Shown here: piece by piece, positions 1 to 64,000 of the stretch | How the letters are laid out: each line of letters starts with the position of its first letter | How positions within the stretch are numbered: position 1 is the first letter of the stretch | Source of the DNA: an uncultured Mycoplasmatota bacterium | Lineage (GTDB): Bacteria > Bacillota_I > Bacilli_A > RF39 > UBA660 | Length of the DNA: 64,000 nucleotides | Reading direction: 5' to 3' | Assembly (NCBI GenBank): GCA_948434005.1 | Contig: CAOJEH010000007.1 | Location: 1 to 64,000, forward strand | The notes under the pieces: model-generated | Databases searched by the model: none | Told to the model about the DNA's origin: nothing | The model's input: only the letters and a program-made list of their open reading frames with translations | Translations under genes and position numbers: made by a program

Positions 1-1
1 G

Positions 2-883
2 ACAGGAAAGAAATATAATAACAATCGTACTAATCTAGCAAAGTTAAGACAAATATCCGATTCATTATGTGCAGAATATGGATTAAGTGTTCTTGATGAA
101 GATAATAGTTATAAGAATACCTATAAACATAAAGTAATAGATAATGATTATTATAAAACTCTTAAAGATGATTTATATAGTATTATTAGTTATTCAGTCA
201 CACTAAAACAAGTTATGGATAGAATGAAATTATTAGGTTATAAAATTTATTCCCGTAATGGCATAATAACGATTTATAGAGATGACTGCGATAAAGTTAG
301 AATTGAAAAGGCATTTGGTGATGATTATTCAAAAGATAGCATTAACGAGCGATTATATTTATCAAAACAAATTACTTTTAAACCAATCCCACAAAAATCC
401 ATTTTTCAAGAATATTTATCAAAAAATAATAACAAACACAAAGGTATTTATGGGTTATATTTATACTACTGTTATTTATTAAAAGTGTTTCCAAAAGGAC
501 ATCCTAAACAATATCTATCTTATTCTATAAGGCAAGAAATTAAAAAGTTAGATTCGTTTTCAAAGCAAACAGAATTTATGGTATATAATAAGATTGAAAC
601 TATTAAAGATTTAGATAACTTTGTTAAAAACAACTATGAAGAATATCAAAATCTTATGGGTAAAAGAGAAAACCTTTGGAAACGATATCATAGAGCAAAA
701 ACTGAAGATAAAAAATCAGAGATACTTGCTGAAATAAACGTCATTCAACCAAAAATCAAAGAACTTCGCAGATTAGATAATTATTGCAAAGAAATTAGAA
801 AACGCTCTGAGTCTATACAAAATAATCTTAATAATTTTGATAAAGAAATGCAAAAAGAAAAAGACAATCCTAGGTCGCTATGA
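2..883 (+). CDS. Relaxase (mobilization nuclease), C-terminal part, cut by window edge
   Basis: The frame is open from the first bases, so the start and catalytic domain lie outside the window. The visible beginning (TGKKYNNN, then NLAKLRQISDSLCAEYGLSV) matches the stretch that follows the catalytic domain in relaxases of Bacillota integrative and mobilizable elements, which nick the transfer origin and pilot the DNA strand. The remaining ~220 residues are Lys/Glu-rich with long predicted helices, typical of the poorly conserved relaxase tail. An internal ATG at 215 is not the real start. It is the only mobility gene seen here and reads toward the leftward accessory operon, from which it is separated by a terminator. 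Family assignment comes from the short conserved part. Confidence 0.75.
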   Translation, partial: TGKKYNNNRTNLAKLRQISDSLCAEYGLSVLDEDNSYKNTYKHKVIDNDYYKTLKDDLYSIISYSVTLKQVMDRMKLLGYKIYSRNGIITIYRDDCDKVRIEKAFGDDYSKDSINERLYLSKQITFKPIPQKSIFQEYLSKNNNKHKGIYGLYLYYCYLLKVFPKGHPKQYLSYSIRQEIKKLDSFSKQTEFMVYNKIETIKDLDNFVKNNYEEYQNLMGKRENLWKRYHRAKTEDKKSEILAEINVIQPKIKELRRLDNYCKEIRKRSESIQNNLNNFDKEMQKEKDNPRSL

Positions 884-900
884 CTTAAGTTGTCTTTTTT
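861..900 (+). terminator. Intrinsic terminator after relaxase
   Basis: AAGACAA (861-867) pairs with TTGTCTT (890-896) and is followed by a T run. The stop codon TGA (881-883) sits in the loop, so the terminator overlaps the gene end. Confidence 0.6.
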
Positions 901-913
901 ACTTCTGAATATA

Positions 914-1435
914 TTAATTAAAATTGGCTTTTAACATTTTTAAAACTAACTCTCTATATTCATTATCAAATGGGACAAATTCACTTGAGTAAAATAGATT
1001 TTTAAATTCATCATAGGATAGCAATTTTACTTCTGATACTTCTTCCTTTTGTAAATGTAATTTTGAAATATCTAAATCTCTTTTTAATAAATATATTTGT
1101 GCTATTTCAAACGATTTATCAGCAATATATTCACCAATAAACTTATAGTCTGATTCTTTTGTTTCAATGCCTAATTCTTCGTATGTTTCTCTAACAGCAC
1201 CTTCGATAGAGGTTTCACCAGCAACAACATGTCCAGCACTTGGCATATCCCACTTATTAGGATGGTTTTTCTTACAAGTAGCTCTTTTTTGAACTAATAT
1301 CTCATTTTTACTATTAATAATCCATATCCAAACAGGTTTATGATAAAATCCTGGATTTTCACTATGACATATAGATTTTAGTTCAGTACCAATGTATTTA
1401 CCATCACGACTATAAATATCAAAAACTTCTTCCAT
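914..1435 (-). CDS. NUDIX hydrolase
   Basis: A 173-residue protein with a complete Nudix box, G-x5-E-x7-REETYEELGI-like: GHVVAGETSIEGAVRETYEE around residues 68-87. The N-terminal layout (VFDIYSRDGKYIGTE, then a 'VWIWIINSKNEILVQKR' strand) resembles the isopentenyl-diphosphate isomerase/YfcD branch of Nudix proteins, which cleave nucleoside or other diphosphates. Substrate cannot be told. Its ATG follows the stop of the IMPase gene directly, so the two are translationally coupled. It is the last gene of the leftward run that starts with the Pycsar cyclase, and therefore may act on nucleotides in that system; that is inference. Confidence 0.85.
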   Translation of the reverse strand: MEEVFDIYSRDGKYIGTELKSICHSENPGFYHKPVWIWIINSKNEILVQKRATCKKNHPNKWDMPSAGHVVAGETSIEGAVRETYEELGIETKESDYKFIGEYIADKSFEIAQIYLLKRDLDISKLHLQKEEVSEVKLLSYDEFKNLFYSSEFVPFDNEYRELVLKMLKANFN

Positions 1436-2236
1436 TTATTTTTCCTCCAAATATTTTTTTATTACTGATATTACTTCATTATGAACTTTTCCATTACTTA
1501 TTACTGCACCTTTAATACTTTTATCATATCTTTGTTCATTACCAAATAAATTAGTAACTTTTCCTCCTGCTTCTTCTACAATAACTTTCGCTGCTGCAAT
1601 ATCACAGTTTTTATGATTAGTTCCTGGAAAAATTGCTAAAATAAATTCTCCACTTGCAACACAAGTACATGCCCTTATAATACTTCCTATTCCGATAAAA
1701 TAAGCCTTTTCACCCAATTCTTTAATTGAAGGAAAAAGATTATATTCTGCTTCTGGCCACATATCAAAATGGCATACACCTTTCATATCATCTAACTCAT
1801 AATCATTAACATTTATTTTTTCACCATTTTGATATGCACCTTGCCCCTTAATTGCTGAATAAAGATTATCAGTAAATGGGTCATAAATCACTCCAACAGT
1901 TGATATTCCATCAATTACTAATGCTAATGAAAAGACTGATACTGGTATATTTCTTGCATACATTGCAGTTCCATCGACTGGGTCGCATACCCATACATAT
2001 TTACTTTCTCCAAATTGTTCTTCTTCGCCATCAACAGAATGTGTTGGGAAAGCTTCTTTAACTCTTTTTATTAAGTACGAATTTATTTCTTTATCAGCCA
2101 AAGTAACTATTGTTTTATCTCTCTTATATGAAGAAATATCTTTTCTAGAAAAATATTTTTTCATAATTTTACCTGCTTCATTTGCTATTTCTTTTGCAAA
2201 TTGTAAATAATTTTCATATTCATTCATTTTCATCAT
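1436..2236 (-). CDS. Inositol monophosphatase-family phosphatase (IMPase/CysQ superfamily)
   Basis: A 266-residue Mg-dependent phosphatase of the IMPase fold. Motifs: DGEEEQFG (metal Glu) near residue 70, CDPVDGTAMYARN near 85-97 (the DPxDGT motif), and NCDIAAAKVIVEEAGG near 210-225, where the usual W-D pair is C-D. The family removes phosphate from inositol phosphates, sugar phosphates or 3',5'-bisphosphonucleotides; the substrate is not determinable. Three ATGs lie close together at the start (2236, 2233, 2227) behind AAAGGA; spacing favours the second or third. It is one of three IMPase-like proteins in the window, and is 12 bases after the HEPN-like gene and directly before the NUDIX gene. 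Confidence 0.88.
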   Translation of the reverse strand: MMKMNEYENYLQFAKEIANEAGKIMKKYFSRKDISSYKRDKTIVTLADKEINSYLIKRVKEAFPTHSVDGEEEQFGESKYVWVCDPVDGTAMYARNIPVSVFSLALVIDGISTVGVIYDPFTDNLYSAIKGQGAYQNGEKINVNDYELDDMKGVCHFDMWPEAEYNLFPSIKELGEKAYFIGIGSIIRACTCVASGEFILAIFPGTNHKNCDIAAAKVIVEEAGGKVTNLFGNEQRYDKSIKGAVISNGKVHNEVISVIKKYLEEK

Positions 2237-2248
2237 TTTCCTTTCTTA

Positions 2249-2704
2249 TTAAAACATTGAATATTTAGATATTCCTGCTATATCATGTATTAATTTTTCA
2301 AACGACTCTTGAGTCCAAAATCTTGGATGCATATATCCATGATCGACACTATTTCTGTTATCTCCATTATCTAAGTCACTTGATTCTTCAAAATACTTTT
2401 TGATTTCATCAAGTATTTTTACATATTCAACATTGTCTTTATTTTCTTCTTTTGCTAATTTTAATAAACCTAAACCAACTTTTGTTCGTTTTGGTTTGCC
2501 TTTTTCATCTAAAAATTCTCTTCCATATTGAGTTGTTGTACTTCTAATTAATTCTTCAAGATATGAGTATGCAAACGGAGTTAATACTGAATATGAATTT
2601 GGAACATTTTGATATATTTCTTTAACAATTTCCCAATCTGGCACCCAATTCCAATTGTGAGCATAATCCAATATTTCTTTAAAATCATCATTTATATTCA
2701 TCAA
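2249..2704 (-). CDS. HEPN-like protein downstream of Pycsar
   Basis: A 151-residue, mostly helical protein. Near residues 117-123 it has RNSVDHG, an R-N-x3-H arrangement of the kind that forms the catalytic site of HEPN ribonucleases found in abortive-infection and toxin systems. No other domain is recognised. It starts with ATGATG behind GGAGG and lies 40 bases after the PycTM effector gene on the same strand, so it is probably transcribed with the Pycsar pair. Function as an RNase or as an extra effector is inference from the motif and the position; a HEPN fold without catalytic activity is also possible. Confidence 0.5.
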   Translation of the reverse strand: MMNINDDFKEILDYAHNWNWVPDWEIVKEIYQNVPNSYSVLTPFAYSYLEELIRSTTTQYGREFLDEKGKPKRTKVGLGLLKLAKEENKDNVEYVKILDEIKKYFEESSDLDNGDNRNSVDHGYMHPRFWTQESFEKLIHDIAGISKYSMF

Positions 2705-2744
2705 TAATTACCTCCATTAAATTCATTTTGATGTTAGAATACAT

Positions 2745-3311
2745 TTATAAATATACAATAATTCCAATTATAATCAAAAATATTAACAATAAGAAACCTG
2801 ATAAAGAAAACTTTAATCCAATCTGAAAATTTTTGAATTTATTTATACAAATAATTGAATTAATATATACTTGATTTAAAAGATCATCTATTAACTCTTC
2901 TTCAGTTGTATCATTTAAACTTTTCTTAAATTCTACTGAACTATTAAAATTGGCAATGCTACCAAAATATATATGTGAAGGTTTCTTTAGATTAAATTTT
3001 GTTTGTAAAGTAGGAATTAGAACTTTTATTAATTTATATAATCCCCAAAATATAATACCAATAGATAAAACTATAAATAAAATATACAAAACATCACTAA
3101 AATTAATATTTTTAATTACTTCTTTAAGTAAATCTGTATATTTTTTAATAATACTATCATTAGTAAATAAAACAGTTATAATCACACCAAATAACCCTAA
3201 AGCTATTGAAGCTTTTACCTCTGAATTATTGATCCAACTAATTATATTGTCCAAATTTTTATAAATATCTTCTTTGTTATAATTATTTTTTGTATCAATT
3301 TCCTTTTTCAT
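2745..3311 (-). CDS. pycTM: PycTM-like transmembrane effector (Pycsar)
   Basis: A 188-residue membrane protein beginning at the ATG at 3311, behind AAGGAGG and overlapping the cyclase gene by 17 bases; a GTG 51 bases upstream is less likely. Hydrophobic segments lie near residues 32-48, 72-95 and 164-187. The pattern 'NIISWINNSEVKASIALG' at the N-terminus, 'IYFGSIANF' in the middle and 'ICINKFKNFQIGLKFS' before the last membrane segment is that of the PycTM family. In published Pycsar systems PycTM is activated by cyclic UMP or cyclic CMP and impairs the inner membrane to abort phage infection. The overlap with a class III cyclase gene supports this strongly. Confidence 0.82.
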   Translation of the reverse strand: MKKEIDTKNNYNKEDIYKNLDNIISWINNSEVKASIALGLFGVIITVLFTNDSIIKKYTDLLKEVIKNINFSDVLYILFIVLSIGIIFWGLYKLIKVLIPTLQTKFNLKKPSHIYFGSIANFNSSVEFKKSLNDTTEEELIDDLLNQVYINSIICINKFKNFQIGLKFSLSGFLLLIFLIIIGIIVYL

Positions 3312-4641
3312 ATTTTTCCAAATCCTCCTTATATTTTTGCCAATTTGCCTTTTCAGAATCACTACAATGTTCTATTTTCCAATCTAATTCAAACGACAGA
3401 TCAAATAATTTATTGTTTTCTTTTGCCCATTTTATAGTTTCTTTTTTTAATGACACCCAAGACGACTTTTTAACCATTAAAATCATCAAATTCAAGGCTT
3501 TTTCATATAAATTGAATATGTTATAAATTCCTATTAAATAACAATCTACACTTAAGTCCAATTTTTCTCTCGTTTCTCCTAATTTTTCTCCAAACATATA
3601 ATAGTTGTTAATACATTTTTCCCAAAAATCATATCCCATTTTTTCTATATAAATATCTTGACAAAATGATTCTTGCAAAAAATTATAAAATGTATTTTGC
3701 ATTTCATCGATTTTTGATTTGTATAGTTCTTTTTCATTATCTATTCTTTCTTTTTGTACAACTACATCTTTTTCTAATTTAATAAGTTCTTTAAACTTAT
3801 CATCTAATTTATCAACCATTTGCGATAATTGCTCTTCATTCTCATTATTAGATATTAATGCATTTTCAGGCTTAAATGCACTTCCTAATTCATCTTTAAA
3901 ATCTAAATAATAATTAAATGTAGAATATCCAATATAAGACTTTCCATTTCTAACATTGATAGTTTTTTTAAACTTATCTTTATGTATAGGAATTATGTCA
4001 TTATAAACTTTCTCTGAAATTAAAATTTCTCCACCTTTAGCAACATCAGAATATTTACTTGCATAATTAGTTACTTTTCCGACCCAAACGCAATCAGTTT
4101 CATTTTCCTTTTCCTCATCATTTTCTAAACCATACATTCCAACTTTTGTGACTAGAATAGATCCTGAGTCTATTCCTATTCCACATTCTATTAACTTGTT
4201 ATTAACATTAGATTTTAAAAATTTATTTAAACTAAAATCTATACAAGTTTGCATTGCTCTAGCTGCGTTAAGGGCATTATCAACACCACGGCATATTATA
4301 TTACCATCATCATCTTTTTTATCTACAAATACTCCCATAATCCTGTCACCTAAAAATTGTCTTGTAACACCATCGTTTTTTCTAACGCAATCTACACACG
4401 TTCTCATAAAGGAACGATAAATTTTCACCATACTTTGTGGTTTACTCATATCTGTTAATAATGTTGATTTTCTTATATCAATGAATAAAATAGTTGCATT
4501 AGTTTGATATACTTTATTATTATCCTCCAATTGGTTTGTGGCAGGAACTCCTTCATCATTTACTATTTTTTCTACATCAGTAGATGTTATTTTTTCTATT
4601 CTTTTGTCTAATTTCTCAAAATCAGTTTTACCAAATCCCAT
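3295..4641 (-). CDS. pycC: Pycsar nucleotide cyclase (class III, PycC)
   Basis: A 448-residue protein with a class III nucleotidyl cyclase domain at about residues 45-215. The metal-binding aspartates are in 'ATILFIDIRKSTLL' and 'QFLGDRIMGVF'; 'GIGIDSGSILVTKVG' and 'CVWVGKVTNYASKYSD' complete the fold. The C-terminal half has a coiled coil followed by a helical region. Pycsar cyclases make cyclic UMP or cyclic CMP after phage infection; which base is used cannot be read here. The ATG at 4641 lies behind GAGGTG; the GTG twelve bases upstream is inside that ribosome site. An extended -10 (TGG-TATAAT) is at 4694-4699. The effector gene overlaps its end. Confidence 0.85.
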   Translation of the reverse strand: MGFGKTDFEKLDKRIEKITSTDVEKIVNDEGVPATNQLEDNNKVYQTNATILFIDIRKSTLLTDMSKPQSMVKIYRSFMRTCVDCVRKNDGVTRQFLGDRIMGVFVDKKDDDGNIICRGVDNALNAARAMQTCIDFSLNKFLKSNVNNKLIECGIGIDSGSILVTKVGMYGLENDEEKENETDCVWVGKVTNYASKYSDVAKGGEILISEKVYNDIIPIHKDKFKKTINVRNGKSYIGYSTFNYYLDFKDELGSAFKPENALISNNENEEQLSQMVDKLDDKFKELIKLEKDVVVQKERIDNEKELYKSKIDEMQNTFYNFLQESFCQDIYIEKMGYDFWEKCINNYYMFGEKLGETREKLDLSVDCYLIGIYNIFNLYEKALNLMILMVKKSSWVSLKKETIKWAKENNKLFDLSFELDWKIEHCSDSEKANWQKYKEDLEKYEKGN

Positions 4642-4731
4642 ATTACACCTCACAATCTTTATTCATATAGAAATACGTTTAAAACTTAATGAAATTATAC
4701 CAAAAATAGGCAAAAATAGCCATACTTCCAC

Positions 4732-4759
4732 TTGAAATAATTCCAATATCTGTTATAAT
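4732..4759 (+). promoter_or_regulatory. Sigma-A promoter for candidate RNA, copy 1
   Basis: TTGAAA (4732-4737) and TATAAT (4754-4759) with a 16-base spacer, pointing right, away from the leftward genes on both sides. No rightward protein gene follows. Confidence 0.55.
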
Positions 4760-4765
4760 TTAAAT

Positions 4766-4862
4766 ATCAGTTGATTTAATCAATCTTGGGAGTATTATTT
4801 TTCGCATACGTGTATCGTTAAGGCTCCAGTTTGAACTAAACTTGCTTTTTGCAAGTTTTTTT
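4766..4862 (+). ncRNA. Candidate small RNA with palindromic 3' end, copy 1
   Basis: A promoter at 4732-4759 predicts a start near 4766. The transcript would end at AACTTGC-TTTT-GCAAGTT plus seven T (ending 4862). No rightward gene follows, and both neighbouring genes run left. The last ~40 bases match the second copy near 8.3-8.4 kb while the 5' part differs. Function unknown; it could be a small RNA, an antisense regulator or an expressed mobile-element end. Confidence 0.4.
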
Positions 4863-4910
4863 ATTGTTCAAAGGAGCATGATGAGACGAACTTCGTAGTT
4901 AACTTTGGAA
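4823..4910 (+). repeat. 88-bp palindromic intergenic element, copy 1
   Basis: Nested inverted repeat: GCTCC (4823-4827) pairs with GGAGC (4873-4877), TTTGAAC with GTTCAAA, and a terminator hairpin sits in the centre. Homology to the second copy continues past the palindrome to 4910 and includes ATGATGAGACGA. The two copies are direct repeats enclosing the genes between 4.9 and 8.2 kb. Confidence 0.75.
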
Positions 4911-4941
4911 GACTCTATAATTAACTAATAAATCAAAATAC

Positions 4942-5706
4942 CTAGGTTCTACCATTTCTATAAGTAGCCATTACTTCGATAATTTGATCAGATAAATTAT
5001 ACCATTTTATCTGAATATGATGTCTGCAAAACTCATATTTACTATTATAATTTAAATTTCTAGACATCGGTTGTATAGATAAACAACTAATATGAAGTGA
5101 AGATATATCATCTAATATATGTTTTTTTATTATATATTTAATTTCATCATTTGTTATCCAAATAAAGTCATCTACTACCCCATATATAATAGCATCTACT
5201 TCATACTCAGATTTATTTCCTTGTAAAACAAATCTATTAATAAATTTATCTATGTATTTATCTTTATTAAATTCTTGATTTATTATATCGACTTCATTTT
5301 GATATTTATTTCTATATTCACTGCTTGATAATCTAGTTTTGCCTGTACCATTAATTGTTCCATCTGCATAATGATAATTTAAATACATAGTAATTATGTT
5401 ATTACTGATTCCCATCTTCTTTAAAAATTCAATAAATGTCTCTATATTTTCAACATGTACCGAGTTTTTCACTCCTTTTTTAATGCTTATTCCTCTAACA
5501 AGATTATTTATTTTTATATAGATATCAGCCTTTCTTTTTGATTTATTTACCCAACATATAATGCTGTCACTAAAATCCAAATCCTTATAAATTTTATATA
5601 GTAAATCTTGAAATATAGGATAAACTTTTCCAACTATTTTACCATTTAAATACTGTGCAAACTCCTCTTCATTTTTATAACCTGTAATTTCTTTATTAAA
5701 AGGAAT
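4942..5706 (-). CDS. Unknown accessory protein, possibly nuclease-like; probable ATT start
   Basis: A 254-residue protein if translation starts at ATT (5706-5704). The frame is open well upstream of the TTG at 5580, and the only good ribosome site, GGAGGTGG, is seven bases before that ATT. No ATG, GTG or other TTG lies in frame in between. The N-terminal part reads 'NKEITGYKNEEEFAQYLNGK', followed by 'KRKADIYIKINNLVRGISIK', which recalls an Asp...x-x-Lys core of restriction-type nucleases although the usual second acidic residue is Ser. The C-terminus has 'KYEFCRHHIQIKWYNLSDQI'. I do not recognise the family; a defence-related nuclease is only a guess. Confidence 0.6.
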   Translation of the reverse strand: MPFNKEITGYKNEEEFAQYLNGKIVGKVYPIFQDLLYKIYKDLDFSDSIICWVNKSKRKADIYIKINNLVRGISIKKGVKNSVHVENIETFIEFLKKMGISNNIITMYLNYHYADGTINGTGKTRLSSSEYRNKYQNEVDIINQEFNKDKYIDKFINRFVLQGNKSEYEVDAIIYGVVDDFIWITNDEIKYIIKKHILDDISSLHISCLSIQPMSRNLNYNSKYEFCRHHIQIKWYNLSDQIIEVMATYRNGRT

Positions 5707-5752
5707 ACTACCACCTCCATTTATATTATAGTGATGATATATTTTTTTTCAT

Positions 5753-5780
5753 AAAAAAAATTCCCTTATTATGGAATTTT
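5753..5780 (-). terminator. Intrinsic terminator after IMPase gene (possibly bidirectional)
   Basis: AAAATTCC and GGAATTTT (5757-5764 with 5773-5780) pair around an eight-base loop. T runs follow on both strands. Confidence 0.6.
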
Positions 5781-5787
5781 ACTTTTT

Positions 5788-6565
5788 TTAGTTATTTAAT
5801 ATATTGATTAGTTCATCATGAATTTTACCATTACTAATTACTTTATTATCTATTTTTTTCATAGATTCCCCACTAATATTAGTTATTTTACCTCCAGCTT
5901 CTTCTACAATTAACATACCCGCTGCTGAACTTAAGCCCTCACTTGGCTTAACATTTATAAAGCCATCAATTTTTCCAGATGCTAACCAACATAATTCTAT
6001 TGCACTAGATACAATTAATCTTAAACCTCTTGTTTTTGTTGCAAGTTTTTCTTCGATATTTAAAACTTCTTTTATATGTTTATCATTGTAATGTGATGTC
6101 AAGCAAAAAGAAATAATGCTATCCTTTAAATCAGAAGTTGAAGATACCTTTAATTTCTTATCATTACAATAAGATCTTCCCCCCCCCCTTATATGCATAA
6201 TATGTATCTTTTTGATTATAATCATAAACAAATCCAAATATTGTTTCACCATTCTTTTTTAATGCAATTGATGTTGAAAATAATGGTATACCTGATGCAA
6301 AGTTTATTGTTCCATCTACCGGTTCAATATACCATACATATTCACTGTTATTATTAATTCTTCCTTTTTCCTCAGAATATATGGAATATTTTGGAAACCA
6401 CTCTAAAAGCTGGTTTATAATTTTTTCTTCAATATAGATATCAACATTTGTGACTATATCATTTAATTCTTTATTTTCTATATTTTTATCAAAATTTAAT
6501 GTTTCTTTATAACTGCTTTCTATTAATTCTTTTAATTTTTCTACAAAATTATTATCGAGATTCAT
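5788..6565 (-). CDS. IMPase-family phosphatase, frame broken at a G10 tract (phase OFF)
   Basis: Two overlapping frames together make one IMPase-family protein. The upstream frame holds 'EEKGRINN' and 'IEPVDGTINFASGIP' (the DPxDGT position reads EPVDGT). The downstream frame holds 'RSYCNDKKLKV', 'IELCWLASGKIDGFI' and 'GMLIVEEAGGKITNIS'. They meet at ten G on the coding strand. Nine G would give a continuous protein of 258 residues (KGGGRSYCN across the joint), close to the family length. As sequenced, the product stops five residues after the tract. The likely ATG is 6565 behind GGGTGG; an ATG at 6583 lacks a ribosome site. The gene follows the Gfo/Idh gene closely and probably shares its mRNA. 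Confidence 0.8.
6179..6188 (-). repeat. G10 mononucleotide tract in IMPase gene
   Basis: Ten consecutive C on the plus strand, G on the coding strand, encoding glycines near codon 121. Tract length divisible by three gives the full frame; ten puts translation out of frame. It is the longest G/C run in the window. Confidence 0.9.
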
Positions 6566-6586
6566 AATAGAAATACCACCCATCTT

Positions 6587-7688
6587 TTAATTGTAAGAAT
6601 TTGTCTCTTCTTTAAAATCAATACTACTACCTTTATTAGCAGAATCTTTTATAGCCTGTAATATTTTCATGCAATATATAGAATCCTTGGGTGTAGCTGC
6701 TATACTGATTTCATTGTTATTATCCATTTTAATGGATTTAATTATCTTTGGTGCTAAATAGCGAAATGAGCCAGAAAATATTGATACTTTATTTTCAACT
6801 TCGTCTTGAAAAACACCATCTGGTTCTATTTGTTGAACTTGTCCTATAGAAGATTGTAAATATAATTTTAATTTATCTTCTAATGTAAATGTTAATTCAC
6901 CTTTATCTCCAAATACTGTTATATCAAATCTAGATCCAACATATGATCCTGCATTAATTGAGTATTGTACTGTTAATTCATCCTCTAATCTTATCAATGC
7001 ATTACAAGTAGTACTAGCACTAACTTTTCTTAATTTACCATTTAAATCTAAACGTTCTTTTGTAATCGGATTCATAGAAGCAGCTACACTTATAATTTCT
7101 TTCGAATCAAACCAGTATTCAATTAAGTCTGTAAAATGAGAGGCCATTGCAAGACGACCCCCCAGATTCTTCACCATCAAAGCTCCAACTCCAAGTAGCA
7201 TCTTCATTAGTAAATCCTGTACCTTGTTGATTAAGATGAACATTATATATTTTACCAAGAGTACCATTATTAATCATTTTCTTTATTTTCAATATATATG
7301 GATTAAAACGAAGTTGATGATCAATAATTAGAATCTTATTATAATTTTTTGTGATTTGATTTATCTCTTTTGCTTCTTCTAGTGTATCTACCATAGGTTT
7401 TTCACAAATAATATTTTTATTTTTGGATATTGCATATAAAAGCATTTCTCTATGAAATTTATTTGGAGTTGTTATACATACTAAATCTAAATCTTCAATA
7501 TCACAAAGTTCTTTATAATCTGCACATGCAACTGGTATATCATATTCCTTAGAAAATTCTCTACTTCGTTCTAAAGAGCTCCCTGCAATTGCATAAACTT
7601 CTGCTTCATCCTGGAAATAACGAAAACCTTTAAGGTGAGTTCTAATACCTACACTTGTACCAATTATACCTATTTTTATTTTCTTCAT
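6587..7688 (-). CDS. Gfo/Idh/MocA-family oxidoreductase, frame broken at a G6 tract (phase OFF)
   Basis: NAD(P)-dependent sugar-type dehydrogenase family. The N-terminal Rossmann motif is 'KIGIIGTSVGIRTH'; 'NIICEKPMVDTLEEA' carries the conserved EKP; and 'EIDHQLRFNP'-type sequence (IIDHQLRFNPYILK) follows. The C-terminal half continues in another frame from 'GGRLAMASHFTDLIEYWF'. The two frames meet at six G; five or eight G would give a continuous protein of 366-367 residues, the normal family length. The ATG at 7688 lies ten bases behind GGAGGG; the ATG at 7706 is inside that ribosome site. Substrate unknown; pairing with an IMPase suggests an inositol- or sugar-phosphate route (inference). 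Confidence 0.82.
7158..7163 (-). repeat. G6 tract in Gfo/Idh gene
   Basis: Six G on the coding strand in the glycine-rich joint EESG-GG-RLAMA. Length 5 or 8 restores the frame, so the present length is off. Confidence 0.75.
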
Positions 7689-7705
7689 TATTATTTTTCC
7701 CTCCA

Positions 7706-8212
7706 TTATTTAAATATTCTAATTAAAATAGAATATTTCCAATTTAATACCGCTCCTTCACAACAATGCTCATATTCTATGATTTTAACTTTTAAAAATG
7801 TGTCATCAATTGATTGATTACTATCAAGAATTTTTTTTATTTCTAAATATTCTTTTCTAATATCATTATCATTTAGCATAGTACTATCTAATTGTCTGTT
7901 CAGTAAATTAATAATATCTTTTTTTATACAATCTCTTTTATCTGCATTATATAATTCAAAATATTTATACATTGAAAGTAGAGCTAAATATTCATCCTTT
8001 TTTATATCATTTAGTTGTTGTAAAATTCCAAATATAGTCATTTGATAAAATGTATAAAAAATTGTCATTCTCTCTATAAAATCAATAAAACTTTCTGTTT
8101 GCCAAAATACATTTGTTATAAATGTTAATAAATATGAAATCCCTACCACTTCTAGTAAATATAAAAATATTTGAAATATACGTTTTGTAATCAAATAATG
8201 TTTTTTTATCAT
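7706..8212 (-). CDS. Small membrane protein, unknown
   Basis: A 168-residue protein with two hydrophobic segments (about residues 11-35 and 48-65), then a mostly helical cytosolic part containing 'NLLNRQLDSTMLNDNDIRKEY' and a Cys pair 'EHCCEG'. I do not recognise the family. It starts behind GGAG and ends where the ribosome site of the Gfo/Idh gene begins, so it probably heads the three-gene unit with the two phase-variable enzymes. A role in defence or transport cannot be argued from the sequence. Confidence 0.6.
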   Translation of the reverse strand: MIKKHYLITKRIFQIFLYLLEVVGISYLLTFITNVFWQTESFIDFIERMTIFYTFYQMTIFGILQQLNDIKKDEYLALLSMYKYFELYNADKRDCIKKDIINLLNRQLDSTMLNDNDIRKEYLEIKKILDSNQSIDDTFLKVKIIEYEHCCEGAVLNWKYSILIRIFK

Positions 8213-8273
8213 AATTTTTCTCCTAAATAATTAATAATTATACAATAAATAACACGAATTTACTATACCATCA

Positions 8274-8302
8274 TTGAAATTTAATCTCAACTCATATATA
8301 GT
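8274..8302 (+). promoter_or_regulatory. Sigma-A promoter for candidate RNA, copy 2
   Basis: TTGAAA (8274-8279) and TATAGT (8297-8302), 17-base spacer, pointing right. Its position relative to the palindromic element is similar to that of copy 1. Confidence 0.55.
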
Positions 8303-8308
8303 ATTTCT

Positions 8309-8386
8309 AGAAAGAGGACTTAGTTTGTAACTTGTATGCCATTTGCTCCAATTTGAACTAAACTTGCTTTATGCAAGTTTTTTTTA
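8309..8386 (+). ncRNA. Candidate small RNA with palindromic 3' end, copy 2
   Basis: Start predicted near 8309 from the promoter. It ends at AACTTGC-TTTA-TGCAAGTT with an eight-T tail (8378-8385). The 5' ~35 bases are unrelated to copy 1 and the 3' part is nearly identical. No rightward gene follows. With the promoter it occupies most of the 330-base gene-free stretch between 8212 and 8544. Confidence 0.4.
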
Positions 8387-8432
8387 TTGTTCAAAGGAGC
8401 ATGATGAGACGATCTCCGTAGTTAGTTTTGGA
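8344..8432 (+). repeat. 88-bp palindromic intergenic element, copy 2
   Basis: Same nested stems as copy 1: GCTCC/GGAGC and TTTGAAC/GTTCAAA around a terminator hairpin. Homology runs on to TTTTGGAA at 8432. It differs from copy 1 at scattered positions outside the stems. Confidence 0.75.
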
Positions 8433-8543
8433 ATTTTCTCTAACTAAAAATTATACATAAAATGATGTATAATGCCTTAAATTATATCAAATATGAAAAT
8501 GAAATAATAGAAAAAGAAATCGTTGAAAGTATGAGAAATAAAT

Positions 8544-8861
8544 TCAATTACTAATGATTTCTTTTTTCTTTTTCTGATAAATTTTAAAAGCAATAAAATT
8601 ACATACAAAAATAATAAAGCAAATAATGGAAACTAAAAACAATGGAAAAGCAATTAGAGGAACCAATCCTAAATACCCTAAACATCCTATACCTTTTCCT
8701 CCACAATTGTCAGCTGATACAAAAATAGATAGACTAATAAAAAAACATATAATAGATACGATTAAGGTAGAAAAAATTGGTTTGTCTAATTTTCTATTAC
8801 AATGAGGGCAAATCTCTTCACTTCCTATTTGTTTTTTACAATATGGGCATCCTACTTTCAT
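8544..8861 (-). CDS. Zinc-ribbon membrane protein
   Basis: A 105-residue protein with an N-terminal double CxxC zinc ribbon ('CPYCKKQIGSEEICPHC', residues 5-21), two hydrophobic segments at about 30-48 and 64-93, and a Lys-rich tail. The glycine-rich loop between the membrane segments carries two cysteines (DNCGGKGIGC). Starts behind GGAG at 8861. Small zinc-ribbon membrane proteins of this type are common and mostly uncharacterised; no function is proposed. Confidence 0.65.
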   Translation of the reverse strand: MKVGCPYCKKQIGSEEICPHCNRKLDKPIFSTLIVSIICFFISLSIFVSADNCGGKGIGCLGYLGLVPLIAFPLFLVSIICFIIFVCNFIAFKIYQKKKKEIISN

Positions 8862-8960
8862 ATAATTTCATCTCCTTTGTTTTGATTAGATTTTGTCTGA
8901 AACTGATCTTGTTGTTGAGTCAAGATTATTTAATTTAACATAATGCGATATTAGAACAGC

Positions 8961-9050
8961 TCAAATTATTACTAAAAATAATCCCACTGCTAAGAAAATA
9001 CAATAAATGGTTCTACCACTTTTTACATTTTTAGTATTGATATCATACAT
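8961..9050 (-). pseudogene. Short membrane ORF, probably a gene remnant
   Basis: A 29-codon frame starting MYDINTKNVKSGRT with one membrane segment, preceded by AGGA. After its TGA the same frame runs on for 25 codons with sensible composition (AVLISHYVKLNNLDSTTR) to a TAA. This suggests a nonsense-mutated small membrane gene rather than an intact peptide, though a real 29-residue peptide is possible. Confidence 0.3.
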
Positions 9051-9101
9051 AATAATCATTTCCTATCTTCATATATAATTTTATCATATTTTATTTAATA
9101 T

Positions 9102-10244
9102 TTATTCTACTTTTATATTTTCTACTAAATATTTCTTATGTAGAGCAAACATAAATACATTTTCATCAAAGAAATTATTATCCATTATAAAGTAGCCATT
9201 ATAATTATTCTCTTTTCCAAAACTATTTAATACTTCCCAAGATTTTATTTCATTATCAACAATATTTGCTCCTGTAAATACCATAGCGTGATCATAATTT
9301 AAAAAGTCATATTTTTCTGCTATATTTTTACTAATCTTAGATATACCTATTTTTTTGAAATCATACAAATTACTAAATAAAATTCCATCCTTATTTTTTA
9401 AAGATGCACTCATAAATCTATAACTACATCCAAACCAAACTATTTTTCCATCTTTCAAATGTTTTACAATTATATTTTTTATAGTATTTATGTCTAAATT
9501 TAAGTATTTTGTATTTTTAAAATTCGGAACATTAAAATCTAATTTATATTCTTTATTATAATCTTTATTTGATAAACTAATTACTTCTATATAATTATTT
9601 AAAATTTCATTAATATATTCAGATGAAAACTCCATAGGAGTATATTTTTTATTTATATTTAAAGTATTTGAATCAAAAATTGATGGTGGAGTTCCAAAGA
9701 TACTACATAGTATATTATAATTTTCTCTCATCATTTTTTTCTTTAAATTATTTAGTTTATTTATATTATCTTTATTATTTAATAACATTTCAATATCCCC
9801 TATAATCTTTTCTTTAAGCAATTCATTTATATCGTTAGGAATATAATTATTTTCTACTAGAGGCATTTGATTGTTTAAAACTATTCCATATTTTTTAATA
9901 AGATACTTAAATGATGAAAAATCTCCACATGGATTAATATAATCAAGTAGTAAGTATTTAATCTCACTATATTTAAAGTCTTCTTTTATTATCCTATTAT
10001 ATAGTAAATTCATTTTTTCATATCTATCAAAAAATGATATATAATTAATAGAAAAATCTAATTTTTCTTTGGGAAATATACTTGATAGTTCATTTCTTAA
10101 TATATTAATTCCTGCGAAAATCCAACATGTAAAACTATTCTTTTGATTATAAATTATATCATTCTCTACTTGAATATTAAATTTTCTATCTACTTTTTTT
10201 ACAATATCTTTATTGATTAATTCATCATATATATCTTGTTTCAT
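9102..10244 (-). CDS. Papain-like C1 peptidase, aminopeptidase C/bleomycin hydrolase family
   Basis: A 380-residue cytosolic cysteine peptidase. The nucleophile region is 'QKNSFTCWIFAGINILR' (Gln and Cys near residues 33-40). The histidine region is 'NYDHAMVFTGA' and the Asn region 'WEVLNSFGKEN', in the order expected for PepC/bleomycin hydrolase. The usual family length is about 440 and the WxVENSWG box is altered, so this is a shortened, divergent member; activity is likely but specificity unclear. Start at the ATG at 10244 behind AAAGGA; two ATGs further up lack a ribosome site. It is transcribed away from the kinase-fusion gene from a shared ~130-base region. Confidence 0.8.
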   Translation of the reverse strand: MKQDIYDELINKDIVKKVDRKFNIQVENDIIYNQKNSFTCWIFAGINILRNELSSIFPKEKLDFSINYISFFDRYEKMNLLYNRIIKEDFKYSEIKYLLLDYINPCGDFSSFKYLIKKYGIVLNNQMPLVENNYIPNDINELLKEKIIGDIEMLLNNKDNINKLNNLKKKMMRENYNILCSIFGTPPSIFDSNTLNINKKYTPMEFSSEYINEILNNYIEVISLSNKDYNKEYKLDFNVPNFKNTKYLNLDINTIKNIIVKHLKDGKIVWFGCSYRFMSASLKNKDGILFSNLYDFKKIGISKISKNIAEKYDFLNYDHAMVFTGANIVDNEIKSWEVLNSFGKENNYNGYFIMDNNFFDENVFMFALHKKYLVENIKVE

Positions 10245-10378
10245 ATAAATTTTTCCTTTCAAAAACATCATATCATACTTATTAAATATAGAAAATGTTA
10301 ATGTTTATTATACTATTAAATTACTTATATACTTCTTTAAATATATTTGATAAAATTACATTAAATGGAGTGATTTCT

Positions 10379-11833
10379 ATGAAAGATATAATTAATTCAG
10401 TTGTAGGTAAAAATATTAATTTATTTGGTAATAATCCCAGTATAACTAAAATCAATATAGGATTTTCAAATACTGTTTATAATATTAATGATACATTTAT
10501 AGTTAAAATATGTACTAACCCTGAAAATGAAGAAAATTTCAAAAATGAAATTAATTTTTATAATTCTAATTTAAATAATTCTTTAATTCCAAAAATGTAT
10601 TATTCAGATATAGAAAAGAAAGATATTCCCTATTGTTATGAAATATTAGAAAAAGTAGATGGTGTTTCTTTATATAATGTTTGGCATAATTTATCTGAAC
10701 AAGAAAGAGAATATATAATAAAACAAATATGTGTAGCAATGAAACAATTTCATTCTAATACTTTAGAAAAATATGATTGGTTTAACTATTTTAAAAATAA
10801 GTTTTCACTACTATATTCTAAAGCTATGCAAATAAATATTTTTAACGAAGAGGAACAACATTTAATTAATCATGCCTATTCTAAATTTGATAGATACTTA
10901 AATAGTAAAGACTTTGTTTTAGTGCATAATGATTTACACTTCGATAATATACTTTATAGTAATGGAAAAATAAAATTAATTGATTTTGAAAGATCTATGT
11001 TTGCACCTAAAGATTTTGAATTAGATATATTCTTTAGAATGGTTAGAAAGCCTTGGAAATTTGCAAGTGAAGAGACTGAACAATATACAAATTCAGGTGA
11101 TTATTCAAGTATAAAACTATATGTTGAAAAGTATTATCCTGAATTAGTAAATATTCCTTTTTTATCTCAAAGACTTGCTATTTATGATATGGTATATTTT
11201 TTAAATCAACTTATAGATAATCCTGACTCAAAGGAATTAAAAGAAGATGTTATTAATGCTTCTAAAATAGTAGCACTAAAAGATGAACTTAATTTTGAGC
11301 ATTTAGAAAGTGCCCAACAATTAATGGATTATATGGATATAAATATTGAATATGGTTGGATAGATAAATTTGGTCAAAAGCATTTAAATAACCTTAAAAG
11401 ATTTAGAGAAAATTATAGGATTAGTCCTATTGATGAAATAATAAAAAAAGGTATTGGAACTTGTATTGAACAAGCTAAGTTAATAAAACAATTCTTTGAT
11501 AATATTGGTTTAGAAAATAAACTTTATTGCTACAGAAGATATGAAACTGAAGAGAACTTTGATAAAGAAGTTAGAATGCATTGTTTTTTATTATTTCATT
11601 ATCAAGACAGTTGGTATCATTTTGAACATGCTAACTTCAATAAAAAAGGAATTCATAAATATGATTCCCCTGATGATGCCATTAAAGCTGAAATAGATAG
11701 ACATGACGAAAATGATATTAGAGAACTAGTAGAAATACCTTGTATTCCCGATCTATTAACTTTTAAGCAGTTCAATCAATATGTAAATACCTTTGAGCCT
11801 ATCTCAATTAATAAATCTTATAAAAAAATATAA
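10379..11833 (+). CDS. Aminoglycoside phosphotransferase-like kinase fused to transglutaminase-like domain
   Basis: A 484-residue two-domain protein. Residues ~1-280 are an APH/choline-kinase-type domain: 'VLVHNDLHFDNILYSNGKIK' contains the catalytic HNDxxxxN and 'LIDFERSMFAPKDFELD' the metal DFE. Residues ~300-480 look like a transglutaminase/papain-like domain: 'GIGTCIEQAKLIKQFFDNIG' (Cys), 'VRMHCFLLFHY' (His) and 'WYHFEHANFNKKGIHKY'. The ATG at 10379 follows GGAGTG; the upstream extension is unlikely. Such kinases phosphorylate small hydroxyl compounds; the second domain may cleave or transfer an amide. Substrate unknown. It stands alone, convergent with the SDR gene. Confidence 0.75.
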   Translation: MKDIINSVVGKNINLFGNNPSITKINIGFSNTVYNINDTFIVKICTNPENEENFKNEINFYNSNLNNSLIPKMYYSDIEKKDIPYCYEILEKVDGVSLYNVWHNLSEQEREYIIKQICVAMKQFHSNTLEKYDWFNYFKNKFSLLYSKAMQINIFNEEEQHLINHAYSKFDRYLNSKDFVLVHNDLHFDNILYSNGKIKLIDFERSMFAPKDFELDIFFRMVRKPWKFASEETEQYTNSGDYSSIKLYVEKYYPELVNIPFLSQRLAIYDMVYFLNQLIDNPDSKELKEDVINASKIVALKDELNFEHLESAQQLMDYMDINIEYGWIDKFGQKHLNNLKRFRENYRISPIDEIIKKGIGTCIEQAKLIKQFFDNIGLENKLYCYRRYETEENFDKEVRMHCFLLFHYQDSWYHFEHANFNKKGIHKYDSPDDAIKAEIDRHDENDIRELVEIPCIPDLLTFKQFNQYVNTFEPISINKSYKKI

Positions 11834-11855
11834 ATATATTGTAAAATAATTAATC

Positions 11856-12566
11856 TTAATAATTCTTTATATGTCTTACTTCAATACTTGGTATTGTTAT
11901 TTCATGTGGTAAATCAAAAACATATTTTACAGTTTTTGCAACATCTTCTGGTGTTAAGCCATTATCCATAATCTCTTTAGGTAATTCATTATTAGCTCTT
12001 TTATAAAAATCAGTTTGAATTAGTCCTGGACATACATCTGTAATCTTTATATTATTTCTTGCTAAATCATTTTGTATTGCTTTTCTAAAAGCATTAGTAC
12101 TTTGTTTAGTAGCATTATAAATTGGAAATGGAGGTTCACACATAACTCCACTTTGTGAGTTTATATTTATAATTTGGCCATAACCCTGATTTCTCATAAT
12201 AGGAAAAATACTTTTTATCATCGCTATTGTTCCAAAAACATTTGTATCTATAACTTTTTTTATTCTATTTATTTCATTCATTTCCTTATATGATGGTTCT
12301 TCTAATTTGGACATTTCCCCAGATATCCACATACCTGCACAATTTACTAAACAATCAATCTCTTTATTATTAACTTGACTAATGAGTTTTTCTATTTCTT
12401 TATCATTACTTAAATCACATACATAATATTCTTTATTTATTTCTTTAGCTATCTCTATTAATTCATTTTCATCATTATCTATTAATATTAAATTTTCTTC
12501 TTTTAATAATCTTGCAACTGCTTTTCCAACACCATTTGCTGCACCTGTAATAATTACATTTCTCAT
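11856..12566 (-). CDS. Short-chain dehydrogenase/reductase
   Basis: A 236-residue classical SDR: 'ITGAANGVGKAVA' (TGxxxGxG cofactor motif, residues 6-18), 'CLVNCAGMW' (NAG motif), 'ININSQSGVMCEPPFPIYNA' with the catalytic Ser, and Tyr-x-x-x-Lys in 'YNATKQST'. 'CPGLIQTDF' closes the nucleotide site. It reduces or oxidises a small carbonyl/alcohol with NAD(P); the substrate is not recognisable. Transcribed alone, leftward, convergent with the kinase-fusion gene, with about 150 AT-rich bases upstream. Confidence 0.88.
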   Translation of the reverse strand: MRNVIITGAANGVGKAVARLLKEENLILIDNDENELIEIAKEINKEYYVCDLSNDKEIEKLISQVNNKEIDCLVNCAGMWISGEMSKLEEPSYKEMNEINRIKKVIDTNVFGTIAMIKSIFPIMRNQGYGQIININSQSGVMCEPPFPIYNATKQSTNAFRKAIQNDLARNNIKITDVCPGLIQTDFYKRANNELPKEIMDNGLTPEDVAKTVKYVFDLPHEITIPSIEVRHIKNY

Positions 12567-12718
12567 CTTATTCTCTCCTACTTAAAATTTTCTTCATTAA
12601 ACAAATCTTATATTTAGATTATATCATAGAATAATTAGTTATAGTTAAATAAAAAGTCGAAAGAAACATTATATCTAACGACCTTTGAAAATATATCTCG
12701 TATTTTTTACATTTAGTA

Positions 12719-12979
12719 TTAATTAAGCTTAGATTTAAGAAATTCCTCAAAAACTTTTAATCCATACTCTTTATTATAATAATTTGGAAATTCATTAAGA
12801 TGAGCTAAGGCTATTTTTGCAGTTGCAATTAAATCATCATTTGTTACATTAGTATTTAGATTGATGCTTCCATGTTCTAATTCAATATTCATACCATCTA
12901 AAAATTCTTCTTTACTAAATTTATCAAATGATATTCCTAATACCTTTGCAACATACATTAAATCTTTCATATTAAACAT
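12719..12979 (-). CDS. DUF5661-like small protein
   Basis: An 86-residue acidic helical protein. 'VAKVLGISFDKFSKEEFLDG' and 'NIELEHGSINLNTNVTNDDL' followed by 'ATAKIALAHLNEFPNYYNKE' match the pattern of a small family of unknown function (DUF5661) found in phages and many bacteria. Start behind AGGGTG at 12979. It lies 50 bases downstream of the ABC exporter pair on the same strand and may be co-transcribed. No biochemical role is known to me. Confidence 0.65.
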   Translation of the reverse strand: MFNMKDLMYVAKVLGISFDKFSKEEFLDGMNIELEHGSINLNTNVTNDDLIATAKIALAHLNEFPNYYNKEYGLKVFEEFLKSKLN

Positions 12980-13030
12980 TTTATCACCCTAACATTATAT
13001 GCTACTACACTAATGGCAAATTACAATCTT

Positions 13031-14734
13031 TTATTTTTGTAATATTTTATAATATTCATTATTTTCTATTAAATCTTTATGCTTACCTCTACCAACTAAT
13101 TTTCCATGATCAATTACAATTAAATCATCTGATATTTTCATTAAAGATGGTTTATGAGTAATAATTAGAACTGTATGATCCTTTTTTAAATCTTTTAATA
13201 CTTTAATAACGTGTTTTGCAGTATTAGGATCTAGAGAAGCAGTTACTTCATCAAGTAATAATATTTCTGATTTTGAAAGAAGTGTTCTTGCTAGTGATAT
13301 TAATTGTTTTTGTCCTCCTGATATATCTGTTGCATCTTCTTTTAAAAGTGTATTATAACCTTTTGGTAGCGACATAATAAAATCATGTATTCCTACTCTC
13401 TTACAGGCTTCTATTTGTCTTTCTTTATTAGAATCAACTAGACTTAAATTTTCTCTTATACTCATATTAAATATAAATGGTTTTTGAGTCGCTATAGAAA
13501 CATTTGAAGAATATACTTCTTTTGAATAATCATAAATACTTTTTCCATCTATATAAATATTACCTTTGTCTAGTTTATATAATCTTAATAGTAATCTAAA
13601 TATAGTTGATTTTCCACTGCCACTTTTACCTACTATTGCAGTTAGGCTATTACTCTTTATTGAAAAACTAACATTATTTAAAATTAAATTACTCTCATAA
13701 GTAAAATATACATTTTCAAATGTTATATTTCCATATATTTCATCATTATAGTTATCTCCAAAACTTAATATATTTTTATTATTGTAATTTAAAATATTAT
13801 ACAAACGATCTATTCTAACACTACTATTACAAACTTCATTTACTTTTGAAAGTACACTATCATTTTCACTTTCAATTCTATCAATATATCTAACTACTAA
13901 TACTAACATCCCTACAGTCATATTATGATTAAATATTTCATACACAACTATTACATAACATATCATTTTAGCAATAACAATAAGAATTGGTAGCACATGA
14001 TGAATATAATCCCAATAAACTCTTTTTTTCCTATAAGCTTTTGTCCAACTTTTTTTATGAATATCTAAATAGTGATTTAATTTATCTTTCATATCAAAAG
14101 TTTTTATTTCTTTTTCACCGTCTATTGCTTGTGAAAATAATTCACTTATCTTATCTTGATTTTTTCTTTGTTCTTGTAAATAGTAATCTTTTTTTATTTG
14201 TCCCCTACTTAATAATACAAAATATAAAATATTTATTCCTAAAACAATTAATCCTATATAAAAATTATAAAAGACTAAAATTCCTAACGCTACAAGTAAG
14301 CTAATAAAATGAGCTACCATATCAATCATTCTATCTGCAAACATACAAACATCCCAAGTATCGTGTGCTGTTGTATTTACTAGATAAGATTTAGATATCT
14401 TTTTACTAAAATTTTCGTCATAACTAGATACTTTATCTACAATATTTTCTTGTAGTTTTGTATAAACGTAGTTTGTATTATCACGATAAGCATTATAATT
14501 CCAATGATAAATAAAGTCATATAGAAAATAGAAAAATGCTAAATATAAAATATTATTTATAGCCATATTAAAATCACCAGCTGTTGCATAATCTACTACT
14601 TTAGCTTGAAAGATAGGAAATGTTAATAAAGTTATACTTCTTAATAATGCTGATACCCATAGTGATATAAGAAGTTTTTTATTATTAGCATTTAGTTTAA
14701 AATATTTCTTACAAATTTTATAATACCTTATCAT
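13031..14734 (-). CDS. ABC exporter half, permease-ATPase fusion (second subunit)
   Basis: A 567-residue type I ABC exporter half: six membrane helices in residues 1-310, then a nucleotide-binding domain with Walker A 'VGKSGSGKSTIFRLLLRL', signature 'ISGGQKQLISLARTLL' and Walker B 'EILLLDEVTASLD' with the catalytic Glu. The gene overlaps the preceding exporter gene by 17 bases; its ATG lies behind GGAGTG. Together they make a heterodimer, typically exporting peptides, lipids or drugs. Several blocks around the signature motif are nearly identical to the partner, suggesting tandem duplication. Export substrate unknown. Confidence 0.88.
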   Translation of the reverse strand: MIRYYKICKKYFKLNANNKKLLISLWVSALLRSITLLTFPIFQAKVVDYATAGDFNMAINNILYLAFFYFLYDFIYHWNYNAYRDNTNYVYTKLQENIVDKVSSYDENFSKKISKSYLVNTTAHDTWDVCMFADRMIDMVAHFISLLVALGILVFYNFYIGLIVLGINILYFVLLSRGQIKKDYYLQEQRKNQDKISELFSQAIDGEKEIKTFDMKDKLNHYLDIHKKSWTKAYRKKRVYWDYIHHVLPILIVIAKMICYVIVVYEIFNHNMTVGMLVLVVRYIDRIESENDSVLSKVNEVCNSSVRIDRLYNILNYNNKNILSFGDNYNDEIYGNITFENVYFTYESNLILNNVSFSIKSNSLTAIVGKSGSGKSTIFRLLLRLYKLDKGNIYIDGKSIYDYSKEVYSSNVSIATQKPFIFNMSIRENLSLVDSNKERQIEACKRVGIHDFIMSLPKGYNTLLKEDATDISGGQKQLISLARTLLSKSEILLLDEVTASLDPNTAKHVIKVLKDLKKDHTVLIITHKPSLMKISDDLIVIDHGKLVGRGKHKDLIENNEYYKILQK

Positions 14735-16472
14735 CTGTAAACACTCCTAACTTACTAGCACTCTTCCTAGCTTGTAAAAATCTATAATGTTCGCTATTTT
14801 CTAATAAATATTTATGGGTACCGTCTGCTACTATTTTTCCTTCATATAATACCAAAATTCTATCTGCAATCCTCATCATTTCCGGTTTATGAGTAATCAT
14901 AATAATGGTATGATCTTTTTTTAAATCTTTTAAAACTTTCTTTATATGAGATGCTGTATCAGGATCTAGTGAAGAAGTAATTTCATCAAATAAGAGTATT
15001 TCTGATTTTGAAAGAAGTGTTCTTGCTAGTGATATTAATTGTTTCTGCCCTCCTGATATATTATTTCCATTTTCTCTTAAAATCGTATTATAACCTTGAG
15101 GTAGCGAAGTAATAAAATCATGTATTCCTACTCTTTTACAAGCTTCTATTTGATTTTCTATACTACTATCTACAAAATCTAAGTTTTTTCTAATACTCAT
15201 ATTAAATATAAATGGTTTTTGATTAACTACACTAACATTAGAACCATATACTTCTTTTGTATAATCATATATATCTACATCATCAATTGATATTTTACCT
15301 TTATTTGGTTTATAAAGTCTTAATAATAAATTAAAAATAGATGTCTTTCCAGTTCCACTTGGTCCTACTATAGCAGTAAGTGAATTAGTTTTTACTTTAA
15401 AGCTGATTCCTTTTAAAATCTCTTTATCATTATAACCAAATCTTACTTTATTAAATTCAACAATACCATCTATTAAATCATAATTAATATCACCATAAAT
15501 AATATCGTTATTATTTTTATAGTTTAATATATTATCTATTCTTTCTACTGAAACATTTACTTCTCTAATTTTAGATGTAATACTTATTATTTTATCTAAG
15601 TAACCTACAGTAGATTCAAAGTAACCAATAATTAATACTAAAATATCTATTGTTATAGATCCATTTTTCATTAATAATAATAGGATAATATAGAATATAA
15701 CTTTAACACCATGAGTAATAAATCTTACATCATTATCTCTTATAGTAAAGTATTTTCTTTTCATTATATAACTTTTACTATATTTATTCTTAATCTCATT
15801 TAATCTATGTTTTAGTCTATCTAACATATCAAAAGTTTTTATTTCCTGAAGTCCAGATAAAATCTGTGAAAATAAATTACTATATCTATCTACTTCATGT
15901 TTTTGTTTTTTAAAATAAATTGAGCCTTTTCTATCTACTCTATTTCTAATATAAATATAAATTAGTGTATAAATTAAAAGTAATATAGCCATTGGAATAC
16001 TATAAATTGCAACTAAAATTTCCACTATAGCTACTTGTACTATTGTTGTATATAACTCTGTAACTTGATCACACATATCTCCAATATCTATCGCATCTTT
16101 ATTAATTGAGTTTACAAGTTTTCCTTTACTAATCTTTTTTGTAAAATTATCATCTACACTAATTACTTTATTAAATAATCTAGTTTGTAAAGTAGTATAA
16201 CAAAACTCCATATTTTTACCGTATACTTTAATATTAATAATATACATTATATGATAGAAAAGATATGATAAACCAACTAAAATAATACTTATAGTAGTCA
16301 TTTTTAAATCTGTATTTGTTACATATTTAATAATCCATGCTGCAAACAAAGTTCTTAATATTGCAAATACTTTATAACCTGTTGCTGTAACTAACATTAA
16401 AATAAAATATTTTTTACTTGTTTGTGATAATTTCATATAATCTTTAATAAACTTTTTATACTCCTTAATCAT
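14718..16472 (-). CDS. ABC exporter half, permease-ATPase fusion (first subunit)
   Basis: A 584-residue partner of the downstream gene. Six membrane helices precede a nucleotide-binding domain with Walker A 'VGPSGTGKTSIFNLLLRL', signature 'ISGGQKQLISLARTLL' and Walker B 'EILLFDEITSSLD'. Both subunits keep the catalytic Glu, so neither ATP site is plainly degenerate, unlike many heterodimeric exporters. Starts behind GAGGTG, three bases after the GNAT gene ends, so a GNAT-exporter-exporter operon is likely. The acetyltransferase may modify the exported compound or protect against it; that is inference. Confidence 0.88.
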   Translation of the reverse strand: MIKEYKKFIKDYMKLSQTSKKYFILMLVTATGYKVFAILRTLFAAWIIKYVTNTDLKMTTISIILVGLSYLFYHIMYIINIKVYGKNMEFCYTTLQTRLFNKVISVDDNFTKKISKGKLVNSINKDAIDIGDMCDQVTELYTTIVQVAIVEILVAIYSIPMAILLLIYTLIYIYIRNRVDRKGSIYFKKQKHEVDRYSNLFSQILSGLQEIKTFDMLDRLKHRLNEIKNKYSKSYIMKRKYFTIRDNDVRFITHGVKVIFYIILLLLMKNGSITIDILVLIIGYFESTVGYLDKIISITSKIREVNVSVERIDNILNYKNNNDIIYGDINYDLIDGIVEFNKVRFGYNDKEILKGISFKVKTNSLTAIVGPSGTGKTSIFNLLLRLYKPNKGKISIDDVDIYDYTKEVYGSNVSVVNQKPFIFNMSIRKNLDFVDSSIENQIEACKRVGIHDFITSLPQGYNTILRENGNNISGGQKQLISLARTLLSKSEILLFDEITSSLDPDTASHIKKVLKDLKKDHTIIMITHKPEMMRIADRILVLYEGKIVADGTHKYLLENSEHYRFLQARKSASKLGVFTDDKVL

Positions 16473-16474
16473 AC

Positions 16475-16948
16475 CTACACCTCATAATAATAAACACTAT
16501 TTTTCTTTTTAAATCCAAAAGATTTATACATTTTTATTGCATTTTCATTTAAACTATTTAATTGAAATTTAGTAATACCTAACTCTTTAGCATAGTTAAA
16601 ACTATATATAAATAAATCTTTCATATACCCCTTTTTTCTACATTCTTCTTTTGTATAAACATTACATATATAGCCTATCATCCCACTTTTATTAGTATAA
16701 GTTGGAAAATGTCTATCTATATAAAATCCACAATTAGCAACTAATTTATTATCAATAAAAGTACCGAACATATATAATGTATTATCTAGACTATTTTCTA
16801 TATATTCTTTGGTTTTAGTAACGAGCTCTTCTTCTGTTAATATGTTTTTATCAGCATCTATATATTTTAAATCATAGTTTTGAATTTCAAGTCTTAATTC
16901 AATCATCTCATCTAAATCATTTATAGTTAATCTTCTAATTTCTTTCAT
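16475..16948 (-). CDS. GNAT N-acetyltransferase
   Basis: A 157-residue single-domain GNAT protein: N-terminal 'IRRLTINDLDEMIELRLEIQ', central strand 'GMIGYICNVYTKEECRKKGY' with the RxxGxM-type acetyl-CoA loop, and C-terminal 'NENAIKMYKSFGFKKKN'. It transfers an acetyl group from acetyl-CoA to an amine of an unknown substrate. Start at the ATG behind GGAGTAAATT. First gene of the unit with the ABC exporter, 15 bases after an HD-domain gene on the same strand. Confidence 0.85.
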   Translation of the reverse strand: MKEIRRLTINDLDEMIELRLEIQNYDLKYIDADKNILTEEELVTKTKEYIENSLDNTLYMFGTFIDNKLVANCGFYIDRHFPTYTNKSGMIGYICNVYTKEECRKKGYMKDLFIYSFNYAKELGITKFQLNSLNENAIKMYKSFGFKKKNSVYYYEV

Positions 16949-16963
16949 AATTTACTCCATTCA

Positions 16964-18019
16964 TTATATTTTGAAATAAAAATCAAGGTATAAGTTCCCC
17001 TCTATTTTCAATTTTAAATATTCATCAATATATTTTTTAGCAGTTTTTGAACAATCATATATTCTACTAACTTTATTATTATTTTTAACTAATGGATTAA
17101 CATACCTTCTTTTAGTTTTTACATTTATAGAATATTTGTCTTCTAATAATTGTTTGCTTTCATATACTTTAGTTGCATTTTGAAAATTTTCAAACGCTTC
17201 TTTTATATCTTTATCTTTACAATTTTTAATCTTAGAAGCTACTTCTACTTCATTTAGAGTGTATAAGTCTTTTACTGTAAGATAGCCTCTTTTACTCATA
17301 ACTTTACAAATATCAGCTAAAAATTGCATTGATATTCTACATTCATTATTAATCCATACTGGCCATAAATCTTTTACTATACTTATATATTTTGAAGCTA
17401 TATCAATATGTTTAAATCCTAATTCATCGATACCATTTTCATTTTTTAATATTGTAATATCATTATAACATTCTTTTAAATCTTCTATTTTCCATATAGG
17501 ATACATAAGATATCCACAACAAAAGTTATATTCAAGTCTATCTGCTGCAAGTTTTGGTGTATTATTATCTGCAATAGGATATACTTTATAATCTATAACT
17601 TCTTCTATTTTGATATTGTCTTTTTGAAGCAAGCTAATTATCTCATTAGAATTTCTTATAATACTTTCAGTTTTATCTTCGGTAGATTCCTGATTTTCAT
17701 AATCTCCTCTCATAAAATCTATACAGTGTCTAAACACTGGAGTTGCTATATCATGAAAAAGTCCTGCTAAAGTTTGTTTTTTGCTTTTTGTAAAATGCCA
17801 AATAATTAAAGCAACTCCTACACTATGGTCTAGGCAAGAATGCCAACTATGATTTTCAAATAAATTAGTATATTCTCCACCACAGTCATAGCTAATATAC
17901 TTTAATCTTTGCATTTCAGAAACATCTATATATTCTTCTAGCCATTCTGGAAATTCTTTTTCTAATACATTAAAATATCCTCTTAGTTTTTTACCTATAC
18001 TATTATAATACTTCCCCAT
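16964..18019 (-). CDS. HD-domain phosphohydrolase (dNTPase-like)
   Basis: A 351-residue protein with an HD metal-site pattern: 'HSWHSCLDHSVGVALIIWH' (first His), 'TLAGLFHDIATPVFRH' (His-Asp) and 'NTPKLAADRLEYNFC' (last Asp). This order is that of dNTP triphosphohydrolase-like and related HD enzymes acting on nucleotides. The C-terminal part is helical and basic, without a recognised domain. It is transcribed divergently from another HD gene across a 120-base region containing a promoter on each strand (leftward TTGAAT-18-TATAAT). Substrate not determinable. Confidence 0.75.
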   Translation of the reverse strand: MGKYYNSIGKKLRGYFNVLEKEFPEWLEEYIDVSEMQRLKYISYDCGGEYTNLFENHSWHSCLDHSVGVALIIWHFTKSKKQTLAGLFHDIATPVFRHCIDFMRGDYENQESTEDKTESIIRNSNEIISLLQKDNIKIEEVIDYKVYPIADNNTPKLAADRLEYNFCCGYLMYPIWKIEDLKECYNDITILKNENGIDELGFKHIDIASKYISIVKDLWPVWINNECRISMQFLADICKVMSKRGYLTVKDLYTLNEVEVASKIKNCKDKDIKEAFENFQNATKVYESKQLLEDKYSINVKTKRRYVNPLVKNNNKVSRIYDCSKTAKKYIDEYLKLKIEGNLYLDFYFKI

Positions 18020-18143
18020 AAAAATACCTCTATGATTTTCATATCAATAATTATAACATGTATAAAAAAAGAAATTCAATAGTGAAGACACATTTACTTA
18101 TTTACATTTATATAGTAAAATTATATCAATTGGAGGAAGTACT

Positions 18144-18794
18144 ATGACTAATTATGATTTACTTAATAATGATAAAGAGCTTAATGATATTATAGATTCT
18201 ATAGATAAGGTTAATGAAGATACTTTATTAGCTTGTCATGGAAGATATCACACTACTTTTGTAATAAATACTATAGAAAGTTTATTAACAAAATTAAACT
18301 ACAGTAAAGATATTATTGAATTAGGAAAAATTGCTGCTCTATTACATGATATAGGTACAATTAAGGGTAAAAAGAATCATGCAATTAGAAGTAGTGAAAT
18401 GTGTAAACAATTTTTGGATAAGACTACTCTTTCAAAAGAAGATAAAGATATTATAATTCATGCAATTAAAGATCACTCTAATGGTAATGATATAAATAAC
18501 GCTATTGATGCAGCACTTGTACTTTCAGATAAAATTGATATTTCAAAAAATAGAGTTTTAGATCTTGGAAAAACAGACCGTTGGCATAGTAATTGGTTAA
18601 ATATAGAAGATGTTATCTTAACTATTGAAGATAAAAAAATAATAGTAAACTATATTGTAAATGATAATTTTTCTAAAGAAATACTATTAGAAGACTGGGA
18701 TAAAGGAATAGTGACGCCAACTAAAGCTTGTAATTACTTTGGATGTAGTTGTATCTTTCAACTTAATGGTAATACAATTAATCTAAATTTATAA
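18144..18794 (+). CDS. HD-domain phosphohydrolase
   Basis: A 216-residue HD hydrolase. Metal ligands are visible in 'ACHGRYHTTFVINTIE', 'IAALLHDIGTIKGKKNHAI' (HD plus a later His), 'IIIHAIKDHSNG' and 'ALVLSDKIDIS'. The layout resembles HD-type nucleotide or dinucleotide phosphodiesterases. Start behind GGAGGAAGT. A promoter TTTACT-17-TAAAAT lies upstream. Divergent from another HD gene, convergent with an unknown gene; the two share a terminator. Substrate unknown. Confidence 0.75.
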   Translation: MTNYDLLNNDKELNDIIDSIDKVNEDTLLACHGRYHTTFVINTIESLLTKLNYSKDIIELGKIAALLHDIGTIKGKKNHAIRSSEMCKQFLDKTTLSKEDKDIIIHAIKDHSNGNDINNAIDAALVLSDKIDISKNRVLDLGKTDRWHSNWLNIEDVILTIEDKKIIVNYIVNDNFSKEILLEDWDKGIVTPTKACNYFGCSCIFQLNGNTINLNL

Positions 18795-18801
18795 ATATAA
18801 A

Positions 18802-18822
18802 AAGTACACTACTTGTGTACTT
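18802..18822 (+). terminator. Bidirectional hairpin between convergent genes
   Basis: AAGTACAC (18802-18809) pairs with GTGTACTT (18815-18822) around a five-base loop. Short T/A tracts on both sides make it a weak two-way terminator. Confidence 0.5.
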
Positions 18823-19711
18823 ATTTACTTTTAGGTGTATTACCTGTAAACCTTGCTAAAGGCATTACTTCTTTTACTATATCATCCATATTTTCTACAA
18901 AATTATTTAAATCCTTACTAGTTGTAAACTTAGAAAGATTATTTTCATCTAAGATATTTGTAATCTCTTCATAACTAACATCATCACCTATATATATGGG
19001 TGTTTTTTTACCATCCGTTTTATAGATAATAAGTGAATTTGAAAAATTAAATGTTGAATAATCTATTTTAGCAGTATCAAGTCTAGGAGAAGTGATAACG
19101 GTTGCATTAAAATCTAATGTTATACTAGAATTTTTAATCAGTAGAATACTATCTATATCATCAATACTATCAATTGCGCTAGCATCACCACCAGGAAGTA
19201 AAGCCTCTTTAAGTGTATCTTTATCTCTAATTGTCCAAGGAGAATCTATCTGCTTAGACTGAGCTTGTTCAAACTCAGGTATAATTGTAGTTTCTAATTC
19301 TTCAGATAGAAGAAATCTATTAACATAATCTTGTATCTTAAAGTTATGTTTTGTAAAAAATGATTTAATATAATCTATATCATAGGCTTTTGGCCATACA
19401 GATATTGGTATTGCTAAAGCTATACAATCTTCTACTCCTTCGTTTTCGAAAAATATCAAACAATAATATGGTATCATTGGAAATTCAAATTTATAGTTGT
19501 TATTCTCATCTAATATATACTCTTTTGCATCTATATTATTAATAGTAATCTTATATTGACCAGTATTATCATCGTAAGTTGAAAAATTTAAATACATTTC
19601 TATATTTTTATCTTGGTTACCTATCATCTCTTCAGCATAAGATAAAGCTTCATCCATTTCTTCTTCATTCATTACTAAAAATAAATCAGGTTGCTTAAAT
19701 TTCTTTTCCAT
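18821..19711 (-). CDS. Unknown acidic protein
   Basis: A 296-residue cytosolic protein, acidic and without membrane segments or a recognised domain. N-terminal half: 'LFLVMNEEEMDEALSYAEEM' and a Trp-Pro stretch 'AIPISVWPKAYDID'. C-terminal half is rich in Ser/Asp/Ile (GGDASAIDSIDDIDSILLI). It is the last gene of the MazG-deaminase-QueD-HD run, 13 bases after the HD gene, so it is probably translated from the same mRNA. No function proposed. Confidence 0.6.
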   Translation of the reverse strand: MEKKFKQPDLFLVMNEEEMDEALSYAEEMIGNQDKNIEMYLNFSTYDDNTGQYKITINNIDAKEYILDENNNYKFEFPMIPYYCLIFFENEGVEDCIALAIPISVWPKAYDIDYIKSFFTKHNFKIQDYVNRFLLSEELETTIIPEFEQAQSKQIDSPWTIRDKDTLKEALLPGGDASAIDSIDDIDSILLIKNSSITLDFNATVITSPRLDTAKIDYSTFNFSNSLIIYKTDGKKTPIYIGDDVSYEEITNILDENNLSKFTTSKDLNNFVENMDDIVKEVMPLARFTGNTPKSK

Positions 19712-19724
19712 AATTTTTACCTTC

Positions 19725-20356
19725 CTATATAATATTTTCTTTTAAATATTCAATTATTTCAATAAAGTTTTTATCATCTTCATACTTATTTCTATCAAAT
19801 TCAATCCAAGCGTTAGATATACTTTTTTCACTATCTAATACCTTTCTAACATTATAATCATTAATAATAGGATTGTTAGGTTGATTATTCAAGTCAAAAC
19901 AACCTTCTTGATCATATAACTTCATTTGAATATCACATTCTAATTTATCACAATGATAAGCAAAAACTGCTTCCTTTGTAACTTTTTCATTATATTCATC
20001 TAGTAGCGATGTTATTTCTTCTTTTCCAAGAAAATCCTTTAGTATATAGTTAATCGCTTCTTTTCCTTTAATTAATTTTTCTTTTTTAGTAATCTCAAAA
20101 AATGCTAAATCTCCAATTTCTATTTCTTCTAATTCATGTATAGCTAACATATAGACTACTTTCATAATATCTAATTTATACTCAAACTGATAGTATATAG
20201 ATATAGCAAGCATTTGTGCCCCCATATATGCTCGGCAACACTTTCTATTCTATCTCTTTTTGCATTCCAAATAGTAGGACCTTTTCTAATAGTATCTTTT
20301 AATTTAGTACATAATTTATAATATTTAATTGTAGCCTCAATTTTATTATTATTCAT
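19725..20356 (-). CDS. HD-domain (YfbR-like) hydrolase, frame broken at a G5 tract
   Basis: Two overlapping frames form one ~210-residue HD protein. The first ends after 'ESVAEHIWG' (the first metal His in the usual SVAEHxW pattern). The second continues 'AQMLAISIYYQFEY', with 'MLAIHELEEIEIGDLAFFE' corresponding to the HDLxExxxGD box of 5'-nucleotidase YfbR-like enzymes (the D after H is E here), and 'DKLECDIQMKLYD'. The break is at TGGGGGC; six G instead of five would join them. Start overlaps the QueD-like gene by eight bases. This could be phase variation, a recent inactivation or a base-calling error; the tract is short. Confidence 0.7.
20219..20223 (-). repeat. G5 tract at HD-gene frame break
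   Basis: Five G on the coding strand in HIW-G-AQML. Length six is in frame. Other G5 runs in the window (prpC, rsgA, PHP gene) are in frame, so a run of five alone is not remarkable. Confidence 0.5.
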
Positions 20357-20687
20357 TTTCTATTTCCTTTTTTAATACTTCAACGTATTTATCTGTTCCT
20401 TCCCAAACAATTACTGAATATAAATTATCTATATCTTTTAATTCATTAATAATATAGATTGCAATATTTTCTATAGTTGCTCTAGTTTTTATAATATCAT
20501 CTATATATGTCTTATCAATTTTATTTATAACTTGATCAATCTTAGGGTTAATCTCATGAAAATCTAGGTTGCCTACCATATTATTAACTAACTCATCTAC
20601 AAAGTTAATTTCTATTTTAAATGTATGTCCATGAATATGTTTACCATGAGCAGAATCAATATTTCTAACTACGCAAAGTCTTGCCAT
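20349..20687 (-). CDS. QueD-like 6-pyruvoyltetrahydropterin synthase family protein lacking catalytic Cys
   Basis: A 112-residue member of the 6-carboxy/6-pyruvoyl tetrahydropterin synthase family. The zinc ligands are visible in 'IDSAHGKHIHGHTFKIEI' (SAH and HGH). 'ATIENIAIYIINEL' is the PTxEN region and 'VIVWEGTDKYVEV' the Glu strand. In QueD a Cys precedes HGH by four residues (CxxLHGH); here that position is Gly, so the normal lyase reaction is doubtful. It is shorter than QueD (~120). No other queuosine gene is nearby. It lies between a deaminase and an HD gene with near-zero spacing. Confidence 0.75.
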   Translation of the reverse strand: MARLCVVRNIDSAHGKHIHGHTFKIEINFVDELVNNMVGNLDFHEINPKIDQVINKIDKTYIDDIIKTRATIENIAIYIINELKDIDNLYSVIVWEGTDKYVEVLKKEIENE

Positions 20688-20689
20688 AA

Positions 20690-21130
20690 TTACTTTCCCC
20701 TTTCTTTTAATACTTCAATAGCTTTATCTCTATGTAATTCTTTTACTATTTCCATTTTATTTTTAGAATACTTAACTAATTCATCTATATTGGTAATCAT
20801 CTCAGGACAATAGATATCATTACTATCTTGTAATGTGGCAGCATATACCAATTTATCAAATTCTTCATATAGTATTGCTCCCATACACATCATACAAGGT
20901 TCACAAGATACATACATTGTGGCTCCTTTTAAATCTCCATAAAGATTCTTATTTTTAGAAGCGCTTTCTATTGCTTCTAATTCAGCATGCGAATACATAC
21001 TCGTTTCAATTAAAGTTTTATCATCACTTCTACCAATAATTTCTCCATCTTTAACAACAATAGCTCCATAAGGATTTTTAGCCTTTTTACTAATTTCTAT
21101 TGCTATATCTATATATTGTTCATCAGTCAT
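20690..21130 (-). CDS. Cytidine/deoxycytidylate/guanine deaminase-family protein
   Basis: A 146-residue zinc deaminase: 'MYSHAELEAIESA' (HAE, zinc His and catalytic Glu, near residues 48-50) and 'YVSCEPCMMCMGAILYEEFD' (PCxxC zinc ligands). The sequence around PCMMCMGAI and the length are closer to guanine deaminase/tRNA-adenosine deaminase types than to small cytidine deaminases; the substrate is not settled. Start two bases after the MazG-like stop. Part of the nucleotide-type operon. Confidence 0.82.
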   Translation of the reverse strand: MTDEQYIDIAIEISKKAKNPYGAIVVKDGEIIGRSDDKTLIETSMYSHAELEAIESASKNKNLYGDLKGATMYVSCEPCMMCMGAILYEEFDKLVYAATLQDSNDIYCPEMITNIDELVKYSKNKMEIVKELHRDKAIEVLKERGK

Positions 21131-21131
21131 T

Positions 21132-21500
21132 TTATTCTCCTTTGTTTTTATCAGTATTTACCCAAGTTCTTTCTACATTAATTTTTTCTTTTTCTATAAC
21201 GGCATCATATAAATTGATATTAAGAGTATTACAAATACTTGTAAGAACTATAAATACATCAGCTATTTCACTTTCAACTGTATCATAATTTTTTATTTTA
21301 CCTTTATCTATACACATATTAGTTTTTTCTTTTCTAATAGATTTTGCTAATTCTCCGACTTCTTCTAATAAAAGTAATAGTCCTTGTTCAACAGATTGTT
21401 TTCCAAATCCACGAATATCAATTACTTGTTTAATATAATTTTGAATAGTATCTAAATTATCATCCTTTTTTAAATTATTTAATAATTCTTTTTGATTCAT
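21132..21500 (-). CDS. MazG-like nucleotide pyrophosphohydrolase
   Basis: A 122-residue all-alpha NTP pyrophosphohydrolase: 'LLLLEEVGELAKSIRK' (EExxE) and 'VESEIADVFIVLTSICN' (ExxD) form the Mg site. Such proteins hydrolyse (d)NTPs to monophosphates and pyrophosphate, often house-cleaning modified nucleotides. It is the first gene of a tight five-gene leftward run with a deaminase, QueD-like, HD and unknown protein. Upstream is a 450-base gene-free region with small-RNA genes. Confidence 0.82.
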   Translation of the reverse strand: MNQKELLNNLKKDDNLDTIQNYIKQVIDIRGFGKQSVEQGLLLLLEEVGELAKSIRKEKTNMCIDKGKIKNYDTVESEIADVFIVLTSICNTLNINLYDAVIEKEKINVERTWVNTDKNKGE

Positions 21501-21625
21501 ACGACTAACACCTCAACAATAGTATAGCTTACTTTTTAAAGATATGCTACTTTATTTTATATAAAATGATTTATATATTAATTCTAAATAGGATAATTTT
21601 ACCAATAAAATAATTAACTGTTCGA

Positions 21626-21654
21626 TTGTTTTAAAATTTGCATTATTGTATACT
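21626..21654 (+). promoter_or_regulatory. Promoter of candidate rightward small RNA
   Basis: TTGTTT (21626-21631) and TATACT (21649-21654) with a 17-base spacer. Confidence 0.45.
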
Positions 21655-21660
21655 TTCTAT

Positions 21661-21754
21661 AGGGAATATCAGTTGTTGAGTGTCTACCTCTAATCCTTGT
21701 AGAGATGAGGTTTGATAATGATGAAGAAAAGAAACTTTGTAGTCAAAGTTTTTC
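21661..21754 (+). ncRNA. Candidate small RNA, convergent with the 116-nt RNA
   Basis: Starts at AGGGAATATC seven bases after a -10 box. It contains nested pairs TATCA/TGATA and CTCTA/TAGAG and ends at a hairpin AAACTTTG-TAGT-CAAAGTTT with five T. No rightward gene follows, so it is not a leader. It lies in the 450-base gene-free stretch between the MazG-like gene and vanZ. Not matched to a known RNA family. Confidence 0.35.
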
Positions 21755-21803
21755 GATACATTACTATCATTTTATTTCCCCTTATCATTATGATAGTAGT
21801 AAT

Positions 21804-21919
21804 AAAAAAATGACACTTAATTCGCATTTGAATTAAATGTCCATCTAAATTTATTGGGTAGACATTCAACTAGACAAAACTGAATGCTCCCTTTTTTATT
21901 TTATGCCAGTTTCCTTGAC
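21804..21919 (-). ncRNA. 116-nt small RNA, member B of a two-member family
   Basis: Predicted start GTCAAGGAAACT at 21919, seven bases after TATGAT. The first ~30 bases match the RNA at 45551-45666 almost exactly (GTCAAGGAAACTxGCATAAA, then ATAAAAAAGG). Then come hairpin CATTCA/TGAATG, a TACCCAAT linker and terminator GACATTTAATTC/GAATTAAGTGTC with seven T. The length equals that of member A. Its promoter overlaps the end of vanZ. Function unknown. Confidence 0.65.
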
Positions 21920-21925
21920 ATATTC

Positions 21926-21954
21926 ATCATACCATAAAAGACGATTTTCTTCAA
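21926..21954 (-). promoter_or_regulatory. Promoter of 116-nt RNA member B
   Basis: On the minus strand TTGAAG (21954-21949) and TATGAT (21931-21926) with a 17-base spacer. The -35 box overlaps the vanZ stop codon. Confidence 0.6.
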
Positions 21955-22538
21955 GTTTTTGATTTATTTATTATTTTGTTAACTATAAAATATCCTAATA
22001 TTCCTCCTAAAGTATTCATTAATATATCATCAACATCAAATACACGATAAGGTTTAGGATAAATAAAATATAATCCAGATAGTTGAGTAAGTTCAAAAAA
22101 TAACGAAAGGATAAAAGTAATAATAATTGTCTTTATAAAATTTAGTTTAAAATAACCTCTTAAATAAATTCCTAGAGGAATCATCATTAAAATATTTAGT
22201 AATACTGTATAAATACAAGGCTCAAATAGTGATTTAAAATAAGTATTAAAATCTAATATATTAAAAGATGATTCACTTATTATACTTTGTATAAAATGAA
22301 ATGGATATAAATTTCCTTTAATAGATATTTTTATAGCTTCTTCAAAAGTGGGAAGAGGTAAAATAACTAAAAAGTATAAAATTATAAGATAAAGAATAAA
22401 GGAGTAAAATACTGCTATCTTAAATAGATTTAGTTTTTTATACTTTATATACTGAAATATAATACAAGGAATATAAAGAAGTATAGCAATTATTGGAAAG
22501 ATGTATATAGCTATTCTAATAGAATATAAATACTGCAT
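21951..22538 (-). CDS. VanZ-family membrane protein
   Basis: A 195-residue protein with about five membrane segments and the VanZ signature at the C-terminus: 'FELTQLSGLYFI', then 'RVFDVDDILMNTLGGILGYF' (D-x-D-D-x-x-x-N-x-x-G). The family includes the teicoplanin-resistance protein VanZ; the biochemical role is not established. It lies just downstream of the BceAB-like genes on the same strand and could belong to the same envelope-stress response. Confidence 0.85.
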   Translation of the reverse strand: MQYLYSIRIAIYIFPIIAILLYIPCIIFQYIKYKKLNLFKIAVFYSFILYLIILYFLVILPLPTFEEAIKISIKGNLYPFHFIQSIISESSFNILDFNTYFKSLFEPCIYTVLLNILMMIPLGIYLRGYFKLNFIKTIIITFILSLFFELTQLSGLYFIYPKPYRVFDVDDILMNTLGGILGYFIVNKIINKSKT

Positions 22539-22547
22539 AAATATAAA

Positions 22548-22631
22548 TTAACTACTATCCTTTTTTCTAATAAGTATAATTAAAAGAATAAAAAGTGAAA
22601 ATAGAAAAAAAGGAATAACTATAGGTAACAT
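22548..22631 (-). CDS. Possible 27-residue membrane peptide
   Basis: The frame MLPIVIPFFLFSLFILLI... is one membrane segment followed by RKKDSS. AAGGA lies 12 bases upstream at the end of the permease gene. It sits between the permease and vanZ in the same direction. It is too short to judge coding potential with certainty. Confidence 0.3.
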   Translation of the reverse strand: MLPIVIPFFLFSLFILLIILIRKKDSS

Positions 22632-22635
22632 AAAA

Positions 22636-24678
22636 TTAATGATTTTCCTTAATAATATTTTTACTACAGAAATAAGTGATAAAGAAATATCCTCCATATA
22701 TTACAATAATAAATATAGCTGTCATAATAATAGATGGAAGTAATTTATCTCTACCAAATGTTTCTAAAATAAAGGCAGCAAACTTTATTCCAAATATAGA
22801 ATGAATAATAGCAATTACTAAAGGAAACATAAAGAATATAGCAATTTGTCTAAATAGTGTTTTATTGATTAATTTCTCATCAGTTCCTATTTTTCTTAGC
22901 ATCTTATATCTTTCTTTATTATCACTACTTTCTGATAATTCTTTTAAAGCTAATATTGCGGCACTACTAATTAAGAAAATAATTCCTAGATAAAGGCCAA
23001 TAAAAGTTACTAATGCACCTAAACCTATACTTGCCTCTGCTATATCTAATTTAGAATTCATAGAAGTTAAACTAGTCTTATTCCATGTACTTTCTATTAC
23101 TTTACGTAACTTTTCATCAGTAGCAATTTTATCCTTTTTATTCGTAGATTTATAGTTAGCAATTAATCCCTTATATTCTAATCTAGCCCCAATAATTGCA
23201 TCATCAGGTACAATAATAATTCCATCATTGATATGATTAGAAGAAATTTCAATAAACCCATCTTGGCATTTTTTATATTTAGGAACATAATCTCTAGAAC
23301 CAATAGTAATAGTTTCCCCTTCTTTTAAAGCTTCATTACGTAGAGTAATCATACTATCAAAGTCAGCAATTACTAAATACTCATTATCTTCTAGACTATA
23401 CTCTTTATTACCATATAGTTTAGCAATCTTATTATAATCACTAATTGTTACAATAGATTCTTCTCTACCATATTTTAAATATTTAAACTGCTTTTCTACT
23501 TTTTCTAATCTACTACCTAAAAATTTACCTAATGTTAAATCACTTGATTTATAAATACTAAACGGAGTAATATCGTCTAGATTCTTATCTGTATCAAAAC
23601 CATTTTTCTCTAAAGTTTCTATAACAGATAGATTAAAATCAGACTTTATCTCTTGGTTATCATCATCTATAGATAATACTTTACTAAACTGTACATCAAC
23701 TGGAGATAACTTATCTAAATTAGCAGTCATAGAATTTTTTATTGATAGAGATGATGATAAAACACAAATCGTAATAAATAACATAATACAAATAATCGTC
23801 ATAGAAAATACAGTAGTATTAATTTTACTACTAAATTGTCTTAAGGTAAAACTATTTAATCCTTTATAGTAAACACCTTTTATATTCATAAATATTTTTA
23901 ATAATAATCCTGATAATGACCAAAAGATGAAGAAAGTAGAAACTAATCCTAAAATAATAGGAAGATATATCTGCTCTGCACTTTGTAAATCTTCTACTCC
24001 ACCAGTTACTAGATAATAGGCATAAGAAAGAACCGATGCAGAAATAATAAAGATAATTGTACAAATAACAGGATTTTTTAGTTTTACTTTTTCTGACTTT
24101 TTATTAGCATGAAGTAAATCAATTAACTTACATTTACTAATATTTATTGTATTAAATATCATTACTAAGAAATAGATTAATCCAAAGTAAATTAAGGTTT
24201 TAATACAAGCTGACTTAGAAAATACAAATTGAAATTTCGTTAAATTAGCATCAAACATATTGGCAACTAATAAACTCATAAATTGAGATAAAACAAATCC
24301 TAAAACTAATCCTACAAAAAGTGAAAAAACTCCAATAATTAATGTTTCTAAAAATAGTATGGTAGAGATTTTTCTTTTACTCATTCCTAGTGTTAAATAA
24401 ATACCAAATTCTTTGTTTCTTCTCTTAATCAAAAATCTAGAGGCATAAATAACCAAAAATCCTAAAATAATAGAAACAAAAACACTACAACCTGATAACA
24501 TATTCGTCATCAAATCAATTACTTCAGAAGTTCTTTTTGTAACATCCATCATAACCGTTTGTTTATCAATTGAATTAAATACATAAAATATAGCAACACC
24601 TAAGACTAAGGTAAAAAAGTAAATTAAATAGTCTTTTATACTTTTAACTATATTTTTAAAAGAAATTTTAAAGAGCAT
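22636..24678 (-). CDS. BceB-type ABC transporter permease
   Basis: A 680-residue FtsX-family permease of the peptide-sensing/detoxification type: N-terminal '[17 protein letters not shown]', about ten membrane helices, and a large extracellular domain (roughly residues 310-530) between helices, as in BceB/VraG. It removes cell-wall-acting peptides such as bacitracin from their lipid targets and signals to the kinase. The likely start is the ATG at 24678, overlapping the ATPase gene by 11 bases; six codons further upstream is less likely. Upstream are ATPase, kinase and regulator in the canonical order. Confidence 0.88.
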   Translation of the reverse strand: MLFKISFKNIVKSIKDYLIYFFTLVLGVAIFYVFNSIDKQTVMMDVTKRTSEVIDLMTNMLSGCSVFVSIILGFLVIYASRFLIKRRNKEFGIYLTLGMSKRKISTILFLETLIIGVFSLFVGLVLGFVLSQFMSLLVANMFDANLTKFQFVFSKSACIKTLIYFGLIYFLVMIFNTINISKCKLIDLLHANKKSEKVKLKNPVICTIIFIISASVLSYAYYLVTGGVEDLQSAEQIYLPIILGLVSTFFIFWSLSGLLLKIFMNIKGVYYKGLNSFTLRQFSSKINTTVFSMTIICIMLFITICVLSSSLSIKNSMTANLDKLSPVDVQFSKVLSIDDDNQEIKSDFNLSVIETLEKNGFDTDKNLDDITPFSIYKSSDLTLGKFLGSRLEKVEKQFKYLKYGREESIVTISDYNKIAKLYGNKEYSLEDNEYLVIADFDSMITLRNEALKEGETITIGSRDYVPKYKKCQDGFIEISSNHINDGIIIVPDDAIIGARLEYKGLIANYKSTNKKDKIATDEKLRKVIESTWNKTSLTSMNSKLDIAEASIGLGALVTFIGLYLGIIFLISSAAILALKELSESSDNKERYKMLRKIGTDEKLINKTLFRQIAIFFMFPLVIAIIHSIFGIKFAAFILETFGRDKLLPSIIMTAIFIIVIYGGYFFITYFCSKNIIKENH

Positions 24679-25435
24679 CTGACAAATCACCACCAAGCAT
24701 TGTGACTACTTCAATAATTTGATCAAAAAACTCACTTCTTTTTTTATCACCCCTATTAATTTCATTAAAAATCTTTCCATCCTTAATAAAGATAACACGA
24801 GATGCGTACGATGCCGTAAAAGCATCATGAGTAACCATTAAAATTGTAGCTTCTAATTCTTGATTTAAATAGTTAAATCTTTCTAGTAACATTTTAGACG
24901 ACTTCGAGTCTAGGGCCCCAGTTGGTTCATCAGCAAGAATTAATTTAGGATCAGTAATAATTGCTCTAGCACTAGCTACTCTTTGTTTTTGTCCACCGGA
25001 TAATTGATAAGGATATTTTTTTAAGATATCATAAATATCAAGTTCTTTGGCAACTTTCTTAATTCTTTGATCAATTTCTTTTGCTCCAACATTTTGAATT
25101 GATAAAGCAAGAGCAATATTTTCATAAGCAGTTAAAGTATCTAAAAGATTAAAATCTTGAAAGATAAAGCCTAACTCTTCCCTTCTAAATTTATTTAGAC
25201 TATTTCCTCTTAATTTAGTAATATCTTCTCCAGCTACATAAATATGTCCAGAAGTAACTTTATCTATAGTAGAAATTAAATTAAGTAGCGTTGTTTTACC
25301 ACTACCACTAGCACCCATAATAGCAACAAATTCACCTCTGTCTACTAAAAAAGAAATACCAGATATAGCTTTAGTTAAGCTTGATCTGTTTCCATAATAT
25401 TTTTCAATATTATCAATTTTTAAAATATTTTTCAT
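24668..25435 (-). CDS. BceA-type ABC transporter ATP-binding protein
   Basis: A 255-residue MacB/BceA-type ATPase: Walker A '[17 protein letters not shown]', Q-loop '[20 protein letters not shown]', signature '[15 protein letters not shown]', Walker B '[16 protein letters not shown]' and H-loop '[11 protein letters not shown]'. Partner of the overlapping permease. Start behind AAGGAGGAG. Directly upstream, in the 88 bases after the kinase gene, is a palindrome matching the operator of BceR-type regulators, so it is probably induced by the adjacent two-component system. Confidence 0.92.
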
Positions 25436-25505
25436 TTTCTCTCCTCCTTAATAAACAGTCTATTAAATAAAATTGAAATTGTCGCTTGTTTCATCTTACT
25501 ATATC

Positions 25506-25519
25506 TTACAATTTTGTAA
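25506..25519 (-). promoter_or_regulatory. BceR-type operator upstream of bceAB
   Basis: TTACA-ATTT-TGTAA, the TNACA-N4-TGTNA inverted repeat known for BceR-like regulators, 70 bases before the ATPase start. An identical copy precedes the regulator gene. Confidence 0.65.
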
Positions 25520-25523
25520 GGTA

Positions 25524-26540
25524 TTAATCCATTGTGTAATATTTATTCTTTCCAAAGATAATTCTTACTTCTGTACTTTTCTTATGTACAGATTCTATTT
25601 CTATCTTGTGTCCTAACTTTTTACATAACTTATCAGCAATATATAGTCCCATACCAGTTGATTTTAAAGAACTTCTTCCATTTTCCCCAGTAAAACTTTT
25701 TTTAAATACATGAGATAAATCACTCTTAGGAATTCCTATTCCATTATCAAGTAAGTGTAAAGTAACAAAATCTTTACTATCTGTTACAAATATTTTAATA
25801 TATGACTTTACAGATTTTCTTTGATATTTAATACTATTATTAATAATTTGATTTAATATAAACTCTAACCATTTAGAATCTGTATAGATAAAAATATGAT
25901 CTAAATCAACAAATAAATCTATTTTTTTAGCAAGTAAATCATCTTTATTTTTTAACAAGACAGAACTAACTATTTTTTCTAATTCTACTTTTTTAATGAC
26001 AAAATCTTCTTCTGTATAATTACTTCTCACATAATACAAAACTTGATCAATATACTGATCTAGTCTTTTTACTTGTTCTAAATAAGACTTATCTAAAGTA
26101 TCTTTATGATTATGGCATAGTAAAGTTAAACTAGAAATAGGAATTTTCACTTCATGAATCCACATTTCAATATATTCTTTAAAGTCTTCTATATTATCCT
26201 CACTCATTTTAACAGCCTCTGCCATAGACTTATTAATATCATAAAGAGCTTGATATAAAACCTCTCCTTCATAAAAACTAGGTTTAGGAAGCATTTCTAA
26301 AATTAAATACTTTTTATCTAATAAATTAACATAATTTACTAATTCATTATAAAACTTCTTCTTTTCAAAATAAGGAATAAAAAGTAATAAACTTCCCATA
26401 ATGATATAAATAAAAGTAATAGAAATAATTAATAAATAACTATTTTTAAAGGAAACTAGTAATAAAAAAATAATAAAATAACTAACAATAAAAATAAAGA
26501 TTAATAATAATTTATCTATGATATATTTACCTAATTTCAT
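25524..26540 (-). CDS. BceS-type intramembrane-sensing histidine kinase
   Basis: A 338-residue kinase with two N-terminal membrane helices separated by only a few residues (about 9-29 and 34-57), hence no extracellular sensor, typical of BceS. The phosphoacceptor is in 'YIEMWIHEVKIPISSLTLLC' and ATPase boxes are 'FILNQIINNSIKYQRK' (N box) and 'LLDNGIGIPKSDL', 'GMGLYIADKLCKKL'. The ATG at 26540 overlaps the regulator stop (ATGA); the upstream alternative is weak. It would sense peptide flux through the BceAB-like transporter. Confidence 0.9.
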   Translation of the reverse strand: MKLGKYIIDKLLLIFIFIVSYFIIFLLLVSFKNSYLLIISITFIYIIMGSLLLFIPYFEKKKFYNELVNYVNLLDKKYLILEMLPKPSFYEGEVLYQALYDINKSMAEAVKMSEDNIEDFKEYIEMWIHEVKIPISSLTLLCHNHKDTLDKSYLEQVKRLDQYIDQVLYYVRSNYTEEDFVIKKVELEKIVSSVLLKNKDDLLAKKIDLFVDLDHIFIYTDSKWLEFILNQIINNSIKYQRKSVKSYIKIFVTDSKDFVTLHLLDNGIGIPKSDLSHVFKKSFTGENGRSSLKSTGMGLYIADKLCKKLGHKIEIESVHKKSTEVRIIFGKNKYYTMD

Positions 26541-27199
26541 AATAAAATGTAGCCACATCCTTTTCTTGTTTCTATTTTATCAGAATAACCAAAGAAAGAT
26601 AATTTACTTCGTAATCTACTGATATTAACTGTTAGGGCATTATCATTAATATATTCATTATTATTCCATAAATCAGTCATTAACTCATCACGAGTAACTA
26701 AATTGCCTTTGTTATTTACTAAGTACTGAAAAATAATCATTTCATTTTTAGTTAAAATTAACTCGTCATTACCTCTTTTTAATATTCCTCTACTAGGAAG
26801 TATTTCTAAATCAAGATAAGTTAGCGTATCTATTTTATGATCAATTCGCTTAAAAATATTTTGAATTCGTAATAAAAGTATTGTTGGATTATAGGGTTTA
26901 GTAATATAATCATCTGCTCCATAAGAAATAGATATAGCTTCATCTATCTCACTTACTCTACTAGTAACCATAATTACAGGAATATTAGATTTTTTCCTTA
27001 TTTCTTTTAGTAAAGCTTCACCATTTAATAAAGGGATATTAATATCTAATAAAATGAGATCAGACTTACTTTCTAATATCTTTTCTAATGCATGATTAAA
27101 ATCTCTTAAGACTTCTACTTCATATGAAGAATTTTTAAGTAGATTTTGTAATTCTTTAGAAATAGTTTCATCATCTTCTACTATCATAATTTTCTTCAA
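26537..27199 (-). CDS. BceR-type response regulator
   Basis: A 220-residue OmpR-family regulator: receiver with 'MIVEDDETISKE', phosphoacceptor Asp in 'DLILLDINIPLLNGE', 'IPVIMVTSRVSE' and the Lys in 'DDYITKPYNP'. The C-terminal winged helix ends 'NDNALTVNISRLRSKL...KGCGYILL'. It regulates the adjacent ABC genes; the same TTACA/TGTAA palindrome precedes this gene, suggesting autoregulation. Overlaps the kinase gene by four bases. Confidence 0.9.
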   Translation of the reverse strand: MKKIMIVEDDETISKELQNLLKNSSYEVEVLRDFNHALEKILESKSDLILLDINIPLLNGEALLKEIRKKSNIPVIMVTSRVSEIDEAISISYGADDYITKPYNPTILLLRIQNIFKRIDHKIDTLTYLDLEILPSRGILKRGNDELILTKNEMIIFQYLVNNKGNLVTRDELMTDLWNNNEYINDNALTVNISRLRSKLSFFGYSDKIETRKGCGYILL

Positions 27200-27252
27200 C
27201 TAAATCACCACCCTTTTATTTTATTATACCACTAAATAAAAATAATTTTACC

Positions 27253-27266
27253 TTACAATTTTGTAA
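27253..27266 (-). promoter_or_regulatory. BceR-type operator upstream of the regulator gene
   Basis: TTACA-ATTT-TGTAA, identical to the palindrome before the ATPase gene, 54 bases before the regulator start. Confidence 0.6.
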
Positions 27267-27332
27267 TATAAGAATATAAAAAGATATCTCTAAATCAATA
27301 GAAATACCTTTTTAATTTTTTTATTAAGTTAT

Positions 27333-27495
27333 CTATTTTCTAAATAATTTTTGATTTTTACTTAAATCTCTCATAACTTCTTTTCCAAAACAATTAATAA
27401 ATAAAGGACCCATATCAAAATCTGCATATTGTTTTACAATTTTTTAAATTTTTATCTCTAAAACAAAGATTATTATCTTCTTGATTACAGTTCAT
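27333..27495 (-). pseudogene. C-terminal gene remnant with frameshift
   Basis: Within the 390-base region between the regulator and the HTH-SDR gene, one frame reads MNCNQEDNNLCFRDKNLKNC from an ATG at 27495 and another continues YADFDMGPLFINCFGKEVM to a TAG at 27333. Removing one A from an A4 run joins them. The result looks like the tail of a real protein, but I do not recognise it. The rest of the stretch up to 27594 shows nothing else. Confidence 0.35.
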
Positions 27496-27593
27496 ATATT
27501 TCAAAGTATTATATAAACGATAAATAGTAAGGACAATTATAAATACATAATAGTTTGTTTTTTAATTTTAATATTAATTGTGATTATATTGTT

Positions 27594-28979
27594 CTATTTC
27601 ATAATACTTTTTAAGGAAACTGCATTTTTTCTTAACCTTTCAAAACATTCCTTTGCCTTTTTTATTTCCAGCTTATTCATAGTTACATATCCTCTTGAGG
27701 TACCATCACTAGGTAAATCTACAAGTAAGGCATAATCATCAATCCCAATCCAACCATCTCTGATAATTTTTAAAAGTTCGGGATGTTTATTTTTTATTTC
27801 ATTAATATCTACAAAACTAGTTTTTATTTTATTACTAGCTAAATATCTTTGAATATAGTTATTCTTTTTATATTCATTTGCACGTTCTTTTTCAAATAAG
27901 AATATTCTCTCCATCTTAACTCCACGATTTACAGCATCAAAATTACTTTGAATAAATTTTCTCTCAGCAGGATCTTCATTCCATTCATTATCCATCATAG
28001 TAGATATTATCCACATTTCGGAACCCTTTTTTGTATCCGAAAAATATTTATCAAGAATACGATAAAATTTACCTGAATCTAAATCTTCTGTTTTAGATTG
28101 TTCATCCATTGATAAATATCCACCGTCTGATACAAGGGAACTACCATTTGTATATTTATGTCTAGTAAGCATTAAATAAATATCATCTGCAATCTCATAA
28201 GGATAACCTAAGCGTTTCATTGGAATAGAGTCTTTTGCTTTATTAAAGCTGTCATCACTTTCCATTACTCCACCAATCCATCCTGCTACTACAGAATTTA
28301 CTCTAACACCATACATTTCTGTATATACATTAGCAAATGTTTGAACAAGATTTACTTTAGCAGCCTGAGCAGAAGCATAGGCAGATGCCCCAAAGGAACC
28401 TCTATAAGCCTCGATACTATTTACAATTACAATACTAGATTCAAAGTTCATCTTTTTAACAATTTCACGGACAAGCAAATTTGCAGCAAAAACATTTACT
28501 TGATAGCTTTTTTCAAATTGATCATAATCAAAATCAAGAGCATCTTCTAATTCAAAATAAATTTCCATAAAAACAAATCCATAAACATCTACTGTTATTT
28601 CATCTACTGCATCAAGTAAAGTTTGTCTATTAAAATAATCAACTTCCTTTAATTCAATATCTGAATTTAATAATTCTTTATCTATCTCACTATCTTTTTG
28701 ATATAATCCAATAATATAAAATCCTTTTTCTAATAATATTTTACTAAGTTCTTTTCCTATTTCTGAATTAATTCCTGCTACTACGATGATTTTCTTATCA
28801 GTTATTTCTTTTGCATAATTAGTTCTTTTATCTATTGGTTTACTTGTATCTTTAGGTATATTCCATCTTCTACCTGTTTTAAAAGCACCTGGAATACGGT
28901 TGCTATTTAATAAATTAATAATTCTTCTTTCACTAATTGCCCATAATTTAGAAGCTTCTTTTACTGTTAAATATTCCAT
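27594..28979 (-). CDS. HTH-SDR fusion protein
   Basis: A 461-residue three-part protein. Residues 1-50 form an excisionase/MerR-like DNA-binding domain (MEYLTVKEASKLWAISERRI, then NRIPGAFKTGRRWNIP). Residues ~65-290 form an SDR domain: 'IIVVAGINSEIGKELSK' (altered cofactor loop), 'IVIVNSIEAYRGSFGASAYA' with Ser and Tyr but Gln-Ala-Ala-Lys after the Tyr region, and 'NGSSLVSDGGYL'. Residues ~300-461 are unrecognised (DNEWNEDPAERKF, VKMERIFLFEKERANE). The ATG at 28979 lies behind GGTGATTGAG; a GTG nine bases upstream is inside that site. Transcribed divergently from the IMPase-hydrolase gene; it may regulate it (inference). Confidence 0.75.
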   Translation of the reverse strand: MEYLTVKEASKLWAISERRIINLLNSNRIPGAFKTGRRWNIPKDTSKPIDKRTNYAKEITDKKIIVVAGINSEIGKELSKILLEKGFYIIGLYQKDSEIDKELLNSDIELKEVDYFNRQTLLDAVDEITVDVYGFVFMEIYFELEDALDFDYDQFEKSYQVNVFAANLLVREIVKKMNFESSIVIVNSIEAYRGSFGASAYASAQAAKVNLVQTFANVYTEMYGVRVNSVVAGWIGGVMESDDSFNKAKDSIPMKRLGYPYEIADDIYLMLTRHKYTNGSSLVSDGGYLSMDEQSKTEDLDSGKFYRILDKYFSDTKKGSEMWIISTMMDNEWNEDPAERKFIQSNFDAVNRGVKMERIFLFEKERANEYKKNNYIQRYLASNKIKTSFVDINEIKNKHPELLKIIRDGWIGIDDYALLVDLPSDGTSRGYVTMNKLEIKKAKECFERLRKNAVSLKSIMK

Positions 28980-29144
28980 CTCAATCACCGTCTATATAAT
29001 ATACCAAGTTCGGAATAATGTCAAATGTTTTTAATAATATATGATTGTTAATTATGTTATTTCAAAGAAGCTGTGTTATAATATAAGCAGAACATTTTAT
29101 CTAATTTTAGAACATATAATAAAAATTAGTTAAGGAGAATTATT

Positions 29145-30443
29145 ATGAAAAAAGAGATCGATTTTTTAAAAGAAATAGTAGAAAAAGCAAACGATATTTC
29201 AAATAAAGCTTTCAAGGTAAGTACTAAAGGAGCAGAAAGTGATTTAATTACTAATTTAGATTTAGAAATTGAGAAATTTTTAATTGATGAGATAAAAAAA
29301 GAATATCCTAATTTTGATATAGTAAGTGAGGAATATAATACTAATAATCAAATTACAGATAACTGTTTTATAATAGATCCAATTGATGGTACAATAAACT
29401 TTGCTAATAACCTACCTCTTTGGGGAATTCAAATTGCATGTATAAAAAACAAAGAAACCGTTGCAAGTGTTATAAGTCTACCTCGTATTAATGAATTTTA
29501 TTATGCAGATGAGACTGGAGCTTATTTAAATGATAATAAAATTTCAGTTAATGAAGTACCTATTAAAAATGCATTATATGCAATAGATGGAAACAATAAT
29601 CTACCTTGTATGCAAAGAATGCGTAAATACTCATCTCATAGAAGAAATTTTGGTGGTGTTTGTGTATCAATGGCATTTATGGCAAGTGGTAGAATTCATG
29701 GAGCAGTTTTTAGAAGTGATAAACCATGGGATTATGAACCAGGACTATTTATTTGTAAAATGGCTGGAGCTAGTATTTGTAATAAGAGTGGTTTTCATGC
29801 AGCAGCAATGAATAAAGAATTTCTAGATATATTAGAAAAAGAGTCTGCAAAAAACTTAAATAAATCTAATATATTTATATTACACTCTTTAAATGGTGAT
29901 ACCTTAAAGATGTGGGGTGTAGATGTTAAACAAACCTTTGGGGATAAAGAAATAGACGTTTATTTACCAGAATTTCCAATCAGAGCAGAATCAAAATATG
30001 AAAAATTTAAAGAAATATTAAGCTTTTATTTAAATGATGGACAGTTAAATAGCAATTCTATTGTAGTAGGACATTCTATCGGAAATGCATATTTTATTAG
30101 ATTTTGTAAAGAGTTAAACTTTGTTCCTAAAGCCTATATTGCAGTCGCACCAGGTGCAGTTTATGACTACCCTTCTGATCGTACAGACTATATAGTTGAA
30201 GTAAAAAAACAAGCTTATGTAAAAAAAGATGCTTTAGATTATGTAAAAGATATGAATTGTGTTAAATATTGTTTATACTCTGACGAGGATGATAATAATA
30301 TAGAAAAATTTACTAGATTTATAAATGATACTAACTCAGAAGGATTATATTTAAAATATTATAATCACTTTGATGGGTATCATAGAATCTATAAAATTCC
30401 AGAACTAAATGATATTATAAATAAACTCTTGGGAAATAAATAA
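29145..30443 (+). CDS. IMPase fused to a serine hydrolase (RBBP9/YdeN-like)
   Basis: A 432-residue bifunctional protein. Residues 1-~230 are an IMPase-type phosphatase: 'FDIVSEEYNT' (metal Glu), 'IIDPIDGTINFANNLP' and 'PWDYEPGLFICKMAGASI'. Residues ~243-432 are an alpha/beta hydrolase of the RBBP9/YdeN type: 'IFILHSLNGDTLKMW', nucleophile elbow 'IVVGHSIGNAYFI' and a late His in 'YNHFDGYHRI'. Start behind AAGGAG. A TATAAT -10 lies near 29090. It is followed at 23 bases by a phase-variable kinase gene, so the pair is likely one transcript. Substrates unknown; a phosphorylated ester is one possibility. Confidence 0.8.
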   Translation: MKKEIDFLKEIVEKANDISNKAFKVSTKGAESDLITNLDLEIEKFLIDEIKKEYPNFDIVSEEYNTNNQITDNCFIIDPIDGTINFANNLPLWGIQIACIKNKETVASVISLPRINEFYYADETGAYLNDNKISVNEVPIKNALYAIDGNNNLPCMQRMRKYSSHRRNFGGVCVSMAFMASGRIHGAVFRSDKPWDYEPGLFICKMAGASICNKSGFHAAAMNKEFLDILEKESAKNLNKSNIFILHSLNGDTLKMWGVDVKQTFGDKEIDVYLPEFPIRAESKYEKFKEILSFYLNDGQLNSNSIVVGHSIGNAYFIRFCKELNFVPKAYIAVAPGAVYDYPSDRTDYIVEVKKQAYVKKDALDYVKDMNCVKYCLYSDEDDNNIEKFTRFINDTNSEGLYLKYYNHFDGYHRIYKIPELNDIINKLLGNK

Positions 30444-30466
30444 TAGTATATAAAAGGAGAAAATAT

Positions 30467-31437
30467 ATGAAAAATAATCGTTATTATAGCCGTATAGATG
30501 AAATTGATGATATTACTAATTTATCAAAACTAGTTTGCAAAGAATACTCTTTAGAGGGGGGGAATATAAAGATACTTTCGTTATTGAAATTGGATATGAA
30601 GATTTCAATGCAGTTATAACAACTACCACAGGAAAGTTTCTTATGAAGGTCTTTAGAAATCAACGTGATGATCAAGAAGTATATGACTGTATAAATAGAA
30701 GTTGGGCAGCCTATAAAAACAATGTAAACACACCGAAAATTTATGAAAACTCTAATAATGATATTGTATCTATTATAAACTATAATGAATCTAGATTCAG
30801 AGTATCAGTATTAGAATACATAGATGGTGATAATTTCTTTGATTTAAATAGAAAACCTACATCTGAGGAATTGAAAAAGATTGTTAACATTGGAAGTAAT
30901 TTAAATAAAATTGATTATAAACCAAATTTCATTTATGATACTTGGGCAATAACTAGTTTTTGTAAAGAATTTGAAAAAAAATCTAAATACTTAGATAAAG
31001 AATATTTAGATATGGTTAAACCTGTCTATGATAAGTTTAAAAATTTTGATTATGATAGTTTACCAAAGGCATTTGTCCATGGAGACATGATGAGTACAAA
31101 TTTAATGATTGATAAAAATGATGATATTTGGGTTATTGACTTTTCTGTTTCAAATTACACTGCTAGATTAAATGAAATTGTTGTAATTTGTGATGACGTT
31201 GCACTAATTTACGGTGATAAAGAGACTTCCGAAAAAAGAATTATGGCTGCGTTTGAACAATGGTGTAGTGAAGTAAATGCAACGCAATTAGAAAAAGATT
31301 CATTTCTAATGCTATTTGAAGTTGCTAATGCTATAAACGTTCTAAACCCGCTTTATGAAATTGCAACTGGAAATGATTCAGATGAAACAAAAATGCACTT
31401 AAATGCTGGAATATTTGGATTATCTCTTTTTAAATAA
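30467..31437 (+). CDS. Aminoglycoside phosphotransferase-like kinase, frame broken at a G7 tract (phase OFF)
   Basis: The ATG at 30467 sits behind AAAGGAG and opens MKNNRYYSRIDEIDDITN, but after the G7 tract this frame ends within about 20 codons. The rest of the kinase is in another frame: 'YEDFNAVITTTTGKFLMKVF' (nucleotide-binding Lys), catalytic 'FVHGDMMSTNLMIDKNDD' and 'IWVIDFSVSNYTARL'. Eight (or five) G would give a continuous protein of 323 residues (YSLEGGEYKDTFVIE across the joint). A TTG at 30535 opens the kinase frame but has no ribosome site. Family members phosphorylate antibiotics, sugars or homoserine-like compounds. Confidence 0.8.
30556..30562 (+). repeat. G7 tract in APH-like kinase gene
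   Basis: Seven G after GA at codon 30. Lengths of 5 or 8 are in frame; the present length is off. Confidence 0.85.
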
Positions 31438-31440
31438 TTT

Positions 31441-32157
31441 TTATAAATATTTCCTACTTTTTAAGTATTTATAAAGATCTGGACAAATGTCCTCAATACT
31501 TAATTTTGTATTATTAAGAGAGAAATATAATATATCTATCATTTTATATGAATTATTTATATAGCATAACTTTATTTTTGATTTATTAATTCCATGATTT
31601 GTAAATGTATGCAAATTCCATCTATCCATTTTGATTGTTTCTAAATCTGAGTATCTTAAAGAATATCCTCCTTTTATCAAGTATTCTTTAGGATATTTTT
31701 TTGCTTTAATTTGATCAATATCGTCAAAACTAAAATCAATTTTCTCTTTAATATTTACATTTAATAAAACATATTTCTTTAAAAAATTATCAAAATATTT
31801 ATAGGCAACAAACCTATGTAGTTTATTAATTTCCGTGTACTTAAAATATAGATTTATAATTGATTTAGGAAACCACTTATATCTCATTATTTTTGTTCCT
31901 AAAGTAAACATACCTGGAATTAACGGATACTTTCCACATACATGTATCCAACAGTCAAATAATATTAATAAGTTATCAAGGCCTTCTACGAAAAAGACTT
32001 TTTTTGTATCTTCTAATGACATTGCATGAAAACAAATCTTTGGTAGCAATCCTTTATCGGCAATAGAATCTAAATTACTATATTTAGTAAAATGAAAAAA
32101 ATTAGATTTTATATCTTTTATATCTAATTTATATTTTTTTATTTCTTTATTATGCAT
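31441..32157 (-). CDS. Possible ADP-ribosyltransferase-fold protein
   Basis: A 238-residue protein. The N-terminal 'FFHFTKYSNLDSIADKGLLP' with its H-x-T and 'S-I-x-x-x-G-L' pattern resembles the first strand-helix of the ADP-ribosyltransferase fold (DarT, RNA phosphotransferase and toxin-like members), and 'DTKKVFFVEGLDNLL' follows as in that fold. The basic, aromatic C-terminal part is unrecognised. It ends four bases from the stop of the APH-like gene on the other strand (convergent). Activity and target are unknown; assignment is by pattern only. Confidence 0.45.
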   Translation of the reverse strand: MHNKEIKKYKLDIKDIKSNFFHFTKYSNLDSIADKGLLPKICFHAMSLEDTKKVFFVEGLDNLLILFDCWIHVCGKYPLIPGMFTLGTKIMRYKWFPKSIINLYFKYTEINKLHRFVAYKYFDNFLKKYVLLNVNIKEKIDFSFDDIDQIKAKKYPKEYLIKGGYSLRYSDLETIKMDRWNLHTFTNHGINKSKIKLCYINNSYKMIDILYFSLNNTKLSIEDICPDLYKYLKSRKYL

Positions 32158-32187
32158 AAATTATTCTCCTATTAAAATTCACCTTTT

Positions 32188-32814
32188 TTATAAAATAACA
32201 CATCTAATATCATCATTAATATTATTTTTAAAATTTAGAGTATCATCTTTTGTTCCTACTAATGAACCATAATGTATAGGTATTACTATTTTAGGTTTTA
32301 TTTCATTTGCAAGTATAGATGCTTCTTGATAATTCATTGTAAAAGTACCTCCAACAGGTAAAAAGGCAATATCACATTTAACACTTTTTGCTTCTTCTGT
32401 TATATCAGTATCTCCTGCTATATAGTATTTTGCATTATTAATTTCAATAATATATCCTACCCAATTATTGGCTTTAGGATGATATTCTTTACCAATATTA
32501 TATGCTGCTATTGTATCAAAACTTAAATCATCTATTTTATAGCTATTATTAGGTAATACTGTTACTATATTTTTTGGTTCAAAACCTAATTTAAAAGCTT
32601 CATCATATAAATCTTCCGTTATTACTATTTTAGTATTTTCATTAATACATTTTTTAATATCTTCATGTGAAAAATGATCATAATGATTATGAGTTATAAA
32701 AATAATATCTGAATCATTAAGTTCATCTTCAAGATTATACGGATCTATATATATAATTTTCTCCCCTAGTATTTTTATGGTACTATGTCCAAGCCATTTA
32801 ATATTATCTAACAT
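32188..32814 (-). CDS. Metallo-beta-lactamase-fold hydrolase (UlaG-like)
   Basis: A 208-residue MBL-fold enzyme: 'IIFITHNHYDHFSHEDI' (HxHxDH metal motif, residues 39-44), 'YYIAGDTDITEEAK' (later metal Asp) and 'PKIVIPIHYGSLVG' (last His). The start 'IKWLGHSTIKI' matches the UlaG/YtnP-like group, which includes lactonases and phosphodiesterases. Substrate unknown. It follows a small P-loop kinase gene by 24 bases on the same strand. Confidence 0.85.
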   Translation of the reverse strand: MLDNIKWLGHSTIKILGEKIIYIDPYNLEDELNDSDIIFITHNHYDHFSHEDIKKCINENTKIVITEDLYDEAFKLGFEPKNIVTVLPNNSYKIDDLSFDTIAAYNIGKEYHPKANNWVGYIIEINNAKYYIAGDTDITEEAKSVKCDIAFLPVGGTFTMNYQEASILANEIKPKIVIPIHYGSLVGTKDDTLNFKNNINDDIRCVIL

Positions 32815-32838
32815 TATGTTTCACTCTCCTAAATAATT

Positions 32839-33309
32839 TTATTTTGCAACCTTCCTTTTGCTATTTACTACTTCTAAAACTATAGTTTGCACTCCAGATG
32901 ATTCTATTTCTTTTTCAATTTGTTTTTGCATATTCTTAGCATTCATAAAATCAGCATTTCTTGATTTTGTTCTTTCTAATAATAATTCATCATTTATGTG
33001 TAAATAAATAATTAAATCACAATCTAATAGTACTGTTCCAAACATAGGACTACCTGGTTTAATAGATAATTTTGTTCTTACAAGTTCAGTCATTTTATTT
33101 CCAATCTCTTCAGTCCAAGGAGTACTACATACATATTCAGTCTCCTCTTTTGTTAATAATGGAAATATTTCTTCATCCATATCTAAGCCAATATTTGATT
33201 CATTTATTAATGTTGTTTTCCCAGTGCATGTTGTTCCTAATACACATACTCTTTTATCTATATTCTCATTAAGTATTGTTACTAAATTATCACTATTTGC
33301 TTCTATCAT
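32839..33309 (-). CDS. P-loop nucleoside/sugar kinase-like ATPase
   Basis: A 156-residue protein with Walker A 'VLGTTCTGKTTLINES' at about residues 23-38, a Walker B-like 'LLDCDLIIYLHINDELLLER' and 'RTKSRNADFMNAK' as a possible lid. Size and layout suit an AAA_33/adenylate-kinase-like small-molecule kinase. Starts 15 bases after the upstream gene ends. Function not determined. Confidence 0.65.
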   Translation of the reverse strand: MIEANSDNLVTILNENIDKRVCVLGTTCTGKTTLINESNIGLDMDEEIFPLLTKEETEYVCSTPWTEEIGNKMTELVRTKLSIKPGSPMFGTVLLDCDLIIYLHINDELLLERTKSRNADFMNAKNMQKQIEKEIESSGVQTIVLEVVNSKRKVAK

Positions 33310-33324
33310 AAACTTTACTCCTTA

Positions 33325-33921
33325 TTATTTATGCTTATTACTTTGTTCACCTAATAGTGGTAAATCGTTTAATGATTTACCTTTTTGTTTTATAGTAAAA
33401 GAAAATTTCTCTAGTAATTTTTTATCTAAGTACATATCATAATTAAGTGCTGAAAATTTTAAACATTTTTCTAAAATACTAAGTCCTTCTTGTGTAACAT
33501 CTTTAAATGCACCATTATATACTACAGTTCCACTTTCACATTCTGGATTATCAAGTTGTTCTTCAATTAGATAGCCATCTGATACTATTATTAGATTTGC
33601 ATTTTCATCATAATTTCCTAAAATAGCAGGGATATCTTGTTGAAAGTTGATTGCATATTTTCCAATTCTATATCCATTTAAATAATTATCTCTATTTGGG
33701 ACTTTACGAGCATAACCTATTTTTAAATCTAATATTTGGCCATCTATACATAACCCCATTCCTGATTGAGCCTGTGAAATTAAGTTTATATATGTTTCTG
33801 AAATTAATTTGTATGCATATTTCCCTATAGATAATTCTCCATTATTATACTCTTCAATAATTTTCATAGCACCTTCTTGTGCATTAATGTCTTTTGATAA
33901 TTCTTGTTTATCTTTATTCAT
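33325..33921 (-). CDS. Unknown cytosolic protein
   Basis: A 198-residue protein with no recognised domain. It contains 'AQSGMGLCIDGQILDLKIGY', 'YRIGKYAINFQQDIPAILGN' and 'NPECESGTVVYNGAFKDVT', suggesting a mixed alpha/beta fold. It lies in the same leftward run as the small kinase and MBL genes (15-base gap to the kinase gene), 36 bases after a GNAT gene. No function proposed. Confidence 0.6.
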   Translation of the reverse strand: MNKDKQELSKDINAQEGAMKIIEEYNNGELSIGKYAYKLISETYINLISQAQSGMGLCIDGQILDLKIGYARKVPNRDNYLNGYRIGKYAINFQQDIPAILGNYDENANLIIVSDGYLIEEQLDNPECESGTVVYNGAFKDVTQEGLSILEKCLKFSALNYDMYLDKKLLEKFSFTIKQKGKSLNDLPLLGEQSNKHK

Positions 33922-33957
33922 ATTCTCTCCTATATATTAAGTTATTATCTCTATTTA

Positions 33958-34503
33958 CTATTTTAACTTCTTTATATAGCATTTTATTTCCTTTTTACTT
34001 ACATCAGAAATTATACTATCTCTATATTTAAAATTCAATTTTTGTATAATTTTAGGAGTTATTTTATTTTCAGAATAATGACAAACAATAACCTCATCAA
34101 CTCCATCTTCTTTTAATTTTTCAATCATACACTCAATAGACTTTTTAGCATATCCTTTTTTTCTTTTTGATGGTCTAATTCCACAAGCAATATGCCCTAT
34201 GGTTTTTATTCCTAGTGGTTTTAAATTGTGTCTGATTTCTCCCATTCCAATTAAGTCGTCATCATCATAAATAAAATAAAAATCAGAGCTTTCAAAATAA
34301 TCGACATCATAGTCAAATATTTTACCATTACTATAATCATCTATAACCTTTAAGGTAGCATCATAATCTAACTTATCTATTGGGTTATTACAATCATAAT
34401 CAATTATACAGGGGACGTAAGGTCCTCCAAATTGTTGCCACTCACTTATCATTTCTTTATATTTATTCTTATGTTCTGGATTTGGTTTTACTAGCTTTAT
34501 CAT
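33958..34503 (-). CDS. GNAT N-acetyltransferase
   Basis: A 181-residue GNAT protein: 'LIGMGEIRHNLKPLGIKTIG' followed by 'HIACGIRPSKRKKGYAKKSI' (acetyl-CoA loop R-x-x-G-x-A) and 'KLNFKYRDSI'. It resembles a predicted acetyltransferase group with the GEIRHxL signature. Substrate unknown. Five bases after the VOC gene stop, so co-transcribed. Confidence 0.85.
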   Translation of the reverse strand: MIKLVKPNPEHKNKYKEMISEWQQFGGPYVPCIIDYDCNNPIDKLDYDATLKVIDDYSNGKIFDYDVDYFESSDFYFIYDDDDLIGMGEIRHNLKPLGIKTIGHIACGIRPSKRKKGYAKKSIECMIEKLKEDGVDEVIVCHYSENKITPKIIQKLNFKYRDSIISDVSKKEIKCYIKKLK

Positions 34504-34508
34504 AATAT

Positions 34509-34904
34509 TTATCCTTCCTCTATAATCTCCATTAAAATTCCATTTGGATCTTTAATAAAGAAATATGGTTTTCCTAATCTTCCATGATTAATAGTTATTT
34601 CAGAATCATTTAGTTTATTATCTTCAACAAATTTCTTTGCTTCATTAATATCTTTTACTCCTATAGCAAAATGTTTATTACCAATTGTTTTTAGATCTGT
34701 AGCTAAGCTTTTAGAATGTTCTGGTAGTTTATTGTTTTCATTATAATGAAATATCTCAATTACTACCCCCCCTAGTTTTATCATTACAATATCGATATCA
34801 TCATTATGGTATTCTTTATATTTCTCAAATCCGAAACTTTTATAAAAATCCAACGTTTTATCTAAATCATTTACACTTATCGCAACGTGATTAAAGTTAA
34901 ACAT
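34509..34904 (-). CDS. VOC (glyoxalase/bleomycin-resistance fold) protein with an in-frame G7 tract (phase ON)
   Basis: A 131-residue VOC-family protein: 'FNHVAISVNDLDKTLDFYKS' (first metal His), 'VVIEIFHYNE' (Glu), 'NKHFAIGVKDINEAKKFVED' (His) and 'YFFIKDPNGILMEIIEEG' (last Glu). Such proteins bind a metal and act as glyoxalases, dioxygenases or drug-binding proteins. Seven G encode the middle of KLGGVVIE and the frame is open, so this gene is on, unlike the other tract-bearing genes. Divergent from the HIT-like gene. Confidence 0.82.
   Translation of the reverse strand: MFNFNHVAISVNDLDKTLDFYKSFGFEKYKEYHNDDIDIVMIKLGGVVIEIFHYNENNKLPEHSKSLATDLKTIGNKHFAIGVKDINEAKKFVEDNKLNDSEITINHGRLGKPYFFIKDPNGILMEIIEEG
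34766..34772 (-). repeat. G7 tract in VOC gene, in frame
   Basis: Seven G on the coding strand within CTA-GGG-GGG-GTA near codon 45. Gain or loss of one base would truncate the protein. Confidence 0.85.
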
Positions 34905-34948
34905 AAAATCGCTCTCCTTACTGATATTTTATCATAAAATCATTATAT

Positions 34949-34977
34949 TTGCTAATAAAAGTATACTATGATATAAT
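34949..34977 (+). promoter_or_regulatory. Promoter of the HIT-like gene
   Basis: TTGCTA (34949-34954), 17-base spacer, TATAAT (34972-34977), about 25 bases before the start codon. Confidence 0.55.
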
Positions 34978-35002
34978 AAAATTATGTTAGGAGTGTGATA
35001 CT

Positions 35003-35437
35003 ATGTATGAATTTGCAGGTAGATTTAATCGTAGTGATTTATTTATAAAAGAATTCGATTATTGGCTTTTATTACTAAGGCCTGTTCCTGTTACTATTGG
35101 AAGTTGTATTATTCTTCTAAAAAGAGAATGTAATTCTTTAGCGCTATTAACTAATAATGAAATGTGTGAATTTAAAGAAGTTTGTAAATACTTTGAAGAA
35201 AAATGTAAAAAACTATACGGTGCAGTTAAATTTAATTACCATGCTGATATGATGAAAGATAGTTTTGTTCATTTTAAAGCTATACCTAGATATGATAAAG
35301 TTGTTAAAAAGCATGGCATAGAATGGATAGATCATGATTGGCCTCTTACAGAACATTTAACTAAAAATAAAGTAGATGATGATCTACTTCATAAAATAAG
35401 AGATGATTTTTTAGGAGATGATGGTAATGAAGAGTAA
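35003..35437 (+). CDS. HIT-like protein (incomplete His triad)
   Basis: A 144-residue protein of HIT-like layout: 'VTIGSCIILLKRECNSLALL' then 'EFKEVCKYFEEKCKKLYGAV', 'FNYHADMMKDSFVHFKAIPR'. The canonical His-x-His-x-His triad is not complete: only the VHF histidine is at the expected place, so activity as a nucleotide hydrolase/transferase is doubtful. Start behind AGGAGTG. It overlaps the following HD-like gene, indicating one transcript. Confidence 0.6.
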   Translation: MYEFAGRFNRSDLFIKEFDYWLLLLRPVPVTIGSCIILLKRECNSLALLTNNEMCEFKEVCKYFEEKCKKLYGAVKFNYHADMMKDSFVHFKAIPRYDKVVKKHGIEWIDHDWPLTEHLTKNKVDDDLLHKIRDDFLGDDGNEE

Positions 35438-35981
35438 AGATCAACTAATAACTGATATTAAAGATATAGCTATTAAAAATGTATCAGAGCCAAAACTTTT
35501 AGAATTTTCTTTAGATAAGGGATTAGAACTAGCTAATTATTATAATGCTAATCCTGATATAGTATACATTGGTATGTGTTTTATGGATATCAAATTAAAA
35601 GAGGCTTTATCATTAAATAAGCAATCTGAACATATTAAAATGGCAGTCATATTTGCTAAAGATTTTATGAAAGATTATGATATTTCTAATGATGATAAGG
35701 AAGATATTATTAATTGTATAGAAGCTCATCATAAAACTGTTCCTTTTAAATGTTTAGAAGCAGAAATTTGTGCTAATGCTGATTGTTACATTTTTATTCA
35801 TCCTATTGGTGTGTTTAATTATATGGAACTTTTAACTAGACGAGGTAAAACTTTATCAGAACAGGTAGTACAACTACAAAGTAAAATGAAAGAAAAATAT
35901 GATATTATTTCACTTGATAAAGCTAAAGATGATTTAGAAGATAATTATCAAATGTTTATGAAAATATTTGATCAAATATAA
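35427..35981 (+). CDS. Degenerate HD-superfamily protein
   Basis: A 184-residue helical protein. 'IVYIGMCFMDIKLKEAL', 'NQSEHIKMAVIFAKDFM', 'INCIEAHHKT' and 'AEICANADCYIFI' follow the order of HD-hydrolase motifs, but the first His and the HD doublet are not conserved, so the metal site is probably altered. The ATG at 35427 has AGGAG nine bases before it and lies inside the end of the HIT-like gene; ATGs at 35418 and 35421 are too close to that site. Function unknown. Confidence 0.55.
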   Translation: MKSKDQLITDIKDIAIKNVSEPKLLEFSLDKGLELANYYNANPDIVYIGMCFMDIKLKEALSLNKQSEHIKMAVIFAKDFMKDYDISNDDKEDIINCIEAHHKTVPFKCLEAEICANADCYIFIHPIGVFNYMELLTRRGKTLSEQVVQLQSKMKEKYDIISLDKAKDDLEDNYQMFMKIFDQI

Positions 35982-35985
35982 AAAA

Positions 35986-36005
35986 ACTGACAGTTATTTG
36001 TCAGT
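35986..36005 (+). terminator. Bidirectional terminator between convergent genes
   Basis: ACTGACA (35986-35992) pairs with TGTCAGT (35999-36005). It is followed by a T run rightward and, on the other strand, by a run of six T. Confidence 0.7.
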
Positions 36006-36611
36006 ATTTTTTATTATATTATTTATTTTCTCTTTTAGTTTGTCTTTTTCATCTGTTGTATAATAACCTTCCACTTTACCTAATAATTTATTATTCTTAA
36101 AGATTAACATTGCAGGAACTTTCTCTAAATTATATTTTTTCATAGTATCATTATCATATTCTACTTTATAAAAATGCGTATCTTCTGGAAAATCTTCTGT
36201 TAATTCCTTTATTGGAATAGATTTTAATAAACATTCTGCTTCATCTAAATTGTATATTTCTATTAAAGTATAGCAATCTTTCTTTACTTTTTCTTCTATA
36301 TCATCTGCTTTTATCTGAAAAAACTCTGATATGCCTACTGCACCATATCTATCAACAAATAAATCTTTTGTAGTTCTAGGATCATCATCAATTTGTTTTT
36401 TTAGTTTATTATATTCTTCATCTGTCTTGGCTACACTAAATGCTCCAATAGGGCATTCTTTTTCACATAGTCCGCATGATATACATTTATCATTATCGAT
36501 TACTATTGATTCATCTTCATCACTCCAGGCGATTGCACCTGTTGGGCATACTTCTATACCGCCACACTCTTTAGCATTATCACAAATCTTAAAATTAACT
36601 AATACAGCCAT
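35994..36611 (-). CDS. Ferredoxin-thioredoxin-fold fusion
   Basis: A 205-residue protein. Residues 1-60 carry two 4Fe-4S motifs: 'CDNAKECGGIEVCPTGAI' and 'CISCGLCEKECPIGAF'. Residues ~110-200 look like a thioredoxin-fold domain ('CYTLIEIYNLDEAECLL', 'KVPAMLIFKNNKLLGKVEGY' with the cis-Pro), but the CxxC active site is absent. It may pass electrons or bind a partner; no pathway is visible nearby. One base separates it from the methyltransferase gene upstream. Confidence 0.75.
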   Translation of the reverse strand: MAVLVNFKICDNAKECGGIEVCPTGAIAWSDEDESIVIDNDKCISCGLCEKECPIGAFSVAKTDEEYNKLKKQIDDDPRTTKDLFVDRYGAVGISEFFQIKADDIEEKVKKDCYTLIEIYNLDEAECLLKSIPIKELTEDFPEDTHFYKVEYDNDTMKKYNLEKVPAMLIFKNNKLLGKVEGYYTTDEKDKLKEKINNIIKNTDK

Positions 36612-36612
36612 T

Positions 36613-37332
36613 TTAGTTCACCTTCTTAAATACTTTGTATGCAATTTCTTCAGTAACATATAAACCTTCTAACATACCAGCATTATCTAAAATCATATCA
36701 ATTTGATTTATCATTTGTTTTTTCTCTTCCTCTGTACTAGGTACTTTTATATCTGCCCACCAATCTAGCATTTCTTCATTTAATTCATCTAGATTTGAAA
36801 ATTGATCTTTATTATAAGTTAATCCTTTTGTTACTAATTCATAGTTTTTTTCTTTCATAAAAGTATCAATTAAGTTATTTGACTGTTTAATTCTATCTGA
36901 ATGATTTTCATTAGGATTAAATACTTTAAATAGTTCATTTGTTACTGCGTTTTCTGTTGGTTCAATAAATACTATTGTATCACTTACTCTGGCCATTTCA
37001 GTTAAAATACTTCTTTTTAATTCTAAGTCAACAGAGTATTCTTCACCGCTTAAGTCAAATTCATGAAAACTTGTACTTAATACTAAATCAAAGCTTTTAT
37101 CTTCAAAACTCATATTATTTGCATCCATAATTAGTAATTCAATATTACTGTAATCTTTTAGATTTCTTTTAGCAATTTCCATAAAGTCATCTGATATATC
37201 AATTCCTACTACTTTTTTTGCATATTTTGCTAATTCTTTAGTATAGTTACCATTTGAAAAACCTAGTTCAAGTGCTTTCTCCACTTCTAAATATTTTTTT
37301 AAATCTTCCCATATTTCTTGCAATGATTTCAT
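36613..37332 (-). CDS. SAM-dependent methyltransferase (class I)
   Basis: A 239-residue methyltransferase: motif I 'KALELGFSNGNYTKELAKYA', acidic 'VVGIDISDDFMEIAKRNL' and 'SFEDKSFDLVLSTSFHEFDL' (motif IV region). Start at the ATG at 37332 behind GGAGGAATAAA, two bases after the GNAT stop. Methyl acceptor unknown. It forms a tight leftward unit with the GNAT and the ferredoxin-like gene. Confidence 0.85.
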   Translation of the reverse strand: MKSLQEIWEDLKKYLEVEKALELGFSNGNYTKELAKYAKKVVGIDISDDFMEIAKRNLKDYSNIELLIMDANNMSFEDKSFDLVLSTSFHEFDLSGEEYSVDLELKRSILTEMARVSDTIVFIEPTENAVTNELFKVFNPNENHSDRIKQSNNLIDTFMKEKNYELVTKGLTYNKDQFSNLDELNEEMLDWWADIKVPSTEEEKKQMINQIDMILDNAGMLEGLYVTEEIAYKVFKKVN

Positions 37333-37333
37333 T

Positions 37334-37855
37334 TTATTCCTCCTCATATAAATCTTTTTCCATAACAAATGATGGGGCTCCATCTATGGTTTTTTCTAAA
37401 TCATATTTTGTTTTATAGAATCCCATTTTTTCATGAAACTTTATTGAATTATAGTTTTGTTTTTTTATCCAACAACAACATTTTTTATATCCTAGTTCCT
37501 TTAACCTATCAATAGCAAACTGATTTGCATATTTTCCTATTCCTTTATGATGATAATCTTTCTTTATGTGGAGAGTTCTTATTTCTCCCATACCACTCAT
37601 ATCACTTTTATAAATATCTTCAGGTTCTCCTAGTTCTAATATTCCAACTACTTCATTGTCATACTCAATCATATATAACTCAAAACTATTATCTTTAATA
37701 TATTCTTTAAAATTTTTTACTAAGTTGTCTATATTGAACTCTTTATCTATGTGTTCATAAGATACATAGCCTTTATAAGTATCTTTCCATGATTGATTTA
37801 GAATAGTTGCATAATCTTTAGCATCATTATTTTCTGCTCTTCTTATGTTAATCAT
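37334..37855 (-). CDS. GNAT N-acetyltransferase
   Basis: A 173-residue GNAT: 'INIRRAENNDAKDYATILNQ', 'GEIRTLHIKKDYHHKGIGKY' (acetyl-CoA loop, HHKGIG) and 'QNYNSIKFHEKMGFYKTKYD'. Starts behind GGAG ten bases after the cysteine desulfurase gene ends. Substrate unknown. Confidence 0.87.
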   Translation of the reverse strand: MINIRRAENNDAKDYATILNQSWKDTYKGYVSYEHIDKEFNIDNLVKNFKEYIKDNSFELYMIEYDNEVVGILELGEPEDIYKSDMSGMGEIRTLHIKKDYHHKGIGKYANQFAIDRLKELGYKKCCCWIKKQNYNSIKFHEKMGFYKTKYDLEKTIDGAPSFVMEKDLYEEE

Positions 37856-37865
37856 TTTTCCTCCA

Positions 37866-38999
37866 CTATTTTCTAATCATATTAATTATATTTATTAAAC
37901 TCTTTATAAATGTATCTATATCTTCTTCTGTTGTATATTTACTTAAGCTTATTCTAATGGGACTATAATTTTCTAAATCAGCTTTTAAAGATGTTAAAAC
38001 ATGAGATGGTTCTGCGATTTCAGAATTGCATGCTGAACCCGTCGATACATAAATTCCAAAAGCTTCTAGTCTTAACATTAAAACTTCTGCACTTACTCCT
38101 TTAAATGCAATACTTGTAGTACTTGGCATTCTATTTTCTTTATCTCCATATATAACTACATCATCAATATTATTTAAAATTTCTTGTTCTAATTTATCTC
38201 TAAGTAATTGTAATCTTTTACTTTCTTTATAATCATCTAATAAAATCTTTTCAACAGCTTTTCCTAAACCTATTATATAAGGCACATTTTCAGTACCACC
38301 ACGCCTATTCTTTTCCTGATGTCCAAAGATTAGTTGATGATATGGAGTATTACTTTTAACATATAATACACCTATTCCTTTTGGAGCATGTATCTTATGT
38401 CCTGAAATTGATAATGTATTAATATTTAATTTTTCTACATCAATTTTTATTTTACCAACAGCCTGTACAGAATCTGTGTGAAATAAAATATTATTATCTT
38501 TTGCAATTTTACCTATTTCTTCTATGGGATAAATGTTTCCTATTTCATTATTGGCCATTTGTACTGCAATTAATAAAGTATCAGATGTTATAGATTTTTT
38601 TAATTCATCTAAATTTAATTTACCATTTGAATCAACTTCTAAATAAGTAATTCTATATCCATTATTTTCAAGATATTTCATAGTCTCCATTATTGATGCA
38701 TGTTCTACACTTGTTGTGATAATATGTCTTTTATCAGGGTATTCTTTTGTTGCACTCATTATAGCAGTTACATTACTTTCACTAGCACAACTTGTAAAGA
38801 TAATTTCATCTTCTTTTGCATTAATAAGTTTAGCAACATTTCTTCTTGCATCAGTTATCTTATCTTTTACACTTTTACCAAAAGAGTATATACTACTAGG
38901 ATTACCATAATCTTCTTTTAAGTATGGTAACATCACTTCTAATACATCAGAATCAATTTTTGTAGTAGCATTATTATCTAAATATATAATATTATTCAT
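37866..38999 (-). CDS. Cysteine desulfurase (NifS/IscS family)
   Basis: A 377-residue PLP enzyme: 'IYLDNNATTKIDSDVLE' at the N-terminus, PLP Lys in 'SISGHKIHAPKGIGVLYVKS', 'TTSVEHASIMETMKYLE' and the catalytic Cys in 'VSTGSACNSEIAEPSHVL', in a loop of the class I type. It takes sulfur from cysteine for Fe-S clusters, thiolated tRNA or cofactors. No iscU or mnmA neighbour is visible, so the acceptor is open. Full length for the family. Heads the unit with GNAT, methyltransferase and ferredoxin-like genes. Confidence 0.92.
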   Translation of the reverse strand: MNNIIYLDNNATTKIDSDVLEVMLPYLKEDYGNPSSIYSFGKSVKDKITDARRNVAKLINAKEDEIIFTSCASESNVTAIMSATKEYPDKRHIITTSVEHASIMETMKYLENNGYRITYLEVDSNGKLNLDELKKSITSDTLLIAVQMANNEIGNIYPIEEIGKIAKDNNILFHTDSVQAVGKIKIDVEKLNINTLSISGHKIHAPKGIGVLYVKSNTPYHQLIFGHQEKNRRGGTENVPYIIGLGKAVEKILLDDYKESKRLQLLRDKLEQEILNNIDDVVIYGDKENRMPSTTSIAFKGVSAEVLMLRLEAFGIYVSTGSACNSEIAEPSHVLTSLKADLENYSPIRISLSKYTTEEDIDTFIKSLINIINMIRK

Positions 39000-39049
39000 A
39001 CAGTCCCTCCTGTATATTACAACTTAATTTTATTCTATCATTTAATTTC

Positions 39050-39081
39050 AAAAAAAGAAAGTATACTTAAAATATGCTTTC
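39050..39081 (-). terminator. Intrinsic terminator after L,D-transpeptidase
   Basis: GAAAGCATA pairs with TATACTTTC (one mismatch) followed by seven T on the minus strand. The hairpin begins immediately after the stop codon. Confidence 0.7.
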
Positions 39082-40080
39082 TTATCTTTGGATTATTACT
39101 AAAGTATCACTTGTAATATTATTATATAATTTTTTAGCAGATTCAGTCTTCATATTAACACAACCATGGCTTCCATCATATGTATATCTATTATTAGTAT
39201 ATTCTTTATTAGAACGCCAACTAGCATCATGGAAACCTATTCCTCGCCCCATTATAAATGGCATCCAATATTCAACATATGAAGCATAGCTACTACCATT
39301 ATCATTTACACCCCTTAGAGTTATACTACGTTTCAGATTAGTAGTTCTTAATACGTAGCGTCCTATTGGAGTATCATGACTACCTTTCATTCCTGTTACA
39401 ACGCTAGTTCTTAATACAATTTTATTGTTTTTATAAAAATATAATTTTTGATCACTTATATCAACTATTATTAAACTATTAGTAAGTAAATCAGATTTTA
39501 TATATCCACTTATATTAGAATTTACTACTACATAGCTCCATTCTCCATTAGTTCCAATTACCTCTACTTTTTTTCCTCTTCTTACTTTTGCAATTAATCT
39601 GGATGAAGTTGAAGCGTCCTTTCTAACATTAACAACACTAGCCATTACATAGGCATCTTTTTTATTTGCACTATTAATTTTTATATTTGTATCTGTATTA
39701 TTATTTGTATTAACTGATTTAGTTTTTGTACTACTTGTGCTTCTACGTCTAGTTTTATTGGTATTAGTAGTTACAGACTTTTTATTTAATACTCTATTTA
39801 GTTTATTACAAGTTTTAGGTCCAACTATGCCATCTGATGATAAATTATATTTATTTTGGAATTTCTTAACACACTTTTTAGTAAGTTTTCCATAAATACC
39901 ATCTACATCTAAAGAACAATTAGTAGTTTTATTTAACATTTGTTGTAATACTTTAACTGAATTTCCTGTATCTCCTTTTGATAAATATTGTGAACAATTT
40001 AAGCCTTCAGCATTAGCAACTTGTATATTAATAGTAAAACAACTAATAATTATAAATAAATACTTTAAAATTTTTTTCAT
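39082..40080 (-). CDS. Secreted L,D-transpeptidase with peptidoglycan-binding and SH3 domains
   Basis: A 332-residue exported cell-wall enzyme. A signal peptide (MKKILKYLFIIISCF, cleavage after ANA) leads to a PG_binding_1 domain (~residues 30-95, KGDTGNSVKVLQQMLNK and SSDGIVGPKTCNKLN). A Ser/Thr/Asn linker, a bacterial SH3 domain (~145-200) and a YkuD catalytic domain (~203-332) follow. The catalytic motif is complete: 'GIGFHDASWRS' and 'YDGSHGCVNMKTESA'. It forms 3-3 peptidoglycan crosslinks or anchors proteins. Own promoter (TTGACA-16-TATAAT), ribosome site GAGGGGG, and terminator, hence monocistronic. Confidence 0.9.
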   Translation of the reverse strand: MKKILKYLFIIISCFTINIQVANAEGLNCSQYLSKGDTGNSVKVLQQMLNKTTNCSLDVDGIYGKLTKKCVKKFQNKYNLSSDGIVGPKTCNKLNRVLNKKSVTTNTNKTRRRSTSSTKTKSVNTNNNTDTNIKINSANKKDAYVMASVVNVRKDASTSSRLIAKVRRGKKVEVIGTNGEWSYVVVNSNISGYIKSDLLTNSLIIVDISDQKLYFYKNNKIVLRTSVVTGMKGSHDTPIGRYVLRTTNLKRSITLRGVNDNGSSYASYVEYWMPFIMGRGIGFHDASWRSNKEYTNNRYTYDGSHGCVNMKTESAKKLYNNITSDTLVIIQR

Positions 40081-40107
40081 ATAAATCCCCCTCTTTTGAC
40101 TTTATAT

Positions 40108-40135
40108 ATTATACATATTTTTTTAATTTTGTCAA
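40108..40135 (-). promoter_or_regulatory. Promoter of the L,D-transpeptidase gene
   Basis: On the minus strand a consensus TTGACA (40135-40130), 16-base spacer and TATAAT (40113-40108), about 30 bases before the start codon. Confidence 0.7.
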
Positions 40136-40146
40136 TTTATACTATA

Positions 40147-41040
40147 CTACTTTAGTAGATTTTTTAACATTAGGTCTATATCTTCAGTAGATAAATTTAT
40201 ATTTTCTCCAATTAATCCTATTAAAACATGGATACCATCCGACATATGAAAGTCTGATCCTACTGTTGTAAATAAATTATGTTTTTTAGCAAACTTATTC
40301 CAAATATCTAATTCATTAATTCTTTTATTATTACGATCTATATAAATATAATTTGCTTCTATACCGTCTGCTTTCATATCTGTTACTAGTTTTTCTATAT
40401 CTTCTTCTGTAAAATTATCTTCATATTTATATGCCACTGGATGAGCTAGGACTACTTTTCCCCCTGCTCTTTTAATTAATTCTGAAGCCTCTTTTGGACT
40501 CATTGTTTTCTTTTTAACATAAGCAGGGCATCCTTCATTCATTATCGTTTCTATAAATTCACCTTTTTCAGGAATGTATCCAAAATCTTTTAATAGTTTT
40601 TCTTTATTTGCTTCGCTTTCTACTACATCCTTTGAAATATGAGCTTTAGTTACAGCATCTATCTTATCTAATTCTTTCTCATTTATTTGGTATCCTAGTT
40701 CTCTTAATTTTTCTGAAACATTATGCAAGTATATATGTCTTGCATTTCTATGTTCATATAGTTTATCTATTAATTCTTGATTATTTAAATCAAAATTATA
40801 TCCTAGTACATGAATACCTGCTTTTTCATTTTTAGTTGAAATCTCTACTGCTTTTATTAACTGAATATTTTTTTCTTTGGCATATTCAAATAATTCGTCA
40901 TTATATGCCTCTATTGTATCATGATCAGCGATTGCTACTACACTAACACCATTTTTTTTAGCCTCATCAATTACCTCTTTAGGTGATAGTGCTCCATCTG
41001 ATAAATTTGTATGAATATGTAAATCTACTATTTTTTCCAT
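40147..41040 (-). CDS. PHP-domain phosphoesterase
   Basis: A 297-residue PHP enzyme: 'VDLHIHTNLSDGALSPKE' (HxH...D), 'VVAIADHDTIEAYNDE', 'GIHVLGYNFDLN', 'GKVVLAHPVAYKYE' and 'TVGSDFHMSDGIHVL' supply the metal ligands. This is the RNase AM/YciV-like group acting on 3',5'-nucleoside bisphosphates or RNA 5' ends. It overlaps the frameshifted gene upstream by 13 bases, so its translation may be coupled to that gene and change with the upstream tract length (inference). Confidence 0.87.
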   Translation of the reverse strand: MEKIVDLHIHTNLSDGALSPKEVIDEAKKNGVSVVAIADHDTIEAYNDELFEYAKEKNIQLIKAVEISTKNEKAGIHVLGYNFDLNNQELIDKLYEHRNARHIYLHNVSEKLRELGYQINEKELDKIDAVTKAHISKDVVESEANKEKLLKDFGYIPEKGEFIETIMNEGCPAYVKKKTMSPKEASELIKRAGGKVVLAHPVAYKYEDNFTEEDIEKLVTDMKADGIEANYIYIDRNNKRINELDIWNKFAKKHNLFTTVGSDFHMSDGIHVLIGLIGENINLSTEDIDLMLKNLLK

Positions 41041-41988
41041 GATTCTATCCTCTCTATAAGTCTTTTTTCTAATACTTTATTTTTTAATCTTCTTTTAACA
41101 GCATCAGGTGCGACGCTTACTACACAAGAATATAAATCGTCTGTTGAGAAATTATTGGATAATTCTTTTCTTGTAGACTCTAATTTTTCTTGTAATTCAT
41201 CATCGAAATTAAACTCCGTAAATGTATATAAGAAATCCATAATGAAGTTATATGCCATATCATCATGTTGCCATTTTTTTCTATATGAATATGGATGTAT
41301 TGGTAAATATGGAAGTTTTCCACTTTTTAATGATGTTTCAATTTCTTTTGGAATATCATCCATTAATGAATATAGTGTTTCATAATCAATAACATGTGCA
41401 TCTAATGGTAAATTTTTCTCAGGCATATAGCCTCTTTTTATATAATCCACTATTTCTTCTACATCACTTATTGTTCTCATAGGATTTATATCAGATGGAT
41501 ACATTTTATTCTCATTAAATAACCCTATTAATTTTTCTTTAGCTTCTGAAACATCTTTGCTATTACAAACCATCCACATATCTATATCAGGTAATCTATT
41601 AATTATCTTTCTTGGTTTTAATTCATCATCCATAGAAGGACATGGTTTACATATTTGTTTTAAATCTGGTAATGTATCTGATTTTTCTTCTAAGCAATCA
41701 GCACAATGCCATATAAGGTGATTACTCCTATTAACATGTTCTAATAATTCATCGTTATATCTTAATTGTTCCTCTATAATCGGAAGCGTACCCCCCCATG
41801 TCCTTATTTAAGGCATAGAATGGATACCCTGTACCAAATGAACCACGACAAATATCAAGGTTTCCAACCACACTATTATATAGTTTAATATTTTTAATTA
41901 TATAGTCTTTTTTTAATTCAGTATTATTAATTTCAAATTCAGTAGAAATATTTGCAACCTTTCTACATATATTAATTGAACAACTCAT
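41028..41988 (-). CDS. Unknown 319-residue protein with two G tracts, frame broken (phase OFF)
   Basis: Two frames make one protein. The first starts MSCSINICRKVANISTEF and ends soon after a G7 tract following 'FYALNKDM'. The second continues 'TLPIIEEQLRYNDELLEH', 'NHLIWHCADCLEEKSDTL', 'RKIINRLPDIDMWMVC', 'LPIHPYSYRKKWQHDDMAYN' and 'VVSVAPDAVKRRLKNKVLE'. Six or nine G would give 319-320 residues. A G8 tract occupies the ribosome-binding position, four bases before ATG. No family recognised; a nucleotidyltransferase-like Asp pair (PDID) is visible but proves little. Promoter TTTCAA-17-TATAAT, start predicted near 42011. Confidence 0.65.
41791..41797 (-). repeat. G7 tract in the unknown 319-residue gene
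   Basis: Seven G on the coding strand after AT of codon 65 (ATG-GGG-GGG). Lengths 6 or 9 keep the long frame; seven is off. Confidence 0.85.
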
Positions 41989-41992
41989 TTTA

Positions 41993-42000
41993 CCCCCCCC
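41993..42000 (-). repeat. G8 tract at the ribosome binding site of the same gene
   Basis: Eight G lie four bases before the ATG, where the Shine-Dalgarno should be; no AGGAGG is present. Five or more G can pair with the 16S CCUCC by G-U and G-C pairs. Predicted transcription start is ~11 bases upstream of the tract, so it lies in the leader, not between -35 and -10. Confidence 0.8.
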
Positions 42001-42147
42001 TGTTTATAAGCATATACATTATAACATAAAATGGTAAAAATTGAAAGAAAAACTTTAATAAATTTTACTATAAACACTTTAACTTAATATTGATAAAATA
42101 ATTATTTAGTTATATAATATCAAATAAATATAATTTTAGGTGGTAGT

Positions 42148-42675
42148 ATGTTTAATATTGATGATTTCTATTTAGGTCTAATTTTTCCAACTCCTAATTA
42201 TTTTACAAATCATATAAGTAGAAATAGACTTATTCAATATCCTGAAGCTGATCCTTTTTCTGAATTTGATGAAAAAGACGCTCTTGTATTAGGTCAAGTT
42301 GTTTTATTAAAGAAAAATGGTGATAAATACTCTGATGAAGAATACTCTATATTTGATAATGAGCTTACTTATAAATTAGGAGAAACTAATAGATTAGGTA
42401 TAACACTAGCTTATGTTAGACCATTTTTAGATTATTTTGATGATAGTTATTTTGTTATTTCTCATGAAGATACTTGCTTAGATGATCATCTTTTAGAGTT
42501 TGCTTTTAGTCAACCATATTATGTTAGTTATTATAAAACTACTGGTAACTATCATATAGTTATAAATGAACTACATACTATGGATAATTTTAGATATGAT
42601 TTCTTTTTAGATTTATTAGGAGAAGACGATTTTAATAAAATAGTACCACATCAAAACCCACAAAAAAAGAAATAA
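42148..42675 (+). CDS. Unknown cytosolic protein
   Basis: A 175-residue acidic, aromatic-rich protein without recognised domain: 'FYLGLIFPTPNYFTNHISRN', 'DALVLGQVVLLKKNGDKYSD' and 'DDHLLEFAFSQPYYVSYYKT'. Starts behind AGGTGG. Transcribed rightward, divergent from the two-tract gene and convergent with an alpha/beta hydrolase whose stop is one base away. No function proposed. Confidence 0.6.
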   Translation: MFNIDDFYLGLIFPTPNYFTNHISRNRLIQYPEADPFSEFDEKDALVLGQVVLLKKNGDKYSDEEYSIFDNELTYKLGETNRLGITLAYVRPFLDYFDDSYFVISHEDTCLDDHLLEFAFSQPYYVSYYKTTGNYHIVINELHTMDNFRYDFFLDLLGEDDFNKIVPHQNPQKKK

Positions 42676-42676
42676 G

Positions 42677-43537
42677 TTAATCTATTTCTTTAATCCAATC
42701 AACTAATATATTAGCAGTTTCTTTTTCTCTATTTTTATAAGTATGTCCTGCTTTATCAATAATTTTATAACTAAAGTTACTACAATTAGTAGCTTTTTCT
42801 TTTAATAAATCTAAATGTAAGTAAATATCTTCTTCAAGAGAACCAGAAAATGTAAGTATAGGAACATCTATACTTTTCAGTTGCTCCCAATGATTATCAT
42901 TATATACTACTGGTAAATTATTTAAATTAGAATTTTTATTAAACCAATTATAATATGTTTTAGAACTAAAATACATATAATCTTCAATTAGTTTATGCAA
43001 TAATTTATCTGGATTACCATTATCTATATTTTTCTTTGCTTCTTCTAATAATTCTTTATAATCACTTTGATCTTTATAATGACTTCCTACCATATCAGGA
43101 GCACTAGCTAAAATCATACCTATTATGTCTGGTTTTTTCTTGTAATAATAGTAAATGACTTTATTACATCCATAACTATGTCCTAATAAAATTATCTTTT
43201 TATAACCCAACTCTTTTGCTTTATTAATAGCAAGATCTATATCATAAATTGAATCTTCAAATATTTCATACCTACAACCACATCTTTTAAAGCTTCCATC
43301 TTTCATTACTATATCATTTTCTATAGAATGACCTCTATTATGTTCATAAATAAAACCTATATTATTTTTTGTTAATACCTCTCCCCATACAGTTGCAAAA
43401 TAATTATCTATTATTGTCCCACACATACCGTGTATACAAATAACACATATATCTTTTCTTTCGCTTTCAAAATGAACCATAGGAAGTTTTAATCCATCTT
43501 CAGTATAACTATTGTTAATAAATTCTATATTATTCAT
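42677..43537 (-). CDS. Alpha/beta hydrolase
   Basis: A 286-residue alpha/beta hydrolase: oxyanion strand 'VICIHGMCGTIIDNYF', nucleophile elbow 'KIILLGHSYGCNKVIYYYYK', acid region 'VPILTFSGSLEEDIYLHL' and His in 'YKIIDKAGHTYKNRE'. It resembles lysophospholipase/esterase-type or DUF1749-like hydrolases. Start at ATG 43537 behind GAGGT; the TTG further up is inside the leader. Lies after a NUDIX gene on the same strand. Substrate unknown. Confidence 0.85.
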   Translation of the reverse strand: MNNIEFINNSYTEDGLKLPMVHFESERKDICVICIHGMCGTIIDNYFATVWGEVLTKNNIGFIYEHNRGHSIENDIVMKDGSFKRCGCRYEIFEDSIYDIDLAINKAKELGYKKIILLGHSYGCNKVIYYYYKKKPDIIGMILASAPDMVGSHYKDQSDYKELLEEAKKNIDNGNPDKLLHKLIEDYMYFSSKTYYNWFNKNSNLNNLPVVYNDNHWEQLKSIDVPILTFSGSLEEDIYLHLDLLKEKATNCSNFSYKIIDKAGHTYKNREKETANILVDWIKEID

Positions 43538-43565
43538 ATTTGTAGACCTCAATTCTTTTTAATTT

Positions 43566-44015
43566 TTATTCCTCTTTTAATACATCAATGCAAGAAAACT
43601 TTATTCCTTGTTTATTAAGCTTAATAGCATCTCTTTCATATTTTATCATATCACTAGGTAAATTATCTATATCACACCATATTAATTCACTACAATATTC
43701 TTTTTCATTAATCTTTACCGTGCCTGTAAAATCACTTAATTCAAAAAATATATCATAATATTGTCCATGGGGTTTACTCCTTCTTTGAACTACAAAGGTA
43801 TCAATTATATCTTCTATTTTGATATCTATATCTAATTCCTCTTTAGTTTCTCTTATTAGTGCCTCATATGAATTTTCTCCTTTATGTATATGTCCAGCTG
43901 GTAATGCTAGAAAGTTTGGATAACTTTTATCATCACCTATTCTTCTTTGTAATAGTATTTCATTATTCTCATTTCTTATTATTAAGTATACTGATGATAA
44001 AAATGATTCCTTCAT
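43566..44015 (-). CDS. NUDIX hydrolase
   Basis: A 149-residue Nudix protein with the box 'LPAGHIHKGENSYEALIRET' continuing KEELDI (G-x5-E-x7-REETKEELD type, residues ~42-64). MutT-like size. Likely cleaves a nucleoside diphosphate derivative. Not closely similar to the NUDIX protein at the left end of the window, so not a recent duplicate. Starts behind AGGTG; leftward, between the XRE regulator and the alpha/beta hydrolase. Confidence 0.87.
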   Translation of the reverse strand: MKESFLSSVYLIIRNENNEILLQRRIGDDKSYPNFLALPAGHIHKGENSYEALIRETKEELDIDIKIEDIIDTFVVQRRSKPHGQYYDIFFELSDFTGTVKINEKEYCSELIWCDIDNLPSDMIKYERDAIKLNKQGIKFSCIDVLKEE

Positions 44016-44100
44016 ATAATTACACCTACTTCTATTTACATTTTAATTATACCATATTTATTAAACTAAAAAAATTAGAAATTAAATCCTAATTCTTTAT

Positions 44101-44460
44101 TTAATAACCATTTGTTTTTATATCAATTATTTTAGCATAATTAACTGGATTCTTAATTATATTCTTATAAACTGATATTTTTCTAATTTCTATTATGAAC
44201 TCTATTTCTTCATCAGATAGTGTGATTTCTCTATCAGGAGACTTACCTATATTATTCATACCTAGAGTGTATTTAATATCAACCTTAAAATAATCTGATA
44301 TTTTAATCAATGTTTCTATCGATGGGCTCCTTTCACCTTTTTCATAATGAGAAATTGTTGTTTTATTCATATTAAGTAACTTGCCTAACTCTTTTTGAGT
44401 TAATCCTTTACTATTTCTTAACTTCCTTATTCTTTCACCAATTACTACTACTCTATCCAT
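44101..44460 (-). CDS. XRE-family transcriptional regulator
   Basis: A 119-residue protein with an N-terminal Cro/CI-type helix-turn-helix (residues ~6-60: 'ERIRKLRNSKGLTQKELGKL', 'NMNKTTISHYEKGERSPSIE'). The C-terminal ~50 residues contain 'SDEEIEFIIEIRKIS', unlike a peptidase or sugar-binding domain. Start behind GAGGTG. A perfect palindrome lies about 60 bases upstream and may be its own operator. What else it controls is not visible. Confidence 0.85.
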   Translation of the reverse strand: MDRVVVIGERIRKLRNSKGLTQKELGKLLNMNKTTISHYEKGERSPSIETLIKISDYFKVDIKYTLGMNNIGKSPDREITLSDEEIEFIIEIRKISVYKNIIKNPVNYAKIIDIKTNGY

Positions 44461-44519
44461 TATAACTACACCTCATATTATTAATGTAATTATAATTAAT
44501 TTATTTGGTAAATATTGGA

Positions 44520-44538
44520 AATCTACATTTTGTAGATT
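44520..44538. promoter_or_regulatory. Palindrome, candidate operator for the XRE regulator
   Basis: AATCTACA-TTT-TGTAGATT, a perfect 8-base inverted repeat upstream of the regulator's -10 (TATAAT) and after the DUF1848 gene end. Placement suggests autoregulation. Confidence 0.5.
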
Positions 44539-44553
44539 CGCTTGACATAATAA

Positions 44554-45447
44554 CTATTTGTCTTTCCTTACTTTTATAACATCATTTTTTTGTAAATTTC
44601 CTATTAATAAAGATGAATATTTATTATGACTTTTATGGTTATTATTTACCTTATCTTCATCATAATTGGCATAGCAATATTTACAAAAATGCTTACATGA
44701 ATTATAAACTCCTATATCTACCATTTCTACACAGTTACATTTTCTCTCTTTTCTAGCTTTCCAACTTTTAAAATTAGTTTTTCCAGTTAGTTTAAAAGCT
44801 AGTGTATGAGATAGGCATTCTCCTTTTATAAAACCATATTCAACTAAATTTCTATCTTCAAAACAAGTTTGCACACTCATACCATTTTCTTTAGCACTTT
44901 TACTAAAATTAACCCCTATTTGCTTATAGTCAGATTCACTAAAGTTTTTATAATTAATAATATTTTTATTTTTTCTAACATTTTTATAATCATCTATAAA
45001 AGATATAATAAAATACTTAACATATCCATTTAATAGTTTGCACAATTTATCAAATGCTTTAATATGATAGTCTATGGTATATTTATCACTTATAAATATA
45101 GGATCATATCTTATATATAGGTTATCTATACCTATAATTTTTGATATTTTTTTAATTGCTTCTATAATATCATTTTTATTTGGAACATTTGGTTCTATAT
45201 CATTTTTATATGGAGTTAATGTTATATGAAATAAAATTGGTTTATTTATCTCTTTTAATTTATTTATAATTGGAATGGGATTTTTTGTACAAAAAAGAAT
45301 TGCATCTACATCATCAAAATAAATTCTATTAACTAATCTTTTATTAAATGGATTTCTTACATCAACAAAACCAGCTTTGAATCTATTCATAAACCAATCA
45401 GAATAAAATGCTACTATATCTGTTCTTCCACTTACATTAAGTATCAT
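44554..45447 (-). CDS. DUF1848 family protein (radical-SAM-like cysteine cluster)
   Basis: A 297-residue protein of the DUF1848 type: N-terminal 'MILNVSGRTDIVAFYSDWFM' and 'GFVDVRNPFN', middle 'IRYDPIFIS', and a C-terminal Cys cluster 'KCNCVEMVDIGVYNSCKHFC' followed by KYCYAN, which recalls an Fe-S site. The domain looks related to radical-SAM barrels (CTKNP, DPIF) but biochemistry is unknown to me. The ATG at 45447 gives the usual family N-terminus; the frame upstream is an extension. Promoter TTGACA-17-TAGAAT at 45498-45470. Confidence 0.8.
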   Translation of the reverse strand: MILNVSGRTDIVAFYSDWFMNRFKAGFVDVRNPFNKRLVNRIYFDDVDAILFCTKNPIPIINKLKEINKPILFHITLTPYKNDIEPNVPNKNDIIEAIKKISKIIGIDNLYIRYDPIFISDKYTIDYHIKAFDKLCKLLNGYVKYFIISFIDDYKNVRKNKNIINYKNFSESDYKQIGVNFSKSAKENGMSVQTCFEDRNLVEYGFIKGECLSHTLAFKLTGKTNFKSWKARKERKCNCVEMVDIGVYNSCKHFCKYCYANYDEDKVNNNHKSHNKYSSLLIGNLQKNDVIKVRKDK

Positions 45448-45469
45448 ATAATCATCTCGACATAAATAA

Positions 45470-45498
45470 ATTCTACTATCAAAACATTTGTTTGTCAA
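45470..45498 (-). promoter_or_regulatory. Promoter of the DUF1848 gene
   Basis: On the minus strand TTGACA (45498-45493) and TAGAAT (45475-45470), 17-base spacer. It sits back to back with the small-RNA promoter. Confidence 0.55.
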
Positions 45499-45515
45499 TT
45501 TGAAAAATACCTGAC

Positions 45516-45544
45516 TTGTCAAGAATTTGATTTTGTGATATTAT
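45516..45544 (+). promoter_or_regulatory. Promoter of 116-nt RNA member A
   Basis: TTGTCA (45516-45521), 17-base spacer, TATTAT (45539-45544). TTGTCAA occurs three times nearby (45492, 45516 and 45549), which may be coincidence or a binding site. Confidence 0.6.
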
Positions 45545-45550
45545 GTATTT

Positions 45551-45666
45551 GTCAAGGAAACTTGCATAAAATAAAAAAGGATACATTTGATTGTAGTTGA
45601 TCAAATGCATTCCCATTGTTTGGTACGCATCTGAAATCACATAGTTGTGAAATCAGATGCTTTTTT
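45551..45666 (+). ncRNA. 116-nt small RNA, member A of a two-member family
   Basis: Start at GTCAAGGAAACT, seven bases after the -10. CAAG-GAAA-CTTG is a GNRA-capped hairpin at the very 5' end. An A-rich linker ending AAAAAAGG, hairpin CATTTGAT/ATCAAATG, a TTCCCATTG linker and a terminator GCATCTGA/TCAGATGC (45627-45660) with six T follow. The 5' ~30 bases match member B near 21.9 kb. No rightward gene follows. It fills most of the 315-base gene-free stretch between the DUF1848 and ABC-2 genes. Function unknown. Confidence 0.68.
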
Positions 45667-45727
45667 CTATTTTAGGAGTAAAATAATTACTACTAAGAAT
45701 AGGAGTAATATTACAATAATTAAATCT

Positions 45728-45758
45728 AAAAAAAATAGGAAAACCAATAACGGTTTTC
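45728..45758 (-). terminator. Intrinsic terminator after ABC-2 operon
   Basis: AAAACC/GGTTTT around GTTATT, followed by a run of eight T on the minus strand, directly after the stop of the second permease. Confidence 0.7.
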
Positions 45759-45762
45759 TTAT

Positions 45763-46911
45763 TTAATTTGTCTTTAATTTTCTCTTAGTTACTATATTGG
45801 AAATAATGATAAATATAATTGTAAATAAAACTAATATACTCATATTAAATATAATATCTTTTATTGTATCAAGTTTAATTATATCTATTTTTTCTAACAT
45901 TTCATTAGTATTAATATACCAATATGAAGGTAAGATATGGGCTATTCTTAAAACGCTATCTGGTAAAAATTCAACTGGTACAAATGCTCCACATAAGAAA
46001 CTTGAACCTAAAGCTACTACATTTACTATTCCATTAATAGCTTCTTTATTATTTATTAAATTACTTATTAAGAATGCTATTGATACAGAACATAATGTAA
46101 ATAAAATAGAATTTATTATATAAATAATACCACTTGTACTAAACATTATTTTACCACATAAAATTATACTTAATAGTATATAAAATATCCATACGCTTAT
46201 AGCTAATAATATATTTGAAAGTAGTAGAATTCTATTATGTTTTTTATAATCTGTACTACTGATAATAGTTCTTTTCTTTATTTTTTCTTCATGGAAACTT
46301 GAAAGTACTAAACATATTATATAAATAGTACCTGCTAGGACACTATAACTTAGAAAATTATAATAAAATGTTGCTTTTTCTATAGCTTTAGTATCTTTCT
46401 TAGAAGTTAATTCTACTTCTACCTTTTTAGATAGAGTTTTATTTATATTACTAATTAATTCCTCTTCATTATCAATACTATTTTTATAGGTATTAGAAAC
46501 ATTAACATATCTTTTTAACATTATCTCAGCAAGTGATGATTGATAATCTCCAGTCTTTTTAATTTTAATTTCTGGTTCTTTCCCATTTAGATAATCTCTT
46601 CTATAGTTTTTTGGTATATAGATAATATAATTTACATCTCTATAAAATAAAGCATCATCTATAGCATCTTTATTATTATCTATTTTTTTAATATTACTAT
46701 TTTTCTTAATATAATCTACTAAGTTTTTAGTAACACCTTTATTTTCATCTTTATTAACTATTAATACATCTGGTTTTTCTTCTTTAAAAGACATACTACT
46801 TTCACTTGTTTGCATATTAAATCCACCAAAAAATATTAAAAAGGCAGTATATATTATCAAAGGAAATTTACATTTATTTAGAACTTTTAAAAATGTTTTA
46901 AATACTATCAT
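45763..46911 (-). CDS. ABC-2 type transporter permease
   Basis: A 382-residue permease: one N-terminal membrane helix, an extracellular region of ~150 residues ('PDVLIVNKDENKGVTKNLVD'), then five or six helices, as in YhaP/YhgE-type ABC-2 exporters. The C-terminal 'LGSSFLCGAFVPVEFLPDSV' is a conserved ABC-2 segment. Overlaps the preceding permease gene by 14 bases; the two permeases and the ATPase form one exporter. Substrate (lipid, drug or peptide) unknown. Confidence 0.85.
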   Translation of the reverse strand: MIVFKTFLKVLNKCKFPLIIYTAFLIFFGGFNMQTSESSMSFKEEKPDVLIVNKDENKGVTKNLVDYIKKNSNIKKIDNNKDAIDDALFYRDVNYIIYIPKNYRRDYLNGKEPEIKIKKTGDYQSSLAEIMLKRYVNVSNTYKNSIDNEEELISNINKTLSKKVEVELTSKKDTKAIEKATFYYNFLSYSVLAGTIYIICLVLSSFHEEKIKKRTIISSTDYKKHNRILLLSNILLAISVWIFYILLSIILCGKIMFSTSGIIYIINSILFTLCSVSIAFLISNLINNKEAINGIVNVVALGSSFLCGAFVPVEFLPDSVLRIAHILPSYWYINTNEMLEKIDIIKLDTIKDIIFNMSILVLFTIIFIIISNIVTKRKLKTN

Positions 46912-48070
46912 ATTTCTGCCTCCTTAAACTAATACAAGATATAATAATTAAAATACTAGAAAATATAAGAAGGCTTATAATATTAAATAAATATCTTTCT
47001 ATTCCATCATAATAATATAGAGAATAGAAACCATCTGTTATCATACTTGCTGGATTTAATTTATTAATAATAGGTATATTTTTATCTATAATGTATTTCA
47101 TAGTTATACCCATCATTCCTGATAGGAAGGAACCTAACATAGTAATTGAGATTATAATTCCTGTTTTTGTAGCTTCATTTTTCTTAAGTAAAGTTGATAC
47201 TGCTACTCCTAGTGATAGACCTGCTAAAGTACCAACTAGTGAAAGTATAATTATTAAAATTATATTATCTCCATAATCAACATGTAGAATAAATATTGTA
47301 TATAAGAACAAAAGTAATAATCCTAGTAACTGAACTATATAACTAGCAAGTAAATTTGATAGAATAATCTTACTTTTTTTAATTGGAGATATTTGAATTC
47401 GTCTACCTTGCATTGACATATTAGCTAAACTCATATTAATAATATACATTGAAATCATTCCACCATATAAACAAGTAAGTGCAATTAAAGTATAAAACTC
47501 TATCATAGTATAACTTAAATTGGATTTTGAAATATCAGTAATTTTAGAAGTATCTTTACTTACTAATTTATTTACATCATTATATATCTTTTCATAATCT
47601 ACTTTATTAATAGGAGACTTTTCTACTTCTTTATTTATTAGATTTGGTATTATCTCTTTTGTTTGATTAATTTGATCTACTGTATATTTTAATATAGTTT
47701 GATCTATACCACTTTTTAAAACGACAATTTTTGGATTATTATCTTCTATAAATAGATAACCTGATACTTTATTATCACTTAATAGTTTCTTAGCTTTTTT
47801 TAAACTTACATATTTTGTATTAAATAATCTATCTTTATTATTTTTATTACTTAACTCTTTAAAGGTAGTTTTCATTATTTCATCATTTTTAAATTCTTTA
47901 TTATTTACTATAGCAATATCTATAATATCTAATTTTTCATTATCTTCGATACTAGAAAATGCTAGACTAAAGAAAGTTCCTAAAATTATCGGAAATGCAA
48001 ATGTCCAAAATATAAGCATTTTATTTCCAAATAAATTTTTAATAGCGTATTTAAAATTATGGATAAACAT
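46898..48070 (-). CDS. ABC-2 type transporter permease
   Basis: A 390-residue ABC-2 permease with the same layout as the partner: N-terminal helix 'MLIFWTFAFPIILGTFFSLA', extracellular domain, then a membrane block including 'LVGTLAGLSLGVAVSTLL' and 'LNPASMITDGFYSLYYYDGI'. Its start overlaps the ATPase stop by one base. With the neighbouring permease it would make a heterodimeric channel. Confidence 0.87.
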   Translation of the reverse strand: MFIHNFKYAIKNLFGNKMLIFWTFAFPIILGTFFSLAFSSIEDNEKLDIIDIAIVNNKEFKNDEIMKTTFKELSNKNNKDRLFNTKYVSLKKAKKLLSDNKVSGYLFIEDNNPKIVVLKSGIDQTILKYTVDQINQTKEIIPNLINKEVEKSPINKVDYEKIYNDVNKLVSKDTSKITDISKSNLSYTMIEFYTLIALTCLYGGMISMYIINMSLANMSMQGRRIQISPIKKSKIILSNLLASYIVQLLGLLLLFLYTIFILHVDYGDNIILIIILSLVGTLAGLSLGVAVSTLLKKNEATKTGIIISITMLGSFLSGMMGITMKYIIDKNIPIINKLNPASMITDGFYSLYYYDGIERYLFNIISLLIFSSILIIISCISLRRQKYDSI

Positions 48071-49008
48071 TAGTCTCTAAGTTCCTTTCCTGTAAGCTCT
48101 AGGAAAACATCATTTAGAGTTGGTCTTTCTGAAAATATTTTATTATATGTAATCTTTTCTCCTTTTAAATAATCCATAAACTTTGAAATATTATTATTAC
48201 CTTTTTTATATGTTACTATTAAATTACTTCCATCATATGATACATCTTCTACATTTTTTAGAGTTCTTATCTTATTTATTTTTTCTTCTTCTAAATTATC
48301 CAATTCTACAGTTATTTTTTCTTCTATATTAGCAAGCTTCTTTAATTCATCTGAAGTACCACTAGCTAGAATTTTACCTTTATCTAGAATCATAATTCTA
48401 TCACATAGTATTTCTACTTCTTCCATATAATGTGTTGTATATATAATTGTAGCGCCATCATCTCTTAATTTTTTTATTCCATCTAGAATATTATTTCTAC
48501 TTTGAGGGTCTACTGCAACTGTTGGTTCATCTAATATAATTAATTTAGGCTTATGAGCAATACCACATGCAATATTAAGACGTCTAAGAAGACCTCCAGA
48601 TAGTTTTTTAGGTCTAAACTTTATAAAGTCATTTAAACCTACTAGATTAATTGCATCATCTACATACTTCTTTCTTTTTTCTTTATCATTTATATATAAG
48701 CCACAAAAGTAATCTATATTTTCATAAACAGTTAATTCATTAAATACAGCAACATCTTGAAATACTACACCTATTTTACTTTTTATATCATAACTATTTG
48801 GTTTCATTTCTTTACCAAATATTTTTATACTTCCCTTTTTAAAATTTATAAGTTGCAAAATGCAATTAATAGTTGTAGATTTACCACTACCATTAGGTCC
48901 TAAGAGACCAAATATTTCTCCTTCTAATACATCAAAAGATAAATCATCTATTGCTTTTAATTCCTTATACTCTTTAGTTAAATTTTTAACTTCTACTACT
49001 TTTTTCAT
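48070..49008 (-). CDS. ABC transporter ATP-binding protein (ABC-2 exporter)
   Basis: A 312-residue ATPase of the CcmA/DrrA type: Walker A 'LLGPNGSGKSTTINCIL', signature 'KLSGGLLRRLNIACGI', Walker B 'LIILDEPTVAVDPQSR' and H-loop 'YTTHYMEEVEIL'. The extra C-terminal ~90 residues ('LNDVFLELTGKELRD') are typical of drug/lipid exporters. Start at 49008 behind GGGTGG; an ATG four codons upstream is less likely. First gene of the exporter operon. Confidence 0.92.
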   Translation of the reverse strand: MKKVVEVKNLTKEYKELKAIDDLSFDVLEGEIFGLLGPNGSGKSTTINCILQLINFKKGSIKIFGKEMKPNSYDIKSKIGVVFQDVAVFNELTVYENIDYFCGLYINDKEKRKKYVDDAINLVGLNDFIKFRPKKLSGGLLRRLNIACGIAHKPKLIILDEPTVAVDPQSRNNILDGIKKLRDDGATIIYTTHYMEEVEILCDRIMILDKGKILASGTSDELKKLANIEEKITVELDNLEEEKINKIRTLKNVEDVSYDGSNLIVTYKKGNNNISKFMDYLKGEKITYNKIFSERPTLNDVFLELTGKELRD

Positions 49009-49068
49009 TATACCACCCATCTCAATTTAATTATACTATAATCAATTACAAAATTCTTCTAAACTATG

Positions 49069-49951
49069 TTATTTTAGTCTTCTTGAAGATTCATCTTTTC
49101 TTGATTTATTATATACTATTTCTTCTATTTTTTCTTTATGTTTTTTATATCCATCTAAATAAAAGTTTTTACATTTCTCTGGCATAGAGTGATTGGTTTT
49201 TTTCTCTATTCTTTCAAATACTGACATTAAATTTTCTTCACTAATTATCCATAGTCTTTTTTCTATTAAATTATTAAATTCATCACTACTTAAATGTTGA
49301 AATTTTTTAAGGGCTTCCCATAAATTTTCATCTTCTGATTCACTTATGGATATGGAAATGATAGCATCTTCTTCTCTATATTTAAGTATTCTCTCATTAT
49401 CATATAAAGGGCTAATATTGATACTATCTTCTTTTTCCATAATCTCCCAGTTTCTAGTATGTCTATCAGGTTGGCAAGTAATGATATCAAATAGAAATAT
49501 ATCGACGATTTGGCTCATTAAGTTATGCGTTATAGCTATTTTATTTTTTTTATCTCTGTAATAATAATCTAATGCTGTCCATATTGAATCTAGGTTATTA
49601 TACTCATCTATACTTAGACATTTTCCATTATGATAACTATTGAAACAATATGATAAAATATCATCTGCTAAAATATAATTAGCATTCTTTTTCTTATAAT
49701 TTTTAGAAATTACTCCCTTTATACCATTTAAGCTTGCTAAATCATAAGAAACACAGAAAAGTCCATAATCTTTAGCAAGTTCTTCTGCTACTAATTCACT
49801 ATATGGTAATATATCTTCATTATATTTATAGAAATAAGTTTCTCCTTTATAATTAAATTCAAGGTGCGAGGAGGCATTAAGATCTATATATTTTGCCCCC
49901 CCCGGCTTTTAACATCTCATCTATACGGATATAACCATTAATTCTTTCCAT
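49069..49951 (-). CDS. HipA-like Ser/Thr kinase, frame broken at a G8 tract (phase OFF)
   Basis: The ATG at 49951 behind GGAGTG opens MERINGYIRIDEMLKAGG, but after eight G the frame ends within seven codons. Another frame, in register if the tract is seven, continues 'AKYIDLNASSHLEFNYKGET', 'LPYSELVAEELAKDYGL' and the catalytic block 'DIFLFDIITCQPDRHTRNWE' plus 'ISPLYDNERIL', giving 293 residues. The DxxxxDRHxxNW and (Y/A)DNE order is that of HipA/CtkA-type kinases; HipA phosphorylates glutamyl-tRNA synthetase and causes persistence. The gene lies 26 bases downstream of tex on the same strand. Target not known. Confidence 0.75.
49896..49903 (-). repeat. G8 tract in HipA-like kinase gene
   Basis: Eight G on the coding strand after GCC at codon 17. 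Length seven is in frame. It sits near the N-terminus, so the off state makes only a ~24-residue peptide. Confidence 0.85.
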
Positions 49952-49977
49952 TATTTTATCACTCCGATTTTATAATA

Positions 49978-52131
49978 CTATTTTTCAAGTAAACTTAACC
50001 CTACTTTTTCCTTTTCTATATCAATACTATCAACATAACAATCTACTATATCTCCTACTGAAAATAAATCTGATGGATGCTTTATAAATTCATGACTTAA
50101 TTTAGAAATATGAGCAAGTCCATCATTATGTAGACCTATATCAATAAATAGACCAAAATCAACTACATTACGAACCGTTCCTTGTAAGCTTTGTCCTTGA
50201 TGCAAATCCTCAATATGTAACACATCACTTTTTAAAATTGGTTTAGGCATATTATCTCTTGGATCTCTTTCTGGTGACTCTAAAGATTTTACGATATCTT
50301 CTAAAGTATATCGATCTATTCCTATTTCTTTACTTAATTTTTCTACATTAATCTCTTTTAATTTTTCTTTTAATAATGGTGAACCTATATCATTAGTATT
50401 AAATCCTAAATTAGTCAGTAATTTTATAGTTTCTTGATAACTTTCTGGATGAATAGAGGTTTTATCTAGAGGATTTTCTCCATCAGGTATTCTAATAAAT
50501 CCAATAGCTTGCTCATATACTTTTTCTGTTATTCCTTTTACTTTTTTTATTTCATCTCTATTTTTAAATTTTCCTAAGATATCTCTTGCTTTTAAGATTT
50601 CTTCTATTGCCCTTTTAGATAATCCTGATACATAAGAAAGTAGGCTTTTACTAGCTGTATTTATATTTACGCCTACTGAGTTTACGCATTTCTCTACTAC
50701 AAAGTTTAGAGATTCATCTAATTTCTTTGGAGTAACATCATGTTGATAAAGACCTACTCCTATACTTTTAGGATCTATTTTTACAAGTTCTGATAGTGAA
50801 TCTTGTAATCTCCTACCAATACTAATAGCACTTCTTTTTTCAACTGTTAAATCAGGAAATTCCTCTATTGCAAGATTAGATGCTGAATAAACTGAAGCTC
50901 CGGCTTCACTAACTATAATATAATCAACATGTCTTTTAGCTTCTTTAATTGTTTCCGCGATAAATGCCTCACTCTCACGAGATGCAGTTCCATTTCCAAT
51001 TGCAATTATATCTACATTATATTTATCAATTAATTCTAATACTTTTTTCTTAGACTCTTCTATTTTATTATGAGGCTCTGTTGGATAAATAACTGCAATC
51101 TCTAGAGGTTTTCCTGTTTTATCTAAGACTGCTAATTTACAACCTGTACGAAAAGCTGGATCATAACCTAAAACAACTTTTTCTTTAATAGGTGGTGTAA
51201 GTAATAGATGTTCTACATTATCTTTAAAGTTTTCTATAGATACTTCTTCTGCTTTTTCCTTTAATTCTTTTCTTATTTCTCTTTCTACACTAGGAAGAAT
51301 TAATCTTTTTAAAGAATCTACTATAGACTCTTTTACTATAGGTACTACAAAACTTTTTTCATTCTTTATTAATTTCTTTTCTAAAAATACTATAATATCA
51401 TCATTACTATAATCTAATGAAACTGATAAAACTCCTTCTTTTTCACCTCTATTTATAGCCATTATTCGATGTGGTTTAATCCATTTTATTAATTCATTAT
51501 AATTATAATATATTTCGTATGTTTTATTTTTATCTTTATCTTCTTTAGTTTTCTTTAATTTAGATACTATTACTCCATTTTTAAAGATATATCCTCTTAT
51601 ATACTTTCTAAATGATGCATTATCACTAGTCCATTCTGCAATTATATAACTTGCGCCTAAAACTGCATCATCAACTGTTTTAATATTCTCATTTAAATAC
51701 GATTTAGTAAGACTTTCTATATCACCTGTTATTGGATATGACATAATCTTTTTAGCTAGTGGTTCTAGCCCATTTTTAATAGCTTCTGTTGCTTTAGTCT
51801 TTTTCTTTTCTTTATATGGTCTATATAAATCTTCTACTTCTACTAATTTAGAACAATTCATTATAGAAGTTTTCAACTCATCTGTAAGTAGTCCTTTTTC
51901 ATCAATAAGTCTAATTACATCTTCTTTTCTTTTTAATAAGTTAACTTGATATTCATAAACCTCATTTATCTTTCTAATTACTTCTTCATCAAGTGCTCCA
52001 GTAGCTTCTTTTCTATATCTTGCAATAAAGGGAATTGTATTACCATCACTCAATAATGATAAAACAGTATTAACCTGTTTTTCTGTAATAGATAAATCTT
52101 TACTAATTTCTTTTATAATTAATTCATTCAT
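49978..52131 (-). CDS. tex: Tex family S1 RNA-binding protein
   Basis: A 717-residue protein of normal Tex length: N-terminal helical region 'TIPFIARYRKEATGALDEE', YqgF/RuvX-like nuclease-fold domain ('VVLGYDPAFRTGCKLAVLDK', 'IAIGNGTASRESEAFIAETI'), helix-hairpin-helix region ('GVNINTASKSLLSYVSGLSK') and a C-terminal S1 domain ('GTVRNVVDFGLFIDIGLHND'). Tex binds RNA and nucleic acids and affects gene expression; it interacts with transcription. Transcribed leftward together with the HipA-like gene; divergent from an unknown gene. Confidence 0.93.
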   Translation of the reverse strand: MNELIIKEISKDLSITEKQVNTVLSLLSDGNTIPFIARYRKEATGALDEEVIRKINEVYEYQVNLLKRKEDVIRLIDEKGLLTDELKTSIMNCSKLVEVEDLYRPYKEKKKTKATEAIKNGLEPLAKKIMSYPITGDIESLTKSYLNENIKTVDDAVLGASYIIAEWTSDNASFRKYIRGYIFKNGVIVSKLKKTKEDKDKNKTYEIYYNYNELIKWIKPHRIMAINRGEKEGVLSVSLDYSNDDIIVFLEKKLIKNEKSFVVPIVKESIVDSLKRLILPSVEREIRKELKEKAEEVSIENFKDNVEHLLLTPPIKEKVVLGYDPAFRTGCKLAVLDKTGKPLEIAVIYPTEPHNKIEESKKKVLELIDKYNVDIIAIGNGTASRESEAFIAETIKEAKRHVDYIIVSEAGASVYSASNLAIEEFPDLTVEKRSAISIGRRLQDSLSELVKIDPKSIGVGLYQHDVTPKKLDESLNFVVEKCVNSVGVNINTASKSLLSYVSGLSKRAIEEILKARDILGKFKNRDEIKKVKGITEKVYEQAIGFIRIPDGENPLDKTSIHPESYQETIKLLTNLGFNTNDIGSPLLKEKLKEINVEKLSKEIGIDRYTLEDIVKSLESPERDPRDNMPKPILKSDVLHIEDLHQGQSLQGTVRNVVDFGLFIDIGLHNDGLAHISKLSHEFIKHPSDLFSVGDIVDCYVDSIDIEKEKVGLSLLEK

Positions 52132-52267
52132 ATAATACCTCTTTTCATAATATTAGTTTATCATTTATTTATAATTAATGTAACCCCACATGCTAATATT
52201 AATTAGGTTATAAATGTTGATTGACAGAGAATTAGTTTTAATATAATATTGATTTAGAGGTATATAT

Positions 52268-52849
52268 ATGAGTAAAGTTGAATTTATAGAAAATGATAAA
52301 GTAGACTATGATTTTGAAGATCCTTTTGTAAAGACTATTATAGAAGAATTCGAACTTGATATTAATGATGATGATGACTTAATAGTATTATCAAGAGAAA
52401 TCAATCTAGCATGTGTTATTTATTTACTTAGTAATATTCAAATTAAAATGTTAAAGAAGTATTGGGAAACTAAAAGAAAAAGAAAGTTATCTGATGATGA
52501 GGTAATGACTATTGCTGAAAGTAAACATCCTTTTAGAATATATTCATATACTCATAAAATGGATTTAGATTTTCATTGGACAGAAAAAGCTACCATGTAT
52601 AATGATATTAATAAAATCCTTACTATTAACGATTTAGGTATGCCTGTATTTACTACATATAATCAAATTGAATTATACTATGCTTTACTAAATAAAGATC
52701 TTTCTTTTATTGCGGATTATTATGCTTGTCTTGTTCATGTGAGTCAAAGGAGAGAATTATTTGATATGAAAGTTGATGAATATATTGAAAGAGTAATTTC
52801 CAAAGATAATGAAGCAAAAGTGGATGGTAAACAAATGATTAAAAAATAA
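52268..52849 (+). CDS. Unknown acidic protein
   Basis: A 193-residue helical acidic protein without recognised domain: 'FVKTIIEEFELDINDDDDLI', 'IQIKMLKKYWETKRKRKLSD', 'LYYALLNKDLSFIADYYACL'. A consensus TTGACA -35 with TAATAT 17 bases later lies upstream and GAGGT before the ATG. Monocistronic, ending at a shared terminator. Conserved position next to tex cannot be judged from one window. Confidence 0.6.
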   Translation: MSKVEFIENDKVDYDFEDPFVKTIIEEFELDINDDDDLIVLSREINLACVIYLLSNIQIKMLKKYWETKRKRKLSDDEVMTIAESKHPFRIYSYTHKMDLDFHWTEKATMYNDINKILTINDLGMPVFTTYNQIELYYALLNKDLSFIADYYACLVHVSQRRELFDMKVDEYIERVISKDNEAKVDGKQMIKK

Positions 52850-52872
52850 AAAGAGATTTCTCTCTTTTTTTA
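52850..52872 (+). terminator. Bidirectional terminator
   Basis: AAAAAGAGA and TCTCTTTTTTT pair around a four-base loop. A/T runs on both sides serve the two convergent genes. Confidence 0.7.
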
Positions 52873-53559
52873 CTTTCCATCTCGTAAAACTTCAACAACT
52901 ACGTTTCTTTCAACACCATCTTTTCCTTCTTGCTTATTAGTTAACATGTCTATTAAGAAAGTTCTTCCTTCACCTATAGCGCCACCTCTATCTAAAACAA
53001 TAGCTAAAGTATTATTTCCAAATGAAGTGTTTTTCAGTCTTACAATTGACCATTTTTTTATCTCTGGTCCTGCAGCTATAATTCTTAGATTTCCATAGTT
53101 GCTATCATAATAATACAATCTACCATCACTTATATCTGTACCCGTTGAAGTTACACCACTACAACCCCTACAATTGGCATTGTAAAAGCTCATTTTTCCA
53201 GTATAACTTCTTAAAACATCACTAGCTTGAACCGGTTTTTCTTCCTCTTTTACCTCTACTACAGGATCTTTAACAACTATGTTTTCTTTTTCTTCTATGG
53301 TTTCTTCTATATCTTCTTTTGTATTAATTTCCTCTTCTTCAATTATCTCTTCTTGTTCTTTTTTTTGTTCTTCTATTTTTAACTTTTCTTTTTTTATTTC
53401 ATCTATTCTTTCAGAACTAAATATTATTGATGTTGATAATTTTTTAGGAGATATTTTGGCTGTTGTTTTAGTTGTGTCTACATTAACAGTTAATAGTATA
53501 ACTGGTAATGAAAATAGTAATATCCAATTGAGGGGTACTATTAATTTATTTTTTTTCAT
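52870..53559 (-). CDS. Secreted 3D-domain protein with coiled coil
   Basis: A 229-residue exported protein: N-terminal membrane/signal segment (residues ~6-27), a very acidic Glu/Lys coiled coil (~45-105), and a C-terminal 3D (double-psi barrel) domain with 'MSFYNANCRGCSGVTSTGTD' and the Asp-rich signature 'AIVLDRGGAIGEGRTFLIDM'. 3D domains occur in lytic transglycosylase-like and Rpf/YabE-type wall enzymes. ATG at 53559 behind AAGGAG. A probable peptidoglycan-acting enzyme; the two Cys in the domain may form a disulfide. Confidence 0.78.
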   Translation of the reverse strand: MKKNKLIVPLNWILLFSLPVILLTVNVDTTKTTAKISPKKLSTSIIFSSERIDEIKKEKLKIEEQKKEQEEIIEEEEINTKEDIEETIEEKENIVVKDPVVEVKEEEKPVQASDVLRSYTGKMSFYNANCRGCSGVTSTGTDISDGRLYYYDSNYGNLRIIAAGPEIKKWSIVRLKNTSFGNNTLAIVLDRGGAIGEGRTFLIDMLTNKQEGKDGVERNVVVEVLRDGK

Positions 53560-53647
53560 ATTAAAAACTCCTTGCATATATCATCGTAACATATATACAA
53601 AGAGTTTACAATTATTTTACTAAATTTTACTTGCCAATTTTTGTCAA

Positions 53648-54715
53648 TTATTGTCTAGAACACTCATATCCTGAAGATTTCATTTTACTTTCTATCTTAT
53701 CTATACTTTCTTTTTTCTTAAATTCAGGGTATATTCCACCAGCTTCTACAAAAGCCGCCTTTACTTCTTTTATTTTTAATGTTTCATAATCAAGTTTTTC
53801 TCTAGTTATATTAGTACCATTATTAAGACTACATGATATACTTACACCATCTAGTTCACCTGCTTCAAGTTTTAACCTTTCACAATTTTCATTTAAATCT
53901 TTTAATTCCTTTTCATCTTCTGTTCTATCACCTACAGTAGTTATTATATATTCTAATTTATACATTTTGCCATTGATTATCCAAAATTTTGCAGTAGTAT
54001 TAATATCTAGGTTCTCGCTTGTTCTAGAATTTTTACATATTGATACACCGTCCATTATAATAGGTTCGGCATTTCTGCTTTTTTGGTATTTTGATATCAT
54101 ATTACTTAGCTCTGGTAAAAACCACACTATTGCAAAGAACACTAGGAATAGAAGACCTGCCATAACACGCTTAAATGTACTTGGCTCATCACTTTTTTTA
54201 ATTTCAGTATTTACTGGTTGAGTTTGTGGTTCTGCTGCTGAAGTTACTCCTTCTTTTGTCGCTGCCGGTTTTTTTGCCTCTTCTTGAGCCTTTAATTCTG
54301 CAGTTTTTTTAGCTTCCTGTGCTTTTAATTCTGCAGTTTTTTTAGCTTCTTCTTGGATCTTTAATTCTTCAGCTTTTTTAGCCTCTTCTTGGGCCTTTTG
54401 CTCCGCTGCCTTTGCTTCTTCTCTTAGACGGTTTGCTTCAAGCCTTTTTCTTGCTTCTTCCTGAATTCTTTTCTCTTCTGCGATTCTTGCTTCTTCTTTT
54501 GCTTTTTGCTCTGCAGCTAGTTTTTCTTTATTATTCAAAGCCTCTAATTGTTGCTCTTTTGTTAAGGCTTTTGTTCTTTCCATTTGTTCAGCTAAAGCAA
54601 CTTCATCACCACTTATAACCTCACCTACTTCTTCTGAAGATATAACATTTTTGTCTAGTTTTTCTATGGGTGATTCTTCTAAGTTTTCCTGCTTTTGGTT
54701 ATCCTTTTTTTTCAT
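53648..54715 (-). CDS. Membrane protein with long repetitive coiled coil
   Basis: A 355-residue protein: a charged N-terminus, a long Ala/Glu/Lys/Gln coiled coil (~50-155) with 11-12-residue repeats such as AEELKIQEEAKK and TAELKAQEEAKK, a Pro/Thr linker, one membrane helix (~188-205, 'AGLLFLVFFAIVWFLPEL') and an extracellular domain with four Cys (~215-355: 'MDGVSICKNSRT', 'LDGVSISCSLNNGTN'). The topology puts the coiled coil in the cytosol and the C-terminal domain outside. Unknown family; it lies just after rpe in the core block. Confidence 0.7.
   Translation of the reverse strand: MKKKDNQKQENLEESPIEKLDKNVISSEEVGEVISGDEVALAEQMERTKALTKEQQLEALNNKEKLAAEQKAKEEARIAEEKRIQEEARKRLEANRLREEAKAAEQKAQEEAKKAEELKIQEEAKKTAELKAQEAKKTAELKAQEEAKKPAATKEGVTSAAEPQTQPVNTEIKKSDEPSTFKRVMAGLLFLVFFAIVWFLPELSNMISKYQKSRNAEPIIMDGVSICKNSRTSENLDINTTAKFWIINGKMYKLEYIITTVGDRTEDEKELKDLNENCERLKLEAGELDGVSISCSLNNGTNITREKLDYETLKIKEVKAAFVEAGGIYPEFKKKESIDKIESKMKSSGYECSRQ
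54271..54412 (-). repeat. Imperfect 33-36-bp tandem repeats in coiled-coil gene
   Basis: About four units encode (A/T)(A/E)ELKxQEEAKK-type repeats. Two central units share AATTCTGCAG plus a T run on the plus strand. Unit number may vary without frameshift since units are multiples of three. Confidence 0.6.
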
Positions 54716-54738
54716 ACTATCATCTCCCTAGTTATTCT

Positions 54739-55362
54739 TTATCTTACTTCATCTATTTTTTTCTGAAAATCATCTGCTAATATAACATAACTACCAACAA
54801 CTAAAATATCAGCATTCTTACACTTATCTTTAGTATCTTTATTGATTCCACCATCTACATTTATTAACGCTTTACTATTATATTCTTTAAGTAATACTTT
54901 TAACTCATTAATTTTATTTTCAGTATCATCTATAAATTTTTGGCCACCCTCACCTGGTTCTACAGACATCACCAATATAAGATCAAGTAATGGTAAATAT
55001 GGAACCAATTCTTTTACTTCAGTATTAGGTTTTATAGCTAATCCACATTTTATACCATATTTTTTAATTAACTCTAGGTTTTTTAGCACATCATCTGTCT
55101 CTATATGAAATGTTATATATTCCGTATTTAGACTAGCATAATCTTTAATATATTTCTTTGGATTTTTAACCATTAAGTGAACATCTAATCGTTTTGATGT
55201 ATATTTATATATATTTCTCATTTCTTTAAATGGCATAGTTTTTTTCTTTACAAATATACCATCCATAATATCAACATGAATATAGTCTGTATCTGTTTCA
55301 TTAAGTTTCACTAAATCTTTAGGAATGTTTGGGCTACTTAAAAACGAAGTTGATATTTTCAT
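54739..55362 (-). CDS. rpe: Ribulose-phosphate 3-epimerase
   Basis: A 207-residue TIM-barrel epimerase interconverting ribulose 5-phosphate and xylulose 5-phosphate. Visible motifs: 'MKISTSFLSS', metal His/Asp in 'YIHVDIMDGIF', 'LDVHLMVKNPKKYI', 'LILVMSVEPGEGGQKFI' and 'INVDGGINKDTKDKC'. Slightly shorter than most (about 215-220). Four bases after rsgA; the rsgA-rpe order is common in Bacillota. Confidence 0.93.
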   Translation of the reverse strand: MKISTSFLSSPNIPKDLVKLNETDTDYIHVDIMDGIFVKKKTMPFKEMRNIYKYTSKRLDVHLMVKNPKKYIKDYASLNTEYITFHIETDDVLKNLELIKKYGIKCGLAIKPNTEVKELVPYLPLLDLILVMSVEPGEGGQKFIDDTENKINELKVLLKEYNSKALINVDGGINKDTKDKCKNADILVVGSYVILADDFQKKIDEVR

Positions 55363-55366
55363 TGTA

Positions 55367-56194
55367 TCACTTTCTTTCTATAAATTTAAGATAATTATCA
55401 TATCTTGACTTTATAATATTATTATCCATAACTGCCTTTTTTACCATACATTCTTGTTCATTTTTATGCATGCAGTCTTTATATATACAAGGATAATTTC
55501 TAAACTCTATAAATGCATCTCTTATTTCATCATTACTATATTCATAAAAATCAAGTGCTGAAAATCCTGGAGTATCTAATACTTTACCTCCATTTATATT
55601 AAATAGTTCAACTACTCTAGTTGTATGTCTTCCTCTTCCTAAAGCGATAGATACTTCACCAGTATCAAGGTTAAAATCTGGATTTAGTTTATTTAATAAT
55701 GTTGATTTGCCAGCTCCTGTTTGCCCTGTAAAAACACTTGTCTTATCTTTTAATAATTGTTTTATTTTATCTAGTTCCTTATTAAATATAACTTTATATC
55801 CTAATTTTTTATAATAATTTAATATAGTATTCACTTCTTTTAAATATTTATCACTTACAATATCGCTTTTGGTAATACAAATAATTGGTTCTACATTATG
55901 TAATTCCATAAGAACAATTAATTTATCTAATAGATTAAGAGAAAAATCAGGGGTCTTTAAACTAGTTATAAGAAATGCCTGATTTATATTAGCAACTGAA
56001 GGTCTATTAAAGAAATTTATCCTAGGTAATATTTCCTCAATAACCTTTTTTTCTTTATTAAAAATTACATAATCCCCCACTTTAGGAGTAATATTTTTAT
56101 TTCTAAATATTCCTCTACATTTGCAAATAATTTTTGAATTATTATAATTTACAATATGAGAATCACTGATTATCTTTACTATTTGACCTTTCAT
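55367..56194 (-). CDS. rsgA: Ribosome small-subunit-dependent GTPase RsgA
   Basis: A 275-residue circularly permuted GTPase: N-terminal OB domain ('KPKVGDYVIFNKE'-like), G4 'CITKSDIV' before G1 'TGQTGAGKSTLLNKL' and G3 'VLDTPGFSALDF', then the zinc site 'CIYKDCMHKNEQECMVKKAV' (CxxxxCxHxxxxxC). It checks 30S subunit maturation. A G5 run at 56074-56078 is in frame. Lies 14 bases after prkC. Confidence 0.94.
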   Translation of the reverse strand: MKGQIVKIISDSHIVNYNNSKIICKCRGIFRNKNITPKVGDYVIFNKEKKVIEEILPRINFFNRPSVANINQAFLITSLKTPDFSLNLLDKLIVLMELHNVEPIICITKSDIVSDKYLKEVNTILNYYKKLGYKVIFNKELDKIKQLLKDKTSVFTGQTGAGKSTLLNKLNPDFNLDTGEVSIALGRGRHTTRVVELFNINGGKVLDTPGFSALDFYEYSNDEIRDAFIEFRNYPCIYKDCMHKNEQECMVKKAVMDNNIIKSRYDNYLKFIERK

Positions 56195-56208
56195 ATTTTC
56201 TCCAATGC

Positions 56209-57981
56209 TTATTGTGTATTAGTATTATCATCATTTGTAGTTGGAGGATCTTCTTTAGGATCTTCCTTTGGTTCTTCTTTCTTAGTTGGTGTTGCTGCTA
56301 CTTCAATAGTTAAATTAGTTCCTTCAACAATTTCTGATCCTGCAATTCGAGATTGTGAGATTACTCTTCCTGCAGTATACGCATTTGTTTCTACTAAATT
56401 TTTCCTTAGTGTTAAATTATATTTCTTACAAAATGCTTCAGCATCATCTACACTATATCCTTCTGCAACCATATCAGGGAATACTTCTATTATATTTGGA
56501 ATATATAATGTGATTGAATCACCTTTTTTAACTTCACTACCTGCAGCTAGAGACTGACCTATAATTTCTTGTTCGTCATAATCTCCTTCCGTAACATCCT
56601 TTTTCTCTATAGTTACATTTAATTTGTATTTAGTTTCTAATAAAGTTTGAACTTCTATATAATTTTTTCCAGTATAGTCTTTTAGTTTAAAACTATCTTC
56701 GCCTGTTGACTTATATATTGTTACAGTAGAACCAACTTTCACTTTTTCGCCTTTAGGTGGATCTGTTTTTACGACTCTTCCTTTATCAACTTTTTTACTA
56801 GATACTTTTTTAATAGATGTATTAACTTTAAGTCCTAAATCTTCCAATTTCTTTTCAGCTTTACTAACGGTTAATCCTTTTACATTAGGTATCGTTACTT
56901 CTTCTGGTTTAGAAACGCTTGGTATTACAAAGAATATTAATATACCTAGTAAAATTAATCCTCCAAATACACTAGATAGAATTATGATTAGTTTTTTCTT
57001 TTTCTTATCATCTTCATCTTCTGGATCTACTTTTTGCGCTACTTGTGTATCTTCAATATCAGTTTCATTTTCTAATTCTTCTAGTTTCTTTAATCTTTTA
57101 GTATTCTCAGTTTCATGTTCTGGATACTTATAAACTAATGGTGCTTCATTCATTCTTTCATCATCAAGTGCAGTAAGCAAATCATCATGCATACTTTTAG
57201 CATCTTCATATCTATTTTTAGGATTTTTAGCAGTTGCTTTTAAAATTATATTTTCAACACTTTGAGGAATATTTGGATTATTTTCTTTTAGACTTGGTAG
57301 AGGATCCCTCATTTGTTTTAGTGCTATTTCAACAGCATTTTCACCTTTAAATGGAAGTTTTCCTGTTAATAACTCATAAAAGATAATTCCCATTGAATAA
57401 ATATCACTTTTAGTAGTTGAACCTTTACCGCTAGCTTGCTCTGGTGGTAAATAATGAACTGATCCCATTACTGAATTAGTTTGAGTAAGCTGTGTTGAAT
57501 TTAGTGCCATTGCAATACCGAAATCAGTAATCTTTATTTGACCATCATCTTGAATCATTATATTTTGAGGTTTCAAATCTCTATGAATTATATAAGAATC
57601 ATGGGCATGAGTCATTCCATCAGTTAGTTGAACTATTATGTCAATAGCTTCTGATAAAGTTAGGCTACCACGTTTTTTTAATAATTGTTTTAAAGTTTTA
57701 CCTTCTACATATTCCATTACAATATAATATAAGCCATTATCTTCTCCAACATCATACATCTCCACAATATTTGGATGTGACAGGCTTGATGCAGATAAAG
57801 CTTCTCTTTGAAATCTTCTAACAAATTTTTCATCATTAGATAAATCCCCTCTTAATATCTTTATCGCTACGTTTCTATCTAGTATCTCATCATATCCAAG
57901 GTAAACATTTGCCATTCCACCTTCACCAATACTTCTAATAATTTCATAGCGATCATTTATCTTTTGTCCCTTTGAAATCAT
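56209..57981 (-). CDS. prkC: PASTA-domain Ser/Thr protein kinase (PrkC/Stk)
   Basis: A 590-residue membrane kinase. Kinase domain ~10-270: 'SIGEGGMANVYLGYDEI', Lys in 'RNVAIKIL', catalytic 'HRDLKPQNIMIQ', 'ITDFGIAMAL' and 'GSVHYLPPEQASG'. A membrane helix (~328-350) leads to three extracellular PASTA repeats (starting near 'VTIPNVKGLTVSKAEKKLED') and a Thr/Asn-rich tail. It senses muropeptides/lipid II and controls growth and dormancy exit. Overlaps the phosphatase gene by one base, as is usual. Confidence 0.95.
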   Translation of the reverse strand: MISKGQKINDRYEIIRSIGEGGMANVYLGYDEILDRNVAIKILRGDLSNDEKFVRRFQREALSASSLSHPNIVEMYDVGEDNGLYYIVMEYVEGKTLKQLLKKRGSLTLSEAIDIIVQLTDGMTHAHDSYIIHRDLKPQNIMIQDDGQIKITDFGIAMALNSTQLTQTNSVMGSVHYLPPEQASGKGSTTKSDIYSMGIIFYELLTGKLPFKGENAVEIALKQMRDPLPSLKENNPNIPQSVENIILKATAKNPKNRYEDAKSMHDDLLTALDDERMNEAPLVYKYPEHETENTKRLKKLEELENETDIEDTQVAQKVDPEDEDDKKKKKLIIILSSVFGGLILLGILIFFVIPSVSKPEEVTIPNVKGLTVSKAEKKLEDLGLKVNTSIKKVSSKKVDKGRVVKTDPPKGEKVKVGSTVTIYKSTGEDSFKLKDYTGKNYIEVQTLLETKYKLNVTIEKKDVTEGDYDEQEIIGQSLAAGSEVKKGDSITLYIPNIIEVFPDMVAEGYSVDDAEAFCKKYNLTLRKNLVETNAYTAGRVISQSRIAGSEIVEGTNLTIEVAATPTKKEEPKEDPKEDPPTTNDDNTNTQ

Positions 57982-58724
57982 TATGCTTCACCTTCTTTAT
58001 CTCGTATTAAATATGCAACCGAAATATTATCTGTGCCACCCCTGTTATTGGCTTTTCTAATTAATTTAATTACTCTTTCTTCTATATCTGTATCCTCAAG
58101 TAAAACTTTTCCTATCTGTTCTGTATCAAGCATATTAGTAAGCCCATCACTTGAAAGTAATATCTCATCTATATCCATATCACAATCAAATATATCTACA
58201 TCAACCTGTGTTGATGCCCCCAATGCTTTCATTAAAACATTTTTCTTTGGATGATCCTTAGCTTCTTCTTTAGTAAGCTCTCCTGCTGATACTAATAAAT
58301 TTACAAGTGTATGATCATAGGTAACTTTATGTAGTTTGTTTTCTTTCATTACAAAGCCACTAGAATCACCTATATTACCAAATAATAAATACTCTTTTGT
58401 AAGTATTGTCATAACTAAAGTTGTACCCATACCTTTACTTTCAGGATGAGTCTTTTCATATTGAAATATTAATGTATTTATCTCATTTACACAGTCTCTA
58501 ATCCAATTAACCGAATCAACTTTACTCATATTTTTAAAAGTCCCATTAAAGTGTTTTCCGAGGTAACTTATTGCAATTGATGAAGCTACTTCTCCAGCAG
58601 AATGACCTCCCATTCCGTCTGCAATAGCCATTAGATAGTCACCATCAGAGTTTTTTACAATAATAACACTATCTTCATTATGATCTCTTACTTTCCCAGC
58701 ATCTGTTAAATAAAAAGATTTCAT
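57981..58724 (-). CDS. prpC: PP2C-family protein phosphatase (PrpC/Stp)
   Basis: A 247-residue Mg/Mn-dependent phosphatase: 'GKVRDHNEDSVIIVKNSDGD', 'LMAIADGMGGHSAGEVAS', 'GMGTTLVMTILTKEYLLFGN', 'LLSSDGLTNMLD' and 'NNRGGTDNISVAYLI' give all metal aspartates. It reverses phosphorylation by the neighbouring PASTA kinase. Overlaps rlmN by four bases. A G5 run (58217-58221) is in frame. Confidence 0.95.
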   Translation of the reverse strand: MKSFYLTDAGKVRDHNEDSVIIVKNSDGDYLMAIADGMGGHSAGEVASSIAISYLGKHFNGTFKNMSKVDSVNWIRDCVNEINTLIFQYEKTHPESKGMGTTLVMTILTKEYLLFGNIGDSSGFVMKENKLHKVTYDHTLVNLLVSAGELTKEEAKDHPKKNVLMKALGASTQVDVDIFDCDMDIDEILLSSDGLTNMLDTEQIGKVLLEDTDIEERVIKLIRKANNRGGTDNISVAYLIRDKEGEA

Positions 58725-59743
58725 ATACTCTCCTCCTTACTTCTTAGTTGTCCACATGCAGCGCTTATTTTTGTACCGAACTCACGTCTTATTGTTACAT
58801 TAATCTTATTCTTCTTTAGTATATCATAAAATCTCATTATTTGTATAGTTTTACTACGATTAAATCCTAAATTATCAGTATTATTGTAAGGAATTAAGTT
58901 TACATAAGCATTCATACCTTTAATTAAACTTGCTAATTCTAAAGCACATTCCTTAGTATCATTTATTCCATCTAATAAAATATATTCAAAAGTAAGTCTA
59001 CGATTAGTCTTTTCTATATATTTTTTCAATATTTTTATTAAATTATCTATTGAATATACTTTATTTATAGGCATAAGTTTATTTCTTAAATTATTATTAG
59101 GCGCATGTAGAGAAATAGCTAGATTTACTTGATAAGGAAAATTCATAAACTCTTCAATTTTTGGAATTATACCACAAGTTGAAATAGTAATATGTCTACT
59201 TCCTATTTGTAATCCCTTTGGACTATTAATAATTTTAACAAATCTAATAACATTATCATAATTATCAAAAGGTTCTCCTATACCCATAATAACTACATGA
59301 GTAATTTTTTCTTGTAAATTTTCTTCTACTCCAAGTACTTGTAATACCATTTCTGATGTAGTTAAATTTCTAACTTTTTTTCTTCTACCACTTTCACAAA
59401 ATTTACACCCCATATTACAGCCAACTTGACTAGATATACAAATACTATTTCCATAATCATGTCTCATTAAAACAGCTTCTATATGTTCTCTATCGTTTAA
59501 TTTAAATAAATATTTTGATACATCTATATCTTTTTCTACTTTAACTATTTCTAAGTTATTAAAAGTAAACTCATTTTGAAGTTTATCTCTAGTTTCTTTT
59601 TTAATATTAGTCATATCAGATAGATTATTAGTCTTTTTTTGATATAACCACGAAAACAATTGATCTGCATGAAACTTCTTATCATCATTTGATAAAAAGT
59701 ATTCTTCTAATTCTTCTATATCTAAGTCATATATACTCTTCAT
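58721..59743 (-). CDS. rlmN: 23S rRNA (adenine2503-C2)/tRNA A37 methyltransferase RlmN
   Basis: A 340-residue radical-SAM enzyme: cluster motif 'CNMGCKFCESG' (CxxxCxxC), 'HVVIMGIGEPFDNYDNVI' and methylation cysteines in 'SQVGCNMGCKF' context and 'KISAACGQLRSK'. It methylates A2503 of 23S rRNA. In most Bacillota rsmB lies between fmt and rlmN; here an unknown membrane gene is in that place. Confidence 0.94.
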   Translation of the reverse strand: MKSIYDLDIEELEEYFLSNDDKKFHADQLFSWLYQKKTNNLSDMTNIKKETRDKLQNEFTFNNLEIVKVEKDIDVSKYLFKLNDREHIEAVLMRHDYGNSICISSQVGCNMGCKFCESGRRKKVRNLTTSEMVLQVLGVEENLQEKITHVVIMGIGEPFDNYDNVIRFVKIINSPKGLQIGSRHITISTCGIIPKIEEFMNFPYQVNLAISLHAPNNNLRNKLMPINKVYSIDNLIKILKKYIEKTNRRLTFEYILLDGINDTKECALELASLIKGMNAYVNLIPYNNTDNLGFNRSKTIQIMRFYDILKKNKINVTIRREFGTKISAACGQLRSKEESI

Positions 59744-59781
59744 AAGTATCCTCCACTAAACATATTATATCAAAATATAAG

Positions 59782-59806
59782 AAAAAAAACGACTACTTAT
59801 AGTCAT
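59782..59806 (-). terminator. Intrinsic terminator between the unknown gene and rlmN
   Basis: GACTA/TAGTC around a four-base loop, followed by eight T on the minus strand, directly after the stop of the upstream gene. It separates priA-fmt from rlmN transcription, at least in part. Confidence 0.65.
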
Positions 59807-60526
59807 TTATTTTGGATCTTCTATATTTTCTATTTCCCCAAATTTTGTATACTTAATATTTAGTGATACTTTGTTACCTAGTTTTTTATATATTGAGTAT
59901 GAAGATAGGTCATAATTTATTTCTATAGCATTTCCTTCACTATCAGTAGTTATACTTATTACATTTGATATATCATCTATATCTGTTTCTATAGACTCTA
60001 AGGTTTTTAATATTGTAGAAGTAGTAATATTATAATTATATACTTTATTACTATCATTATATTCTGTCTTTGATAGAAAACTAGATAGTTTTAATAAACT
60101 TTGTATTTTATCTATTTCTTTAAAATCACTAAATAAATATGGATTATCAATAGTAGACCATACTCCTTTAATATCTTTTAAATATACATCTTTATATCTA
60201 TAGTATTTATCTTCACCTATACTAAATAGTTCTTTATCATAAAACCTATCTCCTTCATATATAGTTATATTATCATCTACTTTTACTGTATATATAAAAT
60301 GGTAATTACTATTTTCTATATTTGATAGACTAAATTCAAAAGTATTATCTTTAGGATTTTCTACTTCTTTATCCATATTACTATGAGTCGTTCTTACAGA
60401 TATAACTACAAAAGAAAAAAAGAGAAACATTATAATTAGCATTAATATTGCTTTCTTTTGAGGGTCTTTCCAAGACTCTTTTATAAATTTTATAAACTTT
60501 CTAATTTTCTCTTTTTTAGTTTTCAT
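59807..60526 (-). CDS. Unknown single-pass membrane protein in the fmt-rlmN interval
   Basis: A 239-residue protein: basic N-terminus (MKTKKEKIRKFIKFIKESWK), one membrane helix (~25-43, 'ILMLIIMFLFFSFVVISV') and an extracellular beta-rich domain of ~190 residues ('YHFIYTVKVDDNITIYEGDR', 'VISITTDSEGNAIEINYDLS'). It lies ten bases after fmt. No Cys lipobox. The extracellular part recalls LolA/LppX-like lipoprotein folds only loosely. No function proposed. Confidence 0.65.
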   Translation of the reverse strand: MKTKKEKIRKFIKFIKESWKDPQKKAILMLIIMFLFFSFVVISVRTTHSNMDKEVENPKDNTFEFSLSNIENSNYHFIYTVKVDDNITIYEGDRFYDKELFSIGEDKYYRYKDVYLKDIKGVWSTIDNPYLFSDFKEIDKIQSLLKLSSFLSKTEYNDSNKVYNYNITTSTILKTLESIETDIDDISNVISITTDSEGNAIEINYDLSSYSIYKKLGNKVSLNIKYTKFGEIENIEDPK

Positions 60527-60536
60527 TATATCACCA

Positions 60537-61469
60537 CTATTTTAGTATTTTCCCAATTATTTCTTCTTTTTTTATGCCATTTATATAGTATTTTACTAGC
60601 ATTTTCTTTTTTCCGAATGGTTTTATCTCTGTTATAACAATCACTTTATCAGATGTTGCTACTTCAAGTCCTTCTTTTGTTATATTTATAACCTCACCTG
60701 GTGTTTTATTACTACAATTTTTATCTGTTATGAATGATTTATATACTTTCATTACTTCATTATCTAAAAGTACATATCCACCTGGTATAGGATCTAGGCC
60801 CCTAATTAAATTAAATACATTTCTACTAGTTTTAGAAAAATCTATATGTTCCTCTTCTCTTTTTATATTATAAGCATAGGTAACTTCATTTATATTTTGT
60901 TTAGTTCTATTATTAGTATTGTTTAAAATACTAGGAAGAGTCTCTAATAATAAATCCCTACCCATTATACTAAGTCTATCATGTAATGATTCTAAATTAT
61001 CACTATCTTCTATAATAGTTTCACTAGTAGCTATAATATCTCCACTATCCATAGCTTCATCCATATACATAATAGTAATTCCTGTTTTTTCATAACCTTC
61101 TATTATAGCTTTATGAATTGGTGCGCCACCTCTTAGTTTGGGTAGTAGTGAGGCATGAACATTTACACATTTGTACTTAGGATAATCTAATAGCACCTTG
61201 GGAATTATTTGTCCATAAGCACATGTAATAATTATATCAGGTTCAAGGTCTATTACTTCTTGATAATCTACTTTTATTTTTTCTGGTTGTAAGACTTTTA
61301 TACCATGTGATAGTGCTACTTTTTTAATAGGTGTCTCAGTTAATATTTGTTTTCTACCAACCATTTTATCAGGTTGACTAACAACACCTACTACATCATA
61401 ATTATTTATTAATCCTTCCAAAATAGGAACTGCAAAATCAGGTGTTCCCATGAATACTATTTTAGTCAT
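60537..61469 (-). CDS. fmt: Methionyl-tRNA formyltransferase
   Basis: A 310-residue enzyme that formylates initiator Met-tRNA: 'IVFMGTPDFAVPILEGLI', catalytic block 'CVNVHASLLPKLRGGAPIHK' (Asn, His), 'YMDEAMDSGDIIATSE' (Asp), and a C-terminal OB-like domain ('GLDPIPGGYVLLDNEVMKVY'). Normal length. Four bases after the preceding unknown gene; part of the priA-fmt unit. Confidence 0.95.
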   Translation of the reverse strand: MTKIVFMGTPDFAVPILEGLINNYDVVGVVSQPDKMVGRKQILTETPIKKVALSHGIKVLQPEKIKVDYQEVIDLEPDIIITCAYGQIIPKVLLDYPKYKCVNVHASLLPKLRGGAPIHKAIIEGYEKTGITIMYMDEAMDSGDIIATSETIIEDSDNLESLHDRLSIMGRDLLLETLPSILNNTNNRTKQNINEVTYAYNIKREEEHIDFSKTSRNVFNLIRGLDPIPGGYVLLDNEVMKVYKSFITDKNCSNKTPGEVINITKEGLEVATSDKVIVITEIKPFGKKKMLVKYYINGIKKEEIIGKILK

Positions 61470-61473
61470 TAAA

Positions 61474-62628
61474 TCACTTTCCTAACATTATTATTGTTAC
61501 AGTAACACCTAAAGTTATTAATAAAATACCTATAAGTGCTACTACAGTGGCATTACCAGTTTCATTATAAACTATGCTATTAGAAATATTATCCTCATCC
61601 TTAGTAACCTTCTTTTCTTTACTCTTACATAGTTCCACTATATTAGGTAATTCAATTATTTCTAATTTGTTACTTGGAATACTTATATTGATATTTTCTT
61701 CATTATATCTTGATTCAAATAATTTTTTAATACTTGCAGATATATCCAAATTTATAGATTTCTCTAATATTTCATTATAATTAGATAAACTATTTTTATT
61801 AAGATATTTTCTCTTTACCATAGAAGTTATTGGTATAGAATTACCTATATCTAATCTTTCCCACTCTCTATTAAAGAAGTCAATTATTTGATTCTTATCT
61901 TTTTCTTTAATTTCTTTTCTTTTAATAACTTCATTAATATTGTTTTTACATTTATCATAATCTTTTAACATATAAGCTTTATCATCTGTTTTTTTGCTTC
62001 TATCTAGATTGATACTAATCTCTTCTAAATAATATGGTGCACTAACAGCATAAAAGTATGCCATAAATAATGAATCTGTAATTGAAATATGGGTTCCTCT
62101 ATCAAATTCCTCAGTAAAAAGGCCCTCTATTTTATATTTACTTAAAATACTATCTATTTCAGTTAACCCTTCTGGTAGTGTATAATTATTTATACCATTT
62201 TCAGATACATCTTTTTGATATATTGTTGGAAAGCTATGAAAAAAATACCCTTCTGTTATATATTTATTATAGAAAAATTCTATCATCTTCTTTTTATTAT
62301 TATGATTATCTAAATCAGTTAAGTTTAATTTATGAGAAGCATATTTTATTAACAGTTTTATAACTCCCATTTGAATATCATTATGGCTTTCTACCTTCTT
62401 CATGATTCGTTTTAGTTGGTCTAAATAATTATCAAATAATTCTATATCGTCTATTATAATATAATATTTAAAAATAGCATCTACAAACGTATAAATAGGA
62501 TATTCAGTCTTATTTATTTTTTCTCCATATATTTTATTTGGAATATCTTTATTTAAATATACATCTTCTGTTGCTAGTTCTTTTATAAATTTTATAACAT
62601 CATCACGATTAAGAAATTTATTTAACAT
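61474..62628 (-). CDS. Unknown protein with C-terminal membrane anchor, between priA and fmt
   Basis: A 384-residue cytosolic, helical and basic/acidic mixed protein ending in one membrane helix (~360-382, 'ATVVALIGILLITLGVTVTI') and a short tail, so tail-anchored. Inner sequences include 'YFFHSFPTIYQKDV' and 'EFDRGTHISITDSLFMAYFY', possibly a conserved core. In other Bacillota the position between priA and fmt is usually def. I do not recognise it. ATG behind GGTGGTGAT. Confidence 0.65.
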   Translation of the reverse strand: MLNKFLNRDDVIKFIKELATEDVYLNKDIPNKIYGEKINKTEYPIYTFVDAIFKYYIIIDDIELFDNYLDQLKRIMKKVESHNDIQMGVIKLLIKYASHKLNLTDLDNHNNKKKMIEFFYNKYITEGYFFHSFPTIYQKDVSENGINNYTLPEGLTEIDSILSKYKIEGLFTEEFDRGTHISITDSLFMAYFYAVSAPYYLEEISINLDRSKKTDDKAYMLKDYDKCKNNINEVIKRKEIKEKDKNQIIDFFNREWERLDIGNSIPITSMVKRKYLNKNSLSNYNEILEKSINLDISASIKKLFESRYNEENINISIPSNKLEIIELPNIVELCKSKEKKVTKDEDNISNSIVYNETGNATVVALIGILLITLGVTVTIIMLGK

Positions 62629-62697
62629 ATAATCACCACCTTATAAAACTTCTCTTATTATATCCTTATTATATAATAAAATAACTTATATGTAAAA

Positions 62698-63999
62698 TTA
62701 AAAATGACTTGGGTTAAAATCTATATCTATAGTTATTTTATTATTAGTTCTATAATGTTCATACAACATATTTAATAAGTTATACAGATTATCTTCCTTT
62801 TTATATTTTAATATGATTCCATATCTATAAATATTATTCATTTTAAATATATTAGCAGGTGATGGTCCAAGAATTATAGTATTTTTTAAATTTCTTTCTA
62901 AGCTTTTCTTTATTTTATTAGCTTCAACACTTGCAATATCATAATTCTTACTACTTATTTTTAAATAGCATATATAAAAGTATGGTGGATATTTCAATTT
63001 TTTTCTTATTTGCATCTCATAATTATAAAATCCTATATAATCATGTGTTTTTGTATAGTTTATTGCATAATGGTCTTTATTAAATGTTTGGATTATGACA
63101 CTTCCATTTTTATTACTTCTACCACTTCTTCCTGATACCTGTGCAAGAAGAGAAAAAGTATTCTCACTACTTCTAAAATCAGGAATATTTAATGATGTAT
63201 CAGCATTAATTACTCCTACTAAAGTAACATTTTCGAAATCTAGGCCTTTAGCAACAATTTGAGTTCCAAGAAGAATATCATATTCATGATTTTTAAATGC
63301 TGTTATCATTTTCTCATGCATACCTTTTCTACTGGTAGTATCAAAATCCATTCTTAGTACTTTTGCATATGGTATTAGTTTATGCAATTCTTCTTCTATC
63401 TTCTCAGTACCTACTCCTAAGTTATTAACTGAAGCTTCATGGCATTCTGGACACTCTTTATATACTTTTGTTCCATATCCACAATAATGACATCTTAGGG
63501 TATTTGAAGTTTTATGGTAAGTAAGTGTAATATCACAATTAGGACATTTAAATGCATATCCACAGTTTTTACAAGTAACAAATGAGGAATATCCTCTTCT
63601 ATTTAATAGTAGAATCACTTGATTATTATTATCAAGAGTTTTATTAATAGCATCTAAAAGAGGTAGTGAAATATGACTATTACTTTTCTTCACTTCATTA
63701 TTCATATCAATTAATTTAATTTCAGGAAGTTTTTTTCCATTTATTCTTTCATTCATACTTAGTAGTTTATAAACTTTCTTCTGTGCTCTAGCGAATGACT
63801 CTAATGATGGTGTTGCACTTCCCATAACAACAGGACAATTATTTGTTTTTCCCCTAATAATAGCAACATCTTTTGCATTATATTTTGGATTAGTATCCTG
63901 TTTATACGAATCACTATGCTCTTCATCAATAATTATTATACCTAAATTAGTTAGAGGTGCAAAAACAGCACTTCTAGCACCAATAACAATTTTAGCTTC
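62698..63999 (-). CDS. priA: Primosomal helicase PriA, C-terminal part, cut by window edge
   Basis: The frame runs off the right edge; only the C-terminal ~433 residues are present. Helicase motifs: 'GIIIIDEEHSDSYKQD' (motif II DEEH), 'VVMGSATPSLES' (motif III), 'LLLNRRGYSSFVTCKNCGYA' (motif IV), eight zinc-binding Cys ('CKNCGYAFKCPNCD' and 'CHYCGYGTKVYKECPECH'), 'LLGTQIVAKGLDFENVTLVG' (motif V) and 'LLAQVSGRSGRSNKNGSVII' (motif VI). PriA restarts stalled replication forks. An ATG at 63825 is internal. Confidence 0.95.
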   Translation of the reverse strand, partial: EAKIVIGARSAVFAPLTNLGIIIIDEEHSDSYKQDTNPKYNAKDVAIIRGKTNNCPVVMGSATPSLESFARAQKKVYKLLSMNERINGKKLPEIKLIDMNNEVKKSNSHISLPLLDAINKTLDNNNQVILLLNRRGYSSFVTCKNCGYAFKCPNCDITLTYHKTSNTLRCHYCGYGTKVYKECPECHEASVNNLGVGTEKIEEELHKLIPYAKVLRMDFDTTSRKGMHEKMITAFKNHEYDILLGTQIVAKGLDFENVTLVGVINADTSLNIPDFRSSENTFSLLAQVSGRSGRSNKNGSVIIQTFNKDHYAINYTKTHDYIGFYNYEMQIRKKLKYPPYFYICYLKISSKNYDIASVEANKIKKSLERNLKNTIILGPSPANIFKMNNIYRYGIILKYKKEDNLYNLLNMLYEHYRTNNKITIDIDFNPSHF

Positions 64000-64000
64000 A

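Follow-up and report, generated by a model that had tools for sequence, protein, structure and literature searches.

A predicted solitary HipA_C-family kinase gene interrupted at a G8 tract in an uncultured gut Bacilli bacterium rich in poly-G runs

E. coli HipA causes growth arrest via phosphorylation of glutamyl-tRNA synthetase (PMC8262856). It is the kinase of HipBA, the type II toxin-antitoxin system of E. coli and Shewanella, in which its partner is HipB. Compact relatives include HipT of HipBST (E. coli O127, Legionella; PDB 7ab3, 8ezr, 7vkb), a core kinase without N-subdomain 1, and CtkA of Helicobacter pylori (PDB 3akj, 3akk), a compact HipA-like kinase. HipH (YjjJ) and HipL are monocistronic Hip kinases in a 2021 phylogeny (PMC8262856), and HipAD/DS-6, which has a DUF3037/DUF1829 partner, is a HipA-family kinase with a validated role against phages (PMC13092281). 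The poly-G/C contingency loci of Neisseria, Campylobacter and Bordetella, several per genome, have their G runs either in promoter spacers or within genes (porA promoter, PMC3639595; PhasomeIt, PMC6321876).

Here we analyzed a HipA-like gene in a stretch of 64,000 nucleotides (the window) from an uncultured gut Bacilli bacterium. An earlier note, made from the sequence, had proposed that this gene is phase-variable and off. The features of the gene are as follows.

49069..49908, minus strand: kinase frame (HipA_C), 277-279 codons open, no stops (Pfam, AlphaFold2, Foldseek)
49877..49951, minus strand: upstream frame, giving a 24-aa product when the tract is G8 (sequence, translation)
49896-49903, minus strand: G8 homopolymer tract, from codon 17 on (sequence)
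49962..49965, minus strand: Shine-Dalgarno-like GGAG, 10 nt 5' of ATG 49951 (sequence)

The kinase frame (P0001) matched Pfam HipA_C (PF07804) at 1e-7 and 32.3 bits, just passing the curated cut-off of 30.5. HipA_C is its sole Pfam domain above cut-off, and no NCBIfam model was matched. The frame also matched component A of the PADLOC defence candidate PDC-M03 (PDC-M03A) at 9.8e-20; PDC-M03 was not traced in the literature searched. The catalytic motifs, QPDRHTRN and YDNE, are intact as had been claimed, but the spacing of the first is D-x6-DRHxxN and not DxxxxDRHxxN. In an alignment of 29 sequences, D146, N151 and D168 (catalytic Asp and Asn, and Mg-binding Asp) are invariant, and K26 and E36 nearly so. 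The alignment-based AlphaFold2 model of the frame reached a pLDDT of 89.8 and a pTM of 0.89, and the best solved structures found with it in Foldseek were CtkA, HipA and HipT (E 1e-8 to 1e-5; TM-scores ~0.5-0.64). With the domain above cut-off, the catalytic residues intact and a HipA-type fold, the assignment as a HipA-like kinase stands, and the locus is a predicted solitary HipA_C-family Ser/Thr kinase gene, the only HipA_C gene (1) in its genome. The G run was also considered as the Gly-rich loop of the kinase; this was rejected, since glycines are not conserved at this place in homologues and the model shows little order in the segment.

Compared with HipA, the kinase shares the HipA_C catalytic domain and the fold but is built without the ~100-aa N-subdomain 1, as 16 codons and a core of 277. 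It has no HipB partner, and its ~294 codons in all are interrupted by the G run. Of the features that define HipBA, both the adjacent HTH antitoxin and N-subdomain 1 are therefore missing. HipT is a structural match and equally compact, whereas the hipB and hipS genes are absent beside the kinase here and the upstream gene is tex. CtkA is the best structural match, but only at ~16% identity and a TM-score of 0.55-0.64. A partner gene is absent as for HipH and HipL; however, the kinase is too short for the N-terminal HTH domain of HipH or the HipS-like and HIRAN domains of HipL, and lacks them. By profile match it is HipA-related and defence-linked, like HipAD/DS-6 and PDC-M03A, but no DUF3037/DUF1829 partner was recognised beside it. 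The G runs resemble those of Neisseria, Campylobacter and Bordetella in placement and in number per genome; here, in contrast, they belong to uncultured gut Bacilli of 25% GC, the product is a predicted intracellular kinase, and switching is a prediction from sequence.

The frame break reported at codon 17 is seen at the G8 tract, the codons being numbered in the frame opened by ATG 49951 on the minus strand. Sixteen codons, the ATG included, precede the tract. In the G8 state, the upstream frame encodes MERINGYIRIDEMLKAGGGKIYRS and then a stop, eight codons past the tract start. Between the tract and ~codon 131 we found no ATG, GTG or TTG in the kinase frame, so that a conventional internal start cannot rescue the N-lobe; a start at ~codon 131 would leave only half of the kinase, lacking the N-lobe. 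The segment MERINGYIRIDEML of the upstream frame corresponds to M-x-R-x-x-G-Y/F-I-x-L-D, a motif at the N-terminus of many homologues. For homologue L038, the model has an ordered beta hairpin at the equivalent place (block pLDDT 94). At the position of the tract, homologues have a linker that differs greatly in length among them. Because the N-terminal motif and the kinase lobe are conserved on either side of the tract, we conclude that one gene is interrupted and that these are not two genes. Besides the G8 tract, no second disruption of the kinase frame was seen, and all catalytic residues are present.

The neighbourhood of the gene is arranged as follows.

49978..52131, minus strand: tex, upstream neighbour (gene identification)
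45523..49977, minus strand: ~4.4 kb block that holds the kinase, two ABC-2 permeases and an ABC ATPase and is missing between tex and DUF1848 in both nearest sister species
48070..49020, minus strand: ABC transporter ATPase (ABC_tran, DrrA1-3_C; domain match)
46898..48070, minus strand: ABC-2 permease (ABC2_membrane_3; domain match)
45763..46911, minus strand: ABC-2 permease (ABC2_membrane_3; domain match)
44554..45522, minus strand: DUF1848 gene, directly 3' of tex in the nearest sisters (domain match and sister comparison)
44101..44460, minus strand: HTH_3 regulator, four genes from the kinase (nearest HTH_3 gene found)

The kinase gene lies 26 bp 3' of tex on the same strand and no terminator-like site was called between them, which agrees with the earlier placement in the tex transcription unit; in evolutionary terms, however, it is an insertion. 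In the two nearest sister species (L154 and L155), whose tex is 85-86% identical, a gap of 13-27 bp separates tex from the DUF1848 gene, and the HTH_3 gene comes next. Since tex is joined directly to DUF1848 in these sisters, the kinase cannot be counted among the long-standing genes of the tex unit, and gene order indicates that the kinase and ABC exporter genes are an insertion absent from both. The kinase and the ABC-2 exporter may have been acquired together. The other six genus-mates have different genes 3' of tex. A conserved tex-kinase linkage was rejected, because none of 80 tex loci of named relatives (mostly MAGs of uncultured Bacilli/Tenericutes, including Candidatus Onthousia; some loci end soon after tex) has a kinase homologue in the stretch of sequence covered. 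We confirmed that no HipB-type gene adjoins the kinase. The HTH_3 gene at 44101-44460 was rejected as its antitoxin, being part of the ancestral locus and kept in sisters that lack the kinase.

Our searches gave a kinase match in 57 of the 243 family genomes, own included. The best homologues (46% and 39% identical) are both from other genera, whereas identity is only 24% for the two genus-mates that gave a match. Scans of GTDB contigs and viral contigs with P0001, and of viral contigs with L038, returned no relative. At the ~70 homologous loci read, we found no G/C run of at least 7 in the kinase or up to 150 bp from it; the longest tract was a G6, at one locus. Nearly all of these loci have an open and apparently intact frame, so that of the tract-free and decayed homologues envisaged in the earlier note, only the missing tracts were found. 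Given such homologues, a switch would be specific to the lineage of this bacterium. Homologues whose neighbours were read are solitary, many of them in housekeeping contexts (nusB-xseA, queA-tgt, rpsR-rplI; neighbour families confirmed for examples only). Among the matches listed, no HTH_3 gene adjoins the kinase in 14 genomes (own and 13 others), and the check for an adjacent antitoxin in related genomes was negative among these matches in all 13. The idea that switching stands in for a missing antitoxin is weakened and not supported, as the ~70 tract-free homologues equally lack an obvious partner and are nearly all in frame. Their state also makes an unconditionally toxic HipA unlikely.

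To place the tract in its genomic context, G/C and A/T runs were counted. The window has 6 G/C runs of at least 7 against 0.145 expected, and 0 A/T runs of at least 9 against ~14 expected (200 dinucleotide shuffles). The genome (1.45 Mb, 25% GC) has 16 G/C runs of at least 8 where a dinucleotide model predicts ~0.9; 14 of the 16 are distinct if contig C9 duplicates C1. Over the two 3 kb stretches compared, C9 equals C1 (280-298 kb) at 100%, so the assembly probably holds a duplicate. About five distinct runs are in promoter-like positions and the rest are mostly coding. The own genome has 6 copies of the promoter-like arrangement TTGACA-N-Gn-TATGAT (one in the suspected duplicate C9, one with only G6), and 14 matches were obtained in 7 of 243 family genomes; the reversed arrangement gave 0 in the same genomes. 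The poly-G tracts of this genome look like contingency loci, with G/C runs far beyond chance that also occupy promoter spacers, in support of the phase-variable reading.

Genes with coding runs include an inositol monophosphatase, a Gfo/Idh oxidoreductase, an APH-like kinase and an HD-domain protein (identified by Pfam), as well as a D-2-hydroxyacid dehydrogenase and a metallo-beta-lactamase-fold hydrolase (named by eye). In the own genome, ~3 of 9 coding runs of at least 7 are in frame by eye, as random phase predicts, and no second disruption was seen by eye in the out-of-frame tract genes. At 5788-7709 of the window, the adjoining genes for inositol monophosphatase (G10) and Gfo/Idh oxidoreductase (G6) are both frameshifted at G runs. 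Further frameshifts at G runs affect the APH-like kinase (G7, 30556-30562), an unknown 256-aa protein (G7, 41791-41797) and the HD-domain gene at ~20220 (G5). MutS and MutL are both present as long open frames, and loss of mismatch repair was rejected as the origin of the tracts for this reason.

Across the family, G9 runs were detected in 135 of 243 genomes, with 0 to 140 9-mers per genome. The own genus has many poly-G runs in both promoter spacers and genes, and sister species have further poly-G promoter spacers of TTGACA/T-G9-TATAAT types. The distribution is patchy, with genera in which runs are abundant and close neighbours from which they are absent; MutS and MutL are nonetheless found in nearly all family genomes tested. 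In sister species G006 (L151, L152), we observed tandem ~330-aa surface-like genes, each behind a near-identical TTGCAA-N10-G9-TATAAT. All tracts seen in this array are exactly G9, which would be odd if they slipped freely.

Poly-G runs exceed chance and lie in promoter spacers and genes, the window is free of A/T runs of at least 9, and both MutS and MutL are encoded; a lineage-wide set of poly-G tracts that vary in phase by slippage is therefore likely. At the kinase gene, a homopolymer tract far beyond chance sits in an expression-controlling position, as at contingency loci; its length is known from one assembly of the species. We therefore favour, at a probability of roughly 0.6, that the kinase gene is a member of the poly-G contingency set and is off in this assembly. 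The gene would have been acquired, probably with the ABC-2 exporter, between tex and DUF1848, and a poly-G contingency tract would set its expression. Slippage of DNA polymerase would alter the run length. Cells in the assembled G8 state would make the 24-residue peptide only, and the whole kinase would be made by a minority of cells, those whose run length is congruent to 1 modulo 3.

Alternatively, the gene could be a recent pseudogene: the G run, lying in a tolerated linker, would have slipped a single time, and loss of the gene would be under way with no switch under selection. Such decay would fit the homologues without a tract, the lineage-specific insertion of the kinase gene and the frameshifts at G5 and G6 elsewhere in the window. 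We consider it unlikely, as 277 codons are open with complete catalytic residues and no further disruption, and as long G runs are strongly over-represented in promoter spacers and genes of a genome whose window is free of A/T runs of at least 9.

A miscalled run length, with the kinase gene actually in frame, is less probable still. The window frameshifts are concentrated at G runs, and those at G5 and G6, which are shorter than typical contingency tracts, leave room for assembly error there and give most cause for caution; the 100% match of C9 and C1 suggests a long-read or merged assembly. However, the window also has 94 A/T runs of 7-8 nt, none of them with a convincing frameshift, separately assembled family genomes also have long G runs, and the in-frame fraction of coding runs is near one third, not near one.

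A further alternative, that slippage on the G run during transcription or translation gives low constant amounts of full-length kinase, so that the gene is dampened rather than switched, is very improbable: some AT-rich symbionts rescue homopolymer frameshifts by slippage on poly-A and the frame 3' of the tract is preserved here, but poly-G is probably a poorer substrate than poly-A/T for RNA polymerase slippage, a minus-one ribosomal shift leads into the third frame and another early stop, and the genome also has tracts in promoter spacers, where there is no reading frame for slippage to restore.

The kinase is probably not constitutively toxic but could act on a cellular target when triggered, to control growth or to defend against phages; the switch might turn its expression into a bet-hedging trait. 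Growth arrest by E. coli HipA and phage defence by the HipA family fit such a triggered role better than constitutive toxicity, and we infer that the locus is best read as a regulatory or defence kinase, triggered and under a random switch. Of the persistence scenario proposed earlier, the partnerless HipA-like kinase broken at G8 remains, but a role in persistence like that of HipA is not supported, and the solitary and in-frame state is normal in the family. It is a tentative and rather doubtful extension that a slippage-switched, partnerless kinase keeps a few kinase-positive (dormant or phage-resistant) cells in each population as part of a family-wide poly-G phasome.

Most of what is known of poly-G phase variation comes from pathogens, Neisseria and Campylobacter among them. 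The tracts described here span a family of uncultured gut Bacilli, in promoter spacers and genes, and one lies in a HipA-family kinase. The titles and abstract openings searched mention neither poly-G phase variation in the lineage of this bacterium nor a phase-variable HipA kinase. Should switching prove true, genetic bet-hedging would be tied to a type of kinase that is associated with growth arrest and with defence against phages. In this family, the compact HipA_C kinases that stand alone and in frame within housekeeping operons apparently fall outside the ten gene organisations of the 2021 Hip phylogeny (PMC8262856), and they raise the question of how cells keep them harmless. The order nusB-kinase-xseA was seen in five genomes (L043, L046, L054, L055 and L056), so that the family may well have a conserved locus for a HipA_C kinase.
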